A stretch of DNA of 64,000 nt from Bacteroidales bacterium (GTDB lineage: Bacteria > Bacteroidota > Bacteroidia > Bacteroidales > UBA932): positions 124,001 through 188,000 of the forward strand of contig JAFRUH010000033.1 of the NCBI GenBank assembly GCA_017438975.1, read 5' to 3'. Positions 1 to 64,000 of the stretch are shown here, piece after piece. The translations under genes and the position numbers were made by a program. The notes under the pieces were generated by a model. It was not told where the DNA came from. It saw nothing but the letters and a program-made list of their open reading frames with translations, and made no database searches. Position 1 is the first letter of the stretch. The number at the start of each line of letters is the position of its first letter.

Positions 1-754
1 TTGGATGGGTCGTCCGGGACAGGAGGCTGAAGCTGCCGTTGTAGTCGATGTGGAGGCTGCCCGGCTTCGCACGCTTGGTCGTGACGATCAGGACGCCGCC
101 GGAAGCCCGGGCTCCGTAGATGGAGGCGGAGGCCGCATCCTTCATGACCGTGATGTTGTCGATCGCATCCACGTCGACGTCATCCAGGCTGGCTGCCGGA
201 ACACCGTCCACGATGATGAGCGGGTCGGAGTCGCCGATGGTCGTGATACCGCGGACGCGGATCGTGGCGCTGGCGCCCGGAAGGCCGCTCGAACGGGTGA
301 CCTGGACACCTGGCATGGAGCCCTGGAGCGCCTGGGAAAGGCCGGTGGCCTGCATGGCGGAGATCTTGTTCCCGTCGACATTGGCGACGGCTCCCGTCAA
401 GTCTTTCTTCTTGACGGTACCGTAACCGATGACGAGGACCTCATCCAGGAGTTTTGCATCCTCCTCCAGGATGATGTCGATCCGGTTGCGGTTTCCGACC
501 GGAACGACCTGGGTCTCGTATCCCACGAAGGAGAATTCGAGTTCGGCCTTTCCGGAGGAAACGGTCAGCTCATAACTGCCGTCGATTCCGGTCGTCGTGC
601 CGTTGAGCGTTCCCCGCTCGACGACGCCGGCGCCGATGACGGACTGTCCTTCCTTGTCGAGGACAGTTCCCTTGACCGTGACCTTGCCTTGGGCGAATGC
701 CGTCCCAAGACCGAGGGTCAGGGCCAGGAGCGTCAAAATGATTCGATTTTTCAT
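1..754 (-). CDS. SusC/RagA-family TonB-dependent outer-membrane receptor, N-terminal part (gene runs off the left edge)
   Basis: Outer-membrane transporter that binds oligosaccharides or similar ligands with a SusD partner and uses TonB energy. The 251 visible residues start MKNRIILTLLALTLGLG, a signal peptide ending near AFAQ, followed by a carboxypeptidase-regulatory-like domain (about residues 23-100) and the plug domain with the typical phrases VIGYGTVKKKDLTGAV, IIVDGVPA and MKDAASASIYGARASGGV. There is no N-terminal STN domain, unlike the SusC at 29529-33101, so it is unlikely to signal to a FecR protein. The barrel and any SusD lie outside the window. It begins 34 bases after the stop of the FAD oxidoreductase upstream and is probably the next gene of that operon. 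The start at 754 gives a complete signal peptide. Family assignment is firm; the substrate is unknown. Confidence 0.93.
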   Translation of the reverse strand, partial: MKNRIILTLLALTLGLGTAFAQGKVTVKGTVLDKEGQSVIGAGVVERGTLNGTTTGIDGSYELTVSSGKAELEFSFVGYETQVVPVGNRNRIDIILEEDAKLLDEVLVIGYGTVKKKDLTGAVANVDGNKISAMQATGLSQALQGSMPGVQVTRSSGLPGASATIRVRGITTIGDSDPLIIVDGVPAASLDDVDVDAIDNITVMKDAASASIYGARASGGVLIVTTKRAKPGSLHIDYNGSFSLLSRTTHP

Positions 755-788
755 AAATGATTGTGTTATTGTGTTGTGTTGTATTTCT

Positions 789-2264
789 TTACAGGCAGGC
801 TTTCCCCTTGATGAGTTCCGCACGGAGCTCCCCGTAATCCAGGTCTTTCGGCTGGATTCCCTTTGCGAGAGACAGCGCCGCGGCGGTTCCGGCGGCCTGG
901 CCGAGGGCCATGGCCGGCGGCATGACGCGGATGGCACCCGCAGCGGCGGAATCGGCGGAGACGCACCGCCCCGTCAGCAGCAGGTTCTTCACGCCAGCCG
1001 GCAGAAGCACCCGGTATGGAATGCCGTATTTATCTTTCTGGATGGGCATGTACAGGCCTCCGGCAGGACCGCCCATGGCCCCGTGCACGTCGATCGAGTT
1101 GGCGGAAAGGAGGATGTTGTCCTCCGGGATGACACCGTCGATCAGGTCCTGCACCGGCAGGACGAAGTCTCCGTGGACATGGCGCGATTCGCGGATACCC
1201 ATGACGGAACCGGTCCCCATCAGGGTCGCCTTTTCGCACCCGGGGACATACTTGTGGAAGAAGTGCATCAGTTCCTGGACTTGGCGGCGGCCCTCCTCCT
1301 CGGCGGAAGAGAGACTTTCGGCGTCCGTGGCGTCGACGCCGTGGATCCGGGTGCAGTTGGCGACCCACTGGTCCTTCTCGACGGAGCGCCAGATATTGAC
1401 CGACTTCCGGGCGAGGTCCCATTCTCCGTTCGCTTCCGCTTCGGCGACCCGCCAGTGCAGGCACCGGTAGCTGACTCCGTTCACGCGACGGAATTCCGGA
1501 AGGTGCGGCTCGACCTCGGCGATGAGCCGGTCGGTGTCGATATTGTTCATCCGGAAGAAGAGGGAGGAGGGCTGGACGCGGCCCGCCTCGGGATCCCCGA
1601 AGACGCAGGGAGCCCCGGCGCGGAAGGCGACGGTGCCGTCCCCGGTCGCGTCGATGACCATCTTCGCCTCGGCGGCCTCCAGCCCGGAGGGGGTCAGCAG
1701 GACCGCCCCGCAGATTGCGTCGCCCTTCATGATGGGCTGGGCGAAGAGACTGTTGTACAGTACCTTGATCCCCGCTTCCTTGCACATATGGTCATAGACG
1801 ACCTTCAGCAGTTCGGGATCGAAAGGGGTGACATGGTCATGACCCTCGCTGATCCAGGCCGTGAACTCGGTCTTCTGGCGGATTCCGCTCGGATGCAGGG
1901 CGCCCCCGATCGCGACGAGCCGGTCGACGACCTCTTCGAAGAGTCCCCGGATAATCATTTCCTCGCCCTTGGCGTCATAGCAGGTCATGAAAGGACCGAC
2001 GAGGCCCTTCGTACCCATGCCGCCGAGGCAGTTGCCCGAGTCGACAAGCATGACCTTCGACCCGAGCCGGGCGGCGGCGACGGCCGCGCAGACCCCGGCG
2101 GGGCCTCCGCCGACGACAAGCAGGTCGCATTTGTAAGACTCTTTCGCCGCGACTTTCGCCCCGGCGAGATACGGGTCGCCTCCCCGGCAGGAGCCGAGAA
2201 GCGGGGCGGCAGCTCCCGCTGCGGCCACCAGACCCGTCGTCTCAAGGAATTTTCTTCTGTCCAT
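789..2264 (-). CDS. Exported FAD-dependent oxidoreductase (FAD_oxidored family), copy 2
   Basis: 491 aa. The N-terminus MDRRKFLETTGLVAAAGAAA is a twin-arginine signal, and a cysteine in LLGSC could be lipidated, so the enzyme is probably exported folded with its flavin. The dinucleotide-binding motif GGGPAGVCAAVAAARLG lies at about residues 52-68, followed by the C-LGGMGTKGLVGPF segment typical of this family. The C-terminal LLTGRCVSADSAAAGA region is the second FAD-contacting stretch. By eye it is closely related along its whole length to the copy at 4593-6059. The family is common in Bacteroidota sugar-utilisation loci, but the reaction is usually unproven. Its start codon shares one base with the stop codon of the upstream metallo-beta-lactamase gene, which argues for translational coupling. 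Fold is certain; substrate unknown. Confidence 0.9.
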   Translation of the reverse strand: MDRRKFLETTGLVAAAGAAAPLLGSCRGGDPYLAGAKVAAKESYKCDLLVVGGGPAGVCAAVAAARLGSKVMLVDSGNCLGGMGTKGLVGPFMTCYDAKGEEMIIRGLFEEVVDRLVAIGGALHPSGIRQKTEFTAWISEGHDHVTPFDPELLKVVYDHMCKEAGIKVLYNSLFAQPIMKGDAICGAVLLTPSGLEAAEAKMVIDATGDGTVAFRAGAPCVFGDPEAGRVQPSSLFFRMNNIDTDRLIAEVEPHLPEFRRVNGVSYRCLHWRVAEAEANGEWDLARKSVNIWRSVEKDQWVANCTRIHGVDATDAESLSSAEEEGRRQVQELMHFFHKYVPGCEKATLMGTGSVMGIRESRHVHGDFVLPVQDLIDGVIPEDNILLSANSIDVHGAMGGPAGGLYMPIQKDKYGIPYRVLLPAGVKNLLLTGRCVSADSAAAGAIRVMPPAMALGQAAGTAAALSLAKGIQPKDLDYGELRAELIKGKACL

Positions 2265-3640
2265 TATTTCGAAAGATAAGATTTTGACATTTTCTTGACC
2301 GTCATCTTCCCGTCCGAATCCGACAGGACAAAGACCCGGTATTTCGCACCGCCGTCATATACCCGGACGACGATATGGCCGTTGAACCCCTTGACCTGCG
2401 CAAAACGGTCGTAGGAGCGCATGGCGTCGCAAATGTTCGTGATATAGATATCCGTGCCCGGAAGCAGCTCCGTCACGCCCTCATAGGTCGCTTCCCGCGG
2501 ATGCCCGTCCGTCCAGCTGTTGACGACCCAGCAGGTGGGACGGAGGAATTTCAGCGCTTCGGCCTTCTTTCCGGTCACTTTCGAGGTGAAGCCGTATCCG
2601 TTGGTGTTGGTCACCCCGTGATGGTCGGCCTTCATGACGTCGACCTGCCCGGCCGCGATAGCGACGGGCGTCTCCATGTCCTTCCACTCGAAGGTCGACA
2701 TCCCGTCGTACTGGGCGTCGCCGCCTTCGAAGAAGTCAAAGGCGCCGTAACTGACCTTCAGCACGCAGGTGCAGTGATTCTCCTCGGGACATTTGTCGTC
2801 GTTCCCGACATTTTTCGGATCGGCCACCACGATTTCGGAAAGGGGCGGGAAGGTCGCCGTGGCGGTCGTCTTTCCGGGGCCGTCCCATATTTCGCCGTTG
2901 ACCGCGATATTCTGGACACAGAACGCCGGATAATCAGCCGGTTTGCGGGTCAGGACGATCTGGTCCTTGGAACCGGCCAGGAACCGCTCCGCGACAAGAC
3001 CCCGGTTTGCGACATGCCACTGGACGGCATTCACATAGTTCGTTACGGCGGTGGAATTCGCCGCTTTCGTCCGCATGTCGAAGGGATAATTGTAATCGGG
3101 CCATCCCCGGTCCATCAGTTTCCGGACTTTCAGCAGGTCCAGGACTTCCGGGAGACTCTGCTTCCGGTATGTGGAGGACAGGTCGGAAAAGGGAACGCTC
3201 GTATCCCGGCCCCCGAAATGATCCGCATGGAAATGCGTGTTCAGCACATAGTCCAGGGTCGTGTTCCCGGTCCATTTCATGCAGGTCCCGATATAGTCGG
3301 CGATGAACTTGCCGGCCCGGAAGGAAGGGTCCTTGGTCGGATCCCACCGCTGGCGGATCCCGGTATTCGACGTGGAATTGATCGGACCGGTCTCCACGAG
3401 GGAGCCCGCCGCATCGATGAGCATCTGCGTTCCGTCCGGGAAGATCATGAACACGGCTTCCCCGGTCGTGGTATTGATGAAATGGATGTCCATCTGGCCT
3501 TCCTGCCAGGGCGAAAGAGGGGTTCCTACGGTCTCGGGAGCCTCGGATGGGGCCGGATCCGTACCCGGTTCCTTCGCGGGCTTTTTCCCGCAGGCGGCGA
3601 GCGAAAGGATCGCCGCCGCTATGAGGATCGCTTTTTTCAT
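2264..3640 (-). CDS. Metallo-beta-lactamase-fold lipoprotein (ComEC/Rec2-like hydrolase domain)
   Basis: 458 aa from the start at 3640, chosen because it opens a lipoprotein signal (MKKAILIAAAILSLAACGKK); an in-frame ATG further upstream would lie inside the neighbouring gene. The metal-binding motif THFHADHFGG sits near residues 134-143, and MKADHHGVTNTNGYG further on resembles the second metal motif of the ComEC/Rec2-like branch. An early segment FINTTTGEAVFMIFPDGTQMLIDAAG is the usual first strand pair of the fold. Likely a two-metal hydrolase tethered to the envelope; phosphodiester, ester or lactone substrates are all possible. It overlaps the upstream gene by four bases (ATGA) and the downstream oxidoreductase by one base. 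Fold confident, reaction unknown. Confidence 0.85.
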   Translation of the reverse strand: MKKAILIAAAILSLAACGKKPAKEPGTDPAPSEAPETVGTPLSPWQEGQMDIHFINTTTGEAVFMIFPDGTQMLIDAAGSLVETGPINSTSNTGIRQRWDPTKDPSFRAGKFIADYIGTCMKWTGNTTLDYVLNTHFHADHFGGRDTSVPFSDLSSTYRKQSLPEVLDLLKVRKLMDRGWPDYNYPFDMRTKAANSTAVTNYVNAVQWHVANRGLVAERFLAGSKDQIVLTRKPADYPAFCVQNIAVNGEIWDGPGKTTATATFPPLSEIVVADPKNVGNDDKCPEENHCTCVLKVSYGAFDFFEGGDAQYDGMSTFEWKDMETPVAIAAGQVDVMKADHHGVTNTNGYGFTSKVTGKKAEALKFLRPTCWVVNSWTDGHPREATYEGVTELLPGTDIYITNICDAMRSYDRFAQVKGFNGHIVVRVYDGGAKYRVFVLSDSDGKMTVKKMSKSYLSK

Positions 3641-4596
3641 TTTCTTCCGTGTTTGGGGAGCGAGATCCGGTAGACATTCGGGATGACGGGCCCTTTCGAG
3701 GGCGTATTGGCGTTCAGGTAGACCCATTTTCCCTTGAGGAATACGTCCTCAGGCTCCTGGGGAACCGTTTTGAAGAGGTCGTAGCGGGCGGAAACCTTGC
3801 CGCTGTCGGTGTCATAGACCCGGAGGCCGGCGGGGCGATTCGGATCGTTCCCGACCCCGAAGCAGTAGTAGATCAGGCCGTCGTGCATGCAACCGGCCTG
3901 GGTAAAGCCGATATCGGACGGGAAGGTGACCTGGGCGAGGATATCCTTGACGCCGAAATGGACCTCCGGACCTTCGGAGAGCTTCGGGATGCGGAATTTC
4001 GTCGCGACATAGAGGTTTTCCCGCGGATCCGGGGTGATCTGGGGCGTGGTCCGACGGATGGCGGAGAAGCACCAGAGGAACCCCCGCTCCCTGTCTACGA
4101 GCCAGCTCGGAGAGCCGAATATCGGCGTATAGCCCGCCTCGCTCCATCCTTCGCAATGATCCAGGATGATCATCTGGGCCAGTTCACTGGTCCATTTTCC
4201 TCCCTTCCGGCTCACGCTTTCCACATAGCAGGTCCATTCCAGTTCGCACCCGACCTTTCCGATCGAGATATACAGGAGGGGGAAAGATGCTCCCTTTTTC
4301 TTCTCGACACCGAATTCGGCGTTGTTGGCGTGGTTGTCCTTCGCGGAGGAAGCCATCTCGAATCCGGCTACGGGTTTCGGGCCCGCTTTCCGGAAATCGT
4401 AGATGTTGACATGGCCGCCGTCCTCGCAGGAGAAGAGGTATTTTCCCCAGAGGGCCATCCCCTGCTGGGCACGTCCGCGACCCTCCTTGGCTAAAAACAC
4501 GGAAACCTCCGGCGTTTCGAACGGAGGTAATTCCTGGGCAAGGGCCCCCGCTTGGGGAAGGGCCATCAATATACTGATAATCAGATATTTTCTCAT
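3637..4596 (-). CDS. Secreted protein of unknown function, probably a beta-propeller
   Basis: 319 aa from the start at 4596, where MRKYLIISILMALPQAGALAQ gives a signal peptide. I do not recognise a named family. The mature part has repeated strand-turn segments (GMALWGKYLFSCEDGGHVNIYDFRK, PSWLVDRERGFLWCFSA, GCMHDGLIYYCFGVGNDP, GLRVYDTDSGKVSARYD) of the kind seen in six- or seven-bladed propellers, with no obvious catalytic motif. It sits between two exported FAD oxidoreductases and a metallo-beta-lactamase-fold lipoprotein with four-base overlaps at both ends, so it is certainly co-translated with them. A binding or lyase role on the same substrate is a reasonable inference but not shown. Confidence 0.7.
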   Translation of the reverse strand: MRKYLIISILMALPQAGALAQELPPFETPEVSVFLAKEGRGRAQQGMALWGKYLFSCEDGGHVNIYDFRKAGPKPVAGFEMASSAKDNHANNAEFGVEKKKGASFPLLYISIGKVGCELEWTCYVESVSRKGGKWTSELAQMIILDHCEGWSEAGYTPIFGSPSWLVDRERGFLWCFSAIRRTTPQITPDPRENLYVATKFRIPKLSEGPEVHFGVKDILAQVTFPSDIGFTQAGCMHDGLIYYCFGVGNDPNRPAGLRVYDTDSGKVSARYDLFKTVPQEPEDVFLKGKWVYLNANTPSKGPVIPNVYRISLPKHGRK

Positions 4597-6059
4597 CCTA
4601 AAAACACATTTTGCTTTTTCAGTTGGGCAAGCAGTTCCCCGGGATCGAGCCGCCTTGGGGTCGTCCCCGCCTTTGCGGAAAGTGCGGCGGCGGTTCCGGC
4701 GGCCTCGCCCATCGCCATGCACGGAGGGATGACCCGGACCGCGCCGGCCGCATCGGAGGTCGCAGACAGGCAGCGGCCAGCAATGAGCAGATTGTCAATT
4801 CCTTCCGGCAGGAGGCTCCGGAACGGCACTCCGTACCAGCGGCCGCCGCTGATGGTCTTGTATTCGGTTCCCATCGCCCCGTTGCGCCCGTGGACGTCCA
4901 CCGAGTTCGAGGCGAGGAGGATGCTGTCTTCCGGGACCCGGCAGGACAGGAGGTCATCCGCCGTCAGGACATAGTCGCCCTTGATATGGCGGGACTCCCG
5001 GATGCCGAGGGTCGAAGCGGAGCACATCAGGGCCGCATTTTCACAACCGGGAACATATTTCCGGAAGAAGTGCATCATCTCCATGACCTGTCGCCGTCCC
5101 TCGGCTTCACCGGCGGAGAGGCTTTCGGAATCGGTCGCGTCGACATTGGCGATGCGGGTGCAGTTGACTGCCCACTCGTCCTCGCGGACGGCCCTGTAGA
5201 TATTGACGGACTTCCGGGCGATGTCCCACTCTCCGGCCTCCTCGGCCTTCAGGACATGCCAGTGCAGGGCGCGGTAGCTGACCCCGTCGACCTTGCGGAA
5301 CTCGTGGAGATGGGCCAGGACATCGGCCTCCAGCTTCTTGGAATCCACGCTGTTGATCCGGAAAAAGAGCGTCGAGGGCTGGACCTTCCCGATCTCGGGA
5401 TTGCCGAATTCGGACGGAACTCCCGCCCCGACGGCCACGGATCCGTCACCGGTACAGTCGATGACCTGGTCGGCCTTGATTTCCCAGCACCCTTTGCGGG
5501 TCAGGACGACGGCTCCCGCGACCTTGCCGCCCTTGAGGACCGGGCGGACGAAATTCGCATGGAGAAGGACCTGGACCCCGGCTTCCGCGCACATTTGGTC
5601 GAGGACATATTTAAGGATTTCCGCATCGAACGGGGTGACATGGTCATGTCCCGCCGTAATCCAGGCGGAGAAGGCGGAGGTATGGCGGACCTCACGGGGA
5701 TGGATGGCTCCGCCGAGGGCGACCATGCGGTCGACGATTTCGCCGAAAAGACCCTGGATGCACTGGACCTCGCCGGTCGCATCGAAACAGGTCATGAACG
5801 GGCTTACAAGGCCCTTGGTAGCCATTCCTCCGAGGCAACCGCCCTCATCTACGATCAGGGTCGGCTGGCCGAGACGGGCGGAGGCGATGGCAGCGCAGAC
5901 TCCGGCGGGGCCGCCGCCGATGACAAGGACCTTGGTCTCCCGGGTGGAAACGATCTCTCCCGGAACGCTTCCGGACGGACTGCAGGAAAAGGCTGCAGGG
6001 GCGACGAGACCTGCTGCGGTCGCCGCTCCGGCGCTTTTGATAAAGCTCCTTCTATCCAT
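4593..6059 (-). CDS. Exported FAD-dependent oxidoreductase (FAD_oxidored family), copy 1, first gene of the operon
   Basis: 488 aa. MDRRSFIKSAGAATAAGLVA is a good Tat signal (RRSFIK) with a possible lipobox cysteine in AAFSCS. The Rossmann motif GGGPAGVCAAIASARLG is at about residues 48-64, then GGCLGGMATKGLVSPFMTC. Long stretches match the copy at 789-2264 (for example AWITAGHDHVTPFDAEILK against AWISEGHDHVTPFDPELLK), so the pair arose by duplication and kept the same export route. It is the promoter-proximal gene of a five-gene minus-strand operon, divergent from the LacI regulator. The flavin-dependent substrate, perhaps a sugar or sugar acid, cannot be read from the sequence. Confidence 0.9.
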   Translation of the reverse strand: MDRRSFIKSAGAATAAGLVAPAAFSCSPSGSVPGEIVSTRETKVLVIGGGPAGVCAAIASARLGQPTLIVDEGGCLGGMATKGLVSPFMTCFDATGEVQCIQGLFGEIVDRMVALGGAIHPREVRHTSAFSAWITAGHDHVTPFDAEILKYVLDQMCAEAGVQVLLHANFVRPVLKGGKVAGAVVLTRKGCWEIKADQVIDCTGDGSVAVGAGVPSEFGNPEIGKVQPSTLFFRINSVDSKKLEADVLAHLHEFRKVDGVSYRALHWHVLKAEEAGEWDIARKSVNIYRAVREDEWAVNCTRIANVDATDSESLSAGEAEGRRQVMEMMHFFRKYVPGCENAALMCSASTLGIRESRHIKGDYVLTADDLLSCRVPEDSILLASNSVDVHGRNGAMGTEYKTISGGRWYGVPFRSLLPEGIDNLLIAGRCLSATSDAAGAVRVIPPCMAMGEAAGTAAALSAKAGTTPRRLDPGELLAQLKKQNVFLG

Positions 6060-6093
6060 TGGTACGATTAGGTTTGTGTTATTTCTTTCAAGA

Positions 6094-6123
6094 CAAATTT
6101 AACAAATGGAAACGGGAATCCAA
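6094..6123 (-). promoter_or_regulatory. Promoter of the FAD-oxidoreductase/SusC operon
   Basis: On the minus strand TAAATTTG (6101-6094) matches the Bacteroidetes -7 box TAnnTTTG. A partial -33 element TTG lies 19 bases upstream (6123-6121). A G+C-rich near-palindrome (about 6124-6135) next to it could be an operator for the divergent LacI protein, but this is only a suggestion. Confidence 0.55.
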
Positions 6124-6181
6124 CGCGCACGCGCGAAAAAACGCAAAAACGGCCCTTTTCATCCATGCAATCGTTCCCATT

Positions 6182-6213
6182 TTTGCAATATCTCCAAAAT
6201 CGTTTTAAATTTG
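6182..6213 (+). promoter_or_regulatory. Promoter of the LacI-type regulator gene
   Basis: TTTG at 6182-6185, a 20-base spacer and TAAATTTG at 6206-6213 fit the Bacteroidetes consensus exactly. The start codon follows at 6232, so the leader would be about 15 nt. Confidence 0.75.
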
Positions 6214-6231
6214 GATGATTCCTGAAACGGC

Positions 6232-7230
6232 ATGAAAAGAGTTACCCTTAAAGACCTCGCCAGCGAACTCGGCCTGTCTTCCTCCACCGTATCCCGGGCC
6301 CTGAACGGCGACCGGAACATCCGGCCGGAGACCCGCGAGCGGGTCCTCGACGCCGCTGAACGGGTGGGTTACAAGCCCAACCTGGCGGCGGCGAGCATGA
6401 AAACGGGACGGACCTACACGGTCGGCGTCGTCGTTCCGGAGATGGTCACGGCCTACTCGATCGAGGTGATCAGGAGTGTCCAGAACGTCTTGTACGCCAA
6501 GGGGGTGCGGGTCGTCGTCGCCGACTCGGCGGAGGACCCTGACCGGGAAAAGGAGAACCTCCTGATGATGGAGCGCTTCATGGTCGACGGGATCATCTAC
6601 TCTCCGTGCAACTACCACAGGAACCGGGAGACGCTCGAGCGGCTGCTCGCCGACGGCTTTCCGATCGTTTGCTTCGGACGCATTCCCTATGGCGTCGACC
6701 TCCCGAAGGTCATCGTCGACGACTATTCCATGTCATTTTTCGTCGTGGAAAAGATGATCCTGTCCGGTTGCCGGCGGATCTGCCATTACAGGGGGTCCGA
6801 CGAGGTCTTCAATACCGTCGAACGGGCAAGGGGATACCGCGACGCGATGGCCAAATACAAGCTGGAAGCCGTGGAAATCCCCGGAGGCATCGGGCAGAAA
6901 GGCGGTGCGGCGGCAGCGGAACGGATGATTGCATCCGGGCGCGATTTCGACGGCATCTACGCGTTCAACGAGCCGGTCGCGATCGGCGCGATGAACCGGC
7001 TGAGAGAGCTTGGATGCAGGATTCCGGACGATATTTCCGTGGCCGCGTTCTCCGGAACGGACCTTTCGACCGTCGTCTATCCCCAGCTGACGACCGTAGA
7101 GCCTCCGACCGATGAAATGGGGCGCGTGACTGTGGAACTCCTGATCGAAAAAATCAAGAACCCCGCCGCCGGCAACCGGACGGTCGTCCTCAACGCGGAA
7201 ATCAAAATGCGGAGGTCGACCGAGAGATAA
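6232..7230 (+). CDS. LacI/GalR-family transcriptional regulator
   Basis: 332 aa. The N-terminal helix-turn-helix reads VTLKDLASELGLSSSTVSRALNG (about residues 4-26) with the hinge helix segment VGYKPNLAAASMKTGRT just after it. The rest is a periplasmic-binding-protein-like sensor (YTVGVVVPEMVTAYSIEVIRSVQNVL, then FDGIYAFNEPVAIGAMNRLRELG and the family phrase ISVAAFSGTDLSTVVYPQLTTVEPP). Such regulators bind a palindromic operator and release or tighten on binding a sugar. It is divergent from the five-gene operon at 1-6059 and is followed after six bases by a third FAD oxidoreductase, so it most likely controls both units. Effector unknown. Confidence 0.95.
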   Translation: MKRVTLKDLASELGLSSSTVSRALNGDRNIRPETRERVLDAAERVGYKPNLAAASMKTGRTYTVGVVVPEMVTAYSIEVIRSVQNVLYAKGVRVVVADSAEDPDREKENLLMMERFMVDGIIYSPCNYHRNRETLERLLADGFPIVCFGRIPYGVDLPKVIVDDYSMSFFVVEKMILSGCRRICHYRGSDEVFNTVERARGYRDAMAKYKLEAVEIPGGIGQKGGAAAAERMIASGRDFDGIYAFNEPVAIGAMNRLRELGCRIPDDISVAAFSGTDLSTVVYPQLTTVEPPTDEMGRVTVELLIEKIKNPAAGNRTVVLNAEIKMRRSTER

Positions 7231-7236
7231 CAAGCC

Positions 7237-8538
7237 ATGGACAAGATTGCATACTCTTCCTCCCTTCCCGTCAAAGCAAGTTATGATGTCCTTGTAGCAG
7301 GAGCCGGTCCCGCCGGCATCTGCGCGGCCGTCGCCGCGGCCCGGAGCGGGGCATCCGTCGCCCTCGTCGAGCGCTACGGGGTCGTCGGTGGCAACCTGAC
7401 GGCCGGCTTCGTGGGCCCGATCCTCGGCAGCGTCGGAAAAGGGACCATGCGGGACGAACTCGTCCGGCTCCTCGGCGTCCCGGACAACGACTGGATCGGG
7501 GAGACGGGGAAGGCCCATGATGTAGAAAAGGCGAAACTCGTTCTGTCTGAATTTGTTGCGGACGCAGGCGTAGACGTCTACCTCCAGTGTTCGGTCTTCG
7601 ACGTGCTGCGCTCGGAATCGGTCGTTTCAGGCCTTGTCGTCGCCTCGAACGAGGCTCCCTTCGTCCTCCTCGGGAAAGTCGTCGTCGACGCGACCGGGGA
7701 TGCCGTCGTTTCCACCCTCGCCGGCGCCACCGTCTTCAAAGGCCGCGACGACGGACTCATGCAGCCGGTCACTCTGGAGTTCACCGTAGACGGGGTGGAC
7801 GAATCCCGCGGCCTTATCTGTATCGGGGACGTGGACGATGTCCAGCTTTTCGGCAAGCGCTTCCTCGACTGGTGCCGGGAGCAGGCCGACGCCGGCAAGA
7901 TTCCGCCCCCCCTCGCCGCGGTCCGGCTCCACCCGACGGTCCACCCCGGAGAGCGGCAGGTCAATACGACGCAGCTCGGCGGCGTGGACATCACCCGGGT
8001 CGAGCAGATCTTCCCGGCCGACCTGCAGCTGCGGCGCCAGATGGTCCTGCTGGAGACTTTCCTCCGGGAAAACGTCCCGGGTTACGAAAAGATCCGGATC
8101 ACGGCGAGCGGAACGACGACCGGTGTCCGGGAAAGCCGCCGCGTCCTCGGAGATTACCTGATCGACGCTGACGAACTCGCCGCCGGCTGCCGCTTCCCCG
8201 ATGTCATCGTGCACAAGGCCCTTTTCATCGTGGACATCCACAACCCGACCGGAGCCGGCCAGGCGGAAGACCATATCCAGTACTGCCAGCCGTACGACCT
8301 GCCGTACCGCTGTTTCCTTCCGAAAGGAATCGAGGGATTGCTTGTTACGGGGCGCTGCATCTCCGGAACGCACCGCGCCCACGCGTCCTATCGCGTCATG
8401 TCGATCTGCATGGCCATGGGGGAAGCGACCGGCGTGGCCGCGGCCCTCGCCGCCTCGCGGGGCTGCACCCCGCGCGCCCTCCCGGTCTCCGACCTCCAGT
8501 CCGCCCTATCCGCCCGAGGAATCAGCCTCTTCGACTGA
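7237..8538 (+). CDS. Cytosolic FAD-dependent oxidoreductase (FAD_oxidored family), copy 3
   Basis: 433 aa, about 55 residues shorter than the two exported copies because it lacks any signal: the protein starts MDKIAYSSSLPVKASYDVLVAG and reaches the Rossmann motif GAGPAGICAAVAAARSG by about residue 22. The segment VVGGNLTAGFVGP replaces the LGGMGTKGL of the exported forms, and the C-terminal LLVTGRCISGTHRAHAS is conserved. It follows the LacI gene by six bases and should be co-transcribed. Two exported copies and one cytosolic copy in one regulon suggest an oxidation begun outside and finished inside the cell; this is inference. Its 3' end overlaps the dapF remnant on the other strand by 17 bases. 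Confidence 0.88.
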   Translation: MDKIAYSSSLPVKASYDVLVAGAGPAGICAAVAAARSGASVALVERYGVVGGNLTAGFVGPILGSVGKGTMRDELVRLLGVPDNDWIGETGKAHDVEKAKLVLSEFVADAGVDVYLQCSVFDVLRSESVVSGLVVASNEAPFVLLGKVVVDATGDAVVSTLAGATVFKGRDDGLMQPVTLEFTVDGVDESRGLICIGDVDDVQLFGKRFLDWCREQADAGKIPPPLAAVRLHPTVHPGERQVNTTQLGGVDITRVEQIFPADLQLRRQMVLLETFLRENVPGYEKIRITASGTTTGVRESRRVLGDYLIDADELAAGCRFPDVIVHKALFIVDIHNPTGAGQAEDHIQYCQPYDLPYRCFLPKGIEGLLVTGRCISGTHRAHASYRVMSICMAMGEATGVAAALAASRGCTPRALPVSDLQSALSARGISLFD

Positions 8539-8746
8539 GGCGGTCAGCGGATTTCCACCAGGCGGGCTGGGTCTCGCCCTCGACGCCCTTCTCGAAGGTC
8601 CGGACGCGGAGACCGTCCGGCGCACGAAACAGGAACACGCCGCCGGAAGAAGGCCGGATGCCCAGGTAATCGGCGAAAGCCACGACGCCGCGGCCGTCGA
8701 TGACCACGAAATCGTTGCCTGCTCCGGAGAAATGAAAGATTTCCAT
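8522..8746 (-). pseudogene. dapF: dapF (diaminopimelate epimerase) remnant with large in-frame internal losses
   Basis: A 74-codon open frame that strings together three conserved DapF blocks: the N-terminus IFHFSGAGNDFVVIDGR (residues 3-19), a middle block VVAFADYLGIRPSSGGV (about 21-38, then FLFRAPDG), and VRTFEKGVEGET (about 49-60), followed by 14 unrelated residues. In an intact epimerase of about 260-280 aa the middle block directly follows the first catalytic-cysteine motif (CGNGGR) and the last block directly precedes the second (ACGTG); both motifs are gone, so racemisation is impossible. The start lies one base after the stop of the glycosyltransferase, so it could still be translated by coupling. 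The tail overlaps the convergent oxidoreductase. Block identification is from memory of the family. Confidence 0.7.
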
Positions 8747-8747
8747 G

Positions 8748-10118
8748 CTACTTCCCGTCGCGGAGTGAGTCGAGGAGGCCGGCGAGGGAAGCCGTAAGGG
8801 CGCGCCGCTCGAACCGGGCGATATCGCCCGTGACAGGCGGCAGGCCGGAAGGCTGGCGGAAAGCGTTCCAGGCGGATTCAAGGAAGGTGCGGATGGCGGT
8901 CTCGTTCTGCCAGTCGGCCGTCGTGCCGGCGCCGGTTTCAGACAGGATCCGGGCCATGGCGCCGTCCTCCTGCCCGATGCCGAGAACTGGCCGACGGGTT
9001 GCCAGGTATTCGAAAAGCTTGCCCGGCAGGATGGGCCTGTATTCAGGATCGTTCCGCAGCGGCAGGATCAGGATTGAAGCGCCCCGCTGTTCACGGACGG
9101 CCGAGGCATGGTCCAGATAGCCGAGCGGGACGGTGTTCTCCTTCAGGCCCGCCGTGGCAATGGACTCGAATACCTCCCGGTCGACCTTCCCGACAAGGCG
9201 GAGACGGAGACGGTCCGCGAATTCGGGATCGTCAGAGACCATCTCTCCCAATACCTTCCAGAGTGTATGCGGATTCCCATCCGAGGCGAAAAGTCCCGTA
9301 TGGACAATGTTGAAAAAACCGTCCGGATCGGGGGCGGGACCGGAAAAATCCTCCCGGTCATAGCCGTTCGTGATCATCGCGACCGGGGTCCGGGTCCTGG
9401 CCTGGAAGTCCTCCCGGACAAGGGGTGTCACGGCAAGCACCGTGGAACTTCCGTCCAGGACCCGCTGCTCCATCCTTTCGAGCCGCCGCCAGGTCCGTTT
9501 CGAGAGACCGAGGTGCTTGAGATAGTACATCTTGGTCCACGGATCCCGGAAATCGGAGATCCAAGGAAGGCCCGTCGCCCGTGAGAGGCGGAGGCCGATC
9601 AGGTGCATCGAATGCGGCGGACCGGTCGTAACGATCGCATCCACAGGATGTTCCTTCAGGTATTTCTTCAGGAACCGGACCGAAGGACGGACCCAGCCGA
9701 CACGCGGATCCGGGACGAAGACATTGCCCCGGACCCAGAGCGACAGCCGCTGTTTCCAGGTCTTGGAGCCGCTCCGGATCGGAGTCACCTCCCCGCCCGA
9801 AGCCGCTGCAACCGCAGGGCCGGACGCGGTCCCGGCACCATCCAGAACCTTCTTGATATCGGTCGGGGCGCCTTTCCCCATCAGTTTCCGGTAGATGCCA
9901 TACGGCTCGAAAATGGGCCGGCGGATTACCTCCACCTCCGGAGGAATCTCTGCCGAAAGCGTCTTGTCGATTGCCGTAAGCTCCGGATTTTCAGGAGTAT
10001 AGATAACCGGCTGCCATCCTTCCGAAGGCAGGTATTTCGCGAATTTCACCCAGCGCTGGACCCCCGACCCTCCGGACGGCGGCCAGTAATAGGTAATGAT
10101 AAGAACGCGTTTTGCCAT
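8748..10118 (-). CDS. Glycosyltransferase, GT4-like (GT-B fold)
   Basis: 456 aa from the start at 10118 (MAKRVLIITYYWPPSGGSG); a slightly longer frame begins at 10148 but would place the -7 promoter box inside the gene. The N-terminus is the usual GT4 acceptor-domain opening, with GVQRWVKFAKYLPSEGW just after. VDAIVTTGPPHSMHLIGLRLS and LPWISDFRDPWTKMYYLKHLG are typical of cell-surface polysaccharide transferases of Bacteroidota. The C-terminal half has PVAMITNGYDREDF and ILILPLRNDPEYRPILPGKLFEYLATRRPVLGIG, which is the nucleotide-sugar-binding region with the EX7E-like end. It probably adds a sugar in glycan or LPS synthesis, though no other glycan genes are adjacent. The dapF remnant follows after one base. 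Confidence 0.88.
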   Translation of the reverse strand: MAKRVLIITYYWPPSGGSGVQRWVKFAKYLPSEGWQPVIYTPENPELTAIDKTLSAEIPPEVEVIRRPIFEPYGIYRKLMGKGAPTDIKKVLDGAGTASGPAVAAASGGEVTPIRSGSKTWKQRLSLWVRGNVFVPDPRVGWVRPSVRFLKKYLKEHPVDAIVTTGPPHSMHLIGLRLSRATGLPWISDFRDPWTKMYYLKHLGLSKRTWRRLERMEQRVLDGSSTVLAVTPLVREDFQARTRTPVAMITNGYDREDFSGPAPDPDGFFNIVHTGLFASDGNPHTLWKVLGEMVSDDPEFADRLRLRLVGKVDREVFESIATAGLKENTVPLGYLDHASAVREQRGASILILPLRNDPEYRPILPGKLFEYLATRRPVLGIGQEDGAMARILSETGAGTTADWQNETAIRTFLESAWNAFRQPSGLPPVTGDIARFERRALTASLAGLLDSLRDGK

Positions 10119-10125
10119 AACGATG

Positions 10126-10133
10126 CAAAGATA
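10126..10133 (-). promoter_or_regulatory. -7 box upstream of the glycosyltransferase
   Basis: TATCTTTG on the minus strand matches the Bacteroidetes -7 consensus and sits eight bases before the start codon at 10118, so the transcript would be nearly leaderless. No clear -33 TTTG at the right distance. Confidence 0.45.
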
Positions 10134-10151
10134 GCGGGTTTTTGTCAAATA

Positions 10152-10838
10152 TCAGCCGAGCAGGAGCGGGGCGAGGTCCCGGAAGGAGGCGAGGCGGACC
10201 AGGTTCGGATGGTCGTACTCCTCGATGTCTTCGTAGGCCCAGGAGAGGTCGCAGGGGACATAAATCCCCCAGCCGCCGATCTCCAGGACGGGCGCGATAT
10301 CGGATTTGAAGGAGTTCCCGACCATCGCGAATTCGTCCGTCGCCACCCCGGCACTGTCGCAGAGGTCCCGGTAGGTACCTCCATCCTTGTGGGGAACGAT
10401 GACGGTTTCATCGAACAGCGGGGCGAGGCCGCTCCGGCGGATCTTCCCGGCCTGCTCCTGCAGGTCGCCTTTCGTGTAAAGAACCGTATAATAATGGCCC
10501 CGGAGCGCCTGCAGGGTCTCTACGACGCCCGGAAGAGGCGTCGCAGGCATGTCGATAACGGAGCGCCCCGCCTTCAGGACCCGGCCGATCTGTTCCCGGT
10601 CCGCGCCGAAAGCGAGGGCCGTCTCGATCATGGAGATCGTGAACGCCTTCCCGCCGAAACCGAGCTTTTCCATGTTCCCGAGTTCCGTCCGGGTCAGGGT
10701 GTCGAAGAGCTCCTCTTCCCCCGCATAGGGGGAGAGGGTCTGCTTGAAGGTTTCGATGGCGCTGTCGAAATAAGACTGGCAATCCCAGAGGGTATCGTCG
10801 GCATCGATCGCGACCAGGCGGATGCGGTTTCTGTCCAT
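10152..10838 (-). CDS. HAD-superfamily hydrolase (phosphatase)
   Basis: 228 aa. The nucleophile motif DADDTLWD places the catalytic aspartates at residues 12 and 14. The helical cap follows (YFDSAIETFKQTLSPYAGEEELFDTLTRTELGNMEKLGFGGKAF), motif II is in YTVLYTKGD (about residue 115), and FAMVGNSFKSDIAPVLEIGGWGIYVP is motif III/IV. Likely a small-molecule phosphatase; the substrate cannot be told. It lies 33 bases upstream of the glycosyltransferase on the same strand and is divergent from the YfhO-family gene. Confidence 0.85.
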   Translation of the reverse strand: MDRNRIRLVAIDADDTLWDCQSYFDSAIETFKQTLSPYAGEEELFDTLTRTELGNMEKLGFGGKAFTISMIETALAFGADREQIGRVLKAGRSVIDMPATPLPGVVETLQALRGHYYTVLYTKGDLQEQAGKIRRSGLAPLFDETVIVPHKDGGTYRDLCDSAGVATDEFAMVGNSFKSDIAPVLEIGGWGIYVPCDLSWAYEDIEEYDHPNLVRLASFRDLAPLLLG

Positions 10839-10857
10839 AAAAAACGGTTTCTCCCTG

Positions 10858-10865
10858 CAAAGCTA
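10858..10865 (-). promoter_or_regulatory. -7 box upstream of the HAD hydrolase
   Basis: TAGCTTTG on the minus strand matches TAnnTTTG, about 20 bases before the start at 10838. No convincing -33 element. Confidence 0.4.
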
Positions 10866-10888
10866 CATATTAATTGGAGATTTTTCGG

Positions 10889-10896
10889 TATTTTTG
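10889..10896 (+). promoter_or_regulatory. -7 box upstream of the YfhO-family gene
   Basis: TATTTTTG on the plus strand, 27 bases before the start at 10924. It is divergent from the HAD-hydrolase box 23 bases away. The -33 element is not clear. Confidence 0.4.
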
Positions 10897-10923
10897 TGAT
10901 TCAGACCAATTGATCGAATAGAG

Positions 10924-13503
10924 ATGAAGCTTTGGAAGAAAATAGCCGTCGCCTGCAGCATCGTTTTGTTTTTCCTGGTGCTTTCCTACGGGTTCGTCCC
11001 GCAGGTCCTTCAGGGAAAAATCGTGAACCAGAGCGATATTTCCGGCTTTTTGGGGATGTCCCGCGAGATGGAACTGTGGAACAAGGCCCATCCGGACGAC
11101 CCCGCCCTCTGGACGGATTCGATGTTCGGCGGGATGCCTACGACGGCCTTTTCGCCTCTTACCCAGGGGGACTGGACCCAGAAAATCTATGATTTCCTGA
11201 TGCTCGGAAAGCGGCCGGCGACCTACCTGTTCATCGCCCTTCTCGGAGCCTTCCTGCTGATGCTCTCGCTCGGGGTCCATTGGCTTCTGGCCGTCGGCGG
11301 GGCTGTCGCGATCGCCTTCTGCTCGTACAATTTCCAGATCATACAGGTCGGACACAATACGAAGATGCAGGCCATCGCCTTCCTGCCCTGGGTCCTCGCC
11401 GCCCTCGTCTTTACCTACCGGTCCGCGCTGGAAGACCGGAAGAAACCCTCTCCCGATAAGGGCGGGTGGCTGCCGCGAACGGTGCTCGGAGCCGTGTTCT
11501 TCGCCCTCACCGTCAGTTTCCAGGTCAAGGCCAACCACATGCAGGTTACCTACTACCTCCTCATCCTCATCCTTCTCTACGTCCTTGTCGTATTCATCGA
11601 TCTCCTCCGTTCCCATAAGGACCGGATCGGCCGGTTCTTCGCCGCCTCCGCCCTCCTGCTCGTAATCGGACTCTTTGGTGTCGCCACCAATGTCAACAAG
11701 CTCCTTCCCCTCTACAAGTACCAGCAGCATACCATGCGGGGCGGAAGTGAACTCAGCGGGACCGAAAAGGCCTCCCAGGGCGGTCTGGACATCGATTACG
11801 CCACGGCATGGTCCTATGGATGGGAAGAGCTCCCGAATCTGATGATTCCCGATTTCAACGGCGGGGCCTCCGCCGCGGCGGTCAACCCCTACAAGTCCGC
11901 GACCATCCAGGCTCTCAGCCAGGGCGGGCAGAGGAACCTCCGCGAAACCGCCAAAAACTTGCCGATGTACTGGGGCCCCCAGCCCTTCACGGCCGGACCG
12001 ATGTACATGGGTGCCATCACGGTCTTCCTCTTCCTCCTCGGGCTGTTCCTGTACCGGGGGAAGGAGCGGTGGTGGCTCCTCGTCGCGACGATCCTGGCCA
12101 TCCTCCTCGCCGTCGGAAACCATTTCCTCGCCTTTACGAAACTGTGTTTCCAGGTCCTGCCCCTCTATAACAAATTCCGGACGGTCTCGATGGCCCTGAT
12201 CATCCTGCAGGTGACCCTGCCGGTGCTGGGATTCCTGGTCCTGGACCGGATCGTCAGGGAAGATATTCCCCGGAAGGATCTCCTGAAAGGCGGCTGGATC
12301 GCCTTCGCCTGCACGGGCGGGCTCTGCCTCCTGTTCTGGCTCTTCCCCTCCCTCGCCGGCAGTTTCACCGCCGATTTCGACGCCAGCCAGCCGGCCGTGA
12401 TCCAGCAAGCGCTGGCGGCGGACCGCCGGATGCTTTTCCGTCACGACGCCATGCTCTCGTTCCTGCTGATTACGGTTTCATGGCTCCTGCTGCTATGGAC
12501 CTGCTTCCCGGCGGGACAGACGGAAGACGCCAAAAAATTCGCCGGGAAAGGGCGTGTCTGGATTGCTGCGGCGGGAATCTGCGCCCTCGTCGTTTTCAAT
12601 ATGTTCGCAACGGGGAAGCGGTACCTCAAGGCCGACGACTTCACGACCCAGAAGGACTTCCGGAAGCCCTTCGCGGAGCGCCCCGTCGACCGGGCGATTC
12701 TGGAAGATCCCACCCTGTCCTACAGGGTGCTGGACCTTTCCGTCAACGTTTTCAACAGTTCTGTCCCGAGCTATCGACACAAGTCCGTCGGCGGCTACTC
12801 CCCGGCCAAGCTCCAGCGCTACCAGGACCTCATTGAGCAATACCTGACCCCGGAAATCAATTCCATCTACAGTGCGCTCGGAAATGCCACGACCGTCGAA
12901 GAAGCAGAGCGCCTGCTGCCCGACCTTCCTATCCTTAATGCACTGAATACCAAGTATCTGATAGCAGCCGGGGACATTGCTCCCCTCGTCAACGCCCGCG
13001 CCTTCGGGAACGCCTGGTTCGTCTCCGGGACCGTCTCTGCGGCGACTCCGGACGAGGAGATCGCCCTGATCGGACAGGCGAACCTGAAGGATACGGCCGT
13101 CGTCGCAGCGGCGGACCTTTCCCGCCTCGGCGCTTCTGCGGGGAACCCCTCTGAAGTCCGGGACACGATCGGCCTGACCGCCTATTCTCCGAACGAGCTG
13201 CAGTATCATTACCGTGCCGGCTCTCCCCGCACGGCCGTATTCAGCGAGATTTTCTATCCGGGATGGACCGCGACCCTCGAAAATGGAGAGAAAATCGACC
13301 TCGTCAGGGCCGACTGGACCCTCCGGGCGGCGTCCCTGCCTTCCGGGGAGCACGACATCACAATGCGGTTCGAGCCCACTTCATACAAGATCGGCGAACG
13401 CGTCTCCCGTGCCAGTTCGATCCTCCTGATCCTGCTGACTCTCCTCTCCTGCGGAGGGATGATTCTGCCGAATCTTTCCCGGAAATCCGGGGCTATCCGT
13501 TGA
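10924..13503 (+). CDS. YfhO-family multi-pass membrane protein
   Basis: 859 aa with about a dozen hydrophobic segments, starting with KIAVACSIVLFFLVLSYGF. The phrase WTDSMFGGMPTTAFSP near residue 60 and the extracytoplasmic block NLMIPDFNGGASAAAVNPY are typical of the YfhO family (PF09586). A long soluble C-terminal part (about residues 560-830) contains HKSVGGYSPAKLQRYQDLIEQYL and FSEIFYPGWTATLENGEKIDLVRADWTLRA, again as in the family, and ends with one more membrane helix. In Firmicutes relatives act as GT-C-type glycosyltransferases on lipoteichoic acid; in Bacteroidota the role is not established, though lipid-linked sugar transfer at the outer face of the inner membrane is plausible. It is convergent with mrp and overlaps it by 11 bases. 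Confidence 0.88.
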   Translation: MKLWKKIAVACSIVLFFLVLSYGFVPQVLQGKIVNQSDISGFLGMSREMELWNKAHPDDPALWTDSMFGGMPTTAFSPLTQGDWTQKIYDFLMLGKRPATYLFIALLGAFLLMLSLGVHWLLAVGGAVAIAFCSYNFQIIQVGHNTKMQAIAFLPWVLAALVFTYRSALEDRKKPSPDKGGWLPRTVLGAVFFALTVSFQVKANHMQVTYYLLILILLYVLVVFIDLLRSHKDRIGRFFAASALLLVIGLFGVATNVNKLLPLYKYQQHTMRGGSELSGTEKASQGGLDIDYATAWSYGWEELPNLMIPDFNGGASAAAVNPYKSATIQALSQGGQRNLRETAKNLPMYWGPQPFTAGPMYMGAITVFLFLLGLFLYRGKERWWLLVATILAILLAVGNHFLAFTKLCFQVLPLYNKFRTVSMALIILQVTLPVLGFLVLDRIVREDIPRKDLLKGGWIAFACTGGLCLLFWLFPSLAGSFTADFDASQPAVIQQALAADRRMLFRHDAMLSFLLITVSWLLLLWTCFPAGQTEDAKKFAGKGRVWIAAAGICALVVFNMFATGKRYLKADDFTTQKDFRKPFAERPVDRAILEDPTLSYRVLDLSVNVFNSSVPSYRHKSVGGYSPAKLQRYQDLIEQYLTPEINSIYSALGNATTVEEAERLLPDLPILNALNTKYLIAAGDIAPLVNARAFGNAWFVSGTVSAATPDEEIALIGQANLKDTAVVAAADLSRLGASAGNPSEVRDTIGLTAYSPNELQYHYRAGSPRTAVFSEIFYPGWTATLENGEKIDLVRADWTLRAASLPSGEHDITMRFEPTSYKIGERVSRASSILLILLTLLSCGGMILPNLSRKSGAIR

Positions 13504-14557
13504 CAGCCGCCACCAGACGCGAGGCCAGTTCAAGGAAGGCGAGACCGTCCGGCCTGGAAGACAGCGCGGCCGGTTCGCCGGCGTCCCCGCTCTCCCGGAT
13601 GGACTGGACGATCGGAATCTGCCCGAGGAGCTCCAGGCCGAAATGCTCCGCCATCCTGCGCCCTCCGTCCTTGCCGAAGATGTAGTACCGGTTGTCCGGC
13701 AGTTCTTCCGGCGTGAACCAGGCCATGTTTTCGACAAGGCCGAAGATCGGCCGGTTGATGTTCTTGTTCCGGAACATATCGACCCCCTTCTCCACATCCG
13801 CCAGGGCGACATCCTGGGGCGTCGTCACGATGACCGCGCCCTCGAGCGGGATATCGTTGACAAGGGAAATGTGGATGTCTCCCGTTCCCGGGGGCATATC
13901 GACGAGAAGGAAGTCCAGGTCCTCCCATTTTACCTGCAGGATCATCTGTTTCAAGGCGTTGCAAGCCATGGGACCCCGCCAGATCAGGGCCTGGCCGGGC
14001 TGGGCGAAATACCCGATGGACATCCACTTGACCCCGAATTTTTCGATCGGGACCATCCAGTCGGTCCCGTCCGCGGGTTCGATCTCCGGGGTGGCACCCT
14101 CCGTGTCGGTCATGATCGGGACGGAAGGTCCATAGACGTCCGCATCCGCGAGCCCGACTTTGAATCCCTGCCGGGCCAGGGCGACCGCCAGGTTCACGGC
14201 GACCGTGGACTTGCCGACCCCGCCCTTGCCGGAAGCGATTCCGATGATGTGGCGCACGTTGGCCAGGCCTTCGAGGGTCAGGTCGTTGACCGTTTTCTTC
14301 TTCGGAGCGGGGTCCTTGACGATGGTCTCGACCTCCACTTCCGTCCCGCCCGGAGCGTGCCTGTAGATGGCGGAACGGGCGGCGCCGACGAGATAATTCT
14401 TCAGGGGGTCCGGACGCTTCGGAAAGGCCAGGGTCACGGTGACCCGGCCGTCCCCGACGACGACGGAGTCCACGATTCCGAGGTCGACGATGTTCCGGTC
14501 GCCCTGGGCGGGATGCTCAACTTCTTTGAGCCATTCAAAAATCTCTCTTTCGTTCAT
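13493..14557 (-). CDS. mrp: Mrp/NBP35-family P-loop ATPase, iron-sulfur cluster carrier
   Basis: 354 aa: an N-terminal MIP18-type domain (about residues 1-90), then the deviant Walker A GKGGVGKSTVAVNLAVALAR near residue 108, LADADVYGPSVPIMT, and LLVDMPPGTGDIHISLV (Walker B region). Members bind and transfer [4Fe-4S] clusters. The CxxC motif that many Mrp proteins carry after VENM is replaced here by AWFTPEELPDNRYYIFGKDGG; I recall this as the usual form in Bacteroidales but cannot check it. Monocistronic by position: a structured repeat lies between it and the S46 peptidase upstream on the same strand, and its 3' end overlaps the YfhO-family gene. Confidence 0.92.
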   Translation of the reverse strand: MNEREIFEWLKEVEHPAQGDRNIVDLGIVDSVVVGDGRVTVTLAFPKRPDPLKNYLVGAARSAIYRHAPGGTEVEVETIVKDPAPKKKTVNDLTLEGLANVRHIIGIASGKGGVGKSTVAVNLAVALARQGFKVGLADADVYGPSVPIMTDTEGATPEIEPADGTDWMVPIEKFGVKWMSIGYFAQPGQALIWRGPMACNALKQMILQVKWEDLDFLLVDMPPGTGDIHISLVNDIPLEGAVIVTTPQDVALADVEKGVDMFRNKNINRPIFGLVENMAWFTPEELPDNRYYIFGKDGGRRMAEHFGLELLGQIPIVQSIRESGDAGEPAALSSRPDGLAFLELASRLVAAVNG

Positions 14558-14579
14558 TAATTATAATCATTCTGTTCTT

Positions 14580-14696
14580 CAAGGGAGGGGATAGGTTCTC
14601 TGAAAACCGCCGCTTCGCGGCCCCTCCCTAAAGGGCCCCTCCCTCTTATAGTGCCGAGGGTGGCATAGGTTTTCAGAGAGCCTATCCCCTCCCTTG
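14580..14696 (-). repeat. G-rich multi-hairpin intergenic element, copy 1
   Basis: Outer inverted arms 14580-14607 and 14669-14696 pair over 28 bases with one mismatch. Read on the minus strand, the interior holds a hairpin with loop ACCCTC closed by TATGCC, then GAGGGAGGGG, a CCCT/AGGG hairpin, a second GGGAGGGG, and the hairpin GCCGC-gaa-GCGGC. The interior matches the element at the right end of the window almost base for base for about 60 bases, and the one at 40375-40507 in all loops and linkers. It begins 15 bases after the stop of the S46 peptidase and is oriented with that gene. Confidence 0.8.
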
Positions 14697-14710
14697 TCAC
14701 AAACCGGAAA

Positions 14711-16861
14711 TTATTTTACCAAATCGATTTCATCGATGATATGGCGGGCGCCGCCCAGTTTCTCAACGAGGAAGAGGACGTAGCGGATATCGACGCAGAT
14801 GCAGCGCTGGAGGTCCGGTTCGAACATCACGTCGGAAGACATGGACTCCCAGTTGCCGTCAAACGCAAGGCCGATCAGTTCGCCCTTCGCGTTCAGCACC
14901 GGAGAGCCCGAATTGCCGCCCGTGATGTCGTTGTTCGTCAAGAAACAGGTATGGACCTTTCCGTCCGCAGCGTCGGTGTACTGGCCGAAATCGCCTTTTT
15001 CATAGAGTTCCTTCAGCCTGGCCGGCACGATGAACTCCGGATTCGTCGGATCTTCCTTCTCCATCACGCCGGCGAGGGTCGTGTAGTGGCGGTAAAGGAT
15101 CGCATCCTTCGGGGAATACGGGAGAACATGGCCATAGGTCAGACGCATCGTCGAATTGGCGTCCGGATAGGACGGCTTGCCTTTCTCCCACTCGAGAAGA
15201 CCGGCAGCGAATTCCTTGCTGCCCTCTTCAAGCTTATCGGCGCCCTCGTATACCTTCGGATACAGGGCCATGACGGCAGAGATGATCGATTGCTGCAGCT
15301 TGAGAGCCGGGTCGTTCTCGTAGATCTCCTTGTTGTCGTCGGACTTCATCGCGGCTTCAAGTTTCTCGTAGGAAGTGAAGACGCTCTTGTCGAAGAGTTC
15401 GTCGACATAGGCCGGAATGTCGAGGGTGGCGAAATCACCGCCGAGTCCCTGCAGATACTGCGCAGGGTCCGCTTTCTTGCGGTAATACTCCAGCAGGGCA
15501 ACCGCTTCCTTCCTGTCCAGGTCGACGACATAGTCGCGGTAAGAGCGCTGGACGGCGGCGAGGCCCTGCTCAAGGGCGTCGTTCCCGAGGGATTCACCGT
15601 TCCGGAGAACGCGGTTCACGGCGTTGGAGAAACGGGAGGCCATGCCGACCAGTTCAATGCGGTAAGGGACCTCGGTCAGAAGGGTCACCGCCTTCGAGGC
15701 TTCGGAAGAGCCTTCGACATAGGAAGCGATCTTCTCCAGAGCGTTGCCATAAGCGGCCTGGCGCTTCTTCTTGGCGCCGACCCAGTCCATGAAAGCGGCT
15801 TCTTTCCGCTCCTCGCGGCCGATGATGTCGAGTTTTTCAAACGCGAGTTCCTCGCCCTGCCATTTCTTCCAGCCGTTGGCCGAAGAGGCATACTTGCTGG
15901 CATATTTGAGCTGGACGTCCGGATCCGCACACATCGCCTCCCACATCAGGTCCTGGCGGACGGTACGGGCGTCGATGGCGATACGGTTGGTTGCGAGCAT
16001 CTGCTTGAGCTGGGCGGCCGTCTGGAAACGCTGGGTGCGGCCGGGATAACCCATGATCATGGCGTAATCACCCTCCTGCGTGCCTGCAAGTGATATTTTC
16101 AGGTAATTGGCCGGACGGTACGGCTTGTTCTCCGGGGAATAGTCAGCCGGCTCGTTGTCCGCTCCTGCATAGACCCGGAACATGGAGAAGTCCCCGGTAT
16201 GGCGGGGCCACATCCAGTTGTCCGTCTCGCCGCCGAACTTGCCGACGGATGCCGGCGGGGCGCCGACGAAACGGATGTCGCGATAGACCTTGGAGACGAT
16301 CAGGTACTGGACATTGCCGTTATAGAACGAAGAGATTTGGGCGGTACAGTTCGGATTGGCCTTCTCGGCTTCGGCGGTCAGTTCCTGGGCCTTGGCGCGA
16401 AGCGCCTCTTCCACGGCCTTTTCATCTCCGCCTTTCGCGGCCTTCGCCTCAACCTTCGCCAGGATGTCGGTCACGTCGGTCATGGACTTGAGGAAAGTGA
16501 CGGTCAGGCCCCGGCAGGGAAGTTCCCCCTCGCGGGACATCGCCCAGTAACCGTCCATCAGATAGTTATGCTCGGGGGTGCTGAGCGACTGGATGCTGCT
16601 GTATCCGCAGTGGTGGTTGGTCACGATCAGGCCCTCTCCGGAGATGATCTCGCCGGTGCAGCCGCCTCCGAAATGGATGATGGCGTCCTTGAGGGATGTA
16701 TTGTTGATGCTGTATATCTGCTCCGGGGTCAGCTTGCAGCCGGCCTCCTGGAGAGCCTTCCCGTTCATTTTCTGAAGGAGGGGGAGAAGCCACATGCCTT
16801 CGTCGGCAAGGGCGGGGATTGTCAGCAGCGCGGCGGCTGCCAAGGCAAGGATTTTCTTCAT
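14711..16861 (-). CDS. S46-family dipeptidyl peptidase (DPP7/DPP11 type)
   Basis: 716 aa, the normal length. MKKILALAAAALLTIPALA is a signal peptide. The chymotrypsin-like triad is visible as His84 in IVTNHHCGYSSIQ and Ser651 in TGGNSGSPVLNAKG, with the S46-specific helical domain between. These enzymes release dipeptides from the N-terminus of peptides in the periplasm. The residue 18 positions after the serine, which is Arg in the acidic-specific DPP11 and Gly in DPP7 as I recall, is Gly here (FDGNWE), which suggests DPP7-like preference for hydrophobic P1 residues. It ends the block of genes that starts at the ECF sigma factor but could be expressed alone; its link to phosphodiester use is unclear. 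Confidence 0.93.
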   Translation of the reverse strand: MKKILALAAAALLTIPALADEGMWLLPLLQKMNGKALQEAGCKLTPEQIYSINNTSLKDAIIHFGGGCTGEIISGEGLIVTNHHCGYSSIQSLSTPEHNYLMDGYWAMSREGELPCRGLTVTFLKSMTDVTDILAKVEAKAAKGGDEKAVEEALRAKAQELTAEAEKANPNCTAQISSFYNGNVQYLIVSKVYRDIRFVGAPPASVGKFGGETDNWMWPRHTGDFSMFRVYAGADNEPADYSPENKPYRPANYLKISLAGTQEGDYAMIMGYPGRTQRFQTAAQLKQMLATNRIAIDARTVRQDLMWEAMCADPDVQLKYASKYASSANGWKKWQGEELAFEKLDIIGREERKEAAFMDWVGAKKKRQAAYGNALEKIASYVEGSSEASKAVTLLTEVPYRIELVGMASRFSNAVNRVLRNGESLGNDALEQGLAAVQRSYRDYVVDLDRKEAVALLEYYRKKADPAQYLQGLGGDFATLDIPAYVDELFDKSVFTSYEKLEAAMKSDDNKEIYENDPALKLQQSIISAVMALYPKVYEGADKLEEGSKEFAAGLLEWEKGKPSYPDANSTMRLTYGHVLPYSPKDAILYRHYTTLAGVMEKEDPTNPEFIVPARLKELYEKGDFGQYTDAADGKVHTCFLTNNDITGGNSGSPVLNAKGELIGLAFDGNWESMSSDVMFEPDLQRCICVDIRYVLFLVEKLGGARHIIDEIDLVK

Positions 16862-16885
16862 ATTCGTTTTATTAATTGATCCATA

Positions 16886-17620
16886 TTACTTGTTCCGTTT
16901 GCAGCAGCAGCAACCGTTCCGGGAAGCGGCGCCTTCGCCTGCAACCAGTTTGTCCAGGACGGAGAGCAGTTCTTTCTCCATCACTTTGTATCCTTCGATG
17001 TTGGGATGGACGGCATCCCGCCGGAACGTCTCCTGCATGGCATTCTCCCCGTCTTTCATGGCCGTATGGTAGTCGATCAGCGGAATCCCGCGGGTCTCGG
17101 CATAGCCCCGGATCATGGTATTGAGCGAATCGATCCGGGGGCGCGGGTCACCGAGCTGCCGCCGCCAGCCGATTTCCCCGGCCGGAAGCAGGGTGGAAAG
17201 AATGGGACGGATACCGTTCGTCTCCGCCAGTTCCACCATCGATTTGATATTTCCCATGACATTCTCCAGTTTGATATAGCCGTTATTGCAGGCGATGTCG
17301 TTGATACCGGCGAGGATGGCCACATACTCCGGGTTCAGTTCGATGACGTCGGGGCGGAACCGGACCAGCATCTCGGAAGTCGTCTGTCCGCTGATACCCC
17401 GGCCCACAAACCGATTGTCCTTGAGCCAGTCGCCGTCCTGTTTGGCCCAGCCATCCGTGATGGAATCGCCCATCAGGACAACCAGAGGCCTGTCTTTCAC
17501 CTCTTCATTCTGCGAGGCATACCGGGAAAACCGGGCCCAGTCTTTCTGCCAGGGCTCCTGCTGGGCCGCTGCGAGGAAGGAACATCCCGCCAGCGCCAAA
17601 ACCAAAAGAATCTTTTTCAT
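16886..17620 (-). CDS. Secreted GDSL/SGNH-family esterase
   Basis: 244 aa from the start at 17620 (MKKILLVLALAGCSFLAAAQ, signal peptide, possibly a lipoprotein). All SGNH blocks are present: block I VVLMGDSITDGW (Ser), block II Gly in GRGISGQTTSEML, block III Asn in ILAGINDIACNNG, and block V DAVHPNIEGY (Asp and His). It ends in a cysteine-rich tail (NGCCCCKRNK), which is odd. Such enzymes remove acetyl or acyl groups from glycans or lipids. It lies 19 bases after the GlpT-like transporter and 24 bases before the S46 peptidase, and is probably in the transporter's transcript. Confidence 0.9.
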   Translation of the reverse strand: MKKILLVLALAGCSFLAAAQQEPWQKDWARFSRYASQNEEVKDRPLVVLMGDSITDGWAKQDGDWLKDNRFVGRGISGQTTSEMLVRFRPDVIELNPEYVAILAGINDIACNNGYIKLENVMGNIKSMVELAETNGIRPILSTLLPAGEIGWRRQLGDPRPRIDSLNTMIRGYAETRGIPLIDYHTAMKDGENAMQETFRRDAVHPNIEGYKVMEKELLSVLDKLVAGEGAASRNGCCCCKRNK

Positions 17621-17639
17621 TTTAACTCTGTTTATGCTG

Positions 17640-19082
17640 TTAGTTGATCTCGCGGGCCCGTTCGTACCCGTCCTTCGCATTCCAGGTCAGGGCGAAGAAG
17701 AAGCCGCCGATGAGGGACACGACTGCGAGAATCAGGAAAAGATAATCCCAGAAAACATCTCCGAAATGGTCGGAAAGGGCGCCGATGCCGATCCCGGTAA
17801 AGAGATTGGCGCAGTAGCTGACGATTCCGACGAGGCCGACCGCCGCCGAAGCGGCCTTCTTGGTAGCCTGTCCGGCAGCCACGACGCCGGCCAGGGTCTG
17901 GGGGCCGTAAAGGATGAACCCGACGAGACCGAGCCCGATGCAGTAAGGAATGAATCCCCAGCTCTTCGGCATGAGCCAGAGGAAGAGCAGGGCGAGGGCG
18001 GTCAGGCCCATCCAGATCGTCGCGACATGCTGGCCTTTGCTCTTGAACAGCTTGTCCGTGACGAAACCGGACACGACCATGCCGACGATTCCGCAGATCT
18101 CGAAAGCCGCGACGGCGATACCCGCCTGCTGCGGGGTGAAGCCCTGGCCTCCCTGGGTCATGAATTTCGGGCCCCAGTCGAAGATGGCGAACCGGACGAT
18201 ATAGACGAAGATGTCGGCGATCGCAAGGAACCAGATCACCGGATTCCGGAAGACCATTTTCCGTACGAAGACCTTGTAATGGGCGGTCGAATCATCCTCG
18301 TCCATGGACGTCTGCGTCCCTTCCAGCTCGGGCAGGCCGACGGATTTCGGCGTGTCCCGGATGGCGAACCACATGAAAATCACACCCGCAAGGCCGATCA
18401 GGGCCGGAATCCAGAAACACCACTGCCAGGCGCCGACGTGCTCCGCGGCCTGGATGACGGCCGGATCCGCCACATCCTTTCCCAGGTTCCCGGCGATCCG
18501 GGCCACGACGCCCGAGTCCGACGAGAGGTTACGGCCGAGGCCGCCGATGATGGCGCCGCAAAGGATTGAAACCAGAGCGCCGCCGATCGAGTGGGCCGTG
18601 TTCCAGATCGACATCTTCGACGCGAGCTCCTTGGGAGGGATCCAATGGACCAGAAGCCGGTTGCAGGGGGCGAACCCCACGCCCTGCGCGATGTTGTTCA
18701 GGATCAGCAGCACCGCGATGGACATGACGAAGGCGTTGATGAAATCCGGTCCCTCCGTCGTCCCGGTAATCCAGTGGCTCAGGTCCGCGGTCCATCCGAA
18801 CAGGAAATTGATCAGCACGCTGACGGAAAGGCCGATGGCGAAGTGCCAGCGGGCGTTGGCCCTGTCGGCGATGACTCCGTTGATGAACTTGGAAATTCCG
18901 TAAATGATGCCGACAAGGGACAGGATGATACCGAAACTGGTGTTCTTGATTCCATATTCGGCCCCCAGTGCGGGCATCGCAAAAGCGAAATTCTTGCGGA
19001 CGAAATAAAAAATCGAATACCCGATCATCGTGGAGAGGATAACTCTCCACTGCCAATACTGAAAGCTCTTTTTAGTCTGCAT
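17640..19082 (-). CDS. Organophosphate:phosphate antiporter, GlpT/UhpT family (MFS)
   Basis: 480 aa with 12 predicted membrane segments. YSIFYFVRKNFAFAMPALG near residue 25 is the OPA-family signature, and FINGVIADRANARWH is the MFS loop-2 motif. Members swap inorganic phosphate for glycerol-3-phosphate, hexose-6-phosphate or phosphoglycerate across the inner membrane. It lies downstream of two glycerophosphodiesterases and mtlD on the same strand, so the cargo is likely a polyol phosphate released outside. It has its own promoter, separate from the upstream operon by an 81-base gap. Exact cargo (glycerol-3-phosphate, mannitol-1-phosphate or other) is open. Confidence 0.88.
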   Translation of the reverse strand: MQTKKSFQYWQWRVILSTMIGYSIFYFVRKNFAFAMPALGAEYGIKNTSFGIILSLVGIIYGISKFINGVIADRANARWHFAIGLSVSVLINFLFGWTADLSHWITGTTEGPDFINAFVMSIAVLLILNNIAQGVGFAPCNRLLVHWIPPKELASKMSIWNTAHSIGGALVSILCGAIIGGLGRNLSSDSGVVARIAGNLGKDVADPAVIQAAEHVGAWQWCFWIPALIGLAGVIFMWFAIRDTPKSVGLPELEGTQTSMDEDDSTAHYKVFVRKMVFRNPVIWFLAIADIFVYIVRFAIFDWGPKFMTQGGQGFTPQQAGIAVAAFEICGIVGMVVSGFVTDKLFKSKGQHVATIWMGLTALALLFLWLMPKSWGFIPYCIGLGLVGFILYGPQTLAGVVAAGQATKKAASAAVGLVGIVSYCANLFTGIGIGALSDHFGDVFWDYLFLILAVVSLIGGFFFALTWNAKDGYERAREIN

Positions 19083-19107
19083 ACTGTTCCCTCCAGAATC
19101 TGAAGAA

Positions 19108-19139
19108 CAAATATAATGAATCGGAACGGTTCCGGCAAA
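19108..19139 (-). promoter_or_regulatory. Promoter of the GlpT-like transporter
   Basis: On the minus strand TTTG (19139-19136), 20 bases, and TATATTTG (19115-19108) match the Bacteroidetes consensus in sequence and spacing. The leader to the start at 19082 would be about 23 nt. Confidence 0.75.
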
Positions 19140-19163
19140 TCCCCGGTCCCTTGCTGCGGCAGG

Positions 19164-20156
19164 CTATTCCGTCGCCCGGAGAGGGAGGGAGCGGAGGGTC
19201 TTCCGGTCGACGGGAAGGCCGACCCAGTCGGCGGGATAATCGGTTTCGATCAGGTCCGGCTGTGAAAGCAGGGTCCGCATATAGGCCGCCCTGCGGTCGA
19301 CGGGATTCTTGATCTTGTCATCGGTCTGGGTCACGGAGACGATGATCATGACGCCCTTCTCGTGCAGTTTCCGGTAGATTTCCTGCATTTCGGGACGAAT
19401 CGAGGTCCGGCTGGCCGCAATGATGTGGTCCCAGGGAATCTGACTCCTGTCGTATGCCTCGTAATGTTCGGGCTTGCTGATCTCGACGCAGAACATCACA
19501 TCCTGCACCCCGTTGTTCCAATAATACAACGCCTCGTCGAGGGAGCGTAGCGAGAGGAACATGTTCCTGTACCCGGCCCAGTCCCCGCCGGGCTTGAACT
19601 GGCGGATATAATAGTCGAGGGCCCGTTTCTTGTCCTCTTCGGATACGCCTTTGGTGTTGATGTACTTGTTGTCGAAATTGAAAGCGACCTTGCCCTTCCC
19701 CCATTCCAGGACCTCTTTCAGGGCCGGAATCCGGTAATCCGTCACCTTGCCCTGCCGGTCGACGAGGCGCAGCTGCTGAAGCTCTTCATACGTATAGTCC
19801 GCCACCCGTCCCTTGCCGGTCGTCGTCCGGTCGAGGGTCAGGTCATGCATCAGGACCATCACGCTGTCCTTCGTGAAGCTGAAATCGATCTCGAAGAAGG
19901 TCGGCATCATCGACAGGGTCTTTTCGCAGGAGGCGATGCAGTTCTCGGGGAATCCTTCCTGCATGCCGCCCCGGTGGGCGCTGATGATGATATCCCGGTC
20001 GGGATCATAATGGAAATACGCCTGGCAGTCCTCGAAAGAGGTGATATTGACGGCGTTGTCCGGTCCGGGAACGGGATAGGAGGGGGCTGCCGGTTTCTTG
20101 GGACCGCAGGAAAGGGCGGTGGCAATCACCGCGAAAAGAAAGAGAATCCGTTTCAT
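19164..20156 (-). CDS. Glycerophosphodiester phosphodiesterase lipoprotein (GDPD), copy 2
   Basis: 330 aa. MKRILFLFAVIATALSCGPK is a lipoprotein signal. IISAHRGGMQEGFPENCIAS carries the catalytic His and the metal-binding pattern of the GDPD TIM barrel, FFEIDFSFTKDSVMVLMHDLTLDRTTTGKG holds the metal ligands and the second His, and RIPALKEVLEWGKGKVAFNFDNKYI follows as in the family. It cleaves glycerophosphodiesters to glycerol-3-phosphate plus an alcohol, acting in the periplasm or at the outer membrane. Its start overlaps the mtlD stop by four bases, so the two are co-translated. A second GDPD lies at 26613-27569. Confidence 0.92.
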   Translation of the reverse strand: MKRILFLFAVIATALSCGPKKPAAPSYPVPGPDNAVNITSFEDCQAYFHYDPDRDIIISAHRGGMQEGFPENCIASCEKTLSMMPTFFEIDFSFTKDSVMVLMHDLTLDRTTTGKGRVADYTYEELQQLRLVDRQGKVTDYRIPALKEVLEWGKGKVAFNFDNKYINTKGVSEEDKKRALDYYIRQFKPGGDWAGYRNMFLSLRSLDEALYYWNNGVQDVMFCVEISKPEHYEAYDRSQIPWDHIIAASRTSIRPEMQEIYRKLHEKGVMIIVSVTQTDDKIKNPVDRRAAYMRTLLSQPDLIETDYPADWVGLPVDRKTLRSLPLRATE

Positions 20157-21289
20157 GGAACAATCGTTTTATAAGCGTCCGCGACAGCCCGGACAAGCCC
20201 GGGCGTGGACAGGGACATGATCTCGGAGATGGCTCCTTCAAGTCCAAAGGTAGCGATTAATTCTTGAATCCGGGCACATTGCGGGTCGTCCGGACGGTTA
20301 AAACGGAGCGCCGCGGCCGCGGCCCGGCAGAGATGAGCCGTCGGAAGGCCGAAGCCCGCAGCCATTTCCAGGGGATAGGCGAAGTACAAGGGGGCGGAGA
20401 GCTTCCGCAGCGGATCGCGCCCGACACGGGCGACGGTATCTTTCAGGTATGGATTCCGGAAACGGCTGAGAATCCGGTCGATATACGCGTACTGCTCCCG
20501 GGGGTCGAGGGAGAATTTCCGGATCAGGGCTTCGGAACTCTCGCCCATGACGCCGTGGACTTCCGCGAGGACCGACGGGTCGTCCAGGGCTTCGTAGATA
20601 TATGTATAGCCCTTCAGGGCTCCGAAATAAGCGGTTGAGCAGTGACCGGTATTGAGCGTATAAAGCTTTCGCTCGATGTGCGACAGGAGATCGTCCGTCA
20701 AGTGCATTCCCGGGACGGGAGGAAGCTCCGAAATGAGCTGGGGCCGGTCGACGTTCCACTCGTAAAACTCCTCGACGGCGACGTCCAGGGGCTTTTCACA
20801 GGCAATCGGAGGAACGATCCGGTCGACGCTGCAGTCCGCAAAGGCGACATAGCTTTCCGCCCAGATCCTGTCCGTGACGTCCAGGCTTTCGAAGACCATC
20901 CCCTTCAACATCGAGGTCGCCCGGACCCCGTTTTCGCAGGCGATGACGGTTAGGGGCTCCCTGCGCCAGGCATCCCTGCGGCGCCGGATTCCTTCAGCGA
21001 TGACGGGAGCGACACCGGGAAGGAACTTCACGCTGACCGCCGTCGTCACGAGGTCCGCCTCGGGAATCAAGTCCGCCGCTTCTGGAAGAAGGACGGCACG
21101 CATTCCCCGGACTTCCTCGTCCCGGCAGACCGTGTCCATGACATGGACCGTATAGCCGCCTTCCCGGTTGATGAGGCCGACGATCCGCTCGTCGACATCC
21201 GCGAAGACAACATCGAAACCGGCGCGGCGAAGAACCGCGCCGATGAATCCCCTGCCGATCTTTCCGGCCCCGAAATGAAGTGCGATCAT
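20153..21289 (-). CDS. mtlD: Mannitol-1-phosphate 5-dehydrogenase
   Basis: 378 aa from the ATG at 21289, matching the family length of about 382; longer open frames upstream only shadow the neighbouring gene. It opens with the NAD-binding motif HFGAGKIGRGFIGAVLRRAGF, then ADVDERIVGLINREGGYTVHVM. The middle contains LTVIACENGVRATSMLKGMV and the catalytic region TGHCSTAYFGALKGYTYIYEAL, characteristic of the polyol-dehydrogenase C-terminal domain. It interconverts mannitol-1-phosphate and fructose-6-phosphate. No mannitol PTS is near, and Bacteroidota generally lack one, so the phosphorylated polyol probably comes in through the GlpT-like antiporter. It starts 11 bases after the EEP gene and overlaps the GDPD start. 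Confidence 0.9.
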   Translation of the reverse strand: MIALHFGAGKIGRGFIGAVLRRAGFDVVFADVDERIVGLINREGGYTVHVMDTVCRDEEVRGMRAVLLPEAADLIPEADLVTTAVSVKFLPGVAPVIAEGIRRRRDAWRREPLTVIACENGVRATSMLKGMVFESLDVTDRIWAESYVAFADCSVDRIVPPIACEKPLDVAVEEFYEWNVDRPQLISELPPVPGMHLTDDLLSHIERKLYTLNTGHCSTAYFGALKGYTYIYEALDDPSVLAEVHGVMGESSEALIRKFSLDPREQYAYIDRILSRFRNPYLKDTVARVGRDPLRKLSAPLYFAYPLEMAAGFGLPTAHLCRAAAAALRFNRPDDPQCARIQELIATFGLEGAISEIMSLSTPGLVRAVADAYKTIVP

Positions 21290-21300
21290 TCCGCTAAAAA

Positions 21301-23079
21301 TCAAAAATCCACGAGGATCGGACGGTGGTCCGAAGAGTCGTAATAGTTCGACATGGCCCAGATCATATTGGTCCAGGACTCGTTCAGGACCAGGGCGTTC
21401 CGCACCCGGGCGTACATGTCGGGCGAAGCATAGATGAAATCGTACCGGGGCGGGTAGTTTCCGGCCGCATCGTTGGCCCAGGTCCGTGTCGCGAAGAAAT
21501 GACCCGGATACTTTTCCCCGATGATATCCTTGTAGAAGGTATGGTTCAGGATGTAGTCGTGACTGCTCAGGAAAGGGCTGTCCTCCGGCAGCTTGTACCG
21601 CCAGTTGTCCTTCCGGCTCCGGGTATTGAAGTCCCCCATCATCAGCCAGTTCCGGCAATCGGAAAAAGCGGGGTCTTCGATGCTCCTCTTGCAGATATAC
21701 TTGATTTCCGCCTCCCGCTGGGCATTCCCGCCGGCGCTGTTCGCGCTGTCGTAGTTCTGGTTCTTGATGACAAACTTGGCGTAGTAGCCGTAGGCGTGGG
21801 GCCAGAGATGGAGCGTCACGAAATTCACCTTGGTCCCGTTCACGTCGACTTCCTGGACGGCCGCCCCGTGGGAAACCGGACAGTATCCTTCGGGACAGTG
21901 GGCGTGATATTCCGCCGCGTGGCTCTTTCCGTCTGTCCATCCGTCGGCCATCTGCTGGTGTTCGGTATCGGTTTCCGTAATCAGGGCCAGCGTCCGGATG
22001 GGATACTTCGAGGTGATAACCTGCGGATAGTAGTCGTCCGCATAGATGCGATACCCCCCGATGGCCGTGTATTTATGGCCGTAAGTCGCGGCGAACTCCT
22101 CCCAGTGGGAGGGGAAATACCGGTCGGAAACAGCGCACATAGACGTACTCCGGTCCTTGTAGATCGACTGGGCCTCGCTCCAGACGCAGACGTCCGGATC
22201 ATACTTTTTGATGAACTCCCGGAAGTGCACGAAACCGGCCTGCTGGTCGCTCCACATGCCGTTCTGGATGTTCCAGTAGAGCACGCGGAGACCTTTTTCG
22301 GGGCGCTTCATCTTCGCCGTTTCGACGACCTTGATATTGTCGAGGTAAAAGCCGTGGTTCAGGGTTTTGACATTGGTCTCGCTGGACCAGTACAACATGG
22401 TTCCGTCCGTCGCCCCGGCGATATCGACCGTCACGGTGTTCCACCCTTCCCGGAGGACGCTGCGCGGGAAAAGGAGGTTGTGGTCGATGCCGTCGTGGGG
22501 GTCGGTCAGGGCATAAGGCCGCCCGTTCAGGGTCGCGGAAGTGATGACGCCGGCGAGGCAGGCCTTGAAGCAGAAATTATCGTCCATCCCCGGATCCGGC
22601 ATGACGTCGAAGGTCACGCGGATGTCGGAGACGCCCTTGATGGCCGAAAGCATCGGGGACTGGATGATGCCCCGCTTGTGTTCATTGTTGACGCCGCAGG
22701 AGAGGTATCCGATCCTCTCCTTGACGCGGAAAAGGTAGACCCAGGAACCGAAGCCCCGGCTCTTGACATAGTCGTCGCTGCAGATGTGGGAGGACCCGAC
22801 CGTCTTCCAGACCGTAGACTTGAAAGAGATGTGGCTGAGCGGGTTCTCGCAGTCGTCCTTGAAATTGTCCGACTGGATATAGGGGCCTTCCCCCATCGTG
22901 CAGGCGTCGAAATTCTCGGCGAAAAGGACGGTCTCCCCGCCCTCTCCCGGTCCGTCGGGCGCCGGTTCGGTCTTGTCGTCCGGTTTGACCGGTTCGATAT
23001 TGAGCGGTTCCCTGCAAGAGGTTGCACCGGCGAGGAATCCCGCCAGTGCAACGACTGCAAAGAATGTCTTCCGCCTCAT
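21301..23079 (-). CDS. Lipoprotein with endonuclease/exonuclease/phosphatase (EEP) domain
   Basis: 592 aa. MRRKTFFAVVALAGFLAGATSC is a lipoprotein signal. Residues 50-245 look like a beta-sandwich (jelly-roll) binding domain (FNTVTVDIAGATDGTMLYWSSETNV region). The EEP catalytic domain follows: LRVLYWNIQNGMWSD (Asn), VCVWSEAQS (metal-binding Glu), WLMMGDFNTRSRKDN (Asp and Asn), RYDFIYASPDMYARV (Asp) and the terminal SSDHRPILVDF (catalytic Asp-His). EEP enzymes cleave phosphodiesters in nucleic acids, sphingomyelin or phosphoinositides. It is adjacent to the repeat-rich lipoprotein (stop and start touch), so it is surface or periplasmic and acts on the locus substrate. Confidence 0.87.
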   Translation of the reverse strand: MRRKTFFAVVALAGFLAGATSCREPLNIEPVKPDDKTEPAPDGPGEGGETVLFAENFDACTMGEGPYIQSDNFKDDCENPLSHISFKSTVWKTVGSSHICSDDYVKSRGFGSWVYLFRVKERIGYLSCGVNNEHKRGIIQSPMLSAIKGVSDIRVTFDVMPDPGMDDNFCFKACLAGVITSATLNGRPYALTDPHDGIDHNLLFPRSVLREGWNTVTVDIAGATDGTMLYWSSETNVKTLNHGFYLDNIKVVETAKMKRPEKGLRVLYWNIQNGMWSDQQAGFVHFREFIKKYDPDVCVWSEAQSIYKDRSTSMCAVSDRYFPSHWEEFAATYGHKYTAIGGYRIYADDYYPQVITSKYPIRTLALITETDTEHQQMADGWTDGKSHAAEYHAHCPEGYCPVSHGAAVQEVDVNGTKVNFVTLHLWPHAYGYYAKFVIKNQNYDSANSAGGNAQREAEIKYICKRSIEDPAFSDCRNWLMMGDFNTRSRKDNWRYKLPEDSPFLSSHDYILNHTFYKDIIGEKYPGHFFATRTWANDAAGNYPPRYDFIYASPDMYARVRNALVLNESWTNMIWAMSNYYDSSDHRPILVDF

Positions 23080-26000
23080 TTATTTGGCGACGGTCGTTCC
23101 GGTCGCCTCGCCCTTGCTCGCGGGGCCCTGTACAAGGTCGCCGACGTTGGCGTCGGATACGGACTTGCCGTTCACGCTGCCGCCCGCGATGCAGTTCTCC
23201 AGCTTCGCGGAGGCGTTGTTACCGGCGATGGCGCCGGCCATGTCGGCATTGGCGCAGGTGACGGCGCCCGTGCTCTTCTCACCGGAGAGCGTCAGGGTGA
23301 CCGTGTTGGCGTCGCCGCCGGAAGCGGCCGCGACATATCCGACCACACCGCCTGCCATCGCACTGGCATTGTCGGAGGTCGCCGCGCTGACCGCACCGGT
23401 GTTGACATTGCCGGAGGAGAGAATCGGCTGCTTGTTCTTGATCAGCGCACCATAGATACCGCCCGCATAGACGGCTCCGGCGGCCTTGTTGGTAACCTTG
23501 ACCGCAGCGGTGTTGGTATTGCCGGTGACGCTCAGCGCAAGGCAGCCCTCTCCGAGGATACCGCCGGCCGCTACCTTGTTTGCATGGGTCGTGGTATTCT
23601 CGACAGAAACGGTGACCGCGCCCTTGTTGGTATTGCCGGAGATGATGTTATCCTTGTCGTTGGTCTGGCTGGCCTCCTGGAATCCGATGATACCGCCGGC
23701 GCTCTGCCAGTTGGCGTTCGCCTCCTGGGTCAGGGTGACCGTTGCTTCATTGGTGCAGTTCGTCACGGAGCCGCTCTTGTTGAGAACGCCCATGATGCCG
23801 CCGATACGGACAACCTGCAGGGTGTTGGCCGAAACGGCTCCCGTATTGGTACATCCGCTGATCGTTCCGCCGTTGTAGTCGGAACCGATGACTCCGCCGA
23901 TACTCATCCAGGTTGCAGGCGCTTCTCCCTGATCATAGGTGACATTGGCCTTGTTGTGGCAGTTCTCGACGGTGACCAGGCCGTTGATCCGGCCGATGAG
24001 GCCGCCGATATGGAGGACCTTGTTGACCTTGATGGAAACGGTCAGTTTCGCCTCGTTGGTGCAGTTGATGACCTGGGCTCCCTCCTTGTCGAGAAAACCT
24101 GCGATGGAGCCGAAGTCCGTCACCTGAGGGACGGTCCCGGACGACTTGAGGGTCGCCTTGTTGACACAGTTCTTGATGACCGAGTTCGCTCCGGCATGGC
24201 CGACCAGGCAGGAAACGCCCGTCTCGCCGGCTGCGGTACCCGCAACGAAATTGACCGTGGCGAAGGTCGTGATCCCCTCGAGGGTTCCGTTGTTCTCAGC
24301 GACAAGGCCGGTGAAGTAACCACCCTTCCCTTCCGCGGAGCCGATCTCGCTCACGCCGTCATAGGTTAGGCCGTCCTTCGTGCCGAAGCGCAGGTTCTTG
24401 ACCGTTCCGTTGTTGACGAGGATGAGACCGGTCGTGGCAGCCTGGGAAACGGACTTGATGTTATAGATGCTGTGGCCGAGACCGTCGATGACGACCCCTT
24501 CTTTGATTTCCGCGATCTGGAGCGACTCGATCGACGAGGCATCGATGTCCGCAAGGACCTTGACGACACCGTCCTCGGTCCATTCGGCATAGTCGGTCGC
24601 GGTCATGAAGGCCTTGAGGTCATCCGCACTCTTGAGGCCCTTCCCGTCGACGGCACCGCCGTTGAGGGCCGTCGGGTTCTCGACGACGCCCGTGGACGCA
24701 GAGCCCTGGATCAGGGCGGCCATGTTGCCGGCCGTCACGGTTACGCCGTTGACGGTACCGCCGACCTGGCTGTCGACAAGTTTGCCGTTGCCGTTGAAGC
24801 CCGCGATCGAACCGACGCCGGCGGTATTGGCGCAGACGACGTCACCCGTGTTCTTCTCGTTCTTGAGCGTCAGCGTGACCTTATTGGCGTCACCACCGCT
24901 GGCCGGGGCGATATATCCCACGACACCGCCGGCGTAAGCCGCCGCGTTGTCGGAGGTAGAAGCGCTGACCTTGCCGGCGTTGACATTGCCGGAAGCCTCG
25001 ATCTCGGCGGAGTGCTTGTACAGACCGCCATAGATACCACCCGCATAGACAGCGCCGGAAGCGGCGTTGGTGACGGAGATATTTCCGAGGTTGGTGTTGT
25101 TCGTTATGTTCAGCTGCAGGGCGCCTGCACCGATGATACCGCCGACGCTGACCCTGTTGGTATGGGTCGTCGTATTCTCGAGCGTCGCCGTAACGTTACC
25201 CTTGTTGGTCGAGCCGGTAACGATATTGTCCTTGTCGTTGTTGCCGCTCTTCTCCTGGAAACCGAGGATACCGCCGACCGCCTGCCAGTTGCCGTTGGCG
25301 GTCTGGATCAGGGTGACAGGAGCGTTGTTGACAGCGCCGGAAATCTTTCCGCCGGTGTTCATGACGCCCATGATACCGCCCATACGGACGACCTGCTGGT
25401 TGTTGGAGGAGACGGCCCCATTGTTGACGGGATCCGTGATGACTGCTCCGTTGTAGGCCGTTCCGATGACGCCGCCGATACTCATCCAGGTTGAAGGAGC
25501 TTCCTCCTGGACATAGGAGACCTCACCGTTGTTGACGAGCTTGGTGAAGGTTCCGCCCGCGTCGGTACGTCCGAGGACACCACCCATCATGATGACTTTC
25601 TTGATCGGGATGCTTACGGAGAGGTTCGTGTCGTTGGAACAGTTCTCGATCAGGGTGCCCGGGTTCAGGACATAGCCGACAACACCGCCGATGGCCGTTT
25701 CCGCCGCTACGGTTCCGGAGGCGAAGATGGCCGCACGGTTGGAGCAGCTCCGGACGACGGAGGCGCTTTCATCTCCGACCCTCGCGGTTCCGACGATACC
25801 GCCGACACCGTACTTGGAAGTAACGGAGGTCTGGCCGACGAACTTGATCGTCACAAAGCTCGTGACATTCTCGATCGTACCGGTGTTGACAGCGACGAGA
25901 CCCGTGCTGGATCCGCCCTGGCCGTCCGCTGCGGCGATCTGGCTGACACCGTCATACTTGGCGCCGTCCGCAGAACCGAAGACGAGGTTCTTGATCGTAC

Positions 26001-26613
26001 CGTTGTTCAGGAGGAAGAGACCTGTCGTCTCGCCTGTGGCCTCCACCTTGAAGTTGTAGATCCTGTGGCCCTGGCCGTCCAGGACACCGTTGTAGACGCC
26101 GACCGGGGTGAGGTTCGCACCGCCCATGTCGATATCGTTGAAGACCTTGGTCACGTCAGAGGAGGTGAAATCCTTCGCCATCTCGAGGAAGGTCTTCACG
26201 TCTTCGGCCGTATAGAGCTCGGTCCCCGGAGGAACCGGTCCGGCCGGTGCGGCCTGGTTGACCGTCAGGGTCGCCGAAGCACCGTTCGGTCCGTTCAGGA
26301 TGACCTGTCCGGAACGAGGGGTCTCTTCGACCGTGTTTTCCGCGACGGCGAGCGTAAGGGACGTCGTCGCCCGGGTTCCTGTCTGAGGGGCGACCTGGAT
26401 CCAGTTCACGGAGGAGCTGGCGGTCCAGTCGCAGTTGGCGCTCAGGGCAACCGTCGCCTGGGAAGCGGCGGCCGGAACGGAAATCGTCTCGCTGGCAAAG
26501 GAGACCACCGGAGCGGATTCCGGCACGGTTTCCACGATCTGCTCGCAGCCGAAGGCGACGGGCAAAGACAGGAGAACAATTGCTAAATGCTTGATATTCA
26601 TAATACTTTTCAT
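23080..26613 (-). CDS. Large BACON-domain surface lipoprotein with two tandem ~525-aa GLUG-like repeat halves
   Basis: 1177 aa. The start at 26613 is chosen because its ATG shares a base with the stop of the GDPD gene (TAATG); an internal ATG at 26601 is possible. A lipoprotein signal (LAIVLLSLPVAFGCEQ) is followed by a BACON domain (about residues 30-125, with CDWTASSSVNWIQVAPQTG). The rest is two copies, starting near residues 132 and 658, of the same unit: a short helical start (AEDVKTFLEMA / ADDLKAFMTAT), then GHRIYNFK / GHSIYNIK, then many short turns of the form G-x-I-x-N-x-x-N-x-G, as in right-handed beta-helices with GLUG repeats. Likely a surface binding protein or adhesin for the locus. 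The duplication is unusually clean. Confidence 0.82.
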   Translation of the reverse strand: MKSIMNIKHLAIVLLSLPVAFGCEQIVETVPESAPVVSFASETISVPAAASQATVALSANCDWTASSSVNWIQVAPQTGTRATTSLTLAVAENTVEETPRSGQVILNGPNGASATLTVNQAAPAGPVPPGTELYTAEDVKTFLEMAKDFTSSDVTKVFNDIDMGGANLTPVGVYNGVLDGQGHRIYNFKVEATGETTGLFLLNNGTIKNLVFGSADGAKYDGVSQIAAADGQGGSSTGLVAVNTGTIENVTSFVTIKFVGQTSVTSKYGVGGIVGTARVGDESASVVRSCSNRAAIFASGTVAAETAIGGVVGYVLNPGTLIENCSNDTNLSVSIPIKKVIMMGGVLGRTDAGGTFTKLVNNGEVSYVQEEAPSTWMSIGGVIGTAYNGAVITDPVNNGAVSSNNQQVVRMGGIMGVMNTGGKISGAVNNAPVTLIQTANGNWQAVGGILGFQEKSGNNDKDNIVTGSTNKGNVTATLENTTTHTNRVSVGGIIGAGALQLNITNNTNLGNISVTNAASGAVYAGGIYGGLYKHSAEIEASGNVNAGKVSASTSDNAAAYAGGVVGYIAPASGGDANKVTLTLKNEKNTGDVVCANTAGVGSIAGFNGNGKLVDSQVGGTVNGVTVTAGNMAALIQGSASTGVVENPTALNGGAVDGKGLKSADDLKAFMTATDYAEWTEDGVVKVLADIDASSIESLQIAEIKEGVVIDGLGHSIYNIKSVSQAATTGLILVNNGTVKNLRFGTKDGLTYDGVSEIGSAEGKGGYFTGLVAENNGTLEGITTFATVNFVAGTAAGETGVSCLVGHAGANSVIKNCVNKATLKSSGTVPQVTDFGSIAGFLDKEGAQVINCTNEAKLTVSIKVNKVLHIGGLIGRINGLVTVENCHNKANVTYDQGEAPATWMSIGGVIGSDYNGGTISGCTNTGAVSANTLQVVRIGGIMGVLNKSGSVTNCTNEATVTLTQEANANWQSAGGIIGFQEASQTNDKDNIISGNTNKGAVTVSVENTTTHANKVAAGGILGEGCLALSVTGNTNTAAVKVTNKAAGAVYAGGIYGALIKNKQPILSSGNVNTGAVSAATSDNASAMAGGVVGYVAAASGGDANTVTLTLSGEKSTGAVTCANADMAGAIAGNNASAKLENCIAGGSVNGKSVSDANVGDLVQGPASKGEATGTTVAK

Positions 26614-27569
26614 TATTGTACTTTGGAAAGAAGCCATTTCGGATAATTGGTACAGATACAGCGGAGATCTTTGTAGCGGCTGACATAATAGGCCACGGCC
26701 TCGTCGCTGGTCGCGGCGTTGCCGTCACCCGCCTTCTGGTCGACGTTGAATACGCTGAACTGCATTCCTGCATTCAGGTATTCGTCGATCGTGTGCTTGG
26801 GGGTGCTGGTCGCGAACGGCTCGATATAAAGCGTGCTGAGGTTCGCCCACGTAAAGCCCTTCGACAGGTGGGTCGACGGGCCGGACGTGGACATCCAGCC
26901 GACGGGAATGCCATACTTGACCTGGCAGGCCGCGGCGGTCGCGGCGACCGTCGCATTGCCCGTGCAGATGAACTCGCAGAACTTCTCGGCCTTGCGCTCC
27001 GAGATGATCTCGCAGGCGCGGGTGACCGCCTTGGACGGATACTGTGTCAGGTTTCCGTCGAGGTTCTTGATGTCCAGGCAGAGCTTCGTGCAGTTCCCCT
27101 CGACCTGGACGATGTCCAGGAAATCGGAGAGGGACGGCAGCTCTTCCCCGTTCTTGAGCCTTCCCGCCCGGCGCAGCTGCTCGAGCGTGTTCTCCCAGGG
27201 CTTAAGCCCGTTGATGTAATACGTATTGGACGCATGGGCGATGACCACGTCATTGTCCTTGGTCCAATAGATGTCGCATTCCATCGCATAGCATTTGAGC
27301 CCCATCGCGTACTTGAGCGACGCCCGGGAGTTGTCCGGAACCCCGCACTCTGCGGATCCGCCCCGATGGGCGACCACCTTGTTGGTGCAGGCGGCCGGTT
27401 CTGTCGGGCGGGTCGTCGGCGTCGGGTCCACCGGATCCACTGGGTCCACCGGCGTAACCGGAACGGGATCCACGTCCGGAATATTCAGGTCCGGACGGCA
27501 GCCCGTCGGGAGGAACGCGAGCGCCACGGCACAAAGTATCGCTGCGATCTGATTCTTTCTCCTCATCAT
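26613..27569 (-). CDS. Glycerophosphodiester phosphodiesterase lipoprotein (GDPD), copy 1
   Basis: 318 aa. A lipoprotein signal (IAAILCAVALAFLPTGCRP) is followed by a proline/threonine/aspartate-rich linker with VDPVDPVDPTPTT, typical of surface-exposed Bacteroidota lipoproteins. The GDPD barrel starts KVVAHRGGSAECGVPDNSRAS with the catalytic His, then YAMECDIYWTKDNDVVIAHAS. Compared with classical enzymes the usual PENT signature is VPDNS and the second His motif is shortened, so specificity may differ. It overlaps the BACON lipoprotein upstream (ATGA) and the BACON/GLUG gene downstream (TAATG). Confidence 0.88.
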   Translation of the reverse strand: MMRRKNQIAAILCAVALAFLPTGCRPDLNIPDVDPVPVTPVDPVDPVDPTPTTRPTEPAACTNKVVAHRGGSAECGVPDNSRASLKYAMGLKCYAMECDIYWTKDNDVVIAHASNTYYINGLKPWENTLEQLRRAGRLKNGEELPSLSDFLDIVQVEGNCTKLCLDIKNLDGNLTQYPSKAVTRACEIISERKAEKFCEFICTGNATVAATAAACQVKYGIPVGWMSTSGPSTHLSKGFTWANLSTLYIEPFATSTPKHTIDEYLNAGMQFSVFNVDQKAGDGNAATSDEAVAYYVSRYKDLRCICTNYPKWLLSKVQ

Positions 27570-28003
27570 TGCGCCTGATTGATCGTATAGATAACAGAGC
27601 TGTTGTCGGCGACGGTGAACCGGAGGTTCGCCGTACGCTTGGCACCCGTCGCGTTGGGAGCGACGGTCACCTTGATACCCTTGACCTGATAGGTCGCCGT
27701 GTCACCGCCATACGTCCCCGTGAAGGTCTTGTCCAGGGTGGTCGTCTCCACGGAGATCCAGGACGGATTGTGGTCCACGGACACCGTCCACGGAACCTCG
27801 AATTCCATCCCCTGGTTCACGACGACGGCCGCGGTGAAGGTCTCGCCGGCGGCGACGATCATGCCCGGAGCGGGTGTCAGGGACACGCGGAGGGAAGTCG
27901 TGTCGGCGGCTCCCAGATTGACGTCCTTTTCACAAGAGACTGCCGTCCCCAAAAGGCAGAGAAGGAGCAGTGCCCAAATTGCAATATTCTTTTTCATACT
28001 CAT
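27566..28003 (-). CDS. Small BACON-like lipoprotein
   Basis: 145 aa. MSMKKNIAIWALLLLCLLGTAVSC is a lipoprotein signal; a start two codons later is equally possible. The mature part is one Ig-like domain with WTVSVDHNPSWISVE and the ending TVADNSSVIYTINQAQ, the pattern of a BACON domain. BACON proteins bind glycans or act as spacers at the surface. It sits 12 bases after the SusD gene and overlaps the GDPD gene, in the place where surface glycan-binding proteins are found in Sus-like loci. Confidence 0.8.
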   Translation of the reverse strand: MSMKKNIAIWALLLLCLLGTAVSCEKDVNLGAADTTSLRVSLTPAPGMIVAAGETFTAAVVVNQGMEFEVPWTVSVDHNPSWISVETTTLDKTFTGTYGGDTATYQVKGIKVTVAPNATGAKRTANLRFTVADNSSVIYTINQAQ

Positions 28004-28015
28004 CTTGCTTTGATT

Positions 28016-29515
28016 TTACTCCCATCCTGCCAGCTGGTGGAGGTTGGTGTTCTTGTTGAGTGAACTCTGCGGAATAGGCCACAGGAGGATGTTGGCGTTC
28101 TTCGCACGCAGGTCGGCGAAGGTCTCGCCGGGGATTTCGTTGTTCGGAACGTATCCCCAGATCCTGCCAGTGCGGATCAGGGCCCACCAGATGACGCCTT
28201 CGGCCGGGAACTCAAGGAAGTACTCCTTCACGATCGCGTCCAGGACGGCCTCCTTGGCGTTCGACGTATAGACGTTGTCCTTGCCGTAGGCGCGCTTCGC
28301 AATCAGGTTCAGCGACTTGAGGGCCGCGTCATAATTCCCCTGATAATATTTCAGCTCGGCGTGCATCATCACGGCGAGGGCATAGCGGTAATACAGGAGG
28401 TCGTTGTCGAAAACGACGGTACTTCCGGTCATGTCGCCGAGGAGCTTGTTGCACCAGCTGATCTCGCCGCCGTCGGCGCCGTAGTTGCCGATGCCGAGGT
28501 TGGTGTCGACACGCTTGTCGCCGGCAGCCTTGCTGTCAAGCAGCTGCTTCTGGAATCCTTCGGAATAGTGCCACCACTGCGACGAGGAGATCGGAACAGG
28601 CTTCTGGCGGAAGTTGCTCTTGATGTTGTTGGAGGTGTGGCAGAAATAGACCTGGTATCCGGCGCGGCTGGAGGCCGTATTGTTCATCGCGAAGATGACC
28701 TCCGCATTCTTGCGGTTTCCGCGGTCGAAGACCTTGGAATAATCGGCAAGAAGCTTGCTGTCGGAGATTCCGATGGCGTTGAGGGCGGTCTCGGCCATGC
28801 TGAGATAGGAATTGCCGCCGTTTTGCGTGGAGTACATCCAGAGGGCGTATTCGGCCTTCAGCATGTTCAGCGCATCCTTCGTTCCGAAATACTTTTCGCC
28901 GCCGAGAACGTCACCGCAGGCCTCGCAAGCCTCGATGTCCTTTCCGATCTGCTCATAGACCTGTGCGGCCGTCGCCTGGGCAGGATAGGTTTCCGGCTGG
29001 GCGGTACCCTCGACGGGAAGGAGGTTCATCGGAATCTCGCCCCAGAGGCGGACTGCATAGAAATACACGAAAGCGCGGGCGAAGTACGCCTGGGCGTTCG
29101 CCCACTTGACTTTCGCTTCGGTCGCATTGCATTCTCCGGAATGGAGCAGGACCGCATTGGCCTGGTCGATCGCCTTGTATGCGTCGGCCCATCCGATCGT
29201 ATTGCTCGGAGTGAAGGTCTGGTGGCGGCAGGAGATCTTGAAGTTGTCCTGGACCTTGTCCTTCAGGGACGGACCCCACATATAATCACCCACGCGGACT
29301 TCCCCGAAATAGAAAACATTCGCTTCGTTCGCACCTAAGAAGCCGCGCACCCGCGCATAGATACCCGGGACGGACTGCTCCAGGTCGGAGGGGTCCTTCC
29401 ACATGATACTTGCCGAGAGGGCGTTGTCGTAAACGATATCCAGATCACTGTGGCAGGCGGAAAGACCGGTCAGGCCGAGGGCCGCCACAAAGAGATATAT
29501 TATTGTCTTTTTCAT
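28016..29515 (-). CDS. SusD/RagB-family nutrient-binding lipoprotein
   Basis: 499 aa from the start at 29515 (MKKTIIYLFVAALGLTGLSAC, lipoprotein signal). N-terminal TPR-like helices include GWADAYKAIDQANAVLLHSGEC and KWANAQAYFARAFVYFYAVRLWGEIP, the standard SusD pattern. The C-terminal part has AVMMHAELKYYQGNYDAALKSLNLIAKRAYG and EYFLEFPAEGVIWWALIRTGRI. It forms the lid on the SusC barrel encoded 13 bases upstream. The bound ligand cannot be told; the neighbouring genes suggest a phosphodiester-containing glycan or lipid. Confidence 0.93.
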   Translation of the reverse strand: MKKTIIYLFVAALGLTGLSACHSDLDIVYDNALSASIMWKDPSDLEQSVPGIYARVRGFLGANEANVFYFGEVRVGDYMWGPSLKDKVQDNFKISCRHQTFTPSNTIGWADAYKAIDQANAVLLHSGECNATEAKVKWANAQAYFARAFVYFYAVRLWGEIPMNLLPVEGTAQPETYPAQATAAQVYEQIGKDIEACEACGDVLGGEKYFGTKDALNMLKAEYALWMYSTQNGGNSYLSMAETALNAIGISDSKLLADYSKVFDRGNRKNAEVIFAMNNTASSRAGYQVYFCHTSNNIKSNFRQKPVPISSSQWWHYSEGFQKQLLDSKAAGDKRVDTNLGIGNYGADGGEISWCNKLLGDMTGSTVVFDNDLLYYRYALAVMMHAELKYYQGNYDAALKSLNLIAKRAYGKDNVYTSNAKEAVLDAIVKEYFLEFPAEGVIWWALIRTGRIWGYVPNNEIPGETFADLRAKNANILLWPIPQSSLNKNTNLHQLAGWE

Positions 29516-29528
29516 CTTCACGCTTGCT

Positions 29529-32500
29529 TTAGAAGGTAATCTTGACATTGAACAGGACTTTCCGGGTCGTCGGAATCAGGTTTCCGTTCGAGTTCGCATT
29601 GTTCGTCGACGAATACATGTTGGAATCCGAATCGGTCGCCATACCCGTTTCCGGGGAGATAGCGCCGCTGACACCCGTGAAATAGTAGAGCGTGTTTCCG
29701 GTGATGCCGACCGTAAGCTTCTTCATGCTCATCGCGTGGGCCCACTTGTCGGGAAGGTCGTAATAGATCGAAGCGTCGCGTAGGCAGAGGAAATCAGCCC
29801 TCTCGACATTCCAGTCGGAAGCGCGGGAGTAGTTGCGGTTTCCATAGTCCGGATCGTTCGGGAAGAAGCGGGCCGTCTCCGTCTTGTCGCCGGGCTTGCG
29901 CCAGGATTTGTTGAACAGCGAGACGTCGATATTCGCGTTGGAATAGCCCAGCGTATTCTGCATCATACGGGTCTTCATATAGTTGTAGATCGAATGGCCG
30001 AGGGCATAGTCGAAGTACACGTTGAAGGTGAAGCGGCCCCAGTTGATGGTATTGTTGATACCGCCGATCGAATGCGGCATGACATTGCCGAGGCAGAAGA
30101 GGTCGGTCCCGTCGATCTGCTCGGCTCCGTCGGCACCCTTGGCGGTACCGTAACGGTTGACCCACTCGAAGTCACCGGCGTCCTTGCGGCCCTGGATGGA
30201 CTGTCCGTCGGAACGGCGGTAACCGTGGGACTGGGTATCGTTATAAGCGGCGGCAGCCTGCTCCTCGGTCTGGAGGATACCGGCGACCTTGTAGCCCCAG
30301 ATGCGTCCCAGGGGCTCGCCGACGGCAGTTCCGGCAAAACGGTAGCCGGATGCGGTCACGGTTCCGCCGATCCGGTAGCCGTACGTTCCGGTCGGGTTGC
30401 CGTCCATATCGAGGATCTCATACTTGTATTCCTCCGGCAGGGAAATGACCCGGTTCCGGTTGTAGGAATAGGTGAAGTCGGTCGTCCAGTGGAAGTTCCT
30501 GCGGTTGACGTTGACCGTATGGATCTCCAGTTCGGCACCGTAGAAACGGACGCTGCCGACATTGTCCTGGACGCTGGTCAGCTGGGCCGTATCCGGGAGG
30601 GTGATCGAGAAGATCAGGTCGTCGGTCACCTTGTTGTAGTAATCGAGGACGACGCGGATCCGGTCATTGAAGAAACCGAGGTCGGCGCCGAGGTCGAGCT
30701 GGGTCGTCGTCTCCCACCGGAGGTCCTTGTTCTGCATGACGGAAGGAAGGATCGTATTGTATCCGGCGTACGTTCCCTGCGCGTAAGCGCCGAGCGGAGC
30801 CGTACGGGAGATGCTGTTGTTACCGGTCTGGCCATAGGAGACCCTGAGCTTGAAGGTGTTCATCGTCTCTTTCCACGGAGCGAAGAAAGGCTCTTCACTG
30901 ATGAGCCACGCCGCGGATGCGGAGGGGAAGTAACCCCATTTGTTCTTGCCGAGGAAGAGGGAGGAACCATCCGCACGGACCGTCGCCGCCAGGATGTACC
31001 GGTCGGCGAAGTTGTACTGGGCACGGCCGAAATAGGAAATGAGGGCCGTGTCGTAGCGCTGGTTGCTCGAGGACATCGTTCCGGAAGTATTGTCGCCGCC
31101 CGAGGTCAGGTAGGGGATCTTGTCGGAAAGGGATCCGGTATTGTTGGAGGTCAGATACTCATAGTGCCACTTGCTCCAGTCGTAACCGGCGGTCGCCTCG
31201 AGGCGGTGCCTGCCGAGTTTCTTGTCCGCATGCAGGTAGGCATTGAACATCTGGCGGGTCGTCTCGGTACGGGTTTCCGTCGTGGAACGGGTCTGTCCGA
31301 TGAAGTTGACGGATCCGTTGACCTCGCCGTAGGCATAGTAGCTGCCCCGGTAGTTGTTGTCGAAGTAGGAATACTGGGCGTTGGCGCTCAGCCAGTCGGT
31401 GAGGTTGTACTTGAGGTTGATGCTGCCCATGATCCGGTTCGTCACGCGGAGGCGGTTGTAGAAGGTGGAATAGAATTCCGCCGTCTGCTGGTTCTTGTTG
31501 GTACCGCCGGTCGCGAAGGTGCCGTCCGGATATTTTCCGATATGGGTCGGGGACATCATGAGGCCTCGGCCGATCGCGGCGAAATAGTCGTCGGTCGTCG
31601 GCTGCACGGTACCGTGGGAGATATCGAAGGTCGTGGAGGCCTCGATCTTCTTGGTTACCTTGAAGGTGGTGTTCCCGTGCATGGTCAGGTTGTCGTACGC
31701 GTTGGTAGGCATCATGCCCTGGTCGCCCAAGTAACCGACGGAAGCGGCGTACCGCATATTCTTGTCACCGCCGTTGACGCCGATGTACTGCTTCTGGAAG
31801 AAGACATTGCGGAACCAGTCTCCCTGCCAGTTCTTGTTCGTATAGATAATCGTCTTCGTGGGATCGACCGGGTCAGCCATCGAAAGATGCCCTTCCGGAA
31901 CCGTTTCTCCGCTATTCAGGTAGCGGGTCGAATAAGTCGCGGTAGAGGTCGTATTTCCGATACCGGCGCCGTTCAGGCCGTCCAGCACGAGAGAGGAGTT
32001 CGGCCCCAGTGCGGCAGCCGGACGGACGATCCGGAGGAATTCGGTCGCATCGGCCATGTCCCAGAGGCGGGACGGACCGACCATACCCATCTGCGAATCA
32101 AACACGATCTGCGGCTGCTTGTAGGCGTTTCCTTTCTTGGTCGTGACGACGATGACACCGTTCGAGGCACGGGCTCCGTAGATAGCGGAGGACGCCGCAT
32201 CCTTGAAGACTTCGATGGACTCGATGTCGTTCGGGTTGAGGTCGCTGATGTCACGCTGGACACCGTCGACAAGGGTCAGGGCATCGTTGCTCCGGTTGAT
32301 CGAGGATCCGCCTCGGATCAGGAAACGGGGCGCCGAACCCGACGTGTTGTTGTTCGAGGCGATGTGGAGACCGGTCACCTTTCCCTTGAGAGCCTCGCCG
32401 ACCGAGGAAACCGGGGCGTCCATGAGCTTGTCCCCGTCGACCTTGGAAATCGAGGAGGTCAGGGTCTTCCTGGACTGGGTACCGTAACCAACCACGACCG

Positions 32501-33101
32501 CATCGTCGAGAAGGTTGGCGTCCTCGAGGAGGGTTACGTCGATCTTGTTGGAATTCCCGATCCGGACTTCGGAATCAGCGAAACCGATGAAGGAGAAGAC
32601 CAGGGTCTGTCCCTGCTCGGCTGAGATGGAGTACTTGCCGTCCATGTCGGTCGTAACACCGACGGTCTGGCCTTTGATGAAGACCCCGGCTCCGGGAAGC
32701 GGCGATCCTGACGCGTCTGTCACGCGTCCGGAAATAACCGTCTTCCGGCCCCTGGCGGCCTGAGGCTGCGGATCGGCCGTCAGGACGACCGTCCGGTTGA
32801 CCGCCTTCCAGGAGATCCCCGATCCGGCGAAAGCCGCGTTCAGGATGGCATCCATATCCGCTTTGGATTCGCGGATGGCGACATCTCCGACGACGCGGGA
32901 AGCCAGATCCGTCTCATAGGAGAACAGGATCCCCATCTGCCTGGTCAGCTCAGAAGTTAAAGAACGCACGGTAGCCCCGGACATGGACAGATTCACGTCG
33001 TAGAGCTGCTCCTGCATGGCAGAGCGGGCGTGCAGCAGCGGGGTCGCCCCCAGCAGCACGGCCAGCACGGCGATGCACAGTGAGATGTGTTTTTTACTCA
33101 T
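29529..33101 (-). CDS. SusC/RagA TonB-dependent receptor with N-terminal STN signalling domain
   Basis: 1190 aa. A signal peptide ends near LLHARS, then an STN domain (about residues 35-110, YDVNLSMSGATVRSLTSELTRQ), a carboxypeptidase-regulatory-like domain (about 120-205), the plug with VVVGYGTQSRKTLTSSIS and EVFKDAASSAIYGARASNGV, and a long beta-barrel ending KVLFNVKITF. The STN domain touches a FecR anti-sigma protein, and exactly such a gene lies 16 bases upstream, preceded by an ECF sigma factor. So this receptor probably both imports the ligand and reports its presence. It is followed by its SusD partner. Confidence 0.95.
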   Translation of the reverse strand: MSKKHISLCIAVLAVLLGATPLLHARSAMQEQLYDVNLSMSGATVRSLTSELTRQMGILFSYETDLASRVVGDVAIRESKADMDAILNAAFAGSGISWKAVNRTVVLTADPQPQAARGRKTVISGRVTDASGSPLPGAGVFIKGQTVGVTTDMDGKYSISAEQGQTLVFSFIGFADSEVRIGNSNKIDVTLLEDANLLDDAVVVGYGTQSRKTLTSSISKVDGDKLMDAPVSSVGEALKGKVTGLHIASNNNTSGSAPRFLIRGGSSINRSNDALTLVDGVQRDISDLNPNDIESIEVFKDAASSAIYGARASNGVIVVTTKKGNAYKQPQIVFDSQMGMVGPSRLWDMADATEFLRIVRPAAALGPNSSLVLDGLNGAGIGNTTSTATYSTRYLNSGETVPEGHLSMADPVDPTKTIIYTNKNWQGDWFRNVFFQKQYIGVNGGDKNMRYAASVGYLGDQGMMPTNAYDNLTMHGNTTFKVTKKIEASTTFDISHGTVQPTTDDYFAAIGRGLMMSPTHIGKYPDGTFATGGTNKNQQTAEFYSTFYNRLRVTNRIMGSINLKYNLTDWLSANAQYSYFDNNYRGSYYAYGEVNGSVNFIGQTRSTTETRTETTRQMFNAYLHADKKLGRHRLEATAGYDWSKWHYEYLTSNNTGSLSDKIPYLTSGGDNTSGTMSSSNQRYDTALISYFGRAQYNFADRYILAATVRADGSSLFLGKNKWGYFPSASAAWLISEEPFFAPWKETMNTFKLRVSYGQTGNNSISRTAPLGAYAQGTYAGYNTILPSVMQNKDLRWETTTQLDLGADLGFFNDRIRVVLDYYNKVTDDLIFSITLPDTAQLTSVQDNVGSVRFYGAELEIHTVNVNRRNFHWTTDFTYSYNRNRVISLPEEYKYEILDMDGNPTGTYGYRIGGTVTASGYRFAGTAVGEPLGRIWGYKVAGILQTEEQAAAAYNDTQSHGYRRSDGQSIQGRKDAGDFEWVNRYGTAKGADGAEQIDGTDLFCLGNVMPHSIGGINNTINWGRFTFNVYFDYALGHSIYNYMKTRMMQNTLGYSNANIDVSLFNKSWRKPGDKTETARFFPNDPDYGNRNYSRASDWNVERADFLCLRDASIYYDLPDKWAHAMSMKKLTVGITGNTLYYFTGVSGAISPETGMATDSDSNMYSSTNNANSNGNLIPTTRKVLFNVKITF

Positions 33102-33117
33102 AAAGCATTATGGTTGA

Positions 33118-34086
33118 TTAATTATGGTCTATATGGCATTCGATGCCTGCCAGATATTCAAGGATAGCGATGACGTTTTCGAGCGAGTCGGACTTGAGGA
33201 ACGCCAGGTTGTAGCGCTTCCCCTCAGGAATCCGGCTGCAGTTCAGTTTCACATGGAAGCGATCCTCGAGCGCCGCAAGGATCTCGGGGACGGTCTCGTC
33301 ATAAAAAGCGACCAGGTTGTATTTGTCCGTTACGAAAGCGGCGGCATAGACCGACTCGACCCGGACGCCGCCCCCGCCGGAGCGCCAAACGGCTTTCTGG
33401 TTGGGAAGGAGAGAGACCAGCGGGTCTCCGGAAGGAGAGAGAAGACGGACGGACCCCCGTTCCAGGACAACCTGCGAGACATCCGGCTGTGCGGAGACCG
33501 AGAAGGATGTCCCGAGGACCTGCACGGTAACGTTCCCCGTCCTGACGATGAAAGGCTTCTCCTCATCCCTGGACACGTCGAAATAAGCGTCCCCGGACAA
33601 CTCGGCGACGCGCCGTCCCTTCAGGGTCTGGACATTATAGGAAAGGGTCGCTCCCGGCCTGAGGTAGACATGGGTCCCGTCTTCAAGAACCATCGTGCTG
33701 GTATCATCCGTCTGATTTACAACGGTTTCCAGACGCTCGGGCGAAGACAGGGAAAGATTGTGCACAAGGAAAACACCTCCGGCGACAAGGCAGAGGGAAA
33801 CAGCCGCGGCGGCGATTCCTGTCCACAGGGAACGCCTGGCGCGGCGGACGGGATGCTGCGCCCCCGCGTCGATCCGGGCGTTCAGGCGGGAAATCATCCG
33901 TTCCGTATCCTGTTCCAAGGAGGAAGAAGTCAGGGATTCATGGAGTTTCCAATTGGCAGCGAAATCTGCGTAGAACCGGCGGTTTTCCGGCGACGCTTCC
34001 AGCCACTGCATCAGATGAAACTGCTCTCCCGGAGCGCACTCGCCCTTCAGGTACCTGGTTATCAGTTCTAAAATGCTATTATCCAT
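33118..34086 (-). CDS. FecR-family anti-sigma factor
   Basis: 322 aa from the ATG at 34086 (MDNSILELITRYLKGECAPGE). The N-terminal cytoplasmic helices bind the sigma factor. One membrane helix lies near residues 88-108 (LWTGIAAAAVSLCLVAGGVFLV). The periplasmic FecR domain has TMVLEDGTHVYLRPGATLSYN and GDAYFDVSRDEEKPFIVRTGNVTVQVLGTSFSV. The C-terminal secretin-like domain (YDETVPEILAALEDRFHVKL) is the part that contacts the STN domain of the SusC receptor. It lies 43 bases after the sigma gene and 16 bases before susC, the classic trans-envelope order. Confidence 0.94.
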   Translation of the reverse strand: MDNSILELITRYLKGECAPGEQFHLMQWLEASPENRRFYADFAANWKLHESLTSSSLEQDTERMISRLNARIDAGAQHPVRRARRSLWTGIAAAAVSLCLVAGGVFLVHNLSLSSPERLETVVNQTDDTSTMVLEDGTHVYLRPGATLSYNVQTLKGRRVAELSGDAYFDVSRDEEKPFIVRTGNVTVQVLGTSFSVSAQPDVSQVVLERGSVRLLSPSGDPLVSLLPNQKAVWRSGGGGVRVESVYAAAFVTDKYNLVAFYDETVPEILAALEDRFHVKLNCSRIPEGKRYNLAFLKSDSLENVIAILEYLAGIECHIDHN

Positions 34087-34129
34087 ACGGAATATATACA
34101 ATCATCCGCAGGAAAATACCCAATCCGAA

Positions 34130-34702
34130 TCAATTTTTTTTCATTCCTTCGCGAAGCTGCTTCAGGGCCAGGTACTTGTGGTTCTCGACCGTACTGAGGG
34201 AGAGCCCGAGCAGGTCGCTGATTTCCTTGTTGGACAGGTCCTCCAGATAGGAAAGGGAAACGATTTTCCGGCGCTGCTCCGGAAGGGAGGAAATCGCCTT
34301 CTCGAGAGACGTCCGTACATCCGCCCGGAAAAGGTTGAGAATGGCTGGGTTACGGTCGGGATCATACCGGTCCACGACAAGGGAAAGCAGGTCGGCGGCC
34401 CCGGTCTCAGAAAGCAGGGACGAACGGCGGGCCTTCTTCAGATAGTTCAGGCTCCGGTGATAGACGGAACGCAGCAGATAGGCCTGCAGGTCGGTCCCGT
34501 CCTCCTTCAGGCGAGCCCGGTTGGTCCAGACCCCGAAGAGGACATCCTGCACGACATCCTCCGCCCAGGCCGCATTGAATCCGGAAAGGAACAGCCGGGC
34601 ATAGGCGATCAGGGAGGCATAGCGCTCCCGGCAAAGCGTATCGAACGCTTCGCGGTCTCCGGCCCGGATCCGGGCGGCCAGCATAGTCTCCGTCCCTTTC
34701 AT
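34130..34702 (-). CDS. ECF-type RNA polymerase sigma factor
   Basis: 190 aa from the ATG at 34702; an ATG at 34684 (MLAARIRAGD) is also possible and has a better purine-rich stretch ahead. Region 2 covers FDTLCRERYASLIAYARLFL and AEDVVQDVLFGVW. Region 4 covers LPEQRRKIVSLSYLEDLSNKEISDLLGLSLSTVENHKYLAL. It is held by the FecR protein encoded next and, when freed, should transcribe the SusC/SusD block. A -7 box TACATTTG lies eight bases before the start. Confidence 0.93.
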   Translation of the reverse strand: MKGTETMLAARIRAGDREAFDTLCRERYASLIAYARLFLSGFNAAWAEDVVQDVLFGVWTNRARLKEDGTDLQAYLLRSVYHRSLNYLKKARRSSLLSETGAADLLSLVVDRYDPDRNPAILNLFRADVRTSLEKAISSLPEQRRKIVSLSYLEDLSNKEISDLLGLSLSTVENHKYLALKQLREGMKKN

Positions 34703-34709
34703 TTCCCTG

Positions 34710-34717
34710 CAAATGTA
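34710..34717 (-). promoter_or_regulatory. -7 box upstream of the ECF sigma gene
   Basis: TACATTTG on the minus strand matches TAnnTTTG. The -33 element is not convincing. If used, the leader would be only about five bases to 34702, or about 23 to 34684. Confidence 0.4.
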
Positions 34718-34847
34718 CAAATAATCTGAATTATTCCCTCTATTAAAGACTTGGAATCCAGAGAAAGGGACAGCCATGATGCCGGAGCGGAGCGACACGG
34801 GGGTGTTTGAGGGGGTCCGCCCCCCTCATTAAAAACGTGGGGTCACG

Positions 34848-34871
34848 AAAAAAGGCGGCAAAAATGCCGCC
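34848..34871 (-). terminator. Intrinsic terminator after the str operon and tRNA
   Basis: On the minus strand GGCGGCA, loop TTTT, TGCCGCC, then TTTTTT. A perfect 7-bp stem with a U-run, starting nine bases after the tRNA. A second G/C hairpin without U-run (34809-34827) follows before the sigma gene promoter. Confidence 0.85.
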
Positions 34872-34879
34872 ATTTTTCG

Positions 34880-34953
<74 letters not shown>

Positions 34954-34971
34954 TTGGGTCTTCGGTTATCC

Positions 34972-35277
34972 TCAGACCTTGATTTCGACCTCGACACCGG
35001 AGGGCAGTTCGAGCTTCATGAGAGCATCGACGGTCTTCGCATTGGAATCGTCGATGTCAAGAAGACGGACATAGGAGTCGAGTTCAAACTGCTCGCGGGC
35101 CTTCTTGTTGACGAAGGTCGAGCGGTTCACAGTAAAGATTTTCTTGTGCGTCGGAAGAGGAATGGGACCATTGACCTTTGCACCCGTAGCCTTTACCGTA
35201 TCAACGATCTTGGTCGCCGACTTGTCGACGAGCATGTGATCGAATGATTTAAGTTTGATTCTGATTTTCTGGCTCAT
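34972..35277 (-). CDS. rpsJ: 30S ribosomal protein S10
   Basis: 101 aa, starting [32 protein letters not shown] with the conserved [29 protein letters not shown], the loop that binds 16S rRNA and NusB. It is the last protein gene of the str operon here. In most Bacteroidota it leads directly into rplC and the S10 operon; here it is followed by a tRNA and a terminator instead. It starts 31 bases after fusA. Confidence 0.97.
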
Positions 35278-35308
35278 ATCAATAACTACTTTTTTGATTT
35301 CTTAAACT

Positions 35309-37438
35309 TTATTCATCGTCGAAAGACGCCATCCGGCCGTAGGTATAGCCGTTTTTCTCCACGATCGCCTTCGCAAGCGACGCGGGAACCTCGGCATAGT
35401 GGTCGAACGTCATCGTGCTGGTCGCACGTCCGGAGGACAGGGTCCTCAGGACGGTGACGTAGCCGAACTGTTCTGCGAGCGGGACGAACGCCTTGACGAT
35501 CCTTGCGCCATTGGTGGTCGAATCCATGGCGACAATCTGGCCGCGGCGACGGTTGAGGTCGCCGACGATGTCTCCCATGTAGTCTTCCGGAGTGACGACC
35601 TCGAGGGACATGATCGGCTCGAGGAGGACCGGATGGCACTTCGGGCAGGCGTGGCGGAAAGCCATGCGGGCCGCGATTTCGAAGGAGAGCTGGTCGGAGT
35701 CCACCGGATGGTACGAACCATCGAGGAGGGTGACCTTGAGGGAAGGAACCTCGTATCCGGCGAGCACACCGTTGGCCATCGCGGCTTCAAAGCCTTTCTG
35801 GACACACGGGACATACTCTTTCGGAACGTTTCCGCCCTTGACCTGATTGTCGAACTGGAGGCCGGTGACGCCTTCGTCGGCCGGAGAGATCTCTACGATG
35901 ATGTCAGCAAATTTACCCCGTCCGCCCGTCTGCTTCTTGAAGACCTCGCGATGCTGGATGGACGTCGTGATGGACTCCTTGTAATTGACGTGCGGAGCGC
36001 CCTGGTTGATGTCGACGCCGAACTCGCGGCGGAGACGGTCCACGATGATGTCGAGGTGGAGTTCGCCCATTCCGCTGATAACGGTCTGGCCGGTCTCCTG
36101 GTCGGATTTCACCGTGAAGGTCGGATCCTCCTCGGCGAGCTTGCCGAGGGCGATGCCGAGCTTGTCAAGGTCCTTCTGGGTCTTGGGTTCAACGGCGATG
36201 CCGATGACCGGATCCGGGAAGTCCATGGATTCGAGGGTAATCGGATGATCCTCCACGCAGATGGTATCTCCGGTGCGGAGATCCTTGAATCCGACGGCGG
36301 CGCAGATGTCTCCCGCCTCCACGAACTCGATCGGGTTCTGGTGGTTGGAGTGCATCTGATAGAGCCGGGCGACCCTTTCTTTCTTACCCGTGCGGGTATT
36401 ATAGACATAGGACCCGGAATCGAGCCGGCCCGAGTAAGCCCTCAGGAACGCCAGACGGCCCACGAAGGGATCGGTGGCAATCTTGAAGACCAGCGCGCAG
36501 AACGGCTCTTCATCGCTGGGGTTGCGCAGGATTTCATCGCCCGTCCTCGGATGGTTGCCCTTGACGGCGCCCTTGTCGAGCGGGGAAGGAAGGTAACGCA
36601 TGACGCAGTCCAGCAGGAACTGGACACCCTTGTTCTTGAACGAGGAACCGCAGCACGCCGGAACGATCTGCATGGAGATCGTGCCCTTGCGGATCGCGGT
36701 GATGATCTCGTCCTCGGTGATGGAGTCGGGGTTCTCGAAGAACTTCTCCATCAGGGAGTCGTCACACTCGGCCGCAGCCTCGACGAGTACGTCCCTCCAA
36801 CGGGCCGACTCACCCTTCAGATCATCCGGAATCTCGCCTACGCGATAGTTGACGAGTTCGTCCGTATTGTCATAGAAGATCGCCTTCATGGCGATGAGGT
36901 CTACGATACCTTCGAATTTGTCTTCCGCCCCGATCGGGAGGCAGACGGGAACTGCGGTGGCGCCGAGTTTCGTCTTGATTTCTTCCACGCAGGAAAGGAA
37001 ATCGGCACCGACGCGGTCCATTTTGTTGACATAAGCAATCTTAGGAACACCATACTTGTCAGCCTGGCGCCAGACCGTTTCCGACTGCGGCTGGACGCGT
37101 CCGACCGCACAGAACGTAGCGATCGTTCCGTCCAGGACGCGGAGAGAGCGTTCGACTTCGACGGTGAAATCCACATGACCCGGAGTGTCGATCAGGTTTA
37201 TCTGATAGGTCTCTCCGTTGTAGTGCCAGAATGCGGTGGTCGCGGCGGAAGTGATGGTGATACCCCTCTCCTGCTCCTGGACCATCCAGTCCATCGTGGC
37301 GGCACCTTCGTGGACCTCGCCGATCTTGTGCGTCTTCCCCGTATAATAAAGGATACGCTCGGACGTCGTGGTCTTACCGGCATCGATGTGGGCCATGATA
37401 CCGATATTCCTGGTGTATTTAAGATCTCTTTTGGCCAT
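35309..37438 (-). CDS. fusA: Translation elongation factor G
   Basis: 709 aa, full length. GTPase motifs: [19 protein letters not shown] (G1), the switch I region [28 protein letters not shown] (G3), and [13 protein letters not shown] (G4). Domains II-V follow, including [19 protein letters not shown] and the C-terminal [27 protein letters not shown]. It drives ribosomal translocation with GTP. Second-to-last protein gene of the str operon, 12 bases after rpsG. Confidence 0.98.
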
Positions 37439-37450
37439 TCACTTGCAGTT

Positions 37451-37927
37451 TTAGAAACGGAAGTGTGCAAATGCCTTGTTGGCCTCTGCCATTCTGTGCA
37501 TATCTTCCTTACGCTTGAATGCACCGCCTTCGTTGTTGTATGCGGCAACGATTTCGGCACAAAGCTTTTCTGCCATAGAGTGTCCTGAACGCTTGCGGGC
37601 GAACGAGATCATGTTCTTCATGGAGACGGAGACTTTCCTTTCAGGACGCAACTCTGTCGGCACCTGGAAGTTCGCACCACCGATACGACGGGACTTGACC
37701 TCGATCTGAGGGGTCACGTTCTCGAGTGCCTTCTTCCAAATATCGAGAGGAGCCTTGTCAGAATCTTTCATCTTCTCGCCTACCATGTCAATGGCATCAT
37801 AAAAGATAGAATACGCGATACTCTTCTTCCCCTGCAACATAAGGTTGTTCACGAAACGGGTAACCTCCACGTCGTGAAACTTAGGATCTGGAAGTAGAAT
37901 CCTCTTTTTAGGCTTCGCTTTTCTCAT
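37451..37927 (-). CDS. rpsG: 30S ribosomal protein S7
   Basis: 158 aa: [19 protein letters not shown] at the start and the conserved [31 protein letters not shown] that contacts the 3' domain of 16S rRNA. It starts 33 bases after rpsL in the str operon. Confidence 0.98.
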
Positions 37928-37960
37928 TTTGAAAAAAATTAAAGGTGATAGATAGGTGAA

Positions 37961-38344
37961 TTACTTCTTAGATTTCTTCGGCCTCTTGGCGCCGTAGAGG
38001 GAACGGCCTTGCTTCCGTCCGTCTACACCCGCCGTATCCAAAGCTCCTCTAAGGATGTGGTAACGTACACCAGGGAGGTCCTTTACACGACCGCCACGAA
38101 CAAGCACGATGGAGTGCTCCTGGAGGTTGTGGCCCTCGCCCGGGATGTAAGCATTGACCTCTTTAGCGTTTGACAGGCGTACACGGGCAACCTTTCTCAT
38201 TGCTGAGTTCGGTTTCTTCGGCGTAGTGGTATACACACGAAGACATACGCCACGCTTCTGGGGGCAAGCATCCAACGCACGAGACTTGCTCGATACCTCG
38301 AGGGTCTCGCGTCCTTTGCGAACAAGTTGCTGAATTGTTGGCAT
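37961..38344 (-). CDS. rpsL: 30S ribosomal protein S12
   Basis: 127 aa: [21 protein letters not shown], then [22 protein letters not shown] and [31 protein letters not shown]. The lysine pair in PKKPNSA and the later [11 protein letters not shown] are in the wild-type, streptomycin-sensitive form. First gene of the str operon, behind a perfect Bacteroidetes promoter. Confidence 0.98.
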
Positions 38345-38395
38345 AAATGTTTGTAAATAAATAAGTTATGTTTTTCCCCTCTATTTTGGGGACCG

Positions 38396-38426
38396 CAAAG
38401 ATAGTTAAAAATATTTAATTAACAAA
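38396..38426 (-). promoter_or_regulatory. Promoter of the str operon (rpsL)
   Basis: On the minus strand TTTG (38426-38423), 19 bases, TATCTTTG (38403-38396): an exact match to the Bacteroidetes consensus. The leader to rpsL is about 50 nt. Confidence 0.85.
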
Positions 38427-38488
38427 GTTTTCAACACTCGAAAACGGATTTAACCTCTTCTCTTTTCACGATTTAGAAAACTCTTTCG

Positions 38489-38496
38489 TATCTTCG
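38489..38496 (+). promoter_or_regulatory. Possible -7 box upstream of the heparinase-like gene
   Basis: TATCTTCG differs from TAnnTTTG at one position and ends four bases before the start codon, so the mRNA would be leaderless or nearly so. There is only a weak TTTC -33 element (about 38464-38467). Confidence 0.35.
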
Positions 38497-38500
38497 CGAT

Positions 38501-40372
38501 ATGACAAAACGCCTTCTTCCCCTCTTTTTCCTGGGCCTTCTCGCCATCGCCGCGACCGGCCGGGAACTCCGCCCCCATCCCCGGCTGCTGACCCGCCCCG
38601 GAGACCATCCCTTCCCCTCCGCGGAAACGGCCGGCGCCCCGGTATGGGTCCGGCAGGCCGACAGCGTCATCACGGCATTCAGCGACGAGGTCCTCACCCT
38701 GCCGCCCGTCGAGCGGATCAAGACCGGGAAACGCCTTCTCGGCATATCCCGGGAGGCCCTGAAACGGATTTTCTATCTCTCCTATACCTACCGGGTCCAT
38801 GGCGGAGACGCTTACGCCAGCCGGGCGGTCGACGAAATGCTCGCCGTCTGCGCCTTCTCCGACTGGAACCCGAGCCATTTCCTGGACGTCGGGGAGATGG
38901 CCATGGCCGTCGCAATCGGCTATGACTGGCTCTACGGAGTCCTGACCCCGGAAGAACGCGAAAAGATCGTCAAGGCCTTGAAAGAAAAGGCCTTCGACGC
39001 CTCTGAAAACAAGAAACAGGCCTGGTTCTATACTGCGGAAAACAACTGGAATTCCGTCTGCAACGCCGGACTCGTCTTCGCCGCCGCGGCCATCTGGGAC
39101 GAGGCTCCGGAACGCTGCGAAGAAATCCTCCGGAAGAGCCTCGAAAGCAACCCCAAGACCCTCGAGGCCTCTTTCAAAAAGGACGGCGGCTATCCCGAGG
39201 GATACAACTACTGGGGGTACGGCGTCGGCTTCCAGATCCTGCTTTTCGACGCCCTGGAAACCGCTTTCGGAACGGATTTCGGGCTCCTGGACTCCTGCCG
39301 CGAAGCTTTCTTCGCATCCGCGGAATTCATGCAATTCATGAGTTCCCCGACCGGCAATACCTTCAATTTCTCGGACAGCGGACCGACGGCGAAAGGACAG
39401 TACATGCAGGCCTGGATGGCCTGGAAGACCGGAAATCCCTCCCTGCTGTACCCGGAGCTCGGGATCATGGAAAAGAGCCGGTTCCGCTCCCTCAGCGAAG
39501 AGCGCCTCCTGCCCTTTTTCCTGATGGCGCTGTCCCGGTTCCCGGCCACGGACATCCCCGTCCCCGCAAAAAATGTCTATTCCTGCGGCGGCCGGACTCC
39601 CGTCTTCCTCTACCGGAGCGGATGGGAATCCCCGGATGACACCTATCTCGGGATCAAGGGCGGCCTGACCCAGTCCAGCCATTCCCACAGCGACCAGGGG
39701 TCTTTCATTTACGAATCGGAGGGTGTCCGCTGGGCCGTGGACCTCGGCATGCAGAACTATTATTCCCTCGAGCGGCTCGGCCTGGACCTCTGGGACATGG
39801 CCCAGGACAGCGAGCGCTGGGATATCTTCCGGATCGGCCCTTTCTCGCATAACATCCTGACCGTCAACGCCCACAAGCCCAAGGTCAATCATCCTGCGAA
39901 GATGGTCCGCACCTGGGACGGGAACGGCCGGTTCGGCGCGGAGGTCGAACTCGGGAAGATCTATTCCGAAGACCTCGCCGCCTGCCGGAGGGAGGTCTGG
40001 ACCGACGGAAAGGACGGGCTCCATGTCCGGGACTTCCTGGAGACGGGCGACAGCACCTGCACCGTCCGGTGGGCGCTCTGCACCGCGGCCGAAGCCCGGA
40101 CCGTCCCCGGGAAACGGGGTTCCGGGGCCTTTGAACTCTCGGGGAACGGCATAGAGAAACGACTGTCCCTCACCGTCCTGAAGGATTGGGTGGGGCAAAA
40201 GCCCTTCCGGAGGAAAGAGGTCCCGCCGGTCCGCGCGGAAATCCTGCCGACGACCGCCCCGGGCCCATACCTGCACGAATACGACGCCCCGAATCCCGGG
40301 ACGCAGATGCTCTGCTTTTACGTCGAGCTCCCTCCCCATACCCGCGTCCGCCTCGAAACGGTTCTCCGATAA
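38501..40372 (+). CDS. Heparinase II/III-family protein (polysaccharide lyase fold)
   Basis: 623 aa. MTKRLLPLFFLGLLAIAATG is a signal peptide. The N-terminal half is an alpha/alpha toroid with AENNWNSVCNAGLVFAAAAIW and KKDGGYPEGYNYWGYGVGFQ, where the Asn and Tyr of heparinase-II-type lyases lie. The C-terminal beta-sandwich starts at PVFLYRSGWESPDDTYLGIKGG and carries SSHSHSDQGSFIYESEGVRW, the conserved His and metal-site stretch of the family. Such enzymes cleave uronic-acid-containing glycans by beta-elimination. It is followed, after a structured repeat, by a GH2 glycosidase on the same strand, so they may act on the same glycan. It is divergent from rpsL. Confidence 0.88.
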   Translation: MTKRLLPLFFLGLLAIAATGRELRPHPRLLTRPGDHPFPSAETAGAPVWVRQADSVITAFSDEVLTLPPVERIKTGKRLLGISREALKRIFYLSYTYRVHGGDAYASRAVDEMLAVCAFSDWNPSHFLDVGEMAMAVAIGYDWLYGVLTPEEREKIVKALKEKAFDASENKKQAWFYTAENNWNSVCNAGLVFAAAAIWDEAPERCEEILRKSLESNPKTLEASFKKDGGYPEGYNYWGYGVGFQILLFDALETAFGTDFGLLDSCREAFFASAEFMQFMSSPTGNTFNFSDSGPTAKGQYMQAWMAWKTGNPSLLYPELGIMEKSRFRSLSEERLLPFFLMALSRFPATDIPVPAKNVYSCGGRTPVFLYRSGWESPDDTYLGIKGGLTQSSHSHSDQGSFIYESEGVRWAVDLGMQNYYSLERLGLDLWDMAQDSERWDIFRIGPFSHNILTVNAHKPKVNHPAKMVRTWDGNGRFGAEVELGKIYSEDLAACRREVWTDGKDGLHVRDFLETGDSTCTVRWALCTAAEARTVPGKRGSGAFELSGNGIEKRLSLTVLKDWVGQKPFRRKEVPPVRAEILPTTAPGPYLHEYDAPNPGTQMLCFYVELPPHTRVRLETVLR

Positions 40373-40374
40373 CG

Positions 40375-40507
40375 ATCCGGGGGAAGGGGGAGGAACCTTC
40401 CCCGGAACCATGGCCACCCTCGGCCATGTAAGAGGGAGGGGCCCAAGCTTGCTTGGGAGGGGCCGGAGCGAAGCGGAGGAGTTCCGGGTGGTCTTCCCCC
40501 TTCCCCG
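40375..40507 (+). repeat. G-rich multi-hairpin intergenic element, copy 2
   Basis: It begins three bases after the stop of the heparinase-like gene, in its orientation. Imperfect outer arms lie at about 40375-40408 and 40481-40507. Inside are the hairpins CATGGCC-accctc-GGCCATG and CCCAAGC-tt-GCTTGGG, two GGGAGGGG tracts, and GGAGCGAAGCGGAGG. Loops and linkers match copies 1 and 3 while the stems differ in a compensated manner (for example CCCAAGC/GCTTGGG here against CCCT/AGGG there). Confidence 0.78.
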
Positions 40508-40544
40508 ATGAGTCTTCAGAATTAGTTATTTCGTGAAAAATCAT

Positions 40545-40552
40545 TATATTTA
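40545..40552 (+). promoter_or_regulatory. Weak -7 box upstream of the GH2 gene
   Basis: TATATTTA differs from TAnnTTTG in the last base, 19 bases before the ATG at 40572. No good -33 element. Confidence 0.3.
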
Positions 40553-40571
40553 CGGAATATTGGGAACAAGG

Positions 40572-43154
40572 ATGAAAAAAGGACTCAGAATAGCGCTCAT
40601 TTCCCTCGTCGGACTCATTCTGGCGGCCCTCCTGGCGGTCGCAGGGTTCATGCTCTGGCTCGACTCCAACAAGCCGGCCATCGCCCATGACGTATATACC
40701 CCGTACCCTTCCCGGCCCGACCGGACCTCCCTCAACAGGGGATGGACCTTCACCCTGGAAGGAGAGGCGCCCAGGACCGTCAACCTGCCCCACGACTGGG
40801 GCGTCGAGGGAGATTTCCGCCAGGAATACCCCGGGGAAACCGGAAAACTCGCCTGGTGGGGGAAAGCGACCTACAGGAAAGAACTGGAAATCAGCCGGGA
40901 AGACCTTGACAAAGACTGCTCGATCGAAATCGACGGAGCGATGAGCGACGCTGTCGTCTTCGTCAATGGCGAAGAGGTCGGTTCATGGCCCTACGGCTAC
41001 GCATCCTTCTCCGTTCCGATCTCCGGAGCCCTGCGGGCGGGAACGAATGAAATCGTCATCTCGCTGGACAATCCGAAAGAGTCCTCGCGCTGGTATCCCG
41101 GCGGCGGCATTTACCGGAACGTCTGGCTGGTCCGCGCGGCAAAGGCCTCCGTCGCCCACTGGGGGACATACATGACGACCGAGGTCCATACCTGGAACGG
41201 AACCGTCGCCGACGCGACCGCGACCCTCTCCATCCGGCTGAAAAACAGCGGGGCCCCCGTCGCCGCCTCCATCCGGACCATTGTCGTCGACGAGAAGAAT
41301 ACCCTCTCCGGCGGCGCTCCGGTCTATGCGGATCAGGAAGAAGTCCTCTTCATCCCGGCCGGAAGCACCGATTTCGTCCAGACTTTCAACCTGACCGGCA
41401 TCCGTCTCTGGGACGACCGTTTCCCGAACCTCTATACCGCGATCACGACCGTAACTCCGCTCGGCGGAGAGCCTTCCGTCTATTATACCCCCTTCGGGGT
41501 CCGCACGGCGGAATTCCGCGCAGACGGCTTCTACCTCAACGGAGAGAAGACCCGCCTCAAGGGCGTCTGCCTGCATCATGACGCGGGCGCCATCGGCGCC
41601 GCCTGGAACACCTCCGCATGGACCCGCCGTCTCGAATGGCTGAAAATGATGGGCTGCAATGCGATCCGGACGAGCCACAATCCGCCGGCCCCCGAACTGC
41701 TCGACCTCTGCGACAAGATGGGATTCCTCGTCATCGACGAATTGACCGATACCTGGACCGTTCCCAAGAAAGCGAACGGCTATGCGACCCTCTTCGACGA
41801 GTGGGCCGAAAAGGACCTCGTGGCCATGATCCACCGGGACCGCAACCACCCCTGTGTCATCGCCTGGAGTATCGGCAACGAATGCGGCGAACAAGGCATG
41901 CCGGAGCGCTGGAACATCCCGCTCCGCCTGACGGAAATCTGCCACCGCGAAGATCCGACCCGGCCGACGACGGCCGGAAACGACAATCTCTGGGCCGCGT
42001 CCCAGCCCTATGCCGGAACGATCGACGTCTACGGCTTCAATTACAAGCCCCACGCATACGCGACGTTCCGGGACGCCCATCCCGGTCAGCCATTCTACGG
42101 CTCGGAAACGGCCTCCTGCATCTCTACGCGGGGATATTACCTCTTCCCCGTCGTTGACGAAAAGGACAAGGGATGGCTCGACGAGGGCCCCTTCCAGGTC
42201 AGCTCCTACGACCTGTACGCACCCGCCTGGGCCTCCAAGCCGGACTATGAATGGACCTACGAAGACCAGGTTCCGGAATGCGCCGGGGAGTTCGTATGGA
42301 CCGGATACGACTATCTCGGCGAGCCGACCCCCTACAACCTCGACCCCTCGATCCTGACCAACTTCCATACGGAAGAAGAGAAAGAGGCCGCCAAGGCGAG
42401 GTTCGCCGCCTGGGGCCAGAAGGTCAGCGATGTCCCGCTCCCTTCCCGGAGCAGCTATTTCGGAATTCTCGACCTGGCCGGTTTCCCGAAAGACCGGTAC
42501 TGGCTCTATAAGGCCCGCTGGGGCCATTCCCGACCCTTCCTCCATGTCCTTCCGCACTGGACCTGGCCGGGCCGCGAAGGCGAGGTCACCCCTGTCCATG
42601 TCTATACGAACCTGCCTTCGGCCGAACTGTTCGTCAACGGGAAGTCGCAGGGAGTGAGGTCCCGGGAGTCCGGAGAATACCGGCTCCGCTGGGACGACGT
42701 CGTCTATGAACCCGGAACCCTGACGGTCAAGGCCTCTTCAGGAGGGGACGACTTTGTCGAGACGGTCCGGACCGCCGGCGCGCCCCGCCGGGCGGAACTC
42801 CGCTTCGAAACCGGCACCCGCCTTGCCGAAGGAGCCAAGCGCCTCCTCGTCGAGACAGGCACCCCGGAGGAACGGCTCGTCTTCGCCTATGTCCGCATCC
42901 TCGACAAGGACGGAAACCTCGTCCCTGCGGCAGACAACAACCTGACCTTCAGCGTCTCCGGTCCTGCAAAAATCATCGCGACCGACAACGGCGACCCGAC
43001 TTCCCATATCCCCTTCCGCAGCCTTGAGAACCGGGCCTTCAACGGACTCTGCGCCGTCGTGCTCCGCCCGACCGGCGAAGGAAAAATCACGCTCCGCGTC
43101 CGGGGAGAAGGCGTCCGGGGATCCCATATATCCGTAAAAATCCATCAGCCATAA
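40572..43154 (+). CDS. Glycoside hydrolase family 2 (beta-galactosidase-like)
   Basis: 860 aa from the ATG at 40572 (MKKGLRIALISLVGLILAAL, a membrane anchor or signal). The N-terminal sugar-binding jelly roll reads RGWTFTLEGEAPRTVNLPHDWG and later SRWYPGGGIYRNVWLV. The immunoglobulin-like domain leads to the TIM barrel with LKGVCLHHDAGAIGAAWN, NAIRTSHNPPAPELLDLCD, acid/base Glu437 in WSIGNECGEQG and nucleophile Glu512 in FYGSETASCIS. Two further Ig-like domains follow (ELFVNGKSQGV; FETGTRLAEGAKRL). Specificity within GH2 (galactosidase, glucuronidase or other) cannot be read. Its stop shares a base with the start of the S9 peptidase (TAATG). Confidence 0.93.
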   Translation: MKKGLRIALISLVGLILAALLAVAGFMLWLDSNKPAIAHDVYTPYPSRPDRTSLNRGWTFTLEGEAPRTVNLPHDWGVEGDFRQEYPGETGKLAWWGKATYRKELEISREDLDKDCSIEIDGAMSDAVVFVNGEEVGSWPYGYASFSVPISGALRAGTNEIVISLDNPKESSRWYPGGGIYRNVWLVRAAKASVAHWGTYMTTEVHTWNGTVADATATLSIRLKNSGAPVAASIRTIVVDEKNTLSGGAPVYADQEEVLFIPAGSTDFVQTFNLTGIRLWDDRFPNLYTAITTVTPLGGEPSVYYTPFGVRTAEFRADGFYLNGEKTRLKGVCLHHDAGAIGAAWNTSAWTRRLEWLKMMGCNAIRTSHNPPAPELLDLCDKMGFLVIDELTDTWTVPKKANGYATLFDEWAEKDLVAMIHRDRNHPCVIAWSIGNECGEQGMPERWNIPLRLTEICHREDPTRPTTAGNDNLWAASQPYAGTIDVYGFNYKPHAYATFRDAHPGQPFYGSETASCISTRGYYLFPVVDEKDKGWLDEGPFQVSSYDLYAPAWASKPDYEWTYEDQVPECAGEFVWTGYDYLGEPTPYNLDPSILTNFHTEEEKEAAKARFAAWGQKVSDVPLPSRSSYFGILDLAGFPKDRYWLYKARWGHSRPFLHVLPHWTWPGREGEVTPVHVYTNLPSAELFVNGKSQGVRSRESGEYRLRWDDVVYEPGTLTVKASSGGDDFVETVRTAGAPRRAELRFETGTRLAEGAKRLLVETGTPEERLVFAYVRILDKDGNLVPAADNNLTFSVSGPAKIIATDNGDPTSHIPFRSLENRAFNGLCAVVLRPTGEGKITLRVRGEGVRGSHISVKIHQP

Positions 43155-45580
43155 TGAAAAAACTCCTTACCCTCGCAGCCCTGCTGCTCGCCCTTTCGGC
43201 CTCCGCCCAGCCGGCACTCCGCATGGACAACAAAGTCCGGAAAGCCAATTACGACCTCGCAGAACGGTTCTCCCAGAAGAAGACCGGCCAGATGGTCTAC
43301 AGCACGCGTATCCGCCCGAACTGGTTCGCCGGGAGCGACAAGTTCTGGTACAGCTGGAAGACCGCCGAAGGCACGAAATACTACATCGTGGACCCGGTCG
43401 CCGGTAAGACAGAAGTATTTGATCTTCCGCGCCTTGCGATGCAGATCACCGAGATCACGAGGGATCCGTACGATGCCGCCCATCTCCCGATGCGGAACCT
43501 CCGCCTCAAGGACGACAGCCGCTTCGAATTCGATATCGTAAGCACGCAGGAGAAGAAAGACACCTCCGCCAAGAAGAAAGGAAAGCCCGAAAAGCTGACC
43601 TACCACTTTAAGTATGACATCGGGACCCGCGCCCTTACCTGGGACACCAAGGACAAGAAGGACAAGTACCCGATGTGGGCCAGCGTCTCCCCGGACGGGA
43701 CCGTGGGCGTCTATGTCAAGGGACACAACCTCTTCTGGATGGATTCCACGAACCTCCGGAAAGCGGTCATCGACGAGAAGGACTCGACCCTGGTCGAGCA
43801 CCGGCTGACCTCCGACGGGACCAAGGACTTCTCCTGGGGCGGCGGGAACTATACCGGTGATACCCAGACCGATACGACCAAGCGTTCGCACGCGTCGCTC
43901 GCCTGGTCCCCGGACGGAAAGCGTTTCGCGATCCTGAAATGGGACATGAGCAAGATCAAGGAGCTCTGGGTCATCAATTCCGTGACCAAGCCCCGGCCGA
44001 CCCTCGAGACCTACCACTATCAAATGCCCGGCGAGCCCGGTCCGAAGGGCTATCTGTACCTGATGGACCTCCAGGGCAACCGTTCCTTCATCAAGACGGA
44101 AGCCTTCAAGGACCAGGACGCGGACATCCTTCGCGCCCCCATCCTCGCGAAAGACCAGAACCTCGACTACCGGAAGTCCCACTGGCTCGGGGATGAAAAG
44201 GGCTTCTGGCTGGAGCGCGTGAGCCGCGACCTCAAGCGCCGGGACCTCTGCTACGTCGCCGTCGGCGCGGACAGCACGAAGACAGTCGTATCCGAACGGA
44301 TGAACACCTACGTCGAATCCCGCCAGCCGCAGTTCCTCAAGGACGGACGCTTCGTCTGGTGGTCGGAGCGGAACGGATGGGCCAACCTCTATCTGTACCG
44401 TCCCGACGGCACCCTGGAGGCCAACCTGACCGACGGGGACTATCATGTCGAGGACATCCTCGCCGTGACGGACACCTATGTTCTTTTCGGCGCCTGCGGG
44501 GTCAACAAGGCGGAGAATCCCTATCAGATGCATACCTACAAGGTTCCCCTCAAAGGCGGGGCGATCCAGCAGCTGGACATGGACGACATGGACGTGCTTT
44601 CGACCGCATCCGATGACGGGAAGTACTTCGTAGCCAATTACTCCCGCGTCGACGCCAAGCCGGCCGTGGCCTTCTTCAACGCCCTGACGGGAAAGAAGGT
44701 CATGGAACTGGAAGAGGCGGATTTCAGCGAGCTTTTCGCCGCCGGGTACAAGTTCCCGGAGCGGTTCAAGGTCAAGGCGGCGGACGGGATCACGGACCTG
44801 TACGGCGCGATGTACAAGCCCTTCGACTTCGACAGCACGAAGGTCTATCCGATCTGCGACTATGTCTATCCCGGCCCGCAGGTCGAGGCCAACAACATCT
44901 CCTGGTCCTCCGGCTTCACCCGGACCGACCGGCTGGCCCAGCTGGGGATCATCGTCATCACCGTCGGCAACCGCGGCGGGCACCCAAAGCGCTCGAAATG
45001 GTACCATAACTACGGTTACGGCAATCTCCGCGACTATGGCCTCGAGGACCAGAAATACGCCATCCAGCAGCTTGCGGCGCGCCATAAGTTCATCGATATC
45101 GACCGGGTCGGCATCCATGGACACAGTGGCGGCGGGTTCATGTCGACCGCGGCGATCCTCCAGTATCCGGACTTCTTCAAGGTCGCCGTCTCCTGCGCCG
45201 GCAATCACGACAACAGCATCTACAACCGCTGGTGGAGCGAGCAGCACCATGGCATCCAGGAAAAGATCGAGAAGGGGGATACGACCTTCGTCTATAAGAT
45301 CGAAACCAATCCGGATATCGCTTCGCGCCTGAAAGGCCACCTGCTGCTGGTCCACGGGGATATCGACAACAATGTCCATCCGGCCAACACCATCCGGGTC
45401 GTCAACGCCCTGATCCGGGCGAACAAACGGTTCGACATGCTCATCCTTCCCGGCCAGCGCCACGGTTTCGGGGACATGAACGACTATTTCTTCTGGAAGA
45501 TGGCCGATTATTACAGCTACTGGCTGATCGGAGACAAGTCGCCGAGGCCCGTCGACATTCCGGAAATGAACAACGACTAA
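43154..45580 (+). CDS. S9-family prolyl oligopeptidase / dipeptidyl peptidase IV-like protein
   Basis: 808 aa. MKKLLTLAALLLALSASAQ is a signal peptide. An eight-bladed propeller covers about residues 90-560. The hydrolase domain carries Ser658 in HGHSGGGFMSTAA (a variant of the usual GWSYGG), Asp738 in VHGDIDNNVHPANT and His770 in LPGQRHGFGDM. Likely releases dipeptides in the periplasm. The gene overlaps the GH2 gene by one base, so the pair is co-translated, although a glycosidase and a peptidase rarely share a substrate; glycopeptides would fit both. The DUF3298 lipoprotein follows after 13 bases. Confidence 0.92.
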   Translation: MKKLLTLAALLLALSASAQPALRMDNKVRKANYDLAERFSQKKTGQMVYSTRIRPNWFAGSDKFWYSWKTAEGTKYYIVDPVAGKTEVFDLPRLAMQITEITRDPYDAAHLPMRNLRLKDDSRFEFDIVSTQEKKDTSAKKKGKPEKLTYHFKYDIGTRALTWDTKDKKDKYPMWASVSPDGTVGVYVKGHNLFWMDSTNLRKAVIDEKDSTLVEHRLTSDGTKDFSWGGGNYTGDTQTDTTKRSHASLAWSPDGKRFAILKWDMSKIKELWVINSVTKPRPTLETYHYQMPGEPGPKGYLYLMDLQGNRSFIKTEAFKDQDADILRAPILAKDQNLDYRKSHWLGDEKGFWLERVSRDLKRRDLCYVAVGADSTKTVVSERMNTYVESRQPQFLKDGRFVWWSERNGWANLYLYRPDGTLEANLTDGDYHVEDILAVTDTYVLFGACGVNKAENPYQMHTYKVPLKGGAIQQLDMDDMDVLSTASDDGKYFVANYSRVDAKPAVAFFNALTGKKVMELEEADFSELFAAGYKFPERFKVKAADGITDLYGAMYKPFDFDSTKVYPICDYVYPGPQVEANNISWSSGFTRTDRLAQLGIIVITVGNRGGHPKRSKWYHNYGYGNLRDYGLEDQKYAIQQLAARHKFIDIDRVGIHGHSGGGFMSTAAILQYPDFFKVAVSCAGNHDNSIYNRWWSEQHHGIQEKIEKGDTTFVYKIETNPDIASRLKGHLLLVHGDIDNNVHPANTIRVVNALIRANKRFDMLILPGQRHGFGDMNDYFFWKMADYYSYWLIGDKSPRPVDIPEMNND

Positions 45581-45593
45581 CCGCCTTATACCC

Positions 45594-46343
45594 ATGGACA
45601 GACCGAAACTTCTCGCCTCCCTCCTTCCCGCCCTGCTCCTGCTCGCGGGCTGCCAGGGCCTGAAAACGGAGAATTACTCCGAGACGCTCAAGCAGCCCCT
45701 CTCCGCCGACGGGCAGGACACCCTCTCCATCCAGATTTCCCTCGACTATCCTGTCAAGGGTGCGCCGGAAGAGGCCCTCGCGGCGATGACCCGGAATATT
45801 GCGACCGTCGCTTTCGACCAGGAGGCGGACCTCCCGACGATCGACGAGATGGCCCGTCGGTATGAAGAGCAGCTGACCGACCAGTACTTCGATGAGAACG
45901 CCTCCCTGAAGGGGAAGGCGGAAGCCGGCGCACTCTCCTGGGAAGACAATATCAACGGCTATTTTTCCGGGCGGTACAAGAAATTCGATGTCTATGTCAT
46001 CGAGTATTACAGCGACCGCGGCGGCGCCCACGGGATGAACTCCCTGACCCCGATCGTTTTTTCCCGCGAGACGGGAGAGATCGTTCCGGAGTCCTTCTTT
46101 TTCACCAACGGTTATCAGGCACGGATCGCCCCGCTCCTGCAGGAGGCGCTCCGGAAAGACTTCCTGGAAAGCCCTGAGACCTACGATGCCTTGTTCAAGA
46201 AAGACATAACCCCCAACGGCTGCTACGACGTGGGGAAAAACGGGGTGACCTGGTATTACCAGCCCTATGAGATCGGACCGTATTATCTCGGTGTGATTTC
46301 CGTGACCCTGCCCTGGAGCGCCGTCAAAGAATTCATCAGATAG
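45594..46343 (+). CDS. DUF3298-type lipoprotein
   Basis: 249 aa. MDRPKLLASLLPALLLLAGCQG is a lipoprotein signal. The C-terminal half (about residues 110-245) looks like DUF3298: IEYYSDRGGAHGMNSLTPIVFSRETGEIVPE and ITPNGCYDVGKNGVTWYYQPYEIGPYYLGVISVTLPWSAV. This domain is found in RsiV-like and other envelope proteins; its ligand in Bacteroidota is unknown. It lies between the S9 peptidase and the MGMT-like gene with gaps of 13 bases and 1 base. Confidence 0.75.
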   Translation: MDRPKLLASLLPALLLLAGCQGLKTENYSETLKQPLSADGQDTLSIQISLDYPVKGAPEEALAAMTRNIATVAFDQEADLPTIDEMARRYEEQLTDQYFDENASLKGKAEAGALSWEDNINGYFSGRYKKFDVYVIEYYSDRGGAHGMNSLTPIVFSRETGEIVPESFFFTNGYQARIAPLLQEALRKDFLESPETYDALFKKDITPNGCYDVGKNGVTWYYQPYEIGPYYLGVISVTLPWSAVKEFIR

Positions 46344-46344
46344 T

Positions 46345-46911
46345 ATGGCCAGGAAAATCGAATGGATCGTAACTGAAATCAACGGAAAGATCGCTTCCGT
46401 CGCCGCGGATTACCGCCATTTTGCCCGGCTCGCGGGGAAGATCGCCCAAATGCCCCCGTCTGCGGTCAGCACCGTCCAGACCCGGAAAATCAGCACGGAG
46501 GAGCTGGTGGACCTTTCATCCCGGACGCATTGGGAGGATCTCTACCTGCTGGGGACGCCTTTCCAGACCGCCGTGTGGAAAACGCTCTTCGACCTGACCC
46601 ACGGGGAAAAGGCGCCGGCCCTTCTCAGCTATACCGACTTCGCGGCTCTTTGCGGGAATCCGCAGGGGGTGCGGCCGGTGGCCCATGCCGTCGCGATCAA
46701 TCCGGTCGCGTTCATCATTCCCTGCCACCTTATCATCCCGAAGGAGTCGACGGACCGGGGGCGGGAAATCCGCGACGCCGCCCGCGAAACCACCCTTTTC
46801 AAAGGGAGCGACCTGTATCTTCTCGATACGATCGACGTCGGGGATTTCGCCTACGGACCGGAGATCAAGCGCGAGCTGATCAAACACTCGCTCTCGCACG
46901 GGAATCAGTGA
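46345..46911 (+). CDS. Methylated-DNA-protein cysteine methyltransferase (MGMT/Ogt family)
   Basis: 188 aa. The C-terminal domain has the full pattern GTPFQTAVWKTLFDLTHGEKAP, the arginine finger and helix in VRPVAHAVAINPVAFIIPCHLIIP with the acceptor Cys in PCH. The residue after the His, normally Arg (PCHRV), is Leu, which is unusual and may affect activity. The N-terminal 55 residues are short and basic, unlike the AdaA-type domain. It removes alkyl groups from O6 of guanine by transfer to its own cysteine. It starts one base after the DUF3298 gene, so it rides on that operon. Confidence 0.85.
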   Translation: MARKIEWIVTEINGKIASVAADYRHFARLAGKIAQMPPSAVSTVQTRKISTEELVDLSSRTHWEDLYLLGTPFQTAVWKTLFDLTHGEKAPALLSYTDFAALCGNPQGVRPVAHAVAINPVAFIIPCHLIIPKESTDRGREIRDAARETTLFKGSDLYLLDTIDVGDFAYGPEIKRELIKHSLSHGNQ

Positions 46912-46927
46912 GTTTCAGGAGAGGGGG

Positions 46928-47007
46928 CTCCTATGGGTCCACCGATTGGACCGGTAGGAGCAAAAACGCCCCTAAATGATCCTATGGGTCCTTGCCCTGG
47001 ACCCATA
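46928..47007. repeat. Pair of related hairpins sharing a direct repeat
   Basis: TCCTATGGGTCC occurs at 46929-46940 and again at 46980-46991. Each copy starts a hairpin with a 7-nt loop: 46928-46960 (CTCCTA and GGTCC pairing with GGACC and TAGGAG across a 2x2 bulge) and 46983-47007 (perfect 9-bp TATGGGTCC/GGACCCATA). The left arm of the first can also pair with the right arm of the second. It lies between the convergent MGMT-like and tonB genes. Confidence 0.7.
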
Positions 47008-47017
47008 AGCGCACCAC

Positions 47018-47045
47018 AAAAAAGGCCGGCTCGAAAGAGCTGGCC
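47018..47045 (-). terminator. Intrinsic terminator of tonB
   Basis: On the minus strand GGCCAGCTC, loop TTTC, GAGCCGGCC, then TTTTTT. A 9-bp stem with one G-T pair, 23 bases after the tonB stop. Confidence 0.85.
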
Positions 47046-47067
47046 TTCATGCTTTTGATTCCATCCT

Positions 47068-47760
47068 TTATCGGAGCTGGAAGATAACCGGGAAGGTGTA
47101 GGTAACCTTGACGGCGCGGTCACGCTGCTTGCCGGGTTTCCACTTCGGGGAGCTGGAAACAACGCGGACGGCCTCCTTGTCAAGGGATTCATCGACGCCG
47201 CGGAGAACCTTTACGTTGGTCACGCGACCGTCGGCCTCAACCGTGAACTGAAGGGTGACACGGCCGGAAACACCGTTTTCCTTCGCGATTTCAGGATACA
47301 CGAGCTTCGAGTTGACCCACTTGGAGAACTCGTTGGCATCTCCTCCGTTGAAGGAAGGCTTCTCCTCAACCAACTGGAAAGGAATCGCTTCTTCTTCAAC
47401 TTCTTCTTCCTTCACTTCCTCTTCCTTGTAGTCCATGATTTCAACACCGGTGTTGGCGTCGTCTTCAAGGCTAACGAAAAGGTCATCGACCTTGATTTCG
47501 TCATCGACGATATCAATCTGGTCGGAAAGGACGGGAATGTTCGGGGCCTCGGGCGGCGGTGGCGGCGGTTCGTTCTGGATCGCGACCATCTCCTCGACCT
47601 CGGCCATCTCGGTCGTGTCCTCGAGCGCGGCAACCTTCGTCTCCTTGGAGGAGTATTCAAAGGCACCGAAAACTACGAGAAGCGCGAGCACGAGACCGAT
47701 CTCGGTGAAAAGCAACTTCTTGTTTTCAAGACTTGCCTTGGCGCTTTTTTTGATTTCCAT
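47068..47760 (-). CDS. tonB: TonB-family energy transducer
   Basis: 230 aa. One membrane helix near residues 17-36 (LLFTEIGLVLALLVVFGAF), a proline stretch PPPPPPEAPNIP, a long acidic region (KEEEVKEEEVEEEAIP) and the C-terminal TonB domain VYPEIAKENGVSGRVTLQFTVEADGRVTNVKVLRG ending in PVIFQLR. It carries proton-motive energy from ExbB/ExbD to outer-membrane receptors such as the two SusC proteins in this window. It stands alone, with its own terminator. Confidence 0.94.
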   Translation of the reverse strand: MEIKKSAKASLENKKLLFTEIGLVLALLVVFGAFEYSSKETKVAALEDTTEMAEVEEMVAIQNEPPPPPPEAPNIPVLSDQIDIVDDEIKVDDLFVSLEDDANTGVEIMDYKEEEVKEEEVEEEAIPFQLVEEKPSFNGGDANEFSKWVNSKLVYPEIAKENGVSGRVTLQFTVEADGRVTNVKVLRGVDESLDKEAVRVVSSSPKWKPGKQRDRAVKVTYTFPVIFQLR

Positions 47761-47926
47761 AATACGTGGTTTTACGGTTTCTTTCTGATGTAAAGTTAGG
47801 AAGAGAAATCTGGCAAATCAAGAAAACCGGCTATTTTAATCTCGCAAACAGATTTTTTAACAAACTGATTTCCAGCATGTTAGCCTGTTATCTTACTCTC
47901 AAAATCTCGCACCCCGCTGAAACCGT

Positions 47927-48925
47927 CTATCGCTCAAGCAGGGAAAGGAACTCTTCTGCCGCCGGATCCTCCGAAGAAGAGATCCTCCCCTTCAGGCGGT
48001 AAATCCGGTTGTAGACATAGGGCTTGTCCTTCTCCATCAAGGCCGCGATCGTCGTCGAAGAGAAGCCGGAAGCGACGAAACTGTAGAGCAGGAAATCCTC
48101 CTCCTTCCATTTCGGGAAGCTTGCGCGGAGACGCGTCATGATCCCGTCATGGTTTTCATCCAGGGACTCCTCCAGGGCTTTCTGGGTCTTGGGATCGGAA
48201 CGGAGCCCCTCGACGATCGAGCGGACTTCCTTGAGGATCCGGGGCTGGAGATTGGACGTCCCTTCATAGACATAGAACTGCTCGCAGAGCCGGTCGAGCA
48301 TGTCGACCCCGGCCACCTTCGCCCCTTTCTCGCGCTTGTTCTCCCGGCTGGACAGCCGGTTCTGCAAATCCTCCGCGACGGACATCAGCCGGTCGTTCTC
48401 GTTCTTTTCCTCCATCAGGAGCTTTTCCGTCTGGACCTTCCGGGCGTGGGAATACAGGATCAGGGTCGCCATCAGGGCGACGATAAGCAGCAGAAAGGCG
48501 GCGTAGCGCATCCGGGACATCTCGATCTTCCTCGCGGTCTCTCGCGCCTTCATCTGGCAGATCATCCCGGAGGACTGCCGCTGCGAGGAGGCCCGGACGG
48601 AGCCGAGCAGCTGCCACGCGCGGATCGCGGAGAGCGCCGGCCCGTGCGTGTCGAAAAACACGCAGGAAGAGAGAAGGGCGTCTTCGGCTTCTGTGTCCAG
48701 GAAATAATAATTCCGGTAAAAGGCCTCCGCATAGAGATAGTCGTATTCCGCCCGGTTCCGGTCATCCGAAAGAAGCATCCCGTCATACCGGTCCAGGGCG
48801 ACGAGGGCGCTGTCGGGAGCCGACTCGACAAAGCCTGAAATCCGCTCCAGTTCCGACTCTGTCCGGGAACAGGAAAGAGCCAGCAGGACGCCTGCAAGGG
48901 CATATATGAGCCATTTTGCCTTCAT
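47927..48925 (-). CDS. Membrane-anchored HTH regulator with shortened TPR sensor (paralogue 1)
   Basis: 332 aa. A lipoprotein-like signal (YALAGVLLALSCSRT) is followed by a short helical region (about residues 25-120) that looks like one or two TPR units, a membrane helix near residues 141-158 (YAAFLLLIVALMATLILY), a coiled coil (about 160-200) and a C-terminal helix-turn-helix domain: LRASFPKWKEEDFLLYSFVASGFSSTTIAALMEKDKPYVYNRIYRLK. The C-terminal part is clearly related to 53752-55404. These one-piece proteins sense outside the inner membrane and bind DNA inside; targets are unknown. It is preceded by a perfect promoter that overlaps the one driving the small paralogue at 49175. Confidence 0.8.
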   Translation of the reverse strand: MKAKWLIYALAGVLLALSCSRTESELERISGFVESAPDSALVALDRYDGMLLSDDRNRAEYDYLYAEAFYRNYYFLDTEAEDALLSSCVFFDTHGPALSAIRAWQLLGSVRASSQRQSSGMICQMKARETARKIEMSRMRYAAFLLLIVALMATLILYSHARKVQTEKLLMEEKNENDRLMSVAEDLQNRLSSRENKREKGAKVAGVDMLDRLCEQFYVYEGTSNLQPRILKEVRSIVEGLRSDPKTQKALEESLDENHDGIMTRLRASFPKWKEEDFLLYSFVASGFSSTTIAALMEKDKPYVYNRIYRLKGRISSSEDPAAEEFLSLLER

Positions 48926-48932
48926 TTCTCCG

Positions 48933-48963
48933 CAAACATAACATTTTTACCGAAGACTTCAAA
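48933..48963 (-). promoter_or_regulatory. Promoter of the 332-aa membrane-HTH regulator
   Basis: On the minus strand TTTG (48963-48960), 19 bases, TATGTTTG (48940-48933): exact consensus. The start codon at 48925 follows after about five bases, so the mRNA is nearly leaderless. Confidence 0.75.
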
Positions 48964-48979
48964 AGTTTTATTATCTTTG
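48945..48979 (+). promoter_or_regulatory. Promoter for the leader and 162-aa membrane-HTH gene
   Basis: TATCTTTG at 48972-48979 is a good -7 box; a T-run at 48944-48948 could serve as -33 with a long spacer. It overlaps the divergent promoter at 48933-48963. Transcription from here makes a leader of about 190 nt with the competing hairpins at 49079-49166. Confidence 0.45.
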
Positions 48980-49078
48980 CTGTTAATTGAAAGCTTCATA
49001 ATTTAACCATACTGACCTTTTCCACCGTCCTGTTTCACTAAATGCGAACAAATCAATAAAGGCGGGGCGATGGAAAGG

Positions 49079-49166
49079 CCGTGTCAACGAGGCACGGTCT
49101 TTTCATCGTTTGCCTTTATGGGCCTTCGCATGCCTGTGAAACATTCGATGAAGACCGTGCCTTTTT
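49079..49166 (+). promoter_or_regulatory. Attenuator-like leader with mutually exclusive hairpins
   Basis: Segment 1 CCGTGTC (49079-49085) can pair with the start of segment 2 GGCACGG (49091-49097) around a 5-nt loop. Segment 2 (49091-49108) can instead pair with segment 3 (49146-49161): 11 bp, a 2-nt bulge and 5 bp, enclosing a 37-nt loop. The 2:3 helix is followed at once by TTTTT (49162-49166), eight bases before the start codon at 49175. This is the layout of a transcription attenuator placed directly before the gene. Confidence 0.6.
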
Positions 49167-49174
49167 GCTAAAAC

Positions 49175-49663
49175 ATGAAAAAGGCGCTATTCTTCCTTCT
49201 CCTCTCTTTTATCCTGTGTTTCTGTGTACTGCTCTTTCAGCTCCGTCAGGAAAGGAAGCTTCTCGAAAGGACCCTCCGCCAAATGGACACCCTCCGGGAA
49301 GAACTCATCCGGACGAAACGGGAAAACGCCCGGATCCTGGGAGAACTGTTCCTGCAGAAAAACGCATCCCTTCCGGAAGAAGAATGGTACCGATGGCTGG
49401 AAGAAGCGCTGGACCGGTACGAGAATAACGCCGTCAGGGAAGTCCGCACCGCCTTTCCCCGGTGCAAGGAATATCAGATCAGGCGCCTTTGCCTCTTTTT
49501 CGCCGGGCTTTCCTACCCGGCGATCCACACTCTGACAAAAGACTCCGTCGTCTCCTTGAAAGAAGCCAAATCACGCTTTCGGAAGCGGTTCCTCGCCCTC
49601 GGGACCGACTCCGGAAACTTCCTGGCCTCCCTGCTCGACGGACCGTCACATATCCTCCATTGA
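49175..49663 (+). CDS. Minimal membrane-anchored HTH protein (paralogue 2, no TPR)
   Basis: 162 aa. One N-terminal membrane helix (ALFFLLLSFILCFCVLLFQL, residues 4-23), a coiled coil (QERKLLERTLRQMDTLREELI, then RTKRENARILGELFLQ) and a helix-turn-helix domain with the family pattern VRTAFPRCKEYQIRRLCLFFAGLSYPAIHTLTKDSVVSLKEAKSRFRKRF. It lacks the outside sensor of its relatives at 47927 and 53752, so it may be a regulator that answers to dimerisation or to a partner. It lies behind an attenuator-like leader and is divergent from paralogue 1. Confidence 0.72.
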   Translation: MKKALFFLLLSFILCFCVLLFQLRQERKLLERTLRQMDTLREELIRTKRENARILGELFLQKNASLPEEEWYRWLEEALDRYENNAVREVRTAFPRCKEYQIRRLCLFFAGLSYPAIHTLTKDSVVSLKEAKSRFRKRFLALGTDSGNFLASLLDGPSHILH

Positions 49664-49720
49664 GAGGCAGGACAACTCTCTCAAGAAAAAAAGGCGGACC
49701 GGAGAATTCCGGCCCACCCG

Positions 49721-49868
49721 TTTCAGAGTTTAAGTTTAGTCCCTCCCGCGAGGGAAGGATTTTGCGGCGGCAAAAATGAGAAATCCCGCGGAAAAATCCA
49801 CGGGATCAAGGTAACACTTCTGATTTCTAATACTCTAATTATAAGCGCCTTACGAAAATCAAGGTAAC
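49721..49868 (+). repeat. Structured ~150-bp repeat, copy A (3' side of the esterase)
   Basis: It aligns along its whole length with 50904-51061 in the same orientation: GTTTAAGTTT near the start, then a G/C hairpin of differing sequence, GGCAAAAAT-AGAAATCCC and the hairpin ATCCCGCGGA-loop-TCCACGGGAT (stem identical in both copies, loop AAAA here), then two copies of ATCAAGGTAAC 50 bases apart. The hairpin just upstream (CCGGA/TCCGG) also has a differing counterpart in copy B. It fills most of the 260-base gap between the small HTH gene and the esterase. Confidence 0.75.
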
Positions 49869-49923
49869 GGATTCGCAAAGGACTGCTCCTGAAAGGGATC
49901 CTTCCCTCCAGATCAAGGCCGGC

Positions 49924-50712
49924 TCACTGGCGCTCGCGGATATACTGCAGCAGCAGGTAATGGGCCGGTTCCGCCATCGCACCGTGGCTGAATCCCCCCA
50001 GTTCCACGAAACGCACGTCGGGATGGCCGTTCAGGCGGAGCATCCGGACAAAATAGGCATTCTCCTCATAGCGCCCGTTCATCTCTTTCTCCCGGTCCCC
50101 GCTGATGACGAAGATCGGAGGTGCGTCCGCCCGCATATGGGCCATCGGCGCCAGGTCATCGATGGTCGGGGTCAAAGCGTCGATCCCCTGGGCTTTCCGC
50201 TCGGCAAAATGCGTGATGGACTGGCCGCTATAAGGGACGACGGCCGCCAGTCGGTCTGCATCGAGTCCATAGCGGGCCAGGTATTTCTTGTCCAGCCCCA
50301 GCATACTCACGAGATAACCGCCGGCGGAATGGCCCGCCAGGAAGACCCGGGTCGTATCCCCGCCGTACTTGGCCGCGTTCGCATAAACCCAGGCGACGGC
50401 CGCCGCCGCGTCGTCGATAATCTCCGCAACGCTGACGTTCGGGACCAGCCGGTAGCCCACGCTGATCACGAGGTGCCCGCTTTTGCATAGCGTTTCCGGA
50501 AGCGTCGCCTTCCCGCCCGTCAGACCGCCCCCATGGAACCACACGATGACCGGATGGCGCGCCTCATCCGTCGGCGCAGAAATCAGCAGCCGGCACTTCT
50601 CCCGGCAATACGCGTCCCCCTCCCGATAGATGACCGTCGTCGGAAGCGGGGTCTGTCCCGCCACCGTCCATGGCAGCAGGAACAATATCAGAATCAGTAT
50701 CTTCTTCATCAT
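49924..50712 (-). CDS. Secreted alpha/beta-hydrolase (esterase, BD-FAE/HSL-like)
   Basis: 262 aa from 50712 (MMKKILILILFLLPWTVAGQ, signal peptide; the second ATG at 50709 is equally possible). The oxyanion motif is HPVIVWFHGGGLTGG, the nucleophile is in VFLAGHSAGGYLVSM, the acid in PPIFVISGDREKEMN and the His in GGFSHGAMAE. Such enzymes release acetyl, feruloyl or other acyl groups from plant or mucin glycans. The gene is enclosed by two direct copies of a structured repeat, as if it were a mobile unit. Its promoter lies directly before the start codon. Confidence 0.88.
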   Translation of the reverse strand: MMKKILILILFLLPWTVAGQTPLPTTVIYREGDAYCREKCRLLISAPTDEARHPVIVWFHGGGLTGGKATLPETLCKSGHLVISVGYRLVPNVSVAEIIDDAAAAVAWVYANAAKYGGDTTRVFLAGHSAGGYLVSMLGLDKKYLARYGLDADRLAAVVPYSGQSITHFAERKAQGIDALTPTIDDLAPMAHMRADAPPIFVISGDREKEMNGRYEENAYFVRMLRLNGHPDVRFVELGGFSHGAMAEPAHYLLLQYIRERQ

Positions 50713-50716
50713 AATC

Positions 50717-50750
50717 CAAAGATACTGATTTTCCGGATTATTTGAACAAA
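50717..50750 (-). promoter_or_regulatory. Promoter of the esterase
   Basis: On the minus strand TTTG (50750-50747), 22 bases, TATCTTTG (50724-50717). The expected start of transcription is within a few bases of the ATG, so the mRNA is nearly leaderless. Confidence 0.6.
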
Positions 50751-50903
50751 AGACCCAGCCGGCGGCACAGAAAAGACCGGGTATCGGCAGAATGTCAAGG
50801 TAACAAAAACGCCTTTGTACGGCGCCAAGCGTGACAAACCCGGCTCTTCTTCTAGAAGGGGGTGCCCCAAAAGATTCTTCCTTCGGCTTTTGGCCCCCCC
50901 TGT

Positions 50904-51061
50904 TTTCAAAGTTTAAGTTTGTCCTCTCCGGCTCTCTTTCCCGGAAGGAAATTGCGATGGCAAAAATCAGAAATCCCGCGGAATAATCCACGGGATACGG
51001 GTTACATTTTCAACTTCTTAAATCCTGATAATCAGCCCCTTCGAAAAAAATTGGGTTACAT
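50904..51061 (+). repeat. Structured ~150-bp repeat, copy B (5' side of the esterase)
   Basis: Partner of 49721-49868. Same order: GTTTAAGTTT, a variable hairpin, GGCAAAAATCAGAAATCCC, the hairpin ATCCCGCGGA-ATAA-TCCACGGGAT, then two copies of GGGTTACAT. In copy A both end boxes read AAGGTAAC, in copy B both read GGGTTAC, so the two boxes change together within a copy. A hairpin CCAAAAG/CTTTTGG lies just upstream (about 50867-50893). The rest of the 504-base gap (50713-51216) holds another CAAGGTAAC (50795-50803) and small hairpins near 51077 and 51117-51148; I see no gene in it. Confidence 0.75.
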
Positions 51062-51216
51062 CGCTTGTCTTCCTTTCGCTCCGTAGCGGCCAATGCCCTG
51101 ACATTCAGCCGTTTAGTCCTCTCTTTTTGTCCTTTCGGAGACAGAGGAGGCGTATTACGTTGACTATCAACATGTTCTTTCTCGACTCGCCCAAGAACCG
51201 GCCGTTATCCATATTG

Positions 51217-51642
51217 TCAGCGGACCGGAACCGCCCTGATCATGGACGGTCGTTGATTACCCTTGTCGTCGATTTCGTACAAGGTTTGTAAATCTTCCGA
51301 AAGAGTGTATTCTACCCAAGAATAGATAACCCTCGTCAACGGAGTCGCCTTATGGCAAAGATGCAGGATATTGTCTTCGGTATACCAGTACTCAGAATCG
51401 TTTCTTATTAAAGTGCCGTCGATTCCGTAATAGGCATCGATGTATTTGAATTCTTCGTCGTCGAAACAAATAAAGTGATCCTCGTCGTTTACGCTTGCCC
51501 ACCAGCCGAACAGTCGTTCGTCGTGTGGCTTTGACATCACGGTTTCACGAAGGTTTTCATTGAGGCACTTCGTGCAGCCCGAAAAGAAGAAGGCAGCACC
51601 GCTGACCACTGCCAACAGAAAAAGATTATACCAACGATTCAT
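51217..51642 (-). CDS. Small lipoprotein of unknown function
   Basis: 141 aa from 51642 (MNRWYNLFLLAVVSGAAFFFSGC, lipoprotein signal); a start four codons earlier at 51654 is possible. The mature part is rich in acidic and aromatic residues (FGWWASVNDEDHFICFDDEEFKYIDAYYG) and suggests a small beta-barrel such as a lipocalin-like lipoprotein, but I do not recognise a family. Its base composition is lower in GC than the genes further left. The 11-base sequence GACTCGCCCAA occurs on both sides of the gene (51184-51194 and 51669-51679). It is downstream of the beta-barrel gene on the same strand, separated by a cluster of hairpins. Confidence 0.65.
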   Translation of the reverse strand: MNRWYNLFLLAVVSGAAFFFSGCTKCLNENLRETVMSKPHDERLFGWWASVNDEDHFICFDDEEFKYIDAYYGIDGTLIRNDSEYWYTEDNILHLCHKATPLTRVIYSWVEYTLSEDLQTLYEIDDKGNQRPSMIRAVPVR

Positions 51643-51714
51643 ACTATATCGCATTTACATGTACTCTTGACTCGCCCAACTATCCCCCGGTCCGCACAAA
51701 AATAACGCCAAAAC

Positions 51715-51842
51715 CCTGGGCGAGCTGATCTTGTGGGCCGGTTCACCCAGGAAAAGGGCCGAATTCCTGGACGAACCAGGGGCATTGTCGCCCAATAACG
51801 ACAATTCAGCACCGCAGGGCCAGGGAGAGACCTGCGGTGCTG
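51715..51842. repeat. Cluster of four hairpins
   Basis: In order: CCTGGG (51715-51720) with CCCAGG (51746-51751); CCTGG-acgaa-CCAGG (51766-51780); ATTGTCG with CGACAAT (51784-51805, 8-nt loop); and a perfect 12-bp stem CAGCACCGCAGG/CCTGCGGTGCTG (51807-51842, 12-nt loop). None has a U-run. The cluster fills the gap between the beta-barrel gene and the small lipoprotein, both on the minus strand. Confidence 0.7.
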
Positions 51843-51878
51843 GAAACGCCGGACGCCGTCCGGACGGACAGCGGGGCG

Positions 51879-52433
51879 TCAAAACACCCAGCCGGCGGAG
51901 AAATAATAAGCCGGTTGCGCCGCGCGGAAAACACGGGAACTATAATGAAGATGGCCAACGGTCAGACGAAGGTGATGGAACAGCTCAACCCCGGCCCGGG
52001 CGTGAAGATCGAGGCCCCATTCTTTCCAGGGTCTGCTTTCTCCGGACAAGCCATGCTGGTACTGAGGTCCGGCACCAACCCCGATAAAGGGAGACACGTT
52101 TTTGCTATAAAACATCCGGTATTCGGCAAGGGCATTCAGCGTATGTGTAAGATACGAGAACGAACGGAGGGTCTTTTCGTTATTATCTTCCTCCATAACT
52201 TGGCTCCACTCGGGCATCAGCTGGTACTGCACGCCCAGATGAAATCCTTTCCAGAGTTGGTAGCGGTACTCTCCATATAGATTCGCCGCGAAACGCTGAT
52301 TCGACCCGTCTCCATAATCCAGCGTCATTTCTCCGGGGAATGATACGCCGCCGCCGCATTCGAACGAACTTCTGTTCTGGGCCCCGAGCATCATCGGTGC
52401 CAAAATCATCATCAGTGCAAGTAATCTTTTCAT
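51879..52433 (-). CDS. Outer-membrane beta-barrel protein (opacity-like porin type)
   Basis: 184 aa. MKRLLALMMILAPMMLGAQ is a signal peptide. Alternating strands with aromatic girdles follow (RFAANLYGEYRYQLWKGFHLGVQYQLMP; TLNALAEYRMFYSKNVSPFIGVGAGPQY; GLDLHARAGVELFHHLRLTVGHLHY), and the protein ends in AYYFSAGWVF, with the C-terminal Phe that outer-membrane barrels use for insertion. An eight-stranded barrel is likely. Ligand or function unknown. It lies between two small lipoprotein genes on the same strand. Confidence 0.82.
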   Translation of the reverse strand: MKRLLALMMILAPMMLGAQNRSSFECGGGVSFPGEMTLDYGDGSNQRFAANLYGEYRYQLWKGFHLGVQYQLMPEWSQVMEEDNNEKTLRSFSYLTHTLNALAEYRMFYSKNVSPFIGVGAGPQYQHGLSGESRPWKEWGLDLHARAGVELFHHLRLTVGHLHYSSRVFRAAQPAYYFSAGWVF

Positions 52434-52508
52434 TTTTCCTCCTTGTGTTTTACGGGTCTAACCCTAAGTATTCATGTTCATAGGCCTAAAAACGAGTCCC
52501 TCACCGGG

Positions 52509-52554
52509 TTCGCCCATGGAACCCGCCATCATTATGGGGCTTTCCATGGGCGAA
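52509..52554 (-). promoter_or_regulatory. Competing hairpins between the lipoprotein and beta-barrel genes
   Basis: TTCGCCCATGGAA (52509-52521) and TTCCATGGGCGAA (52542-52554) form a perfect 13-bp pair. On the minus strand the distal arm can instead fold on itself as GGGTTC-7 nt-GAACCC (52525-52507), which is followed by GAGGGACTC and GTTTTT. This is again an either/or arrangement near a U-run, and could be an attenuator or a terminator. Confidence 0.5.
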
Positions 52555-52587
52555 GGGTCCCGAATGACGTTTTTTCAGCCGAAGCGA

Positions 52588-53127
52588 CTATTTCGCAGCC
52601 GGCTGTTGGACGACGATGCCTTCCTGCCCAGGCGTCTGCCGGTTCGGGATTTTTTCCCACTCTTCGTTCATGTCGTAGACCAAGACGACCCAGACTCGAC
52701 GCTCCTTATCCAAAGGATTTGCCCCCATCGATATCAGACATTCTCCCTTTGGATGTTTCATGTCCGCCTGATAGGTGCTCGTTGTCGTTTCGACATGGAC
52801 ATCTCCGTCTTCCGCCACCATCCGGTCCCGTTTTTCATCATACACGAAAGGAACCCGCTTCCCTTCTCCCAACTTATTCCCTTCTTCTGAGATGATCAGT
52901 TCTTTTCCATAGACCACCGGGGTCGGCTCGGACATATTCTCGCGCTCGGCATAGATGGAAACCGTTTCTTCGCACCCGGCCGCAGAGATATCCATCCCCC
53001 ACAATTCATCGTGCCCATTCATATAGATAAGAAGATAATCTCCACAGGCGTCGGTTTTATTACATGATACAAACGACACATTAGCGAACAACACCAAAGA
53101 TAAAAACAACAGAATCCTTTTCATCAT
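52588..53127 (-). CDS. Lipoprotein of unknown function
   Basis: 179 aa from 53127 (MMKRILLFLSLVLFANVSFVSC, lipoprotein signal; the next ATG at 53124 is also possible). I recognise no family. The mature part has an early Cys pair (NKTDACGDYLLI, AAGCEETVSIY), strands with many charged residues, and ends in GQEGIVVQQPAAK. It starts three bases after the stop of the 45-aa peptide gene and is surely co-translated with it, so the two may work together. AT-richer than the core genome. Confidence 0.68.
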   Translation of the reverse strand: MMKRILLFLSLVLFANVSFVSCNKTDACGDYLLIYMNGHDELWGMDISAAGCEETVSIYAERENMSEPTPVVYGKELIISEEGNKLGEGKRVPFVYDEKRDRMVAEDGDVHVETTTSTYQADMKHPKGECLISMGANPLDKERRVWVVLVYDMNEEWEKIPNRQTPGQEGIVVQQPAAK

Positions 53128-53130
53128 CAA

Positions 53131-53268
53131 TTAGAATTTGTGGTTAAACAAATTATAGATGCATCTTTCTCCGCATTCGTTGCACCGACTGTCCCTTATA
53201 GGGAAAGCCCAGGATGTGGCAAACGATGCAATAATGCATGCCAACATAATAAGTTGTTTTCTCATCAT
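53131..53268 (-). CDS. 45-aa secreted cysteine-rich peptide
   Basis: Translated from the minus strand: MMRKQLIMLACIIASFATSW then AFPIRDSRCNECGERCIYNL and FNHKF. The first 20-22 residues are a signal peptide with a likely cut after SWA, leaving a mature peptide of about 23 residues with the cysteine cluster CNECGERC. The start is at 53268 or 53265. The stop is followed after three bases by the start of the lipoprotein gene (TAATTGATG), which supports real translation. It could be a signalling or antibacterial peptide or a metal-binding peptide; it does not carry the NVEALA motif of known Bacteroidota small secreted peptides. Confidence 0.55.
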   Translation of the reverse strand: MMRKQLIMLACIIASFATSWAFPIRDSRCNECGERCIYNLFNHKF

Positions 53269-53440
53269 GTTTTTGTTTTACGATTAATGAATGATAATTA
53301 CTTATTACAAAGGTCGGGACTATATCTGATATCTTCATAAAACAAGATATAACAAATACTCCTAAACCATATTAACTATCAATAGGTTACAAAACCGCAA
53401 TATAACAAGCATATAAAGGGCCTCTCCTTCTCTTGTTTTG

Positions 53441-53472
53441 TTTTTATTTTTTGAGGATTTGTCGTACCTTTA
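53441..53472 (+). promoter_or_regulatory. Possible promoter of the 550-aa regulator and its leader
   Basis: TACCTTTA at 53465-53472 differs from TAnnTTTG in the last base, with a T-rich -33 area 20 bases upstream. The leader to the gene at 53752 would be about 275 nt. The 483-base gap 53269-53751 holds this promoter, an AT-rich stretch (53281-53340 has 17 G or C in 60) and the leader hairpins; no gene was seen in it. Confidence 0.35.
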
Positions 53473-53559
53473 TGCTGAAAAAAACGATTTCGAAATAAAA
53501 GGAATCTTATTGACAGGCTAACTCAAACCTTGCACTATTTTGAATCCACAGCCTTGGCA

Positions 53560-53732
53560 ATAAGATTTCCCGTGTCGCCGGACATGGGAAATCTTATGAT
53601 GTGGATCCCCTGCACGGAGGTGAGGTGTCATAAGAGATCCCATGTCTTTTATCCTGTCTATAAGATGACGGCATAGCTGCCGGGAGCCCTCATCATAGAC
53701 CTTCATGATAATTACTATTTTTCCCGGCAGCT
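53560..53732 (+). promoter_or_regulatory. Attenuator-like leader of the 550-aa regulator: three competing segments plus a distal hairpin
   Basis: Segment 1 (53560-53576) and segment 2 (53581-53597) form a 17-bp helix with one G-T pair and the tetraloop GCCG. Segment 2 can instead pair with segment 3 (53629-53646) over 9 + 7 bp around a 2-nt mismatch, extended by several wobble pairs; the 2:3 helix is directly followed by TTTT (53647-53650). Segments 1 and 3 are near copies (AATAAGATTTCCCGTGTC against CATAAGAGATCCCATGTC). A further hairpin AGCTGCCGGGA/TCCCGGCAGCT (53675-53685 with 53722-53732) encloses a 36-nt loop and is followed by TTTCTTTAT shortly before the start codon. Confidence 0.65.
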
Positions 53733-53751
53733 TTCTTTATAAATGCCTATA

Positions 53752-55404
53752 ATGAAAAACTCCTTTTTCTTATTTGTTCTCCTTTGTTCTTTTCTGAGTT
53801 CTTGTTCTCCGGTCTCCCGGTCTATGAAACTGGCCGAAGAGATCGTCATGGACTATCCGGACAGTGCCTTTGCGCTCCTTCGAGACATTCCGATTGAGAG
53901 CGCACATACACCCTGGGCAAAGGCTCGGCTATCCTTGCTAAAAACAATCGCAGAGAATAGAACAGGTGTATGGATCAGTGATGACTCCCTTGTCCTCAAA
54001 GCCTATCATTATTATCAATGGTTCGGGAAGAAAGAGAATAGAATGAAAACCCTGTATTACAAAGGGTTGGTTGAGCATAATAAGGGTGATTATATCAATG
54101 CCTGCCAGTCTCTCCTTCAAGCAGAACAATTATCTCAAGAAGTGCATGACAATCATTATTTGGGACTTATCTACCGGCATCTGTCTGAAATCTACACGGA
54201 GAATTACGATTATGTTAGAGCGCTGAAGTACGGCGAAAAAGCGTTAGCCGCATTCAATGAGAAGAAAGAGAAAATCTACGCCGATTATATGGCGGCCTTT
54301 ATCGCAGGATTGTATATCGGACAACACAATTGGGGAAAAGCCCGCCAATGGGCGGACTCTCTTCTCAGAGACATCTCCATCAATAACAGTGTTTACTGCC
54401 AAGCGACAAGATACAAGGCGGAGACATATATCTGGCAAGCTGATTATAAGACTGCCGATACTTGTTACCAACGATTATTGGAACGAAACACGCCTCTCCT
54501 TAATCGCGATCTTTTCGGTTTAGCTATGGTTAAAGAGTATTCAGGCGATTCTGAGAATGCCGATATGCTTTTGAAACAAATCGAGGCTTTAGTTGAAACG
54601 CCTGAAGACAGTGCCTACTATTATGATAATAAACACAACGTCTACGACCTTCGGGGCGACATTCCGGCGGCTTATGACGCGCTGGTAGAAGCGCTGAAGG
54701 TCCAGAACCGCGTCGTCCGGCAACAGCTGGAACAGTCCGTCAGCTACTCCATGGCCTCCGCTTATCAGAGTCAATACGAACTGGAGCGAACCCGCCATCG
54801 CCTCACGCGTATCGTCTGGATGTGCTCCGGCCTGGTCCTGCTGCTGTTCATCCTTGGCCTGATGCTGCTCCTCCGCCGGAAAAACCGGACCCTCCTTGAA
54901 GAAATGGCTGTTGTTGAGGAGGTTGAGAGGGACCTTGAGAGGCAACGGGTGCGGGAAAAAGAAATTTCGACTGTCCTGGATTCTTTCATTTCGGAGAAGA
55001 TCCGCTCCCTTCACAATATCGCAGAAACTTATTTCAACTGGGAAGACGAGTCGATCCGGAAAAGGGAGGAGAAGCAGGGAAAAATGACGCCAAACGAGAT
55101 GCTGACCGCCTTCCATCGCCAGGTCGGCGAAATCCGGAAGGACAAGCGCTTTATCCGAACCCTCGAATCGCACCTGAACCTGTCTCATGACGGGTTGATG
55201 GACCGGCTCCGGAAAGATTTCCCGAAATGGGACGAGGAGGACTTTACGATCCTGACGCTGTTCTTCTCCGGATTCTCCGCCAAAAGCATCGGATTCTTCC
55301 TGCGGATGTCAGACCCGGCCGTCAGAATGAGGAAGACCCGCTTCAAGCAGGCCTTCGAAAAACTCCCCGACGGACGCGGCGCGGATTATCTGGAACGACT
55401 CTGA
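53752..55404 (+). CDS. TPR-membrane-HTH regulator (paralogue 3, full form)
   Basis: 550 aa from 53752 (MKNSFFLFVLLCSFLSSCSP, lipoprotein signal); the ATG three codons earlier is less likely. About residues 25-330 are TPR-like helices (LLKAYHYYQWFGKKENRMKTLYYKGLVEHNKGDYINA and similar), then a membrane helix near 360 (IVWMCSGLVLLLFILGLMLLL), a coiled coil (LLEEMAVVEEVERDLERQR) and a C-terminal HTH domain LRKDFPKWDEEDFTILTLFFSGFSAKSIGFFLRMSDPAVRMRKTRFKQAF. The TPR half is AT-rich (54001-54060 has 21 of 60 G or C), the membrane-HTH half is not (54841-54900 has 35 of 60), as if two pieces were joined near 54640. It is divergent from the peptide/lipoprotein/barrel genes, which may be its targets. 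Confidence 0.82.
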   Translation: MKNSFFLFVLLCSFLSSCSPVSRSMKLAEEIVMDYPDSAFALLRDIPIESAHTPWAKARLSLLKTIAENRTGVWISDDSLVLKAYHYYQWFGKKENRMKTLYYKGLVEHNKGDYINACQSLLQAEQLSQEVHDNHYLGLIYRHLSEIYTENYDYVRALKYGEKALAAFNEKKEKIYADYMAAFIAGLYIGQHNWGKARQWADSLLRDISINNSVYCQATRYKAETYIWQADYKTADTCYQRLLERNTPLLNRDLFGLAMVKEYSGDSENADMLLKQIEALVETPEDSAYYYDNKHNVYDLRGDIPAAYDALVEALKVQNRVVRQQLEQSVSYSMASAYQSQYELERTRHRLTRIVWMCSGLVLLLFILGLMLLLRRKNRTLLEEMAVVEEVERDLERQRVREKEISTVLDSFISEKIRSLHNIAETYFNWEDESIRKREEKQGKMTPNEMLTAFHRQVGEIRKDKRFIRTLESHLNLSHDGLMDRLRKDFPKWDEEDFTILTLFFSGFSAKSIGFFLRMSDPAVRMRKTRFKQAFEKLPDGRGADYLERL

Positions 55405-55408
55405 TCTT

Positions 55409-56947
55409 CTAAAGGTTCCGGAGGAGGTTGTTGAGGCTGACCTTCTTGTCGATGAGGGCGCGGAGGTCTTCGATCTTGACGCGCTCCTGGCTCATGGTGT
55501 CGCGGTCGCGGACGGTCACGCAGCCGTCATTGACGGTATCGTGGTCGATTGTGACGCAGAACGGGGTGCCGATGGCATCCTGGCGGCGGTAGCGCTTGCC
55601 GATGGAGTCTTTCTCATCGTACTGATAGGAGAAGTCGTATTTGAGTTCATCGACGACTTTCTGGGCGATTTCCGGAAGGCCGTCCTTCTTGACGAGCGGC
55701 ATCACGGCGACCTTGATCGGGGCCAGCGGGGCCGGAATCTTCATTACGACGCGGGAGTCGCCACCCTCCAGCTGCTCGACCGTGTAGGCATGGCTCAAGA
55801 CGGCCAGGCACATCCGGTCGACGCCGATCGAGGTTTCGACGCAATAGGGAACATAGCTTTCGCCGGTCTCGGGATCGAAGTACTGGATCTTCTTGCCGGA
55901 GAGTTTCTGGTGATTGCCGAGGTCGAAATCGGTCCGGGAATGGATGCCCTCGAGCTCCTTGAATCCGAAGGGGAAGTTGAACTCGATATCGGTGGCGGCG
56001 TTGGCGTAATGCGCCAGTTTTTCATGGTCATGGAACCGGTAGTTCTCCGCGCCCATTCCGAGGTTGACGTGCCATTTCATGCGGTTTTCCTTCCACTTGC
56101 GGAACCACTCCATCTCGGTCCCCGGTTTGCAGAAGAATTCCATTTCCATCTGCTCGAACTCCCGCATGCGGAAGATGAACTGACGGGCGACGATCTCGTT
56201 GCGGAAGGCCTTGCCGATCTGCGCGATGCCGAAAGGAATCTTCATACGGCCGGTTTTCTGGACATTGAGGTACTCGACAAAGATGCCCTGGGCGGTCTCC
56301 GGACGGAGATAGATCTTGTCGTCGGTGGCCCCGGTGTTGCTGAGGGAAGTCGAGAACATCAGGTTGAACTGGCGGACGTCGGTCCAGTTGGCTGTTCCGG
56401 AAATCGGGCAGACGATGCCGCAGTCGAGGATAATCTGCTTGTATTCAGCGAGGTCATTCTTGTTTTCGGCCTCGACATAGCGGTTGTGGACCTCGTCGTA
56501 TTTCGCCTTCTCACGAAGGACGTTGGGGTTCGTGGCGCGGAACTGTTCCTCGTCGAAGGCCTCGCCGAAACGCTTGCGTCCCTTGGCGACTTCCTTGTTG
56601 ATCTTTTCCTCGATCTTGAGGAGATAGTCCTCGATCAGGACGTCGGCGCGGTAGCGCTTCTTGGAGTCCTTGTTGTCGATCAGCGGGTCGTTGAACGCCG
56701 CGACATGACCGGAAGCGACCCAGGTCTTCGGGTGCATGAAAATGCAGGAATCGATTCCGACGATATTTTCGTTGAGGCGCGTCATGGCCTCCCACCAATA
56801 GTTCTTGATGTTGTTTTTCAGCTGAACGCCCATCTGGCCGTAGTCATAGACGGCGGCGAGTCCATCATAGATTTCGCTGGAAGGGAAGATGAACCCATAT
56901 TCCTTGCAATGGGCAACCAATACTTTAAAAAGTTCGTCCTGTGTCAT
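55409..56947 (-). CDS. glyS: Glycyl-tRNA synthetase (class II, single-chain dimeric type)
   Basis: 512 aa. Class II motifs: motif 1 around GIDSCIFMHPKTWVASGHVAAFNDP, motif 2 in FGIAQIGKAFRNEIVARQFIFRMREFEQMEMEFF, motif 3 in CVETSIGVDRMCLAVLSHAY. TYLRPETAQGIFVEY is the eukaryote-like GlyRS signature (here IYLRPETAQGIFVEY). The C-terminal anticodon-binding domain begins near PLAPIKVAVMPLVKKDGLPEIA. It charges tRNA-Gly. It is convergent with the 550-aa regulator (four bases apart) and stands 60 bases after folK on the same strand. Confidence 0.97.
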   Translation of the reverse strand: MTQDELFKVLVAHCKEYGFIFPSSEIYDGLAAVYDYGQMGVQLKNNIKNYWWEAMTRLNENIVGIDSCIFMHPKTWVASGHVAAFNDPLIDNKDSKKRYRADVLIEDYLLKIEEKINKEVAKGRKRFGEAFDEEQFRATNPNVLREKAKYDEVHNRYVEAENKNDLAEYKQIILDCGIVCPISGTANWTDVRQFNLMFSTSLSNTGATDDKIYLRPETAQGIFVEYLNVQKTGRMKIPFGIAQIGKAFRNEIVARQFIFRMREFEQMEMEFFCKPGTEMEWFRKWKENRMKWHVNLGMGAENYRFHDHEKLAHYANAATDIEFNFPFGFKELEGIHSRTDFDLGNHQKLSGKKIQYFDPETGESYVPYCVETSIGVDRMCLAVLSHAYTVEQLEGGDSRVVMKIPAPLAPIKVAVMPLVKKDGLPEIAQKVVDELKYDFSYQYDEKDSIGKRYRRQDAIGTPFCVTIDHDTVNDGCVTVRDRDTMSQERVKIEDLRALIDKKVSLNNLLRNL

Positions 56948-57007
56948 ATGTCTATACTCTAATTTTGATTCTGTCCGGTGCTCCCTTCGTGGGAACAGCC
57001 TGCAAAT

Positions 57008-57493
57008 TTACGCAAATATTTCGGGAAAAGCGGTTTTCAGGGAGGGTTTTGCGATTTCGAGGAGGGGAACCATGACAAAGGGGCGCTCCGCGATAAGCGG
57101 ATGGGGGACCCTCAGCTCCGGCAGGTCGATCTTTTCGGATCCATAAAAAAGGATGTCTATATCGATCGTCCGGTTGTGATAGACCGGCTTCCCGTCCGGC
57201 CCGACGGTCGATTTTTTCTTCCTTCCGAGCGCCTTTTCGATGTCCTGGCAGATTCCGAGCAGTTCCATTCCCTGCTCCTCGGGGGTTCCTTTCCGGAAGA
57301 TCCGGTACAATACGCAGCAGTTCAGGAATTTATCACTGCTATCAAAGCCCCAGGGACGGGTTTCGATAATCTTTGAAAGGGACTGGTAATGGCACCCCAG
57401 CGCCTCGTCCAGCAGGGACAGGGCCGCCTCGATATTCTTCAGGCGGTTTCCCTGGTTGCTTCCCAGACCGAGATATACGCTGACAAAAGCCAT
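57008..57493 (-). CDS. folK: 2-amino-4-hydroxy-6-hydroxymethyldihydropteridine pyrophosphokinase
   Basis: 161 aa from 57493 (MAFVSVYLGLGSNQGNRLKNIEAALSLL). ETRPWGFDSSDKFLNCCVLY and ALGRKKKSTVGPDGKPVYHNRTIDIDILFYG (substrate- and Mg-ATP-binding, with the D-x-D pair) are diagnostic, followed by LPELRVPHPLIAERPFVMVPLLEIA. It makes the diphosphorylated pterin of folate synthesis. It starts one base after the sufT stop and so is translated together with the Fe-S genes. Confidence 0.95.
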   Translation of the reverse strand: MAFVSVYLGLGSNQGNRLKNIEAALSLLDEALGCHYQSLSKIIETRPWGFDSSDKFLNCCVLYRIFRKGTPEEQGMELLGICQDIEKALGRKKKSTVGPDGKPVYHNRTIDIDILFYGSEKIDLPELRVPHPLIAERPFVMVPLLEIAKPSLKTAFPEIFA

Positions 57494-57494
57494 C

Positions 57495-57866
57495 CTATCC
57501 TTCCGGTTCCTCGTAATCAAGTCCCAGCTCGACCCGCGCCTCCTCGGAGAGCATGCTCCGGTCCCAGGCGGGCTCGAAGGTCATTTCAATGGAACATGAG
57601 ACGACGCCCGGAACATCCTCGACGCTCTCCTTGACCTCCATCAGCACCTGGTCCGCCATCGGACAGTTCGGTGCCGTGAAGGTCATCAGGATCGAGACGT
57701 TGTGGTCCCGGTCGATCGTCAGGTCATAGATCAGCCCGAGATCATAGATGTTGACAGGGATCTCGGGGTCATAGACCTGCTTGAGAGCAAGGACGACATT
57801 GCTGTAGAGCGGCGCCAGTTCCTTGGCGTCCTCCGCGGTCAAGACTTCTTTCTTCTTTTCTTCCAT
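57495..57866 (-). CDS. sufT: MIP18/SufT-like iron-sulfur assembly protein
   Basis: 123 aa. The MIP18 (DUF59) domain has VYDPEIPVNIYDLGLIYDLTID, then TFTAPNCPMADQVLMEVKESVEDVPGV with the conserved Cys, and FEPAWDRSMLSEEARVELGLDY. Helps mature [4Fe-4S] proteins. It follows sufE by 12 bases and overlaps the folK region, in a sufS-sufE-sufT-folK unit. Confidence 0.9.
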   Translation of the reverse strand: MEEKKKEVLTAEDAKELAPLYSNVVLALKQVYDPEIPVNIYDLGLIYDLTIDRDHNVSILMTFTAPNCPMADQVLMEVKESVEDVPGVVSCSIEMTFEPAWDRSMLSEEARVELGLDYEEPEG

Positions 57867-57878
57867 CGCTGTCCCTCT

Positions 57879-58292
57879 TCATAAGGCCCCTTCCGCGACT
57901 TGGCGGATCGTACCGATCATGGAAACGAGCCCGTTGGCGCGGGTCGGGGAAAGGTTCTGACTGAGCCCGATCTCATCAATGAACGAAAAATCGTCTCCCG
58001 CGATCTCTTCCGGCGTGCGGCCTGAATAGACGCCGATCAGCAGGGAAATGATACCCTTTGTGATGATTGCGTCGCTGTCCGCGCGGAAAAAGAGTTTTCC
58101 GTCCCGGAGTTCATAGTCCAGCCAGACGCGGGACTGGCAGCCTTTGATCAGCCGGTCCTCGGTCTTGAGTTCTTCCGGATAAGCCTCCAGGTTCTTCCCG
58201 AGTTCAATCAGGTATTCATATTTGTCCAGCCATTCGTCATACATCGAGAATTCGCCGATGACGTCCTGCTTGGTCTCTTCCAATGACTTCAT
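57879..58292 (-). CDS. sufE: SufE sulfur-acceptor protein
   Basis: 137 aa. The active-site Cys is in RLIKGCQSRVWLDYEL; the DAIITKGIISLLIGVYSGRTPEEI helix pair is conserved. It takes persulfide from SufS and boosts its activity. Its start overlaps the sufS stop by four bases, so the two are made in equal amounts. Confidence 0.95.
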   Translation of the reverse strand: MKSLEETKQDVIGEFSMYDEWLDKYEYLIELGKNLEAYPEELKTEDRLIKGCQSRVWLDYELRDGKLFFRADSDAIITKGIISLLIGVYSGRTPEEIAGDDFSFIDEIGLSQNLSPTRANGLVSMIGTIRQVAEGAL

Positions 58293-59515
58293 ATCAACAT
58301 CGCTATCGCCTTGTCAAGGCATTTCACAAAATATTCCGCCTCTTCCATCGTATTGTACGGTGCGAATGATACACGAACCATGCCGGTCACGCCGAGATGG
58401 TCCATCAAAGGCTCGGCGCACATCTGGCCGGACCGGACGGCGATGCCCATCTTATCCAGGATCAGGGCAAGGTCTTCATGATGCGCCCCTTCGACGGTGA
58501 AGGAGAAAAGTCCGATCTTGTCCTGCGTTCTACGTGGAACACCGAACAGACGGATCCGCTCCCGGCCGGTCAGTTCCCCGGACAGATACCTGACGATCTC
58601 GCGCTGCCCGGCTTCGATCTCCGGATCTTCCCGGACGCTCTCCAACCAGTCAATGGCCGGGACGAGGGTCGGGACCGCCGAGATGTTCTGGGTGCCGGCT
58701 TCGAACTTCTGGGGGAGCGGCGCCCAGGTCGTCCCGTCGAAACGGACGTGGTCGATCATCTCCCCGCCGCCCATATATGGCGGCATCGCTTCGAGCCATT
58801 TTTTCTTCCCGTACAGAACGCCCGTTCCGGTCGCAGCGAAGACCTTGTGTCCGGAGAACGCGAAAAAGTCACAGTCCATTTCCTGGACGTCAATTTTTTC
58901 GTGAACGGCGCCCTGCGCCCCGTCGACAAGGACGGGAACGCCTTTTTCGTGGCTGATATCAATCAATTCCTTTACAGGGTTAATTAATCCTAATACATTG
59001 GAAATCAACGATATAGCCACAATTTTCGTGCGCTGAGAAATGATTTTTCGGAGAGAGTCGGGAGAAAGATAACCGTTTTCGTCAATCTCAAGGACTTTAA
59101 GAACGGCATTTTTGCGCTGACAGAGGAGTTGCCAGGGAACGATATTCGAGTGGTGTCCGTCGACGGAGACGACAATCTCATCCCCTTCCCGAATGAAGGC
59201 TTCTCCGAAAGAGAAGGCGACAAGGTTGATCGACGCCGTCGTTCCGGAGGTAAAGACAATCTCTTCCCGGGAGCCGGCATGAAGAAAGTCCCGGACCCGG
59301 TCGCGGGTTTTCTCATAGGCATCGGTCGCGGACATCGCGAGCGAATGGACGGCCCGGTGGAGATTGGCATTCTTCGCCATGCTCATCTCTTCCCATACCC
59401 GGAGTACCGACAGCGGCTTCTGGGCAGTCGCTGCATTGTCCAGGTAAACCAGCGGTTTCCCATAAACCGTGGTCCCGAGAATCGGAAAATCTTTACGTAT
59501 ATCCTCTATTTTCAT
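58289..59515 (-). CDS. sufS: Cysteine desulfurase SufS
   Basis: 408 aa, class V aminotransferase fold. VYLDNAATAQKPLSVL at the start, the PLP lysine in FAFSGHKVFAATGTGVLYGKK, and the persulfide Cys in VRSGQMCAEPLMDHLG, the group II (SufS) pattern. It takes sulfur from cysteine for Fe-S clusters and hands it to SufE. First gene of the unit sufS-sufE-sufT-folK; the scaffold genes sufBCD are not in the window. Confidence 0.96.
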   Translation of the reverse strand: MKIEDIRKDFPILGTTVYGKPLVYLDNAATAQKPLSVLRVWEEMSMAKNANLHRAVHSLAMSATDAYEKTRDRVRDFLHAGSREEIVFTSGTTASINLVAFSFGEAFIREGDEIVVSVDGHHSNIVPWQLLCQRKNAVLKVLEIDENGYLSPDSLRKIISQRTKIVAISLISNVLGLINPVKELIDISHEKGVPVLVDGAQGAVHEKIDVQEMDCDFFAFSGHKVFAATGTGVLYGKKKWLEAMPPYMGGGEMIDHVRFDGTTWAPLPQKFEAGTQNISAVPTLVPAIDWLESVREDPEIEAGQREIVRYLSGELTGRERIRLFGVPRRTQDKIGLFSFTVEGAHHEDLALILDKMGIAVRSGQMCAEPLMDHLGVTGMVRVSFAPYNTMEEAEYFVKCLDKAIAMLI

Positions 59516-59531
59516 GGCTTCTTAAAGAGTA

Positions 59532-59539
59532 CAAATTTA
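59532..59539 (-). promoter_or_regulatory. -7 box of the sufS operon
   Basis: TAAATTTG on the minus strand matches TAnnTTTG, 17 bases before the sufS start. No clear -33 element. It is divergent from the ruvA promoter. Confidence 0.5.
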
Positions 59540-59550
59540 CGAAAGGTTTC

Positions 59551-59581
59551 TTTTATTTGACACGAAATTATCATAATTTTG
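59551..59581 (+). promoter_or_regulatory. Promoter of ruvA
   Basis: TAATTTTG at 59574-59581 matches the -7 consensus; TTTT at 59551-59554 is 19 bases upstream. A TTTGACACG sequence here also occurs before hflX. Confidence 0.55.
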
Positions 59582-59602
59582 CAAAGCACAGTTTGGAAAA
59601 CC

Positions 59603-60190
59603 ATGATAGATTACATTAAAGGACAGATTATCGAGCTGAATCCTGCAAGTCTCGTTCTGGAATGCAGCGGCATCGGATACAATATTTTGATTTCCCTGCA
59701 GACCTTCGAAGTCCTGCAGAACCAGGAAAAAGCCGTCGTTTACATCCACCATTATATGACGGAAGACAACGAACTGTACTATGGTTTCGCGACGAAAGAC
59801 GAGCGTGAGCTGTTCCGCCTGCTGATCAGCGTTTCCGGTATCGGAGTCAATACGGCGCGGATGATGCTGTCTTCCCTGACCTCCCAGGAAATCCGGAATG
59901 CGATTCTCTCCGAAGACATCAACCGGATCAAGAGCGTCAAGGGTCTCGGCCTGAAAAGCGCGCAGAGAATCGTCCTGGAGTTGAAAGACAAAATCGTCAA
60001 GGGAGAGGGGATGGAGAATACGGTCCTGCTCCGGGCGGAAAAGAATCCTGCCGCGGACGAAGCGACGACCGCCCTTGTCATGCTGGGATTTTCAAAGGCA
60101 AACATCAACAAGGTTCTTCCGAAAATCCTGCAGAAGAACCCGACAGCAAAGGTCGAGGAAATCATCAAGGTTGCCTTGCAGATGCTGTAG
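59603..60190 (+). CDS. ruvA: Holliday junction branch migration protein RuvA
   Basis: 195 aa from 59603 (MIDYIKGQIIELNPASLVLECSGIGYNI, the OB-fold domain I). Domain II has two helix-hairpin-helix motifs (LLISVSGIGVNTARMML and IKSVKGLGLKSAQRIVLEL), domain III is the C-terminal RuvB-binding part (ATTALVMLGFSKANINKVLPKIL). Binds Holliday junctions as a tetramer. Its stop touches the end of mnmG on the other strand. ruvB is not adjacent. Confidence 0.96.
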   Translation: MIDYIKGQIIELNPASLVLECSGIGYNILISLQTFEVLQNQEKAVVYIHHYMTEDNELYYGFATKDERELFRLLISVSGIGVNTARMMLSSLTSQEIRNAILSEDINRIKSVKGLGLKSAQRIVLELKDKIVKGEGMENTVLLRAEKNPAADEATTALVMLGFSKANINKVLPKILQKNPTAKVEEIIKVALQML

Positions 60191-62242
60191 CTATCTTCCG
60201 AAATAGACGAGAAGGACAGAAATATCGGAGGGGGAGACTCCGGAAATCCGGGAAGCCTGGGCGATTGTCTCAGGCTTATATTTTTTCAGTTTCTGCCGGG
60301 ATTCAATGGAAATGGACTGAATGCGGTCATAATCGAAATCGGTCGGAATCCGGATATACTCCAACCGTCCAAGCTTTTCCGCCTGCTTCTGCTCCCGTTC
60401 GATATAGCCACGATATTTAATAAAGGTTTCAACGGAATCCAGAATCTGGGTACGGAATTGGGTACCGATCTTTTCATCCGCCTTGGAAAGGTCAATCGCG
60501 GAAAGAGGGTATTCCGTGTTGAATTTCAAAATACCTAAAGCATCGGAGTAAGAATGTCCGTCCGAGGAGACCTGGGACTTATCCGTTGAGAAGGATAATA
60601 ATTCTGAATAAGGGAATGACAACGAATAGTCTATATTGACTCCTGCTTTCTGAAATGTTCCATGTGGAACAATTTGAAGGATTTCAGCCAGACTTGTTTC
60701 GGGACGTGCGGCGATTTCGGAAATCTTTTTAGAGTCAGTCAACTCGGTTGAACCTATGGACGACAAATATGAATTGGCCCATTCCGCTTTCAGGTTCTGC
60801 GATTCTGCCCATTGGAGAAGTTGCGATGCCTTCTCATATTTCTGCATTGTATAATCATACCGGAACTTGTCTGCAAGTCCCAATTGCCAAGACCGGGCCG
60901 TCAAACGCTCGTCTGCATTGTCCTGACGGAGCAGGATCCGATACTCGGCGCGGGAGGTGAACATCCGGTACGGTTCGTCCACGACTTTTGTAATCAGGTC
61001 GTCAATCAGAACACCGATATAAGCTTCATCACGCCGAAGAACGAAGGCTTCTTTTTCATGTATCTTCAGATGGGCGTTAATTCCAGCCATCAAGCCCTGA
61101 GCCGCGGCTTCTTCATAACCGGTCGTTCCATTGACCTGGCCGGCCAGAAAGAGATTCTCGACAATCTTGGACTCCAGGGTCGGCCTCAGACAAGAGGGGT
61201 CGAAATAATCATATTCGACCGCATATGCAGGCCGGTAAACGACCGCGTTTTCTAGCCCCTCGATAGCATGGAGGGCTTCCATCTGGACATGTAGCGGAAG
61301 AGAAGACGAAAAGCCTTGCAGATAGTATTCACGGGTATACCGGCCCTCGGGTTCGAGGAACAACTGGTGAGAATCCTTGTCCGCAAAGGTTTTGATCTTG
61401 TCTTCGATGCTGGGACAATACCGGGGCCCTTTTCCCTTAATGAGGCCTGTAAACAGGGGAGACTCTGAAAAACCGGAACGAAGGATATCATGGACCCGTT
61501 CGTTCGTATGGACGATATAACAGTTCTTCTGCGGAGTCCCGTTCTGGGCCGTGGAAAGATAAGGGAGAAAAGAGAACTTGTCCGGATCCGCATCGCCGAC
61601 TTGTACAGGAAGGCGGGAAAGATCGACCGAGGAAATGTCGATCCGCGGCGGGGTTCCCGTTTTCATCCGGTCGGTCGGAATACCCATGGCGACGAGCTGT
61701 TCCGTCAGGCCGTAAGAAGATTTCTCTCCGATGCGACCCCCTTCAAATTCGGTCTGGCCGATGAACAATTTGCCTGTCAGAAAGGTTCCGGCAGTAAGGA
61801 TAACCGCCTGAGAATGGAAAATTGCGCCGGTGAGTGTCTTAACCCCGGTAATGCGCGACCCAGAGAAGATAAATTCTGTTGCAGAATCAGCGTAAATACT
61901 TAATTTACAATTAGTTTCAAGTATTCTTCGCCAATTTTTCGAGAAGACTTCCTTGTCGCATTGTGCGCGTGGACTCCACATCGCCGGACCCTTGGAACGG
62001 TTCAGCATCCGGAACTGGATCGTGGACGCATCCGTTACGATTCCCATGTATCCGCCCAAAGCATCAATCTCCCGGACGATCTGACCCTTGGCGATTCCTC
62101 CGACCGCAGGATTGCAGGACATCTTGGCGAAAGCCGTCATGTCCATCGTAATGAGCAGGACGGATGATCCCATGCCCGCAGCGGCCATCGCCGCTTCGCA
62201 TCCGGCATGGCCTCCCCCGACAACGATTACATCATACTCCAT
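60191..62242 (-). CDS. mnmG: tRNA uridine-34 carboxymethylaminomethyl-modification enzyme MnmG (GidA)
   Basis: 683 aa from 62242 ([25 protein letters not shown]); an ATG five codons earlier would overlap the ybeY stop. The FAD site is in the first 30 residues, then [24 protein letters not shown] and [35 protein letters not shown], and the C-terminal SAM-like domain ending [19 protein letters not shown]. With MnmE it modifies U34 of several tRNAs. It starts one base after ybeY. Confidence 0.97.
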
Positions 62243-62243
62243 T

Positions 62244-62663
62244 TCAGACCAGTTCACGGAGTGAAAGATAATAATTCTCCTTCGCTCTCATCTCTTTAAT
62301 ATCCTCTTCCGAATGGTCGTCATATCCGATAAGGTGCAGGACTCCATGGACAATGACCCTGTTCAGTTCATCCTTGAACTCCGTACCATAGAAAGCAGCG
62401 TTCTCGCGGACGGAATCGACGCTGATGAACAAATCTCCGAAAACGGTATCCCCTTCGCAATAATCGAAGGTGATGATGTCCGTGAAATAGTCATGCTGGA
62501 GATATTTCATATTGACGTCCAGTATATAGTTATCGGAACAGAAAATGATCGAAATATCACCGAGACGACGGATTTCACTTTCCGCAACAAGTTTCAGCCA
62601 GCGGTTTGTGAGTCGTTTTTCCTTGAAGTCGAACTTCGTATCTTCATTGAAATATGAAACCAT
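62244..62663 (-). CDS. ybeY: Endoribonuclease YbeY (16S rRNA maturation)
   Basis: 139 aa from 62663 ([20 protein letters not shown]). The zinc-binding motif [16 protein letters not shown] gives the three His (HxxxHxxxxxH). FSDNY-type loop [32 protein letters not shown] is conserved. Trims 16S rRNA and takes part in ribosome quality control. First gene of a ybeY-mnmG unit, with a -7 box TATTTTTG at 62690-62683. Confidence 0.94.
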
Positions 62664-62682
62664 ATATGACGGATTTGACACG

Positions 62683-62690
62683 CAAAAATA
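62683..62690 (-). promoter_or_regulatory. -7 box upstream of ybeY
   Basis: TATTTTTG on the minus strand, 20 bases before the start at 62663. -33 element not clear. Confidence 0.4.
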
Positions 62691-62702
62691 CAAATAATTC
62701 AC

Positions 62703-62710
62703 TACTTTTG
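62703..62710 (+). promoter_or_regulatory. -7 box upstream of hflX
   Basis: TACTTTTG, five bases before the start at 62716, so the mRNA would be nearly leaderless. TTTG at 62674-62677 is 25 bases upstream, longer than usual. Confidence 0.4.
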
Positions 62711-62715
62711 CAGGT

Positions 62716-63900
62716 ATGAGTGAATTGAAAACGGAAAAAGCCGTATTTGTCGGCGTCGTGCTGGAGAAAGGCGGCGAAAGGAAAACGATGGAATATCTGG
62801 ATGAACTCCAGTTCCTGGCCGAGACGGCCGGAGCAGTCGGAGACAAGAAATTCATCCAGCGGCTGGACCGTCTTTACCAGGCGACCTATCTGGGAACGGG
62901 AAAGTTGGAAGAGATAAAGAATTACTGCGAAGAAAATGATATTCAATACGTTATCTTCGATGATGAACTCTCCCCTACCCAGCAGCGCAATATCGAAAAA
63001 GCTATCGGTTGCAGCCATATCCTGGACCGTACAAGCCTGATTCTGGAAATCTTTGCCCAGCGGGCGAAGACATCCTACGCAAAGATGCAGGTGGAACTAG
63101 CGCGCCACCAGTATATGCTTCCGAGACTGGCGGGTATGTGGACCCACCTCGAGAGGCAGCGGGGCGGTATGGGAACCCGGGGCGGTATGGGTGAAACCCA
63201 GATAGAAGTGGACCGGCGTATCGTCAAGGAAAGGATCCGGAAACTGAAAGAGGACCTGGCGAAAGTGGACCGACAAATGGCGACGCAGAGAGGAAACCGC
63301 GGTTCCCTGGTACGTCTTTCCCTTGTAGGATACACCAATGTCGGAAAGAGCACTCTGATGAACCTGCTGGCAAAATCAGACGTTTTCGCCGAGAATAAAC
63401 TGTTTGCTACGCTCGATACGACCGTCCGGAAAGTGGTCATTGAAAATGTACCCTTCCTCTTGAGCGATACCGTCGGTTTCATCCGGAAACTTCCCACCCA
63501 GCTGGTCGAGGCCTTCAAGAGTACTCTCGACGAAGTACGGGAAGCTGATATTCTGGTTCATGTCGTAGATATCTCCCATCCGGATTTTGAAGAACAGATG
63601 AGAGTCGTGGAACAAACTCTTCGGGACATCAAGGCGGCAAACAAGCCTACTTACGTGGTTTTCAATAAGATAGATGCGTACGAATACGAGGAGTACGACG
63701 AGTTTTCGCTGGAGCCGAAAGGGAAGGAGCATCGGACGCTGGAAGAACTGAAAAACAGCTGGATAGCAGAGGAAAAGACACCCTGTATCTTCATTTCCGC
63801 GAAAGAGCGGATCGGTATCGATAAACTCCGGAACGATATCTATAAGATGGTCGCAGAAATTCACGCCGGCCGGTATCCGTTCAACAATTTCCTCTGGTAG
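62716..63900 (+). CDS. hflX: Ribosome-splitting GTPase HflX
   Basis: 394 aa. The N-terminal HflX domain (about residues 20-110) has LYQATYLGTGKLEEIKNYCEEN and DDELSPTQQRNIEKAI, followed by the linker helices with QRGGMGTRGGMGETQIEVDRR. The G domain starts VRLSLVGYTNVGKSTLMNLLA (G1), SDTVGFIRKLPTQLVEAFKSTL (G3) and VVFNKIDAYE (G4). It splits stalled 70S ribosomes under stress. It is divergent from ybeY and followed by the third G-rich element. Confidence 0.96.
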   Translation: MSELKTEKAVFVGVVLEKGGERKTMEYLDELQFLAETAGAVGDKKFIQRLDRLYQATYLGTGKLEEIKNYCEENDIQYVIFDDELSPTQQRNIEKAIGCSHILDRTSLILEIFAQRAKTSYAKMQVELARHQYMLPRLAGMWTHLERQRGGMGTRGGMGETQIEVDRRIVKERIRKLKEDLAKVDRQMATQRGNRGSLVRLSLVGYTNVGKSTLMNLLAKSDVFAENKLFATLDTTVRKVVIENVPFLLSDTVGFIRKLPTQLVEAFKSTLDEVREADILVHVVDISHPDFEEQMRVVEQTLRDIKAANKPTYVVFNKIDAYEYEEYDEFSLEPKGKEHRTLEELKNSWIAEEKTPCIFISAKERIGIDKLRNDIYKMVAEIHAGRYPFNNFLW

Positions 63901-63940
63901 CGTTATTTTTATATTAAGAGGGTAAGCATATTATAGTATA

Positions 63941-64000
63941 TCTCCTCTGAAACCTATGCCACCCTCGGCAATATAAGAGGGAGGGGCCCTTTAGGGAGGG
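63941..64000 (+). repeat. G-rich multi-hairpin intergenic element, copy 3 (cut by the window edge)
   Basis: It starts about 40 bases after the hflX stop, in the same orientation. TATGCC-accctc-GGC hairpin, TAAGAGGGAGGGG, CCCTTTAGGG, then a second GGGAGGG as the window ends. It matches copy 1 (14580-14696, read on the minus strand) at nearly every base. Confidence 0.78.

Follow-up and report, generated by a model that had tools for sequence, protein, structure and literature searches.

Two regulator leaders in a Bacteroidales genome as members of a candidate Bacteroidota family of transcription attenuators

Introduction

Attenuators of the trp/his type work through mutually exclusive pairings around one shared partner, with a T-run after one of them. 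The RNA described here has the same shared-partner segments, exclusive pairings and T-run but, unlike those attenuators, it has a long rod with a special core and precedes many unrelated genes. Riboswitches with an intrinsic-terminator platform have a conserved core, variable helices, terminator output and several copies per genome, features that appear to recur here, yet the genes after our RNA have no obvious common pathway and our RNA is not known to bind a ligand. To our knowledge few regulatory RNA classes are special to the Bacteroidota. In the UpxY-controlled capsule operons of Bacteroides, as in the leaders proposed here, termination takes place inside 5′ leaders, the shape of the RNA not being given in the excerpted account (PMC7819879). 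The roc mRNA leader, likened to ours by description as the mRNA leader of a Bacteroidota gene, controls a gene of Bacteroides thetaiotaomicron by a mechanism that is unknown in the part of the source available (PMC10294740). The nearest likeness in size, phylum, palindrome, TPR genes and terminator, on a comparison of descriptions only, is HMP2_4205, a 132-bp palindromic candidate RNA near TPR genes of Bacteroidetes with a predicted terminator, for which, unlike our RNA, the excerpted account describes no alternation (PMC8040213).

Results

The window is a stretch of 64,000 nucleotides (contig JAFRUH010000033.1, positions 124,001 to 188,000) of the Bacteroidales assembly GCA_017438975.1. Within it the initial annotation had placed two leaders with competing 1:2 and 2:3 pairings before regulator genes; the segments of both lie where it had put them, and the competing pairings were recovered on recomputation. 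The features of leader 1 and its neighbours are as follows.

47927..48925, − strand: 332-aa regulator of the same family as the other two, divergent from leader 1
48972..48979, + strand: promoter −7 box TATCTTTG, fitting the Bacteroidota consensus TAnnTTTG and with identical letters in the related genome G119
49031..49063, + strand: 5′ arm of the rod, which folds in both the window and G119
49031-49038, + strand: helix a TGTTTCAC, followed by TAA
49042-49048, + strand: helix b ATGCGAA, followed by CAAATCA and helix c ATAAAGGC
49065..49085, + strand: segment 1, 21 bp with 49091-49111
49089..49111, + strand: segment 2, using 49091-49111 in 1:2 and 49089-49102 in 2:3
49112..49143, + strand: 3′ arm of the rod (c′, GGGCC, b′ TTCGCAT, GCCT, a′ GTGAAACA)
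49146..49163, + strand: segment 3, of which 49150-49163 pairs with segment 2 (49089-49102)
49162..49166, + strand: T-run TTTTT after the 2:3 hairpin, with the start codon 8 nt further on
49175..49663, + strand: 162-aa gene, a short regulator-family member with a membrane segment, a coiled coil (by eye) and the family HTH end

The 1:2 pairing of leader 1 had been put at 7 bp, which is too short: it is computed as 21 bp, wobbles included, and forms the tip of a longer rod in which 49031-49063 pairs with 49112-49143. By sequence comparison, GGGC/GCCT in the 3′ arm of the window rod is AGGT/ACCT in G119. Leader 2 and its gene have the following features.

53465..53472, + strand: probable −7 box TACCTTTA, TACCTTTG in G119
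53504..53517, + strand: 5′ half of closing helix P1, ATCTTATTGACAGG, pairing with 53653-53666
53523..53550, + strand: 5′ arm of the rod (TCAAA, b CCTTGCA, CTATTTTGA, c ATCCACA) in the R3 alignment
53560..53576, + strand: segment 1, 17 bp with 53581-53597, tetraloop GCCG
53580..53598, + strand: segment 2, using 53581-53597 in 1:2
53600..53627, + strand: 3′ arm of the rod (c′, b′ TGCACGG, AGG, a′) in the R3 alignment
53628..53646, + strand: segment 3, partner of segment 2 in 2:3
53647..53650, + strand: T-run TTTT after the 2:3 hairpin, read from the sequence
53653..53666, + strand: 3′ half of P1, partner of 53504..53517
53675..53738, + strand: second terminator-like hairpin AGCTGCCGGGA/TCCCGGCAGCT followed by TTTCTTT, directly before the regulator
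53743..55404, + strand: 553-aa TPR/membrane/HTH regulator, BT3442-like, with Pfam TPR_12

Here the 1:2 pairing was recomputed exactly as annotated, and 2:3 consists of 10 bp adjoining the TTTT plus a distal part. The pairing of P1 is kept in relatives despite differing letters. In G119 the second terminator-like hairpin is kept with one wobble change, 77 nt of leader 2 including segments 1 and 2 are lost, and the regulator is retained. The genes behind leaders 1 and 2 have relatives in G119 (46% and 69% identical, respectively); the NCBIfam BT3442 match of the 553-aa regulator is far under the cut-off. Both genes had been assigned to one TPR/membrane/HTH family, and a single profile HMM, trained on 500-640 aa proteins related to the 553-aa regulator, which may itself be included, matches the 553-, 332- and 162-aa proteins (E 3e-197, 5.7e-50 and 2.2e-23). 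The assignment to one family thus holds, the TPR part of it failing for the 162-aa member, in which the domain search found no TPR domain.

Of 1000 dinucleotide shuffles for each leader, none reached the triple of leader 1 (best −26.5 against −55.7) or that of leader 2 (best −33.8 against −40.5). When both strands of the whole window were ranked, the leaders came first and third among the 16 triples passing the cut-offs. Second was a minus-strand triple (51779-51714) before a 145-aa gene, which scores just 8.8 bits to covariance model R3; the fourth falls within a gene (39 kb) and gave no match to model R2 up to E 10 with default filters, and the fifth is the opposite strand of leader 2's own hairpin. 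Strong triples were found upstream of 10 of 116 regulator-family genes against 3 of 437 others (p 2e-5), the survey having covered 116 of the 119 upstream regions in the family and 437 of the 483 elsewhere, with the remainder showing negative intergenic length by the gene calls.

Covariance models were grown stepwise, R1 from 2 sequences, R2 from 8 and R3 from 36. The R3 model, trained without leader 1, matches 49030-49167 with 51.0 bits (E 2e-13 in 16 kb), and the best match in the same 16 kb besides the leaders and the antisense tip of leader 2 reaches 11.3 bits. Leader 1 was missed by R1 and R2 under default filters; with filters off R2 gives it 31.3 bits sense and 5.5 antisense. Because R3 finds a leader on which it was not trained, both window leaders are, on this sequence evidence, members of one structured RNA family, and the earlier view that they share layout but not sequence has to be given up. 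Since the rods are self-complementary, R1 and R2 also give true members 18-31 bits on the antisense strand. BLASTN with the leaders against 36 relatives and their own genome gave just 20-27 nt matches outside their own locus and was uninformative, since the leader sequence drifts too fast, and it was the covariance model that proved decisive. Ten distant members aligned with MAFFT looked poor toward the 3′ side, and this alignment was not used for a model.

Within the genus, model R2 finds the family in at least 89 of 400 genomes. It occurs in at least 58 of 188 genomes from the order, many of which carry several copies, and in at least 20 of 198 from the phylum, and some genomes have at least 16 copies. 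These counts are lower bounds, because an R3 search of the window's own genome listed leader 2 and one other clear copy (C22:233795-233984) and missed leader 1, presumably through its coarse first look. It had been stated that no known riboswitch or T-box fits, and this was borne out in that no Rfam 15 family (T-box, riboswitches, 6S, others) reaches threshold in the element at the loci searched. There was no Rfam 15 match within the element in the window, in further sets of 11 and 20 loci, or in L208 up to E 5, and in L218, L224 and L229 searched up to E 10 the element was overlapped by just SNORA22 (21.5 bits, threshold 80) and TLS-PK6 (20.1 bits, threshold 44). At L224 the Rfam DUF805 RNA (RF03081), also a cis-regulatory RNA, lies 33 nt after the family RNA and does not match the element itself. 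Phage records gave no family match; viral contigs gave none with two exact patterns and two copies with a third, and plasmids gave one Chryseobacterium copy, whose next annotated same-strand gene starts 844 nt past the match.

Among 83 distinct sequences, 89.9% of the paired cells of the rod do pair against 57.3% in shuffles, with 1249 both-sided cells against 398, these structure counts resting on alignments fitted to the covariance model. There are 302 G-U cells and 40 A-C cells, and therefore the gene-sense strand is the one that folds. Segment 2 pairs with its own segment 3 at a mean of −20.4 kcal/mol, compared with −12.0 for those of other members, and in 76 of 81 members its own partner surpasses the median foreign one; in a set of 46 sequences it beats every other in just 10 of 42. 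By eye, L100 and L103 show a poor match of segment 3 to segment 2 and a weak T-run. The alternating pairing is kept among related leaders, and the outcome that the initial annotation had named as its refutation, a lack of such conservation, did not occur. As a third alternative segment 3 could pair with the 5′ region, but weakly: own pairs give −14.2 and cross pairs −12.5, with the own pair beating the median in 54 of 81 members and ranking in the top tenth in 17. This pairing is not claimed.

The helices vary freely while the letters of the core are conserved, and the core appears to contain a pair of short stems whose loops are complementary. In a slip-tolerant test one stem is present in 83 of 83 rows (500-shuffle mean 76.1, maximum 80) and the other in 79 of 83 (mean 73.4, maximum 78), which is above all 500 shuffles though by a small margin. 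A stricter test of the third GGY/RCC pair, for which the four of the 83 rows without GGx..yCC (L100, window leader 2, L122 and L108) were set aside, gave 79 of 79 rows against 59.0 in shuffles (maximum 69); by eye, the four pair with other letters. The AAA/UUU stem shows little covariation, one of its three pairs changing on both sides, in four sequences.

A TAnnTTTG box lies close upstream in 67 of 81 members, mostly 45-75 nt before the rod, where base-shuffled stretches would give 6.0. Judged by consensus only, a T-rich run follows segment 3 in 68 of 81, and 13 have no clear T-run. In 68 of 80 copies the gene that follows lies on the same strand; 58 of these genes are within 135 nt, two of which overlap the end of the match. 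Among the 12 others, L103 is a gene-calling fault and L197 ends 319 nt before the end of its contig. The downstream genes are mixed, and the tie to envelope-sensing regulators that had been claimed is not supported for the family, as 50 of the 68 same-strand genes are others.

Discussion

The two leaders belong to a single RNA family of the Bacteroidota, and transcription attenuation is, with moderate confidence, its most likely role. The attenuator-type layout noticed at the outset is seen in the conserved alternation, the promoter box upstream, the T-run after and the position before a gene. The nascent RNA would fold the rod first. With 1:2 standing, segment 2 would not be free and RNA polymerase would read on; were 1:2 opened or never formed, the 2:3 terminator would form and transcription would stop short of the gene. 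In both window leaders the rod exceeds the open state in stability by 11-15 kcal/mol, so read-through would be the default; and since the rod is favoured over the 2:3 state, by 8 to 27 kcal/mol, in each of the 11 members calculated, the switch would need a strong outside push. A protein or small molecule holding or opening the conserved core may set the balance, and in leader 2 the second terminator-like hairpin would be a further barrier. Counting against this reading, besides the stability of the rod, are the G119 leader 2, which lost segments 1 and 2 although the regulator stayed, the 12 of 80 copies whose next gene is not on the same strand, the convergent copies described below and the 13 of 81 members with no clear T-run.

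It is rather unlikely, though the foremost of the alternatives, that the element is a stand-alone small RNA gene acting in trans from its own promoter, with 2:3 or the next hairpin as its terminator. At regulator-centred loci 8 of 27 matches converge with the regulator, at a distance of up to 126 nt in six cases (L122, L154, L155, L150, L108 and L140). These six copies lie behind regulators, so the family RNA does not serve as a leader everywhere and could, near some regulators, be a stand-alone RNA. The L118/L194 copy, whose next gene is on the opposite strand, the additional TATCTTTG box that separates RNA from gene in G190 and L067, among others, and the strong last hairpin of leader 2 point the same way. 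Against this, a same-strand gene lies behind the RNA in 48 of 74 copies compared with 68 of 80 after it, and the consensus box scan found a further box before the gene in just 7 of 62.

We regard processive antitermination as unlikely; here a NusG-type factor (UpxY/LoaP-like), or some other RNA-binding protein, would dock on the core and take RNA polymerase past the 2:3 terminator. Precedents for such a mechanism are UpxY, which acts within the 5′ leaders of capsule operons in Bacteroides, and LoaP, which reads through hairpins, as far as the excerpted source describes them (PMC7819879). Conservation of the core letters beside freely varying helices would suit such a site, but a conserved core could bind anything.

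We think it improbable that the palindrome is an attC-like hairpin, folded as single-stranded DNA for recombination with the genes as cassettes. Near-identical RNAs precede different genes (L204, L206), tandem copies each precede a small gene (L207, L208), many copies lie near contig ends and a gene with a phage-integrase SAM-like domain adjoins the L263 copy, but the promoter box and T-run stand at regular places and the strand asymmetry, with G-U far above A-C, opposes a fold indifferent to transcription.

Attenuation by a leader peptide, with a ribosome in the leader setting the pairing, is more improbable still. Short ORFs do traverse both leaders (49071-49172 and 53586-53678), but that of leader 1 is frame-shifted in G119, the nearest relative found and the one relative compared, in which it differs from the trp/his attenuators and which speaks against the earlier suggestion of translation as the trigger. 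Chance hairpins or plain terminators, common as terminator-like hairpins are, can be dismissed in view of the shuffles and of a covarying family across the phylum.

Returning to the attenuator reading, we put forward more tentatively that this is a phylum-wide, undescribed leader RNA in which a kissing-complex sensor (GAAA/UUUC and GGY/RCC stems, with loops forming helix b) would be coupled to a rod-tip/terminator switch, the whole serving as an interchangeable cassette ahead of such accessory genes as those for surface proteins, methylases and TPR regulators. Its alternation is directly testable in vitro. If the proposal is true, a class without an Rfam entry would add a layer of control over the accessory and surface genes of the Bacteroidota.

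Competing segments in two leaders

The initial annotation had proposed that two regulator genes of one family follow RNA leaders in which segment 2 can pair either with segment 1 (1:2) or with segment 3 (2:3), the latter pairing being followed by T's. The genes encode a 162-aa protein (behind leader 1) and a 553-aa TPR/membrane/HTH protein (behind leader 2). Both of these competing triples are real, and neither was attained in 1000 dinucleotide shuffles of each leader. In leader 2 the 1:2 pairing comprises 17 bp and the 2:3 pairing 10 bp plus a distal part. The pairings of leader 1 and the other elements observed in this region are (window positions):

49065-49085 with 49091-49111: leader 1, 1:2 pairing of 21 bp
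49089-49102 with 49150-49163: leader 1, 2:3 pairing of 14 bp, then TTTTT
49721-49858 and 50904-51048: two copies of an intergenic repeat, 75-79% identical
51655-51880, minus strand: 226 nt folding at -114 kcal/mol, ahead of a gene for a 145-aa lipoprotein-like product and containing a further competing triple
53675-53738: a second terminator-like hairpin, which separates leader 2 from the regulator gene and is also present in G119, the nearest relative found

Folded at full length, leader 1 forms a long rod (helices a, b and c with 1:2 as the tip) both in the window and in G119, where promoter and leader are kept at 89% mean column identity (as reported by the tool) and the protein behind them is only 46% identical. 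Leader 2 in G119 is without the 77 nt that carry segments 1 and 2 and the 3' arm of the rod, whereas segment 3 remains, as do the rod's 5' arm, the closing helix and the final hairpin; this looks like a deletion in G119, the direction of change being one that we infer. A GGCAGC-type hairpin, the counterpart of that at 53675-53738, stands before several relatives, and a TATCTTTG box often follows there.

One RNA family

The same plan, in other letters, is found in leaders before related regulators of other species of the genus. A covariance model built from two such leaders (R1) detected leader 2 of the window at E 2e-8, along with seven further distinct loci with E up to 0.013, and the model built from these eight (R2) detected ten loci absent from every training set up to then (L124, L070, L074, L067, L099, L127, L108, L155, L119 and L150; E 1e-8 to 0.0015). 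It had been thought that leaders 1 and 2 share layout only. This view does not hold: R3, built from 36 members with leader 1 excluded, still recognizes leader 1 at 51.0 bits (E 2.2e-13; 16 kb, filters off), which identifies the two leaders as relatives. The same search gave 18.0 bits for the antisense tip of leader 2 and 11.3 bits for the next match outside both leaders and that tip; a 711-kb search under default filters gave leader 1 an E of 9.7e-12 and its G119 copy 2.9e-12. A third clear copy is present in the source genome of the window, at C22:233795-233984 (47.8 bits). The minus-strand fold at 51655-51880 scores only 8.8 bits with R3 and is therefore a different element. The earlier statement that no known riboswitch or T-box fits is borne out, as no Rfam 15 family attained its threshold in the tested elements.

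Structure and covariation

In an alignment of 83 distinct family rows (A12), which was fitted to the model so that its pairing measures are biased in the model's favour, standard pairs occupy 89.9% of 3677 cells, compared with 57.3% when the 3' letters were shuffled and 33-45% when partners were slid. Both-sided changes occur in 1249 cells (398 shuffled) and the covariation score is 0.771 (0.208 shuffled). Both-sided change affects 46 of 48 pairs, which is no more than shuffles can give (98 of 500 attained it); the other four measures were attained by none of the 500. Within the rod G-U fills 302 cells and A-C 40, which indicates that the folded strand is the gene-sense strand. Between the variable helices lie near-invariant letters (an A in all 83 rows, a G in 82, CC in 80 and 81) that can pair locally, AAA/UUU spanning one strand of helix b and GGY/RCC spanning the other. 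GGx..yCC is present in 79 of 83 rows, and x and y pair in all 79 (shuffled mean 59.0, maximum 69). Taken jointly, the two short stems pair in 90.4% of cells (85.2% shuffled) and change on both sides in 44 cells (15 shuffled), a signal that comes mostly from GGY/RCC, AAA/UUU barely covarying. Helix b can therefore be seen as two hairpins with pairing loops, which may form a kissing complex.

Distribution and genes served

R2, under strict filters, matched 89 of 400 genomes of the genus at E <=0.01 (two listed places being antisense echoes of true ones). R3 matched 58 of 188 genomes of the order (the source genome and one of its genus counted in). These matches span 48 of 148 genera, and the copies listed per genome reach 16 where 16 candidates were scored. 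In the phylum scan R3 matched 20 of 198 genomes, again counting the source genome, and four of the 20 belong to other classes. One named copy lies on the Chryseobacterium shandongense plasmid NZ_CP033916.1 (73.2 bits with R3). Many order-wide copies appear to lie less than 500 nt from contig ends, as if beside repeats.

After removal of three duplicates from 84 hits, 81 distinct elements were retained, and neighbouring genes were called by an in-house ORF rule. The next gene was on the same strand in 68 of the 80 elements with at least 250 nt beyond them, within 135 nt in 58 of these 68 (two overlap the match end); the gene behind the element was on the same strand in 48 of 74. In 67 of 81 elements a TAnnTTTG box occurs no more than 170 nt upstream, where base-shuffled stretches would give 6.0, and 7 of 62 have such a box in the interval from the RNA to its gene. 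Eighteen of the 68 same-strand downstream genes encode regulators of the TPR/membrane/HTH family, a share biased by loci having been picked partly around regulators. The other 50, of which 49 were scanned (one near-duplicate omitted), form a heterogeneous set; the families, 25 listed of 31, include Lcl_C domains (3), EcoRI-type methylase (2), BspA-type repeats (2), T9SS tails (2), C10 peptidase, RadC and CsgG. At L257 and L258, from the phylum scan, TonB-dependent receptors come next.

In 100 regulator-centred loci, with 109 family genes, R3 gave 27 sense hits at E 0.05 (L050 and L096 being the same place), 25 of them less than 1 kb from a family gene, as is 47% of that DNA. Relative to the family gene 17 hits are upstream and eight convergent, six of the eight no farther away than 126 nt and the other two at 1.8 and 2.9 kb; of the remaining hits one is divergent and one downstream. 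The convergent copies are an argument that this RNA can be an independent gene as well.

Some single loci deserve mention. The RNAs at L204:1435-1587 and L206:6683-6836 are almost identical and their genes differ straight after the start codon, so the leader seems exchangeable. L207 and L208 have two tandem copies, each ahead of a small ORF, near a restriction-like gene (by eye). At L224:704-773 the Rfam DUF805 RNA begins 33 nt past the family RNA, before the same gene, and the gene at L263:2-1000, near the L263 copy, encodes a phage-integrase SAM-like domain (Pfam E 1e-12).

Rod versus terminator-like hairpin

Segment 2 pairs with its own segment 3 at -20.4 kcal/mol, as against -12.0 with those of other members; its own segment 3 was below the others' median in 76 of 81 elements and among their best tenth in 54, and a T-rich run follows segment 3 in 68. 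In four members, the departures of segment 1 from the segment 2 complement that were inspected by eye were wobble-compatible. The rod state is the stabler, at -62.9 versus -51.4 kcal/mol for the open 2:3 state in leader 1, and -55.4 versus -40.6 in leader 2. Across the 11 members computed the margin is 8 to 27 kcal/mol, which in the folding model would make read-through the default.

By its anatomy the RNA is a candidate attenuator. Precedents of leader control in Bacteroidota are roc (PMC10294740) and UpxY (PMC7819879), and PMC7366714 mentions long leaders whose short ORFs recall attenuation. A literature search, with most subscription papers outside its scope, found no description of the family RNA. 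A palindromic candidate RNA of 132 bp, reported from Bacteroidetes in the vicinity of TPR genes (PMC8040213) and compared by its description, may be part of this family. The competing-segment design is real and larger than had been supposed: it belongs to a covarying RNA family that has no name, is spread across the phylum and mostly sits as a leader, and in which the competition between rod and terminator-like hairpin is conserved.
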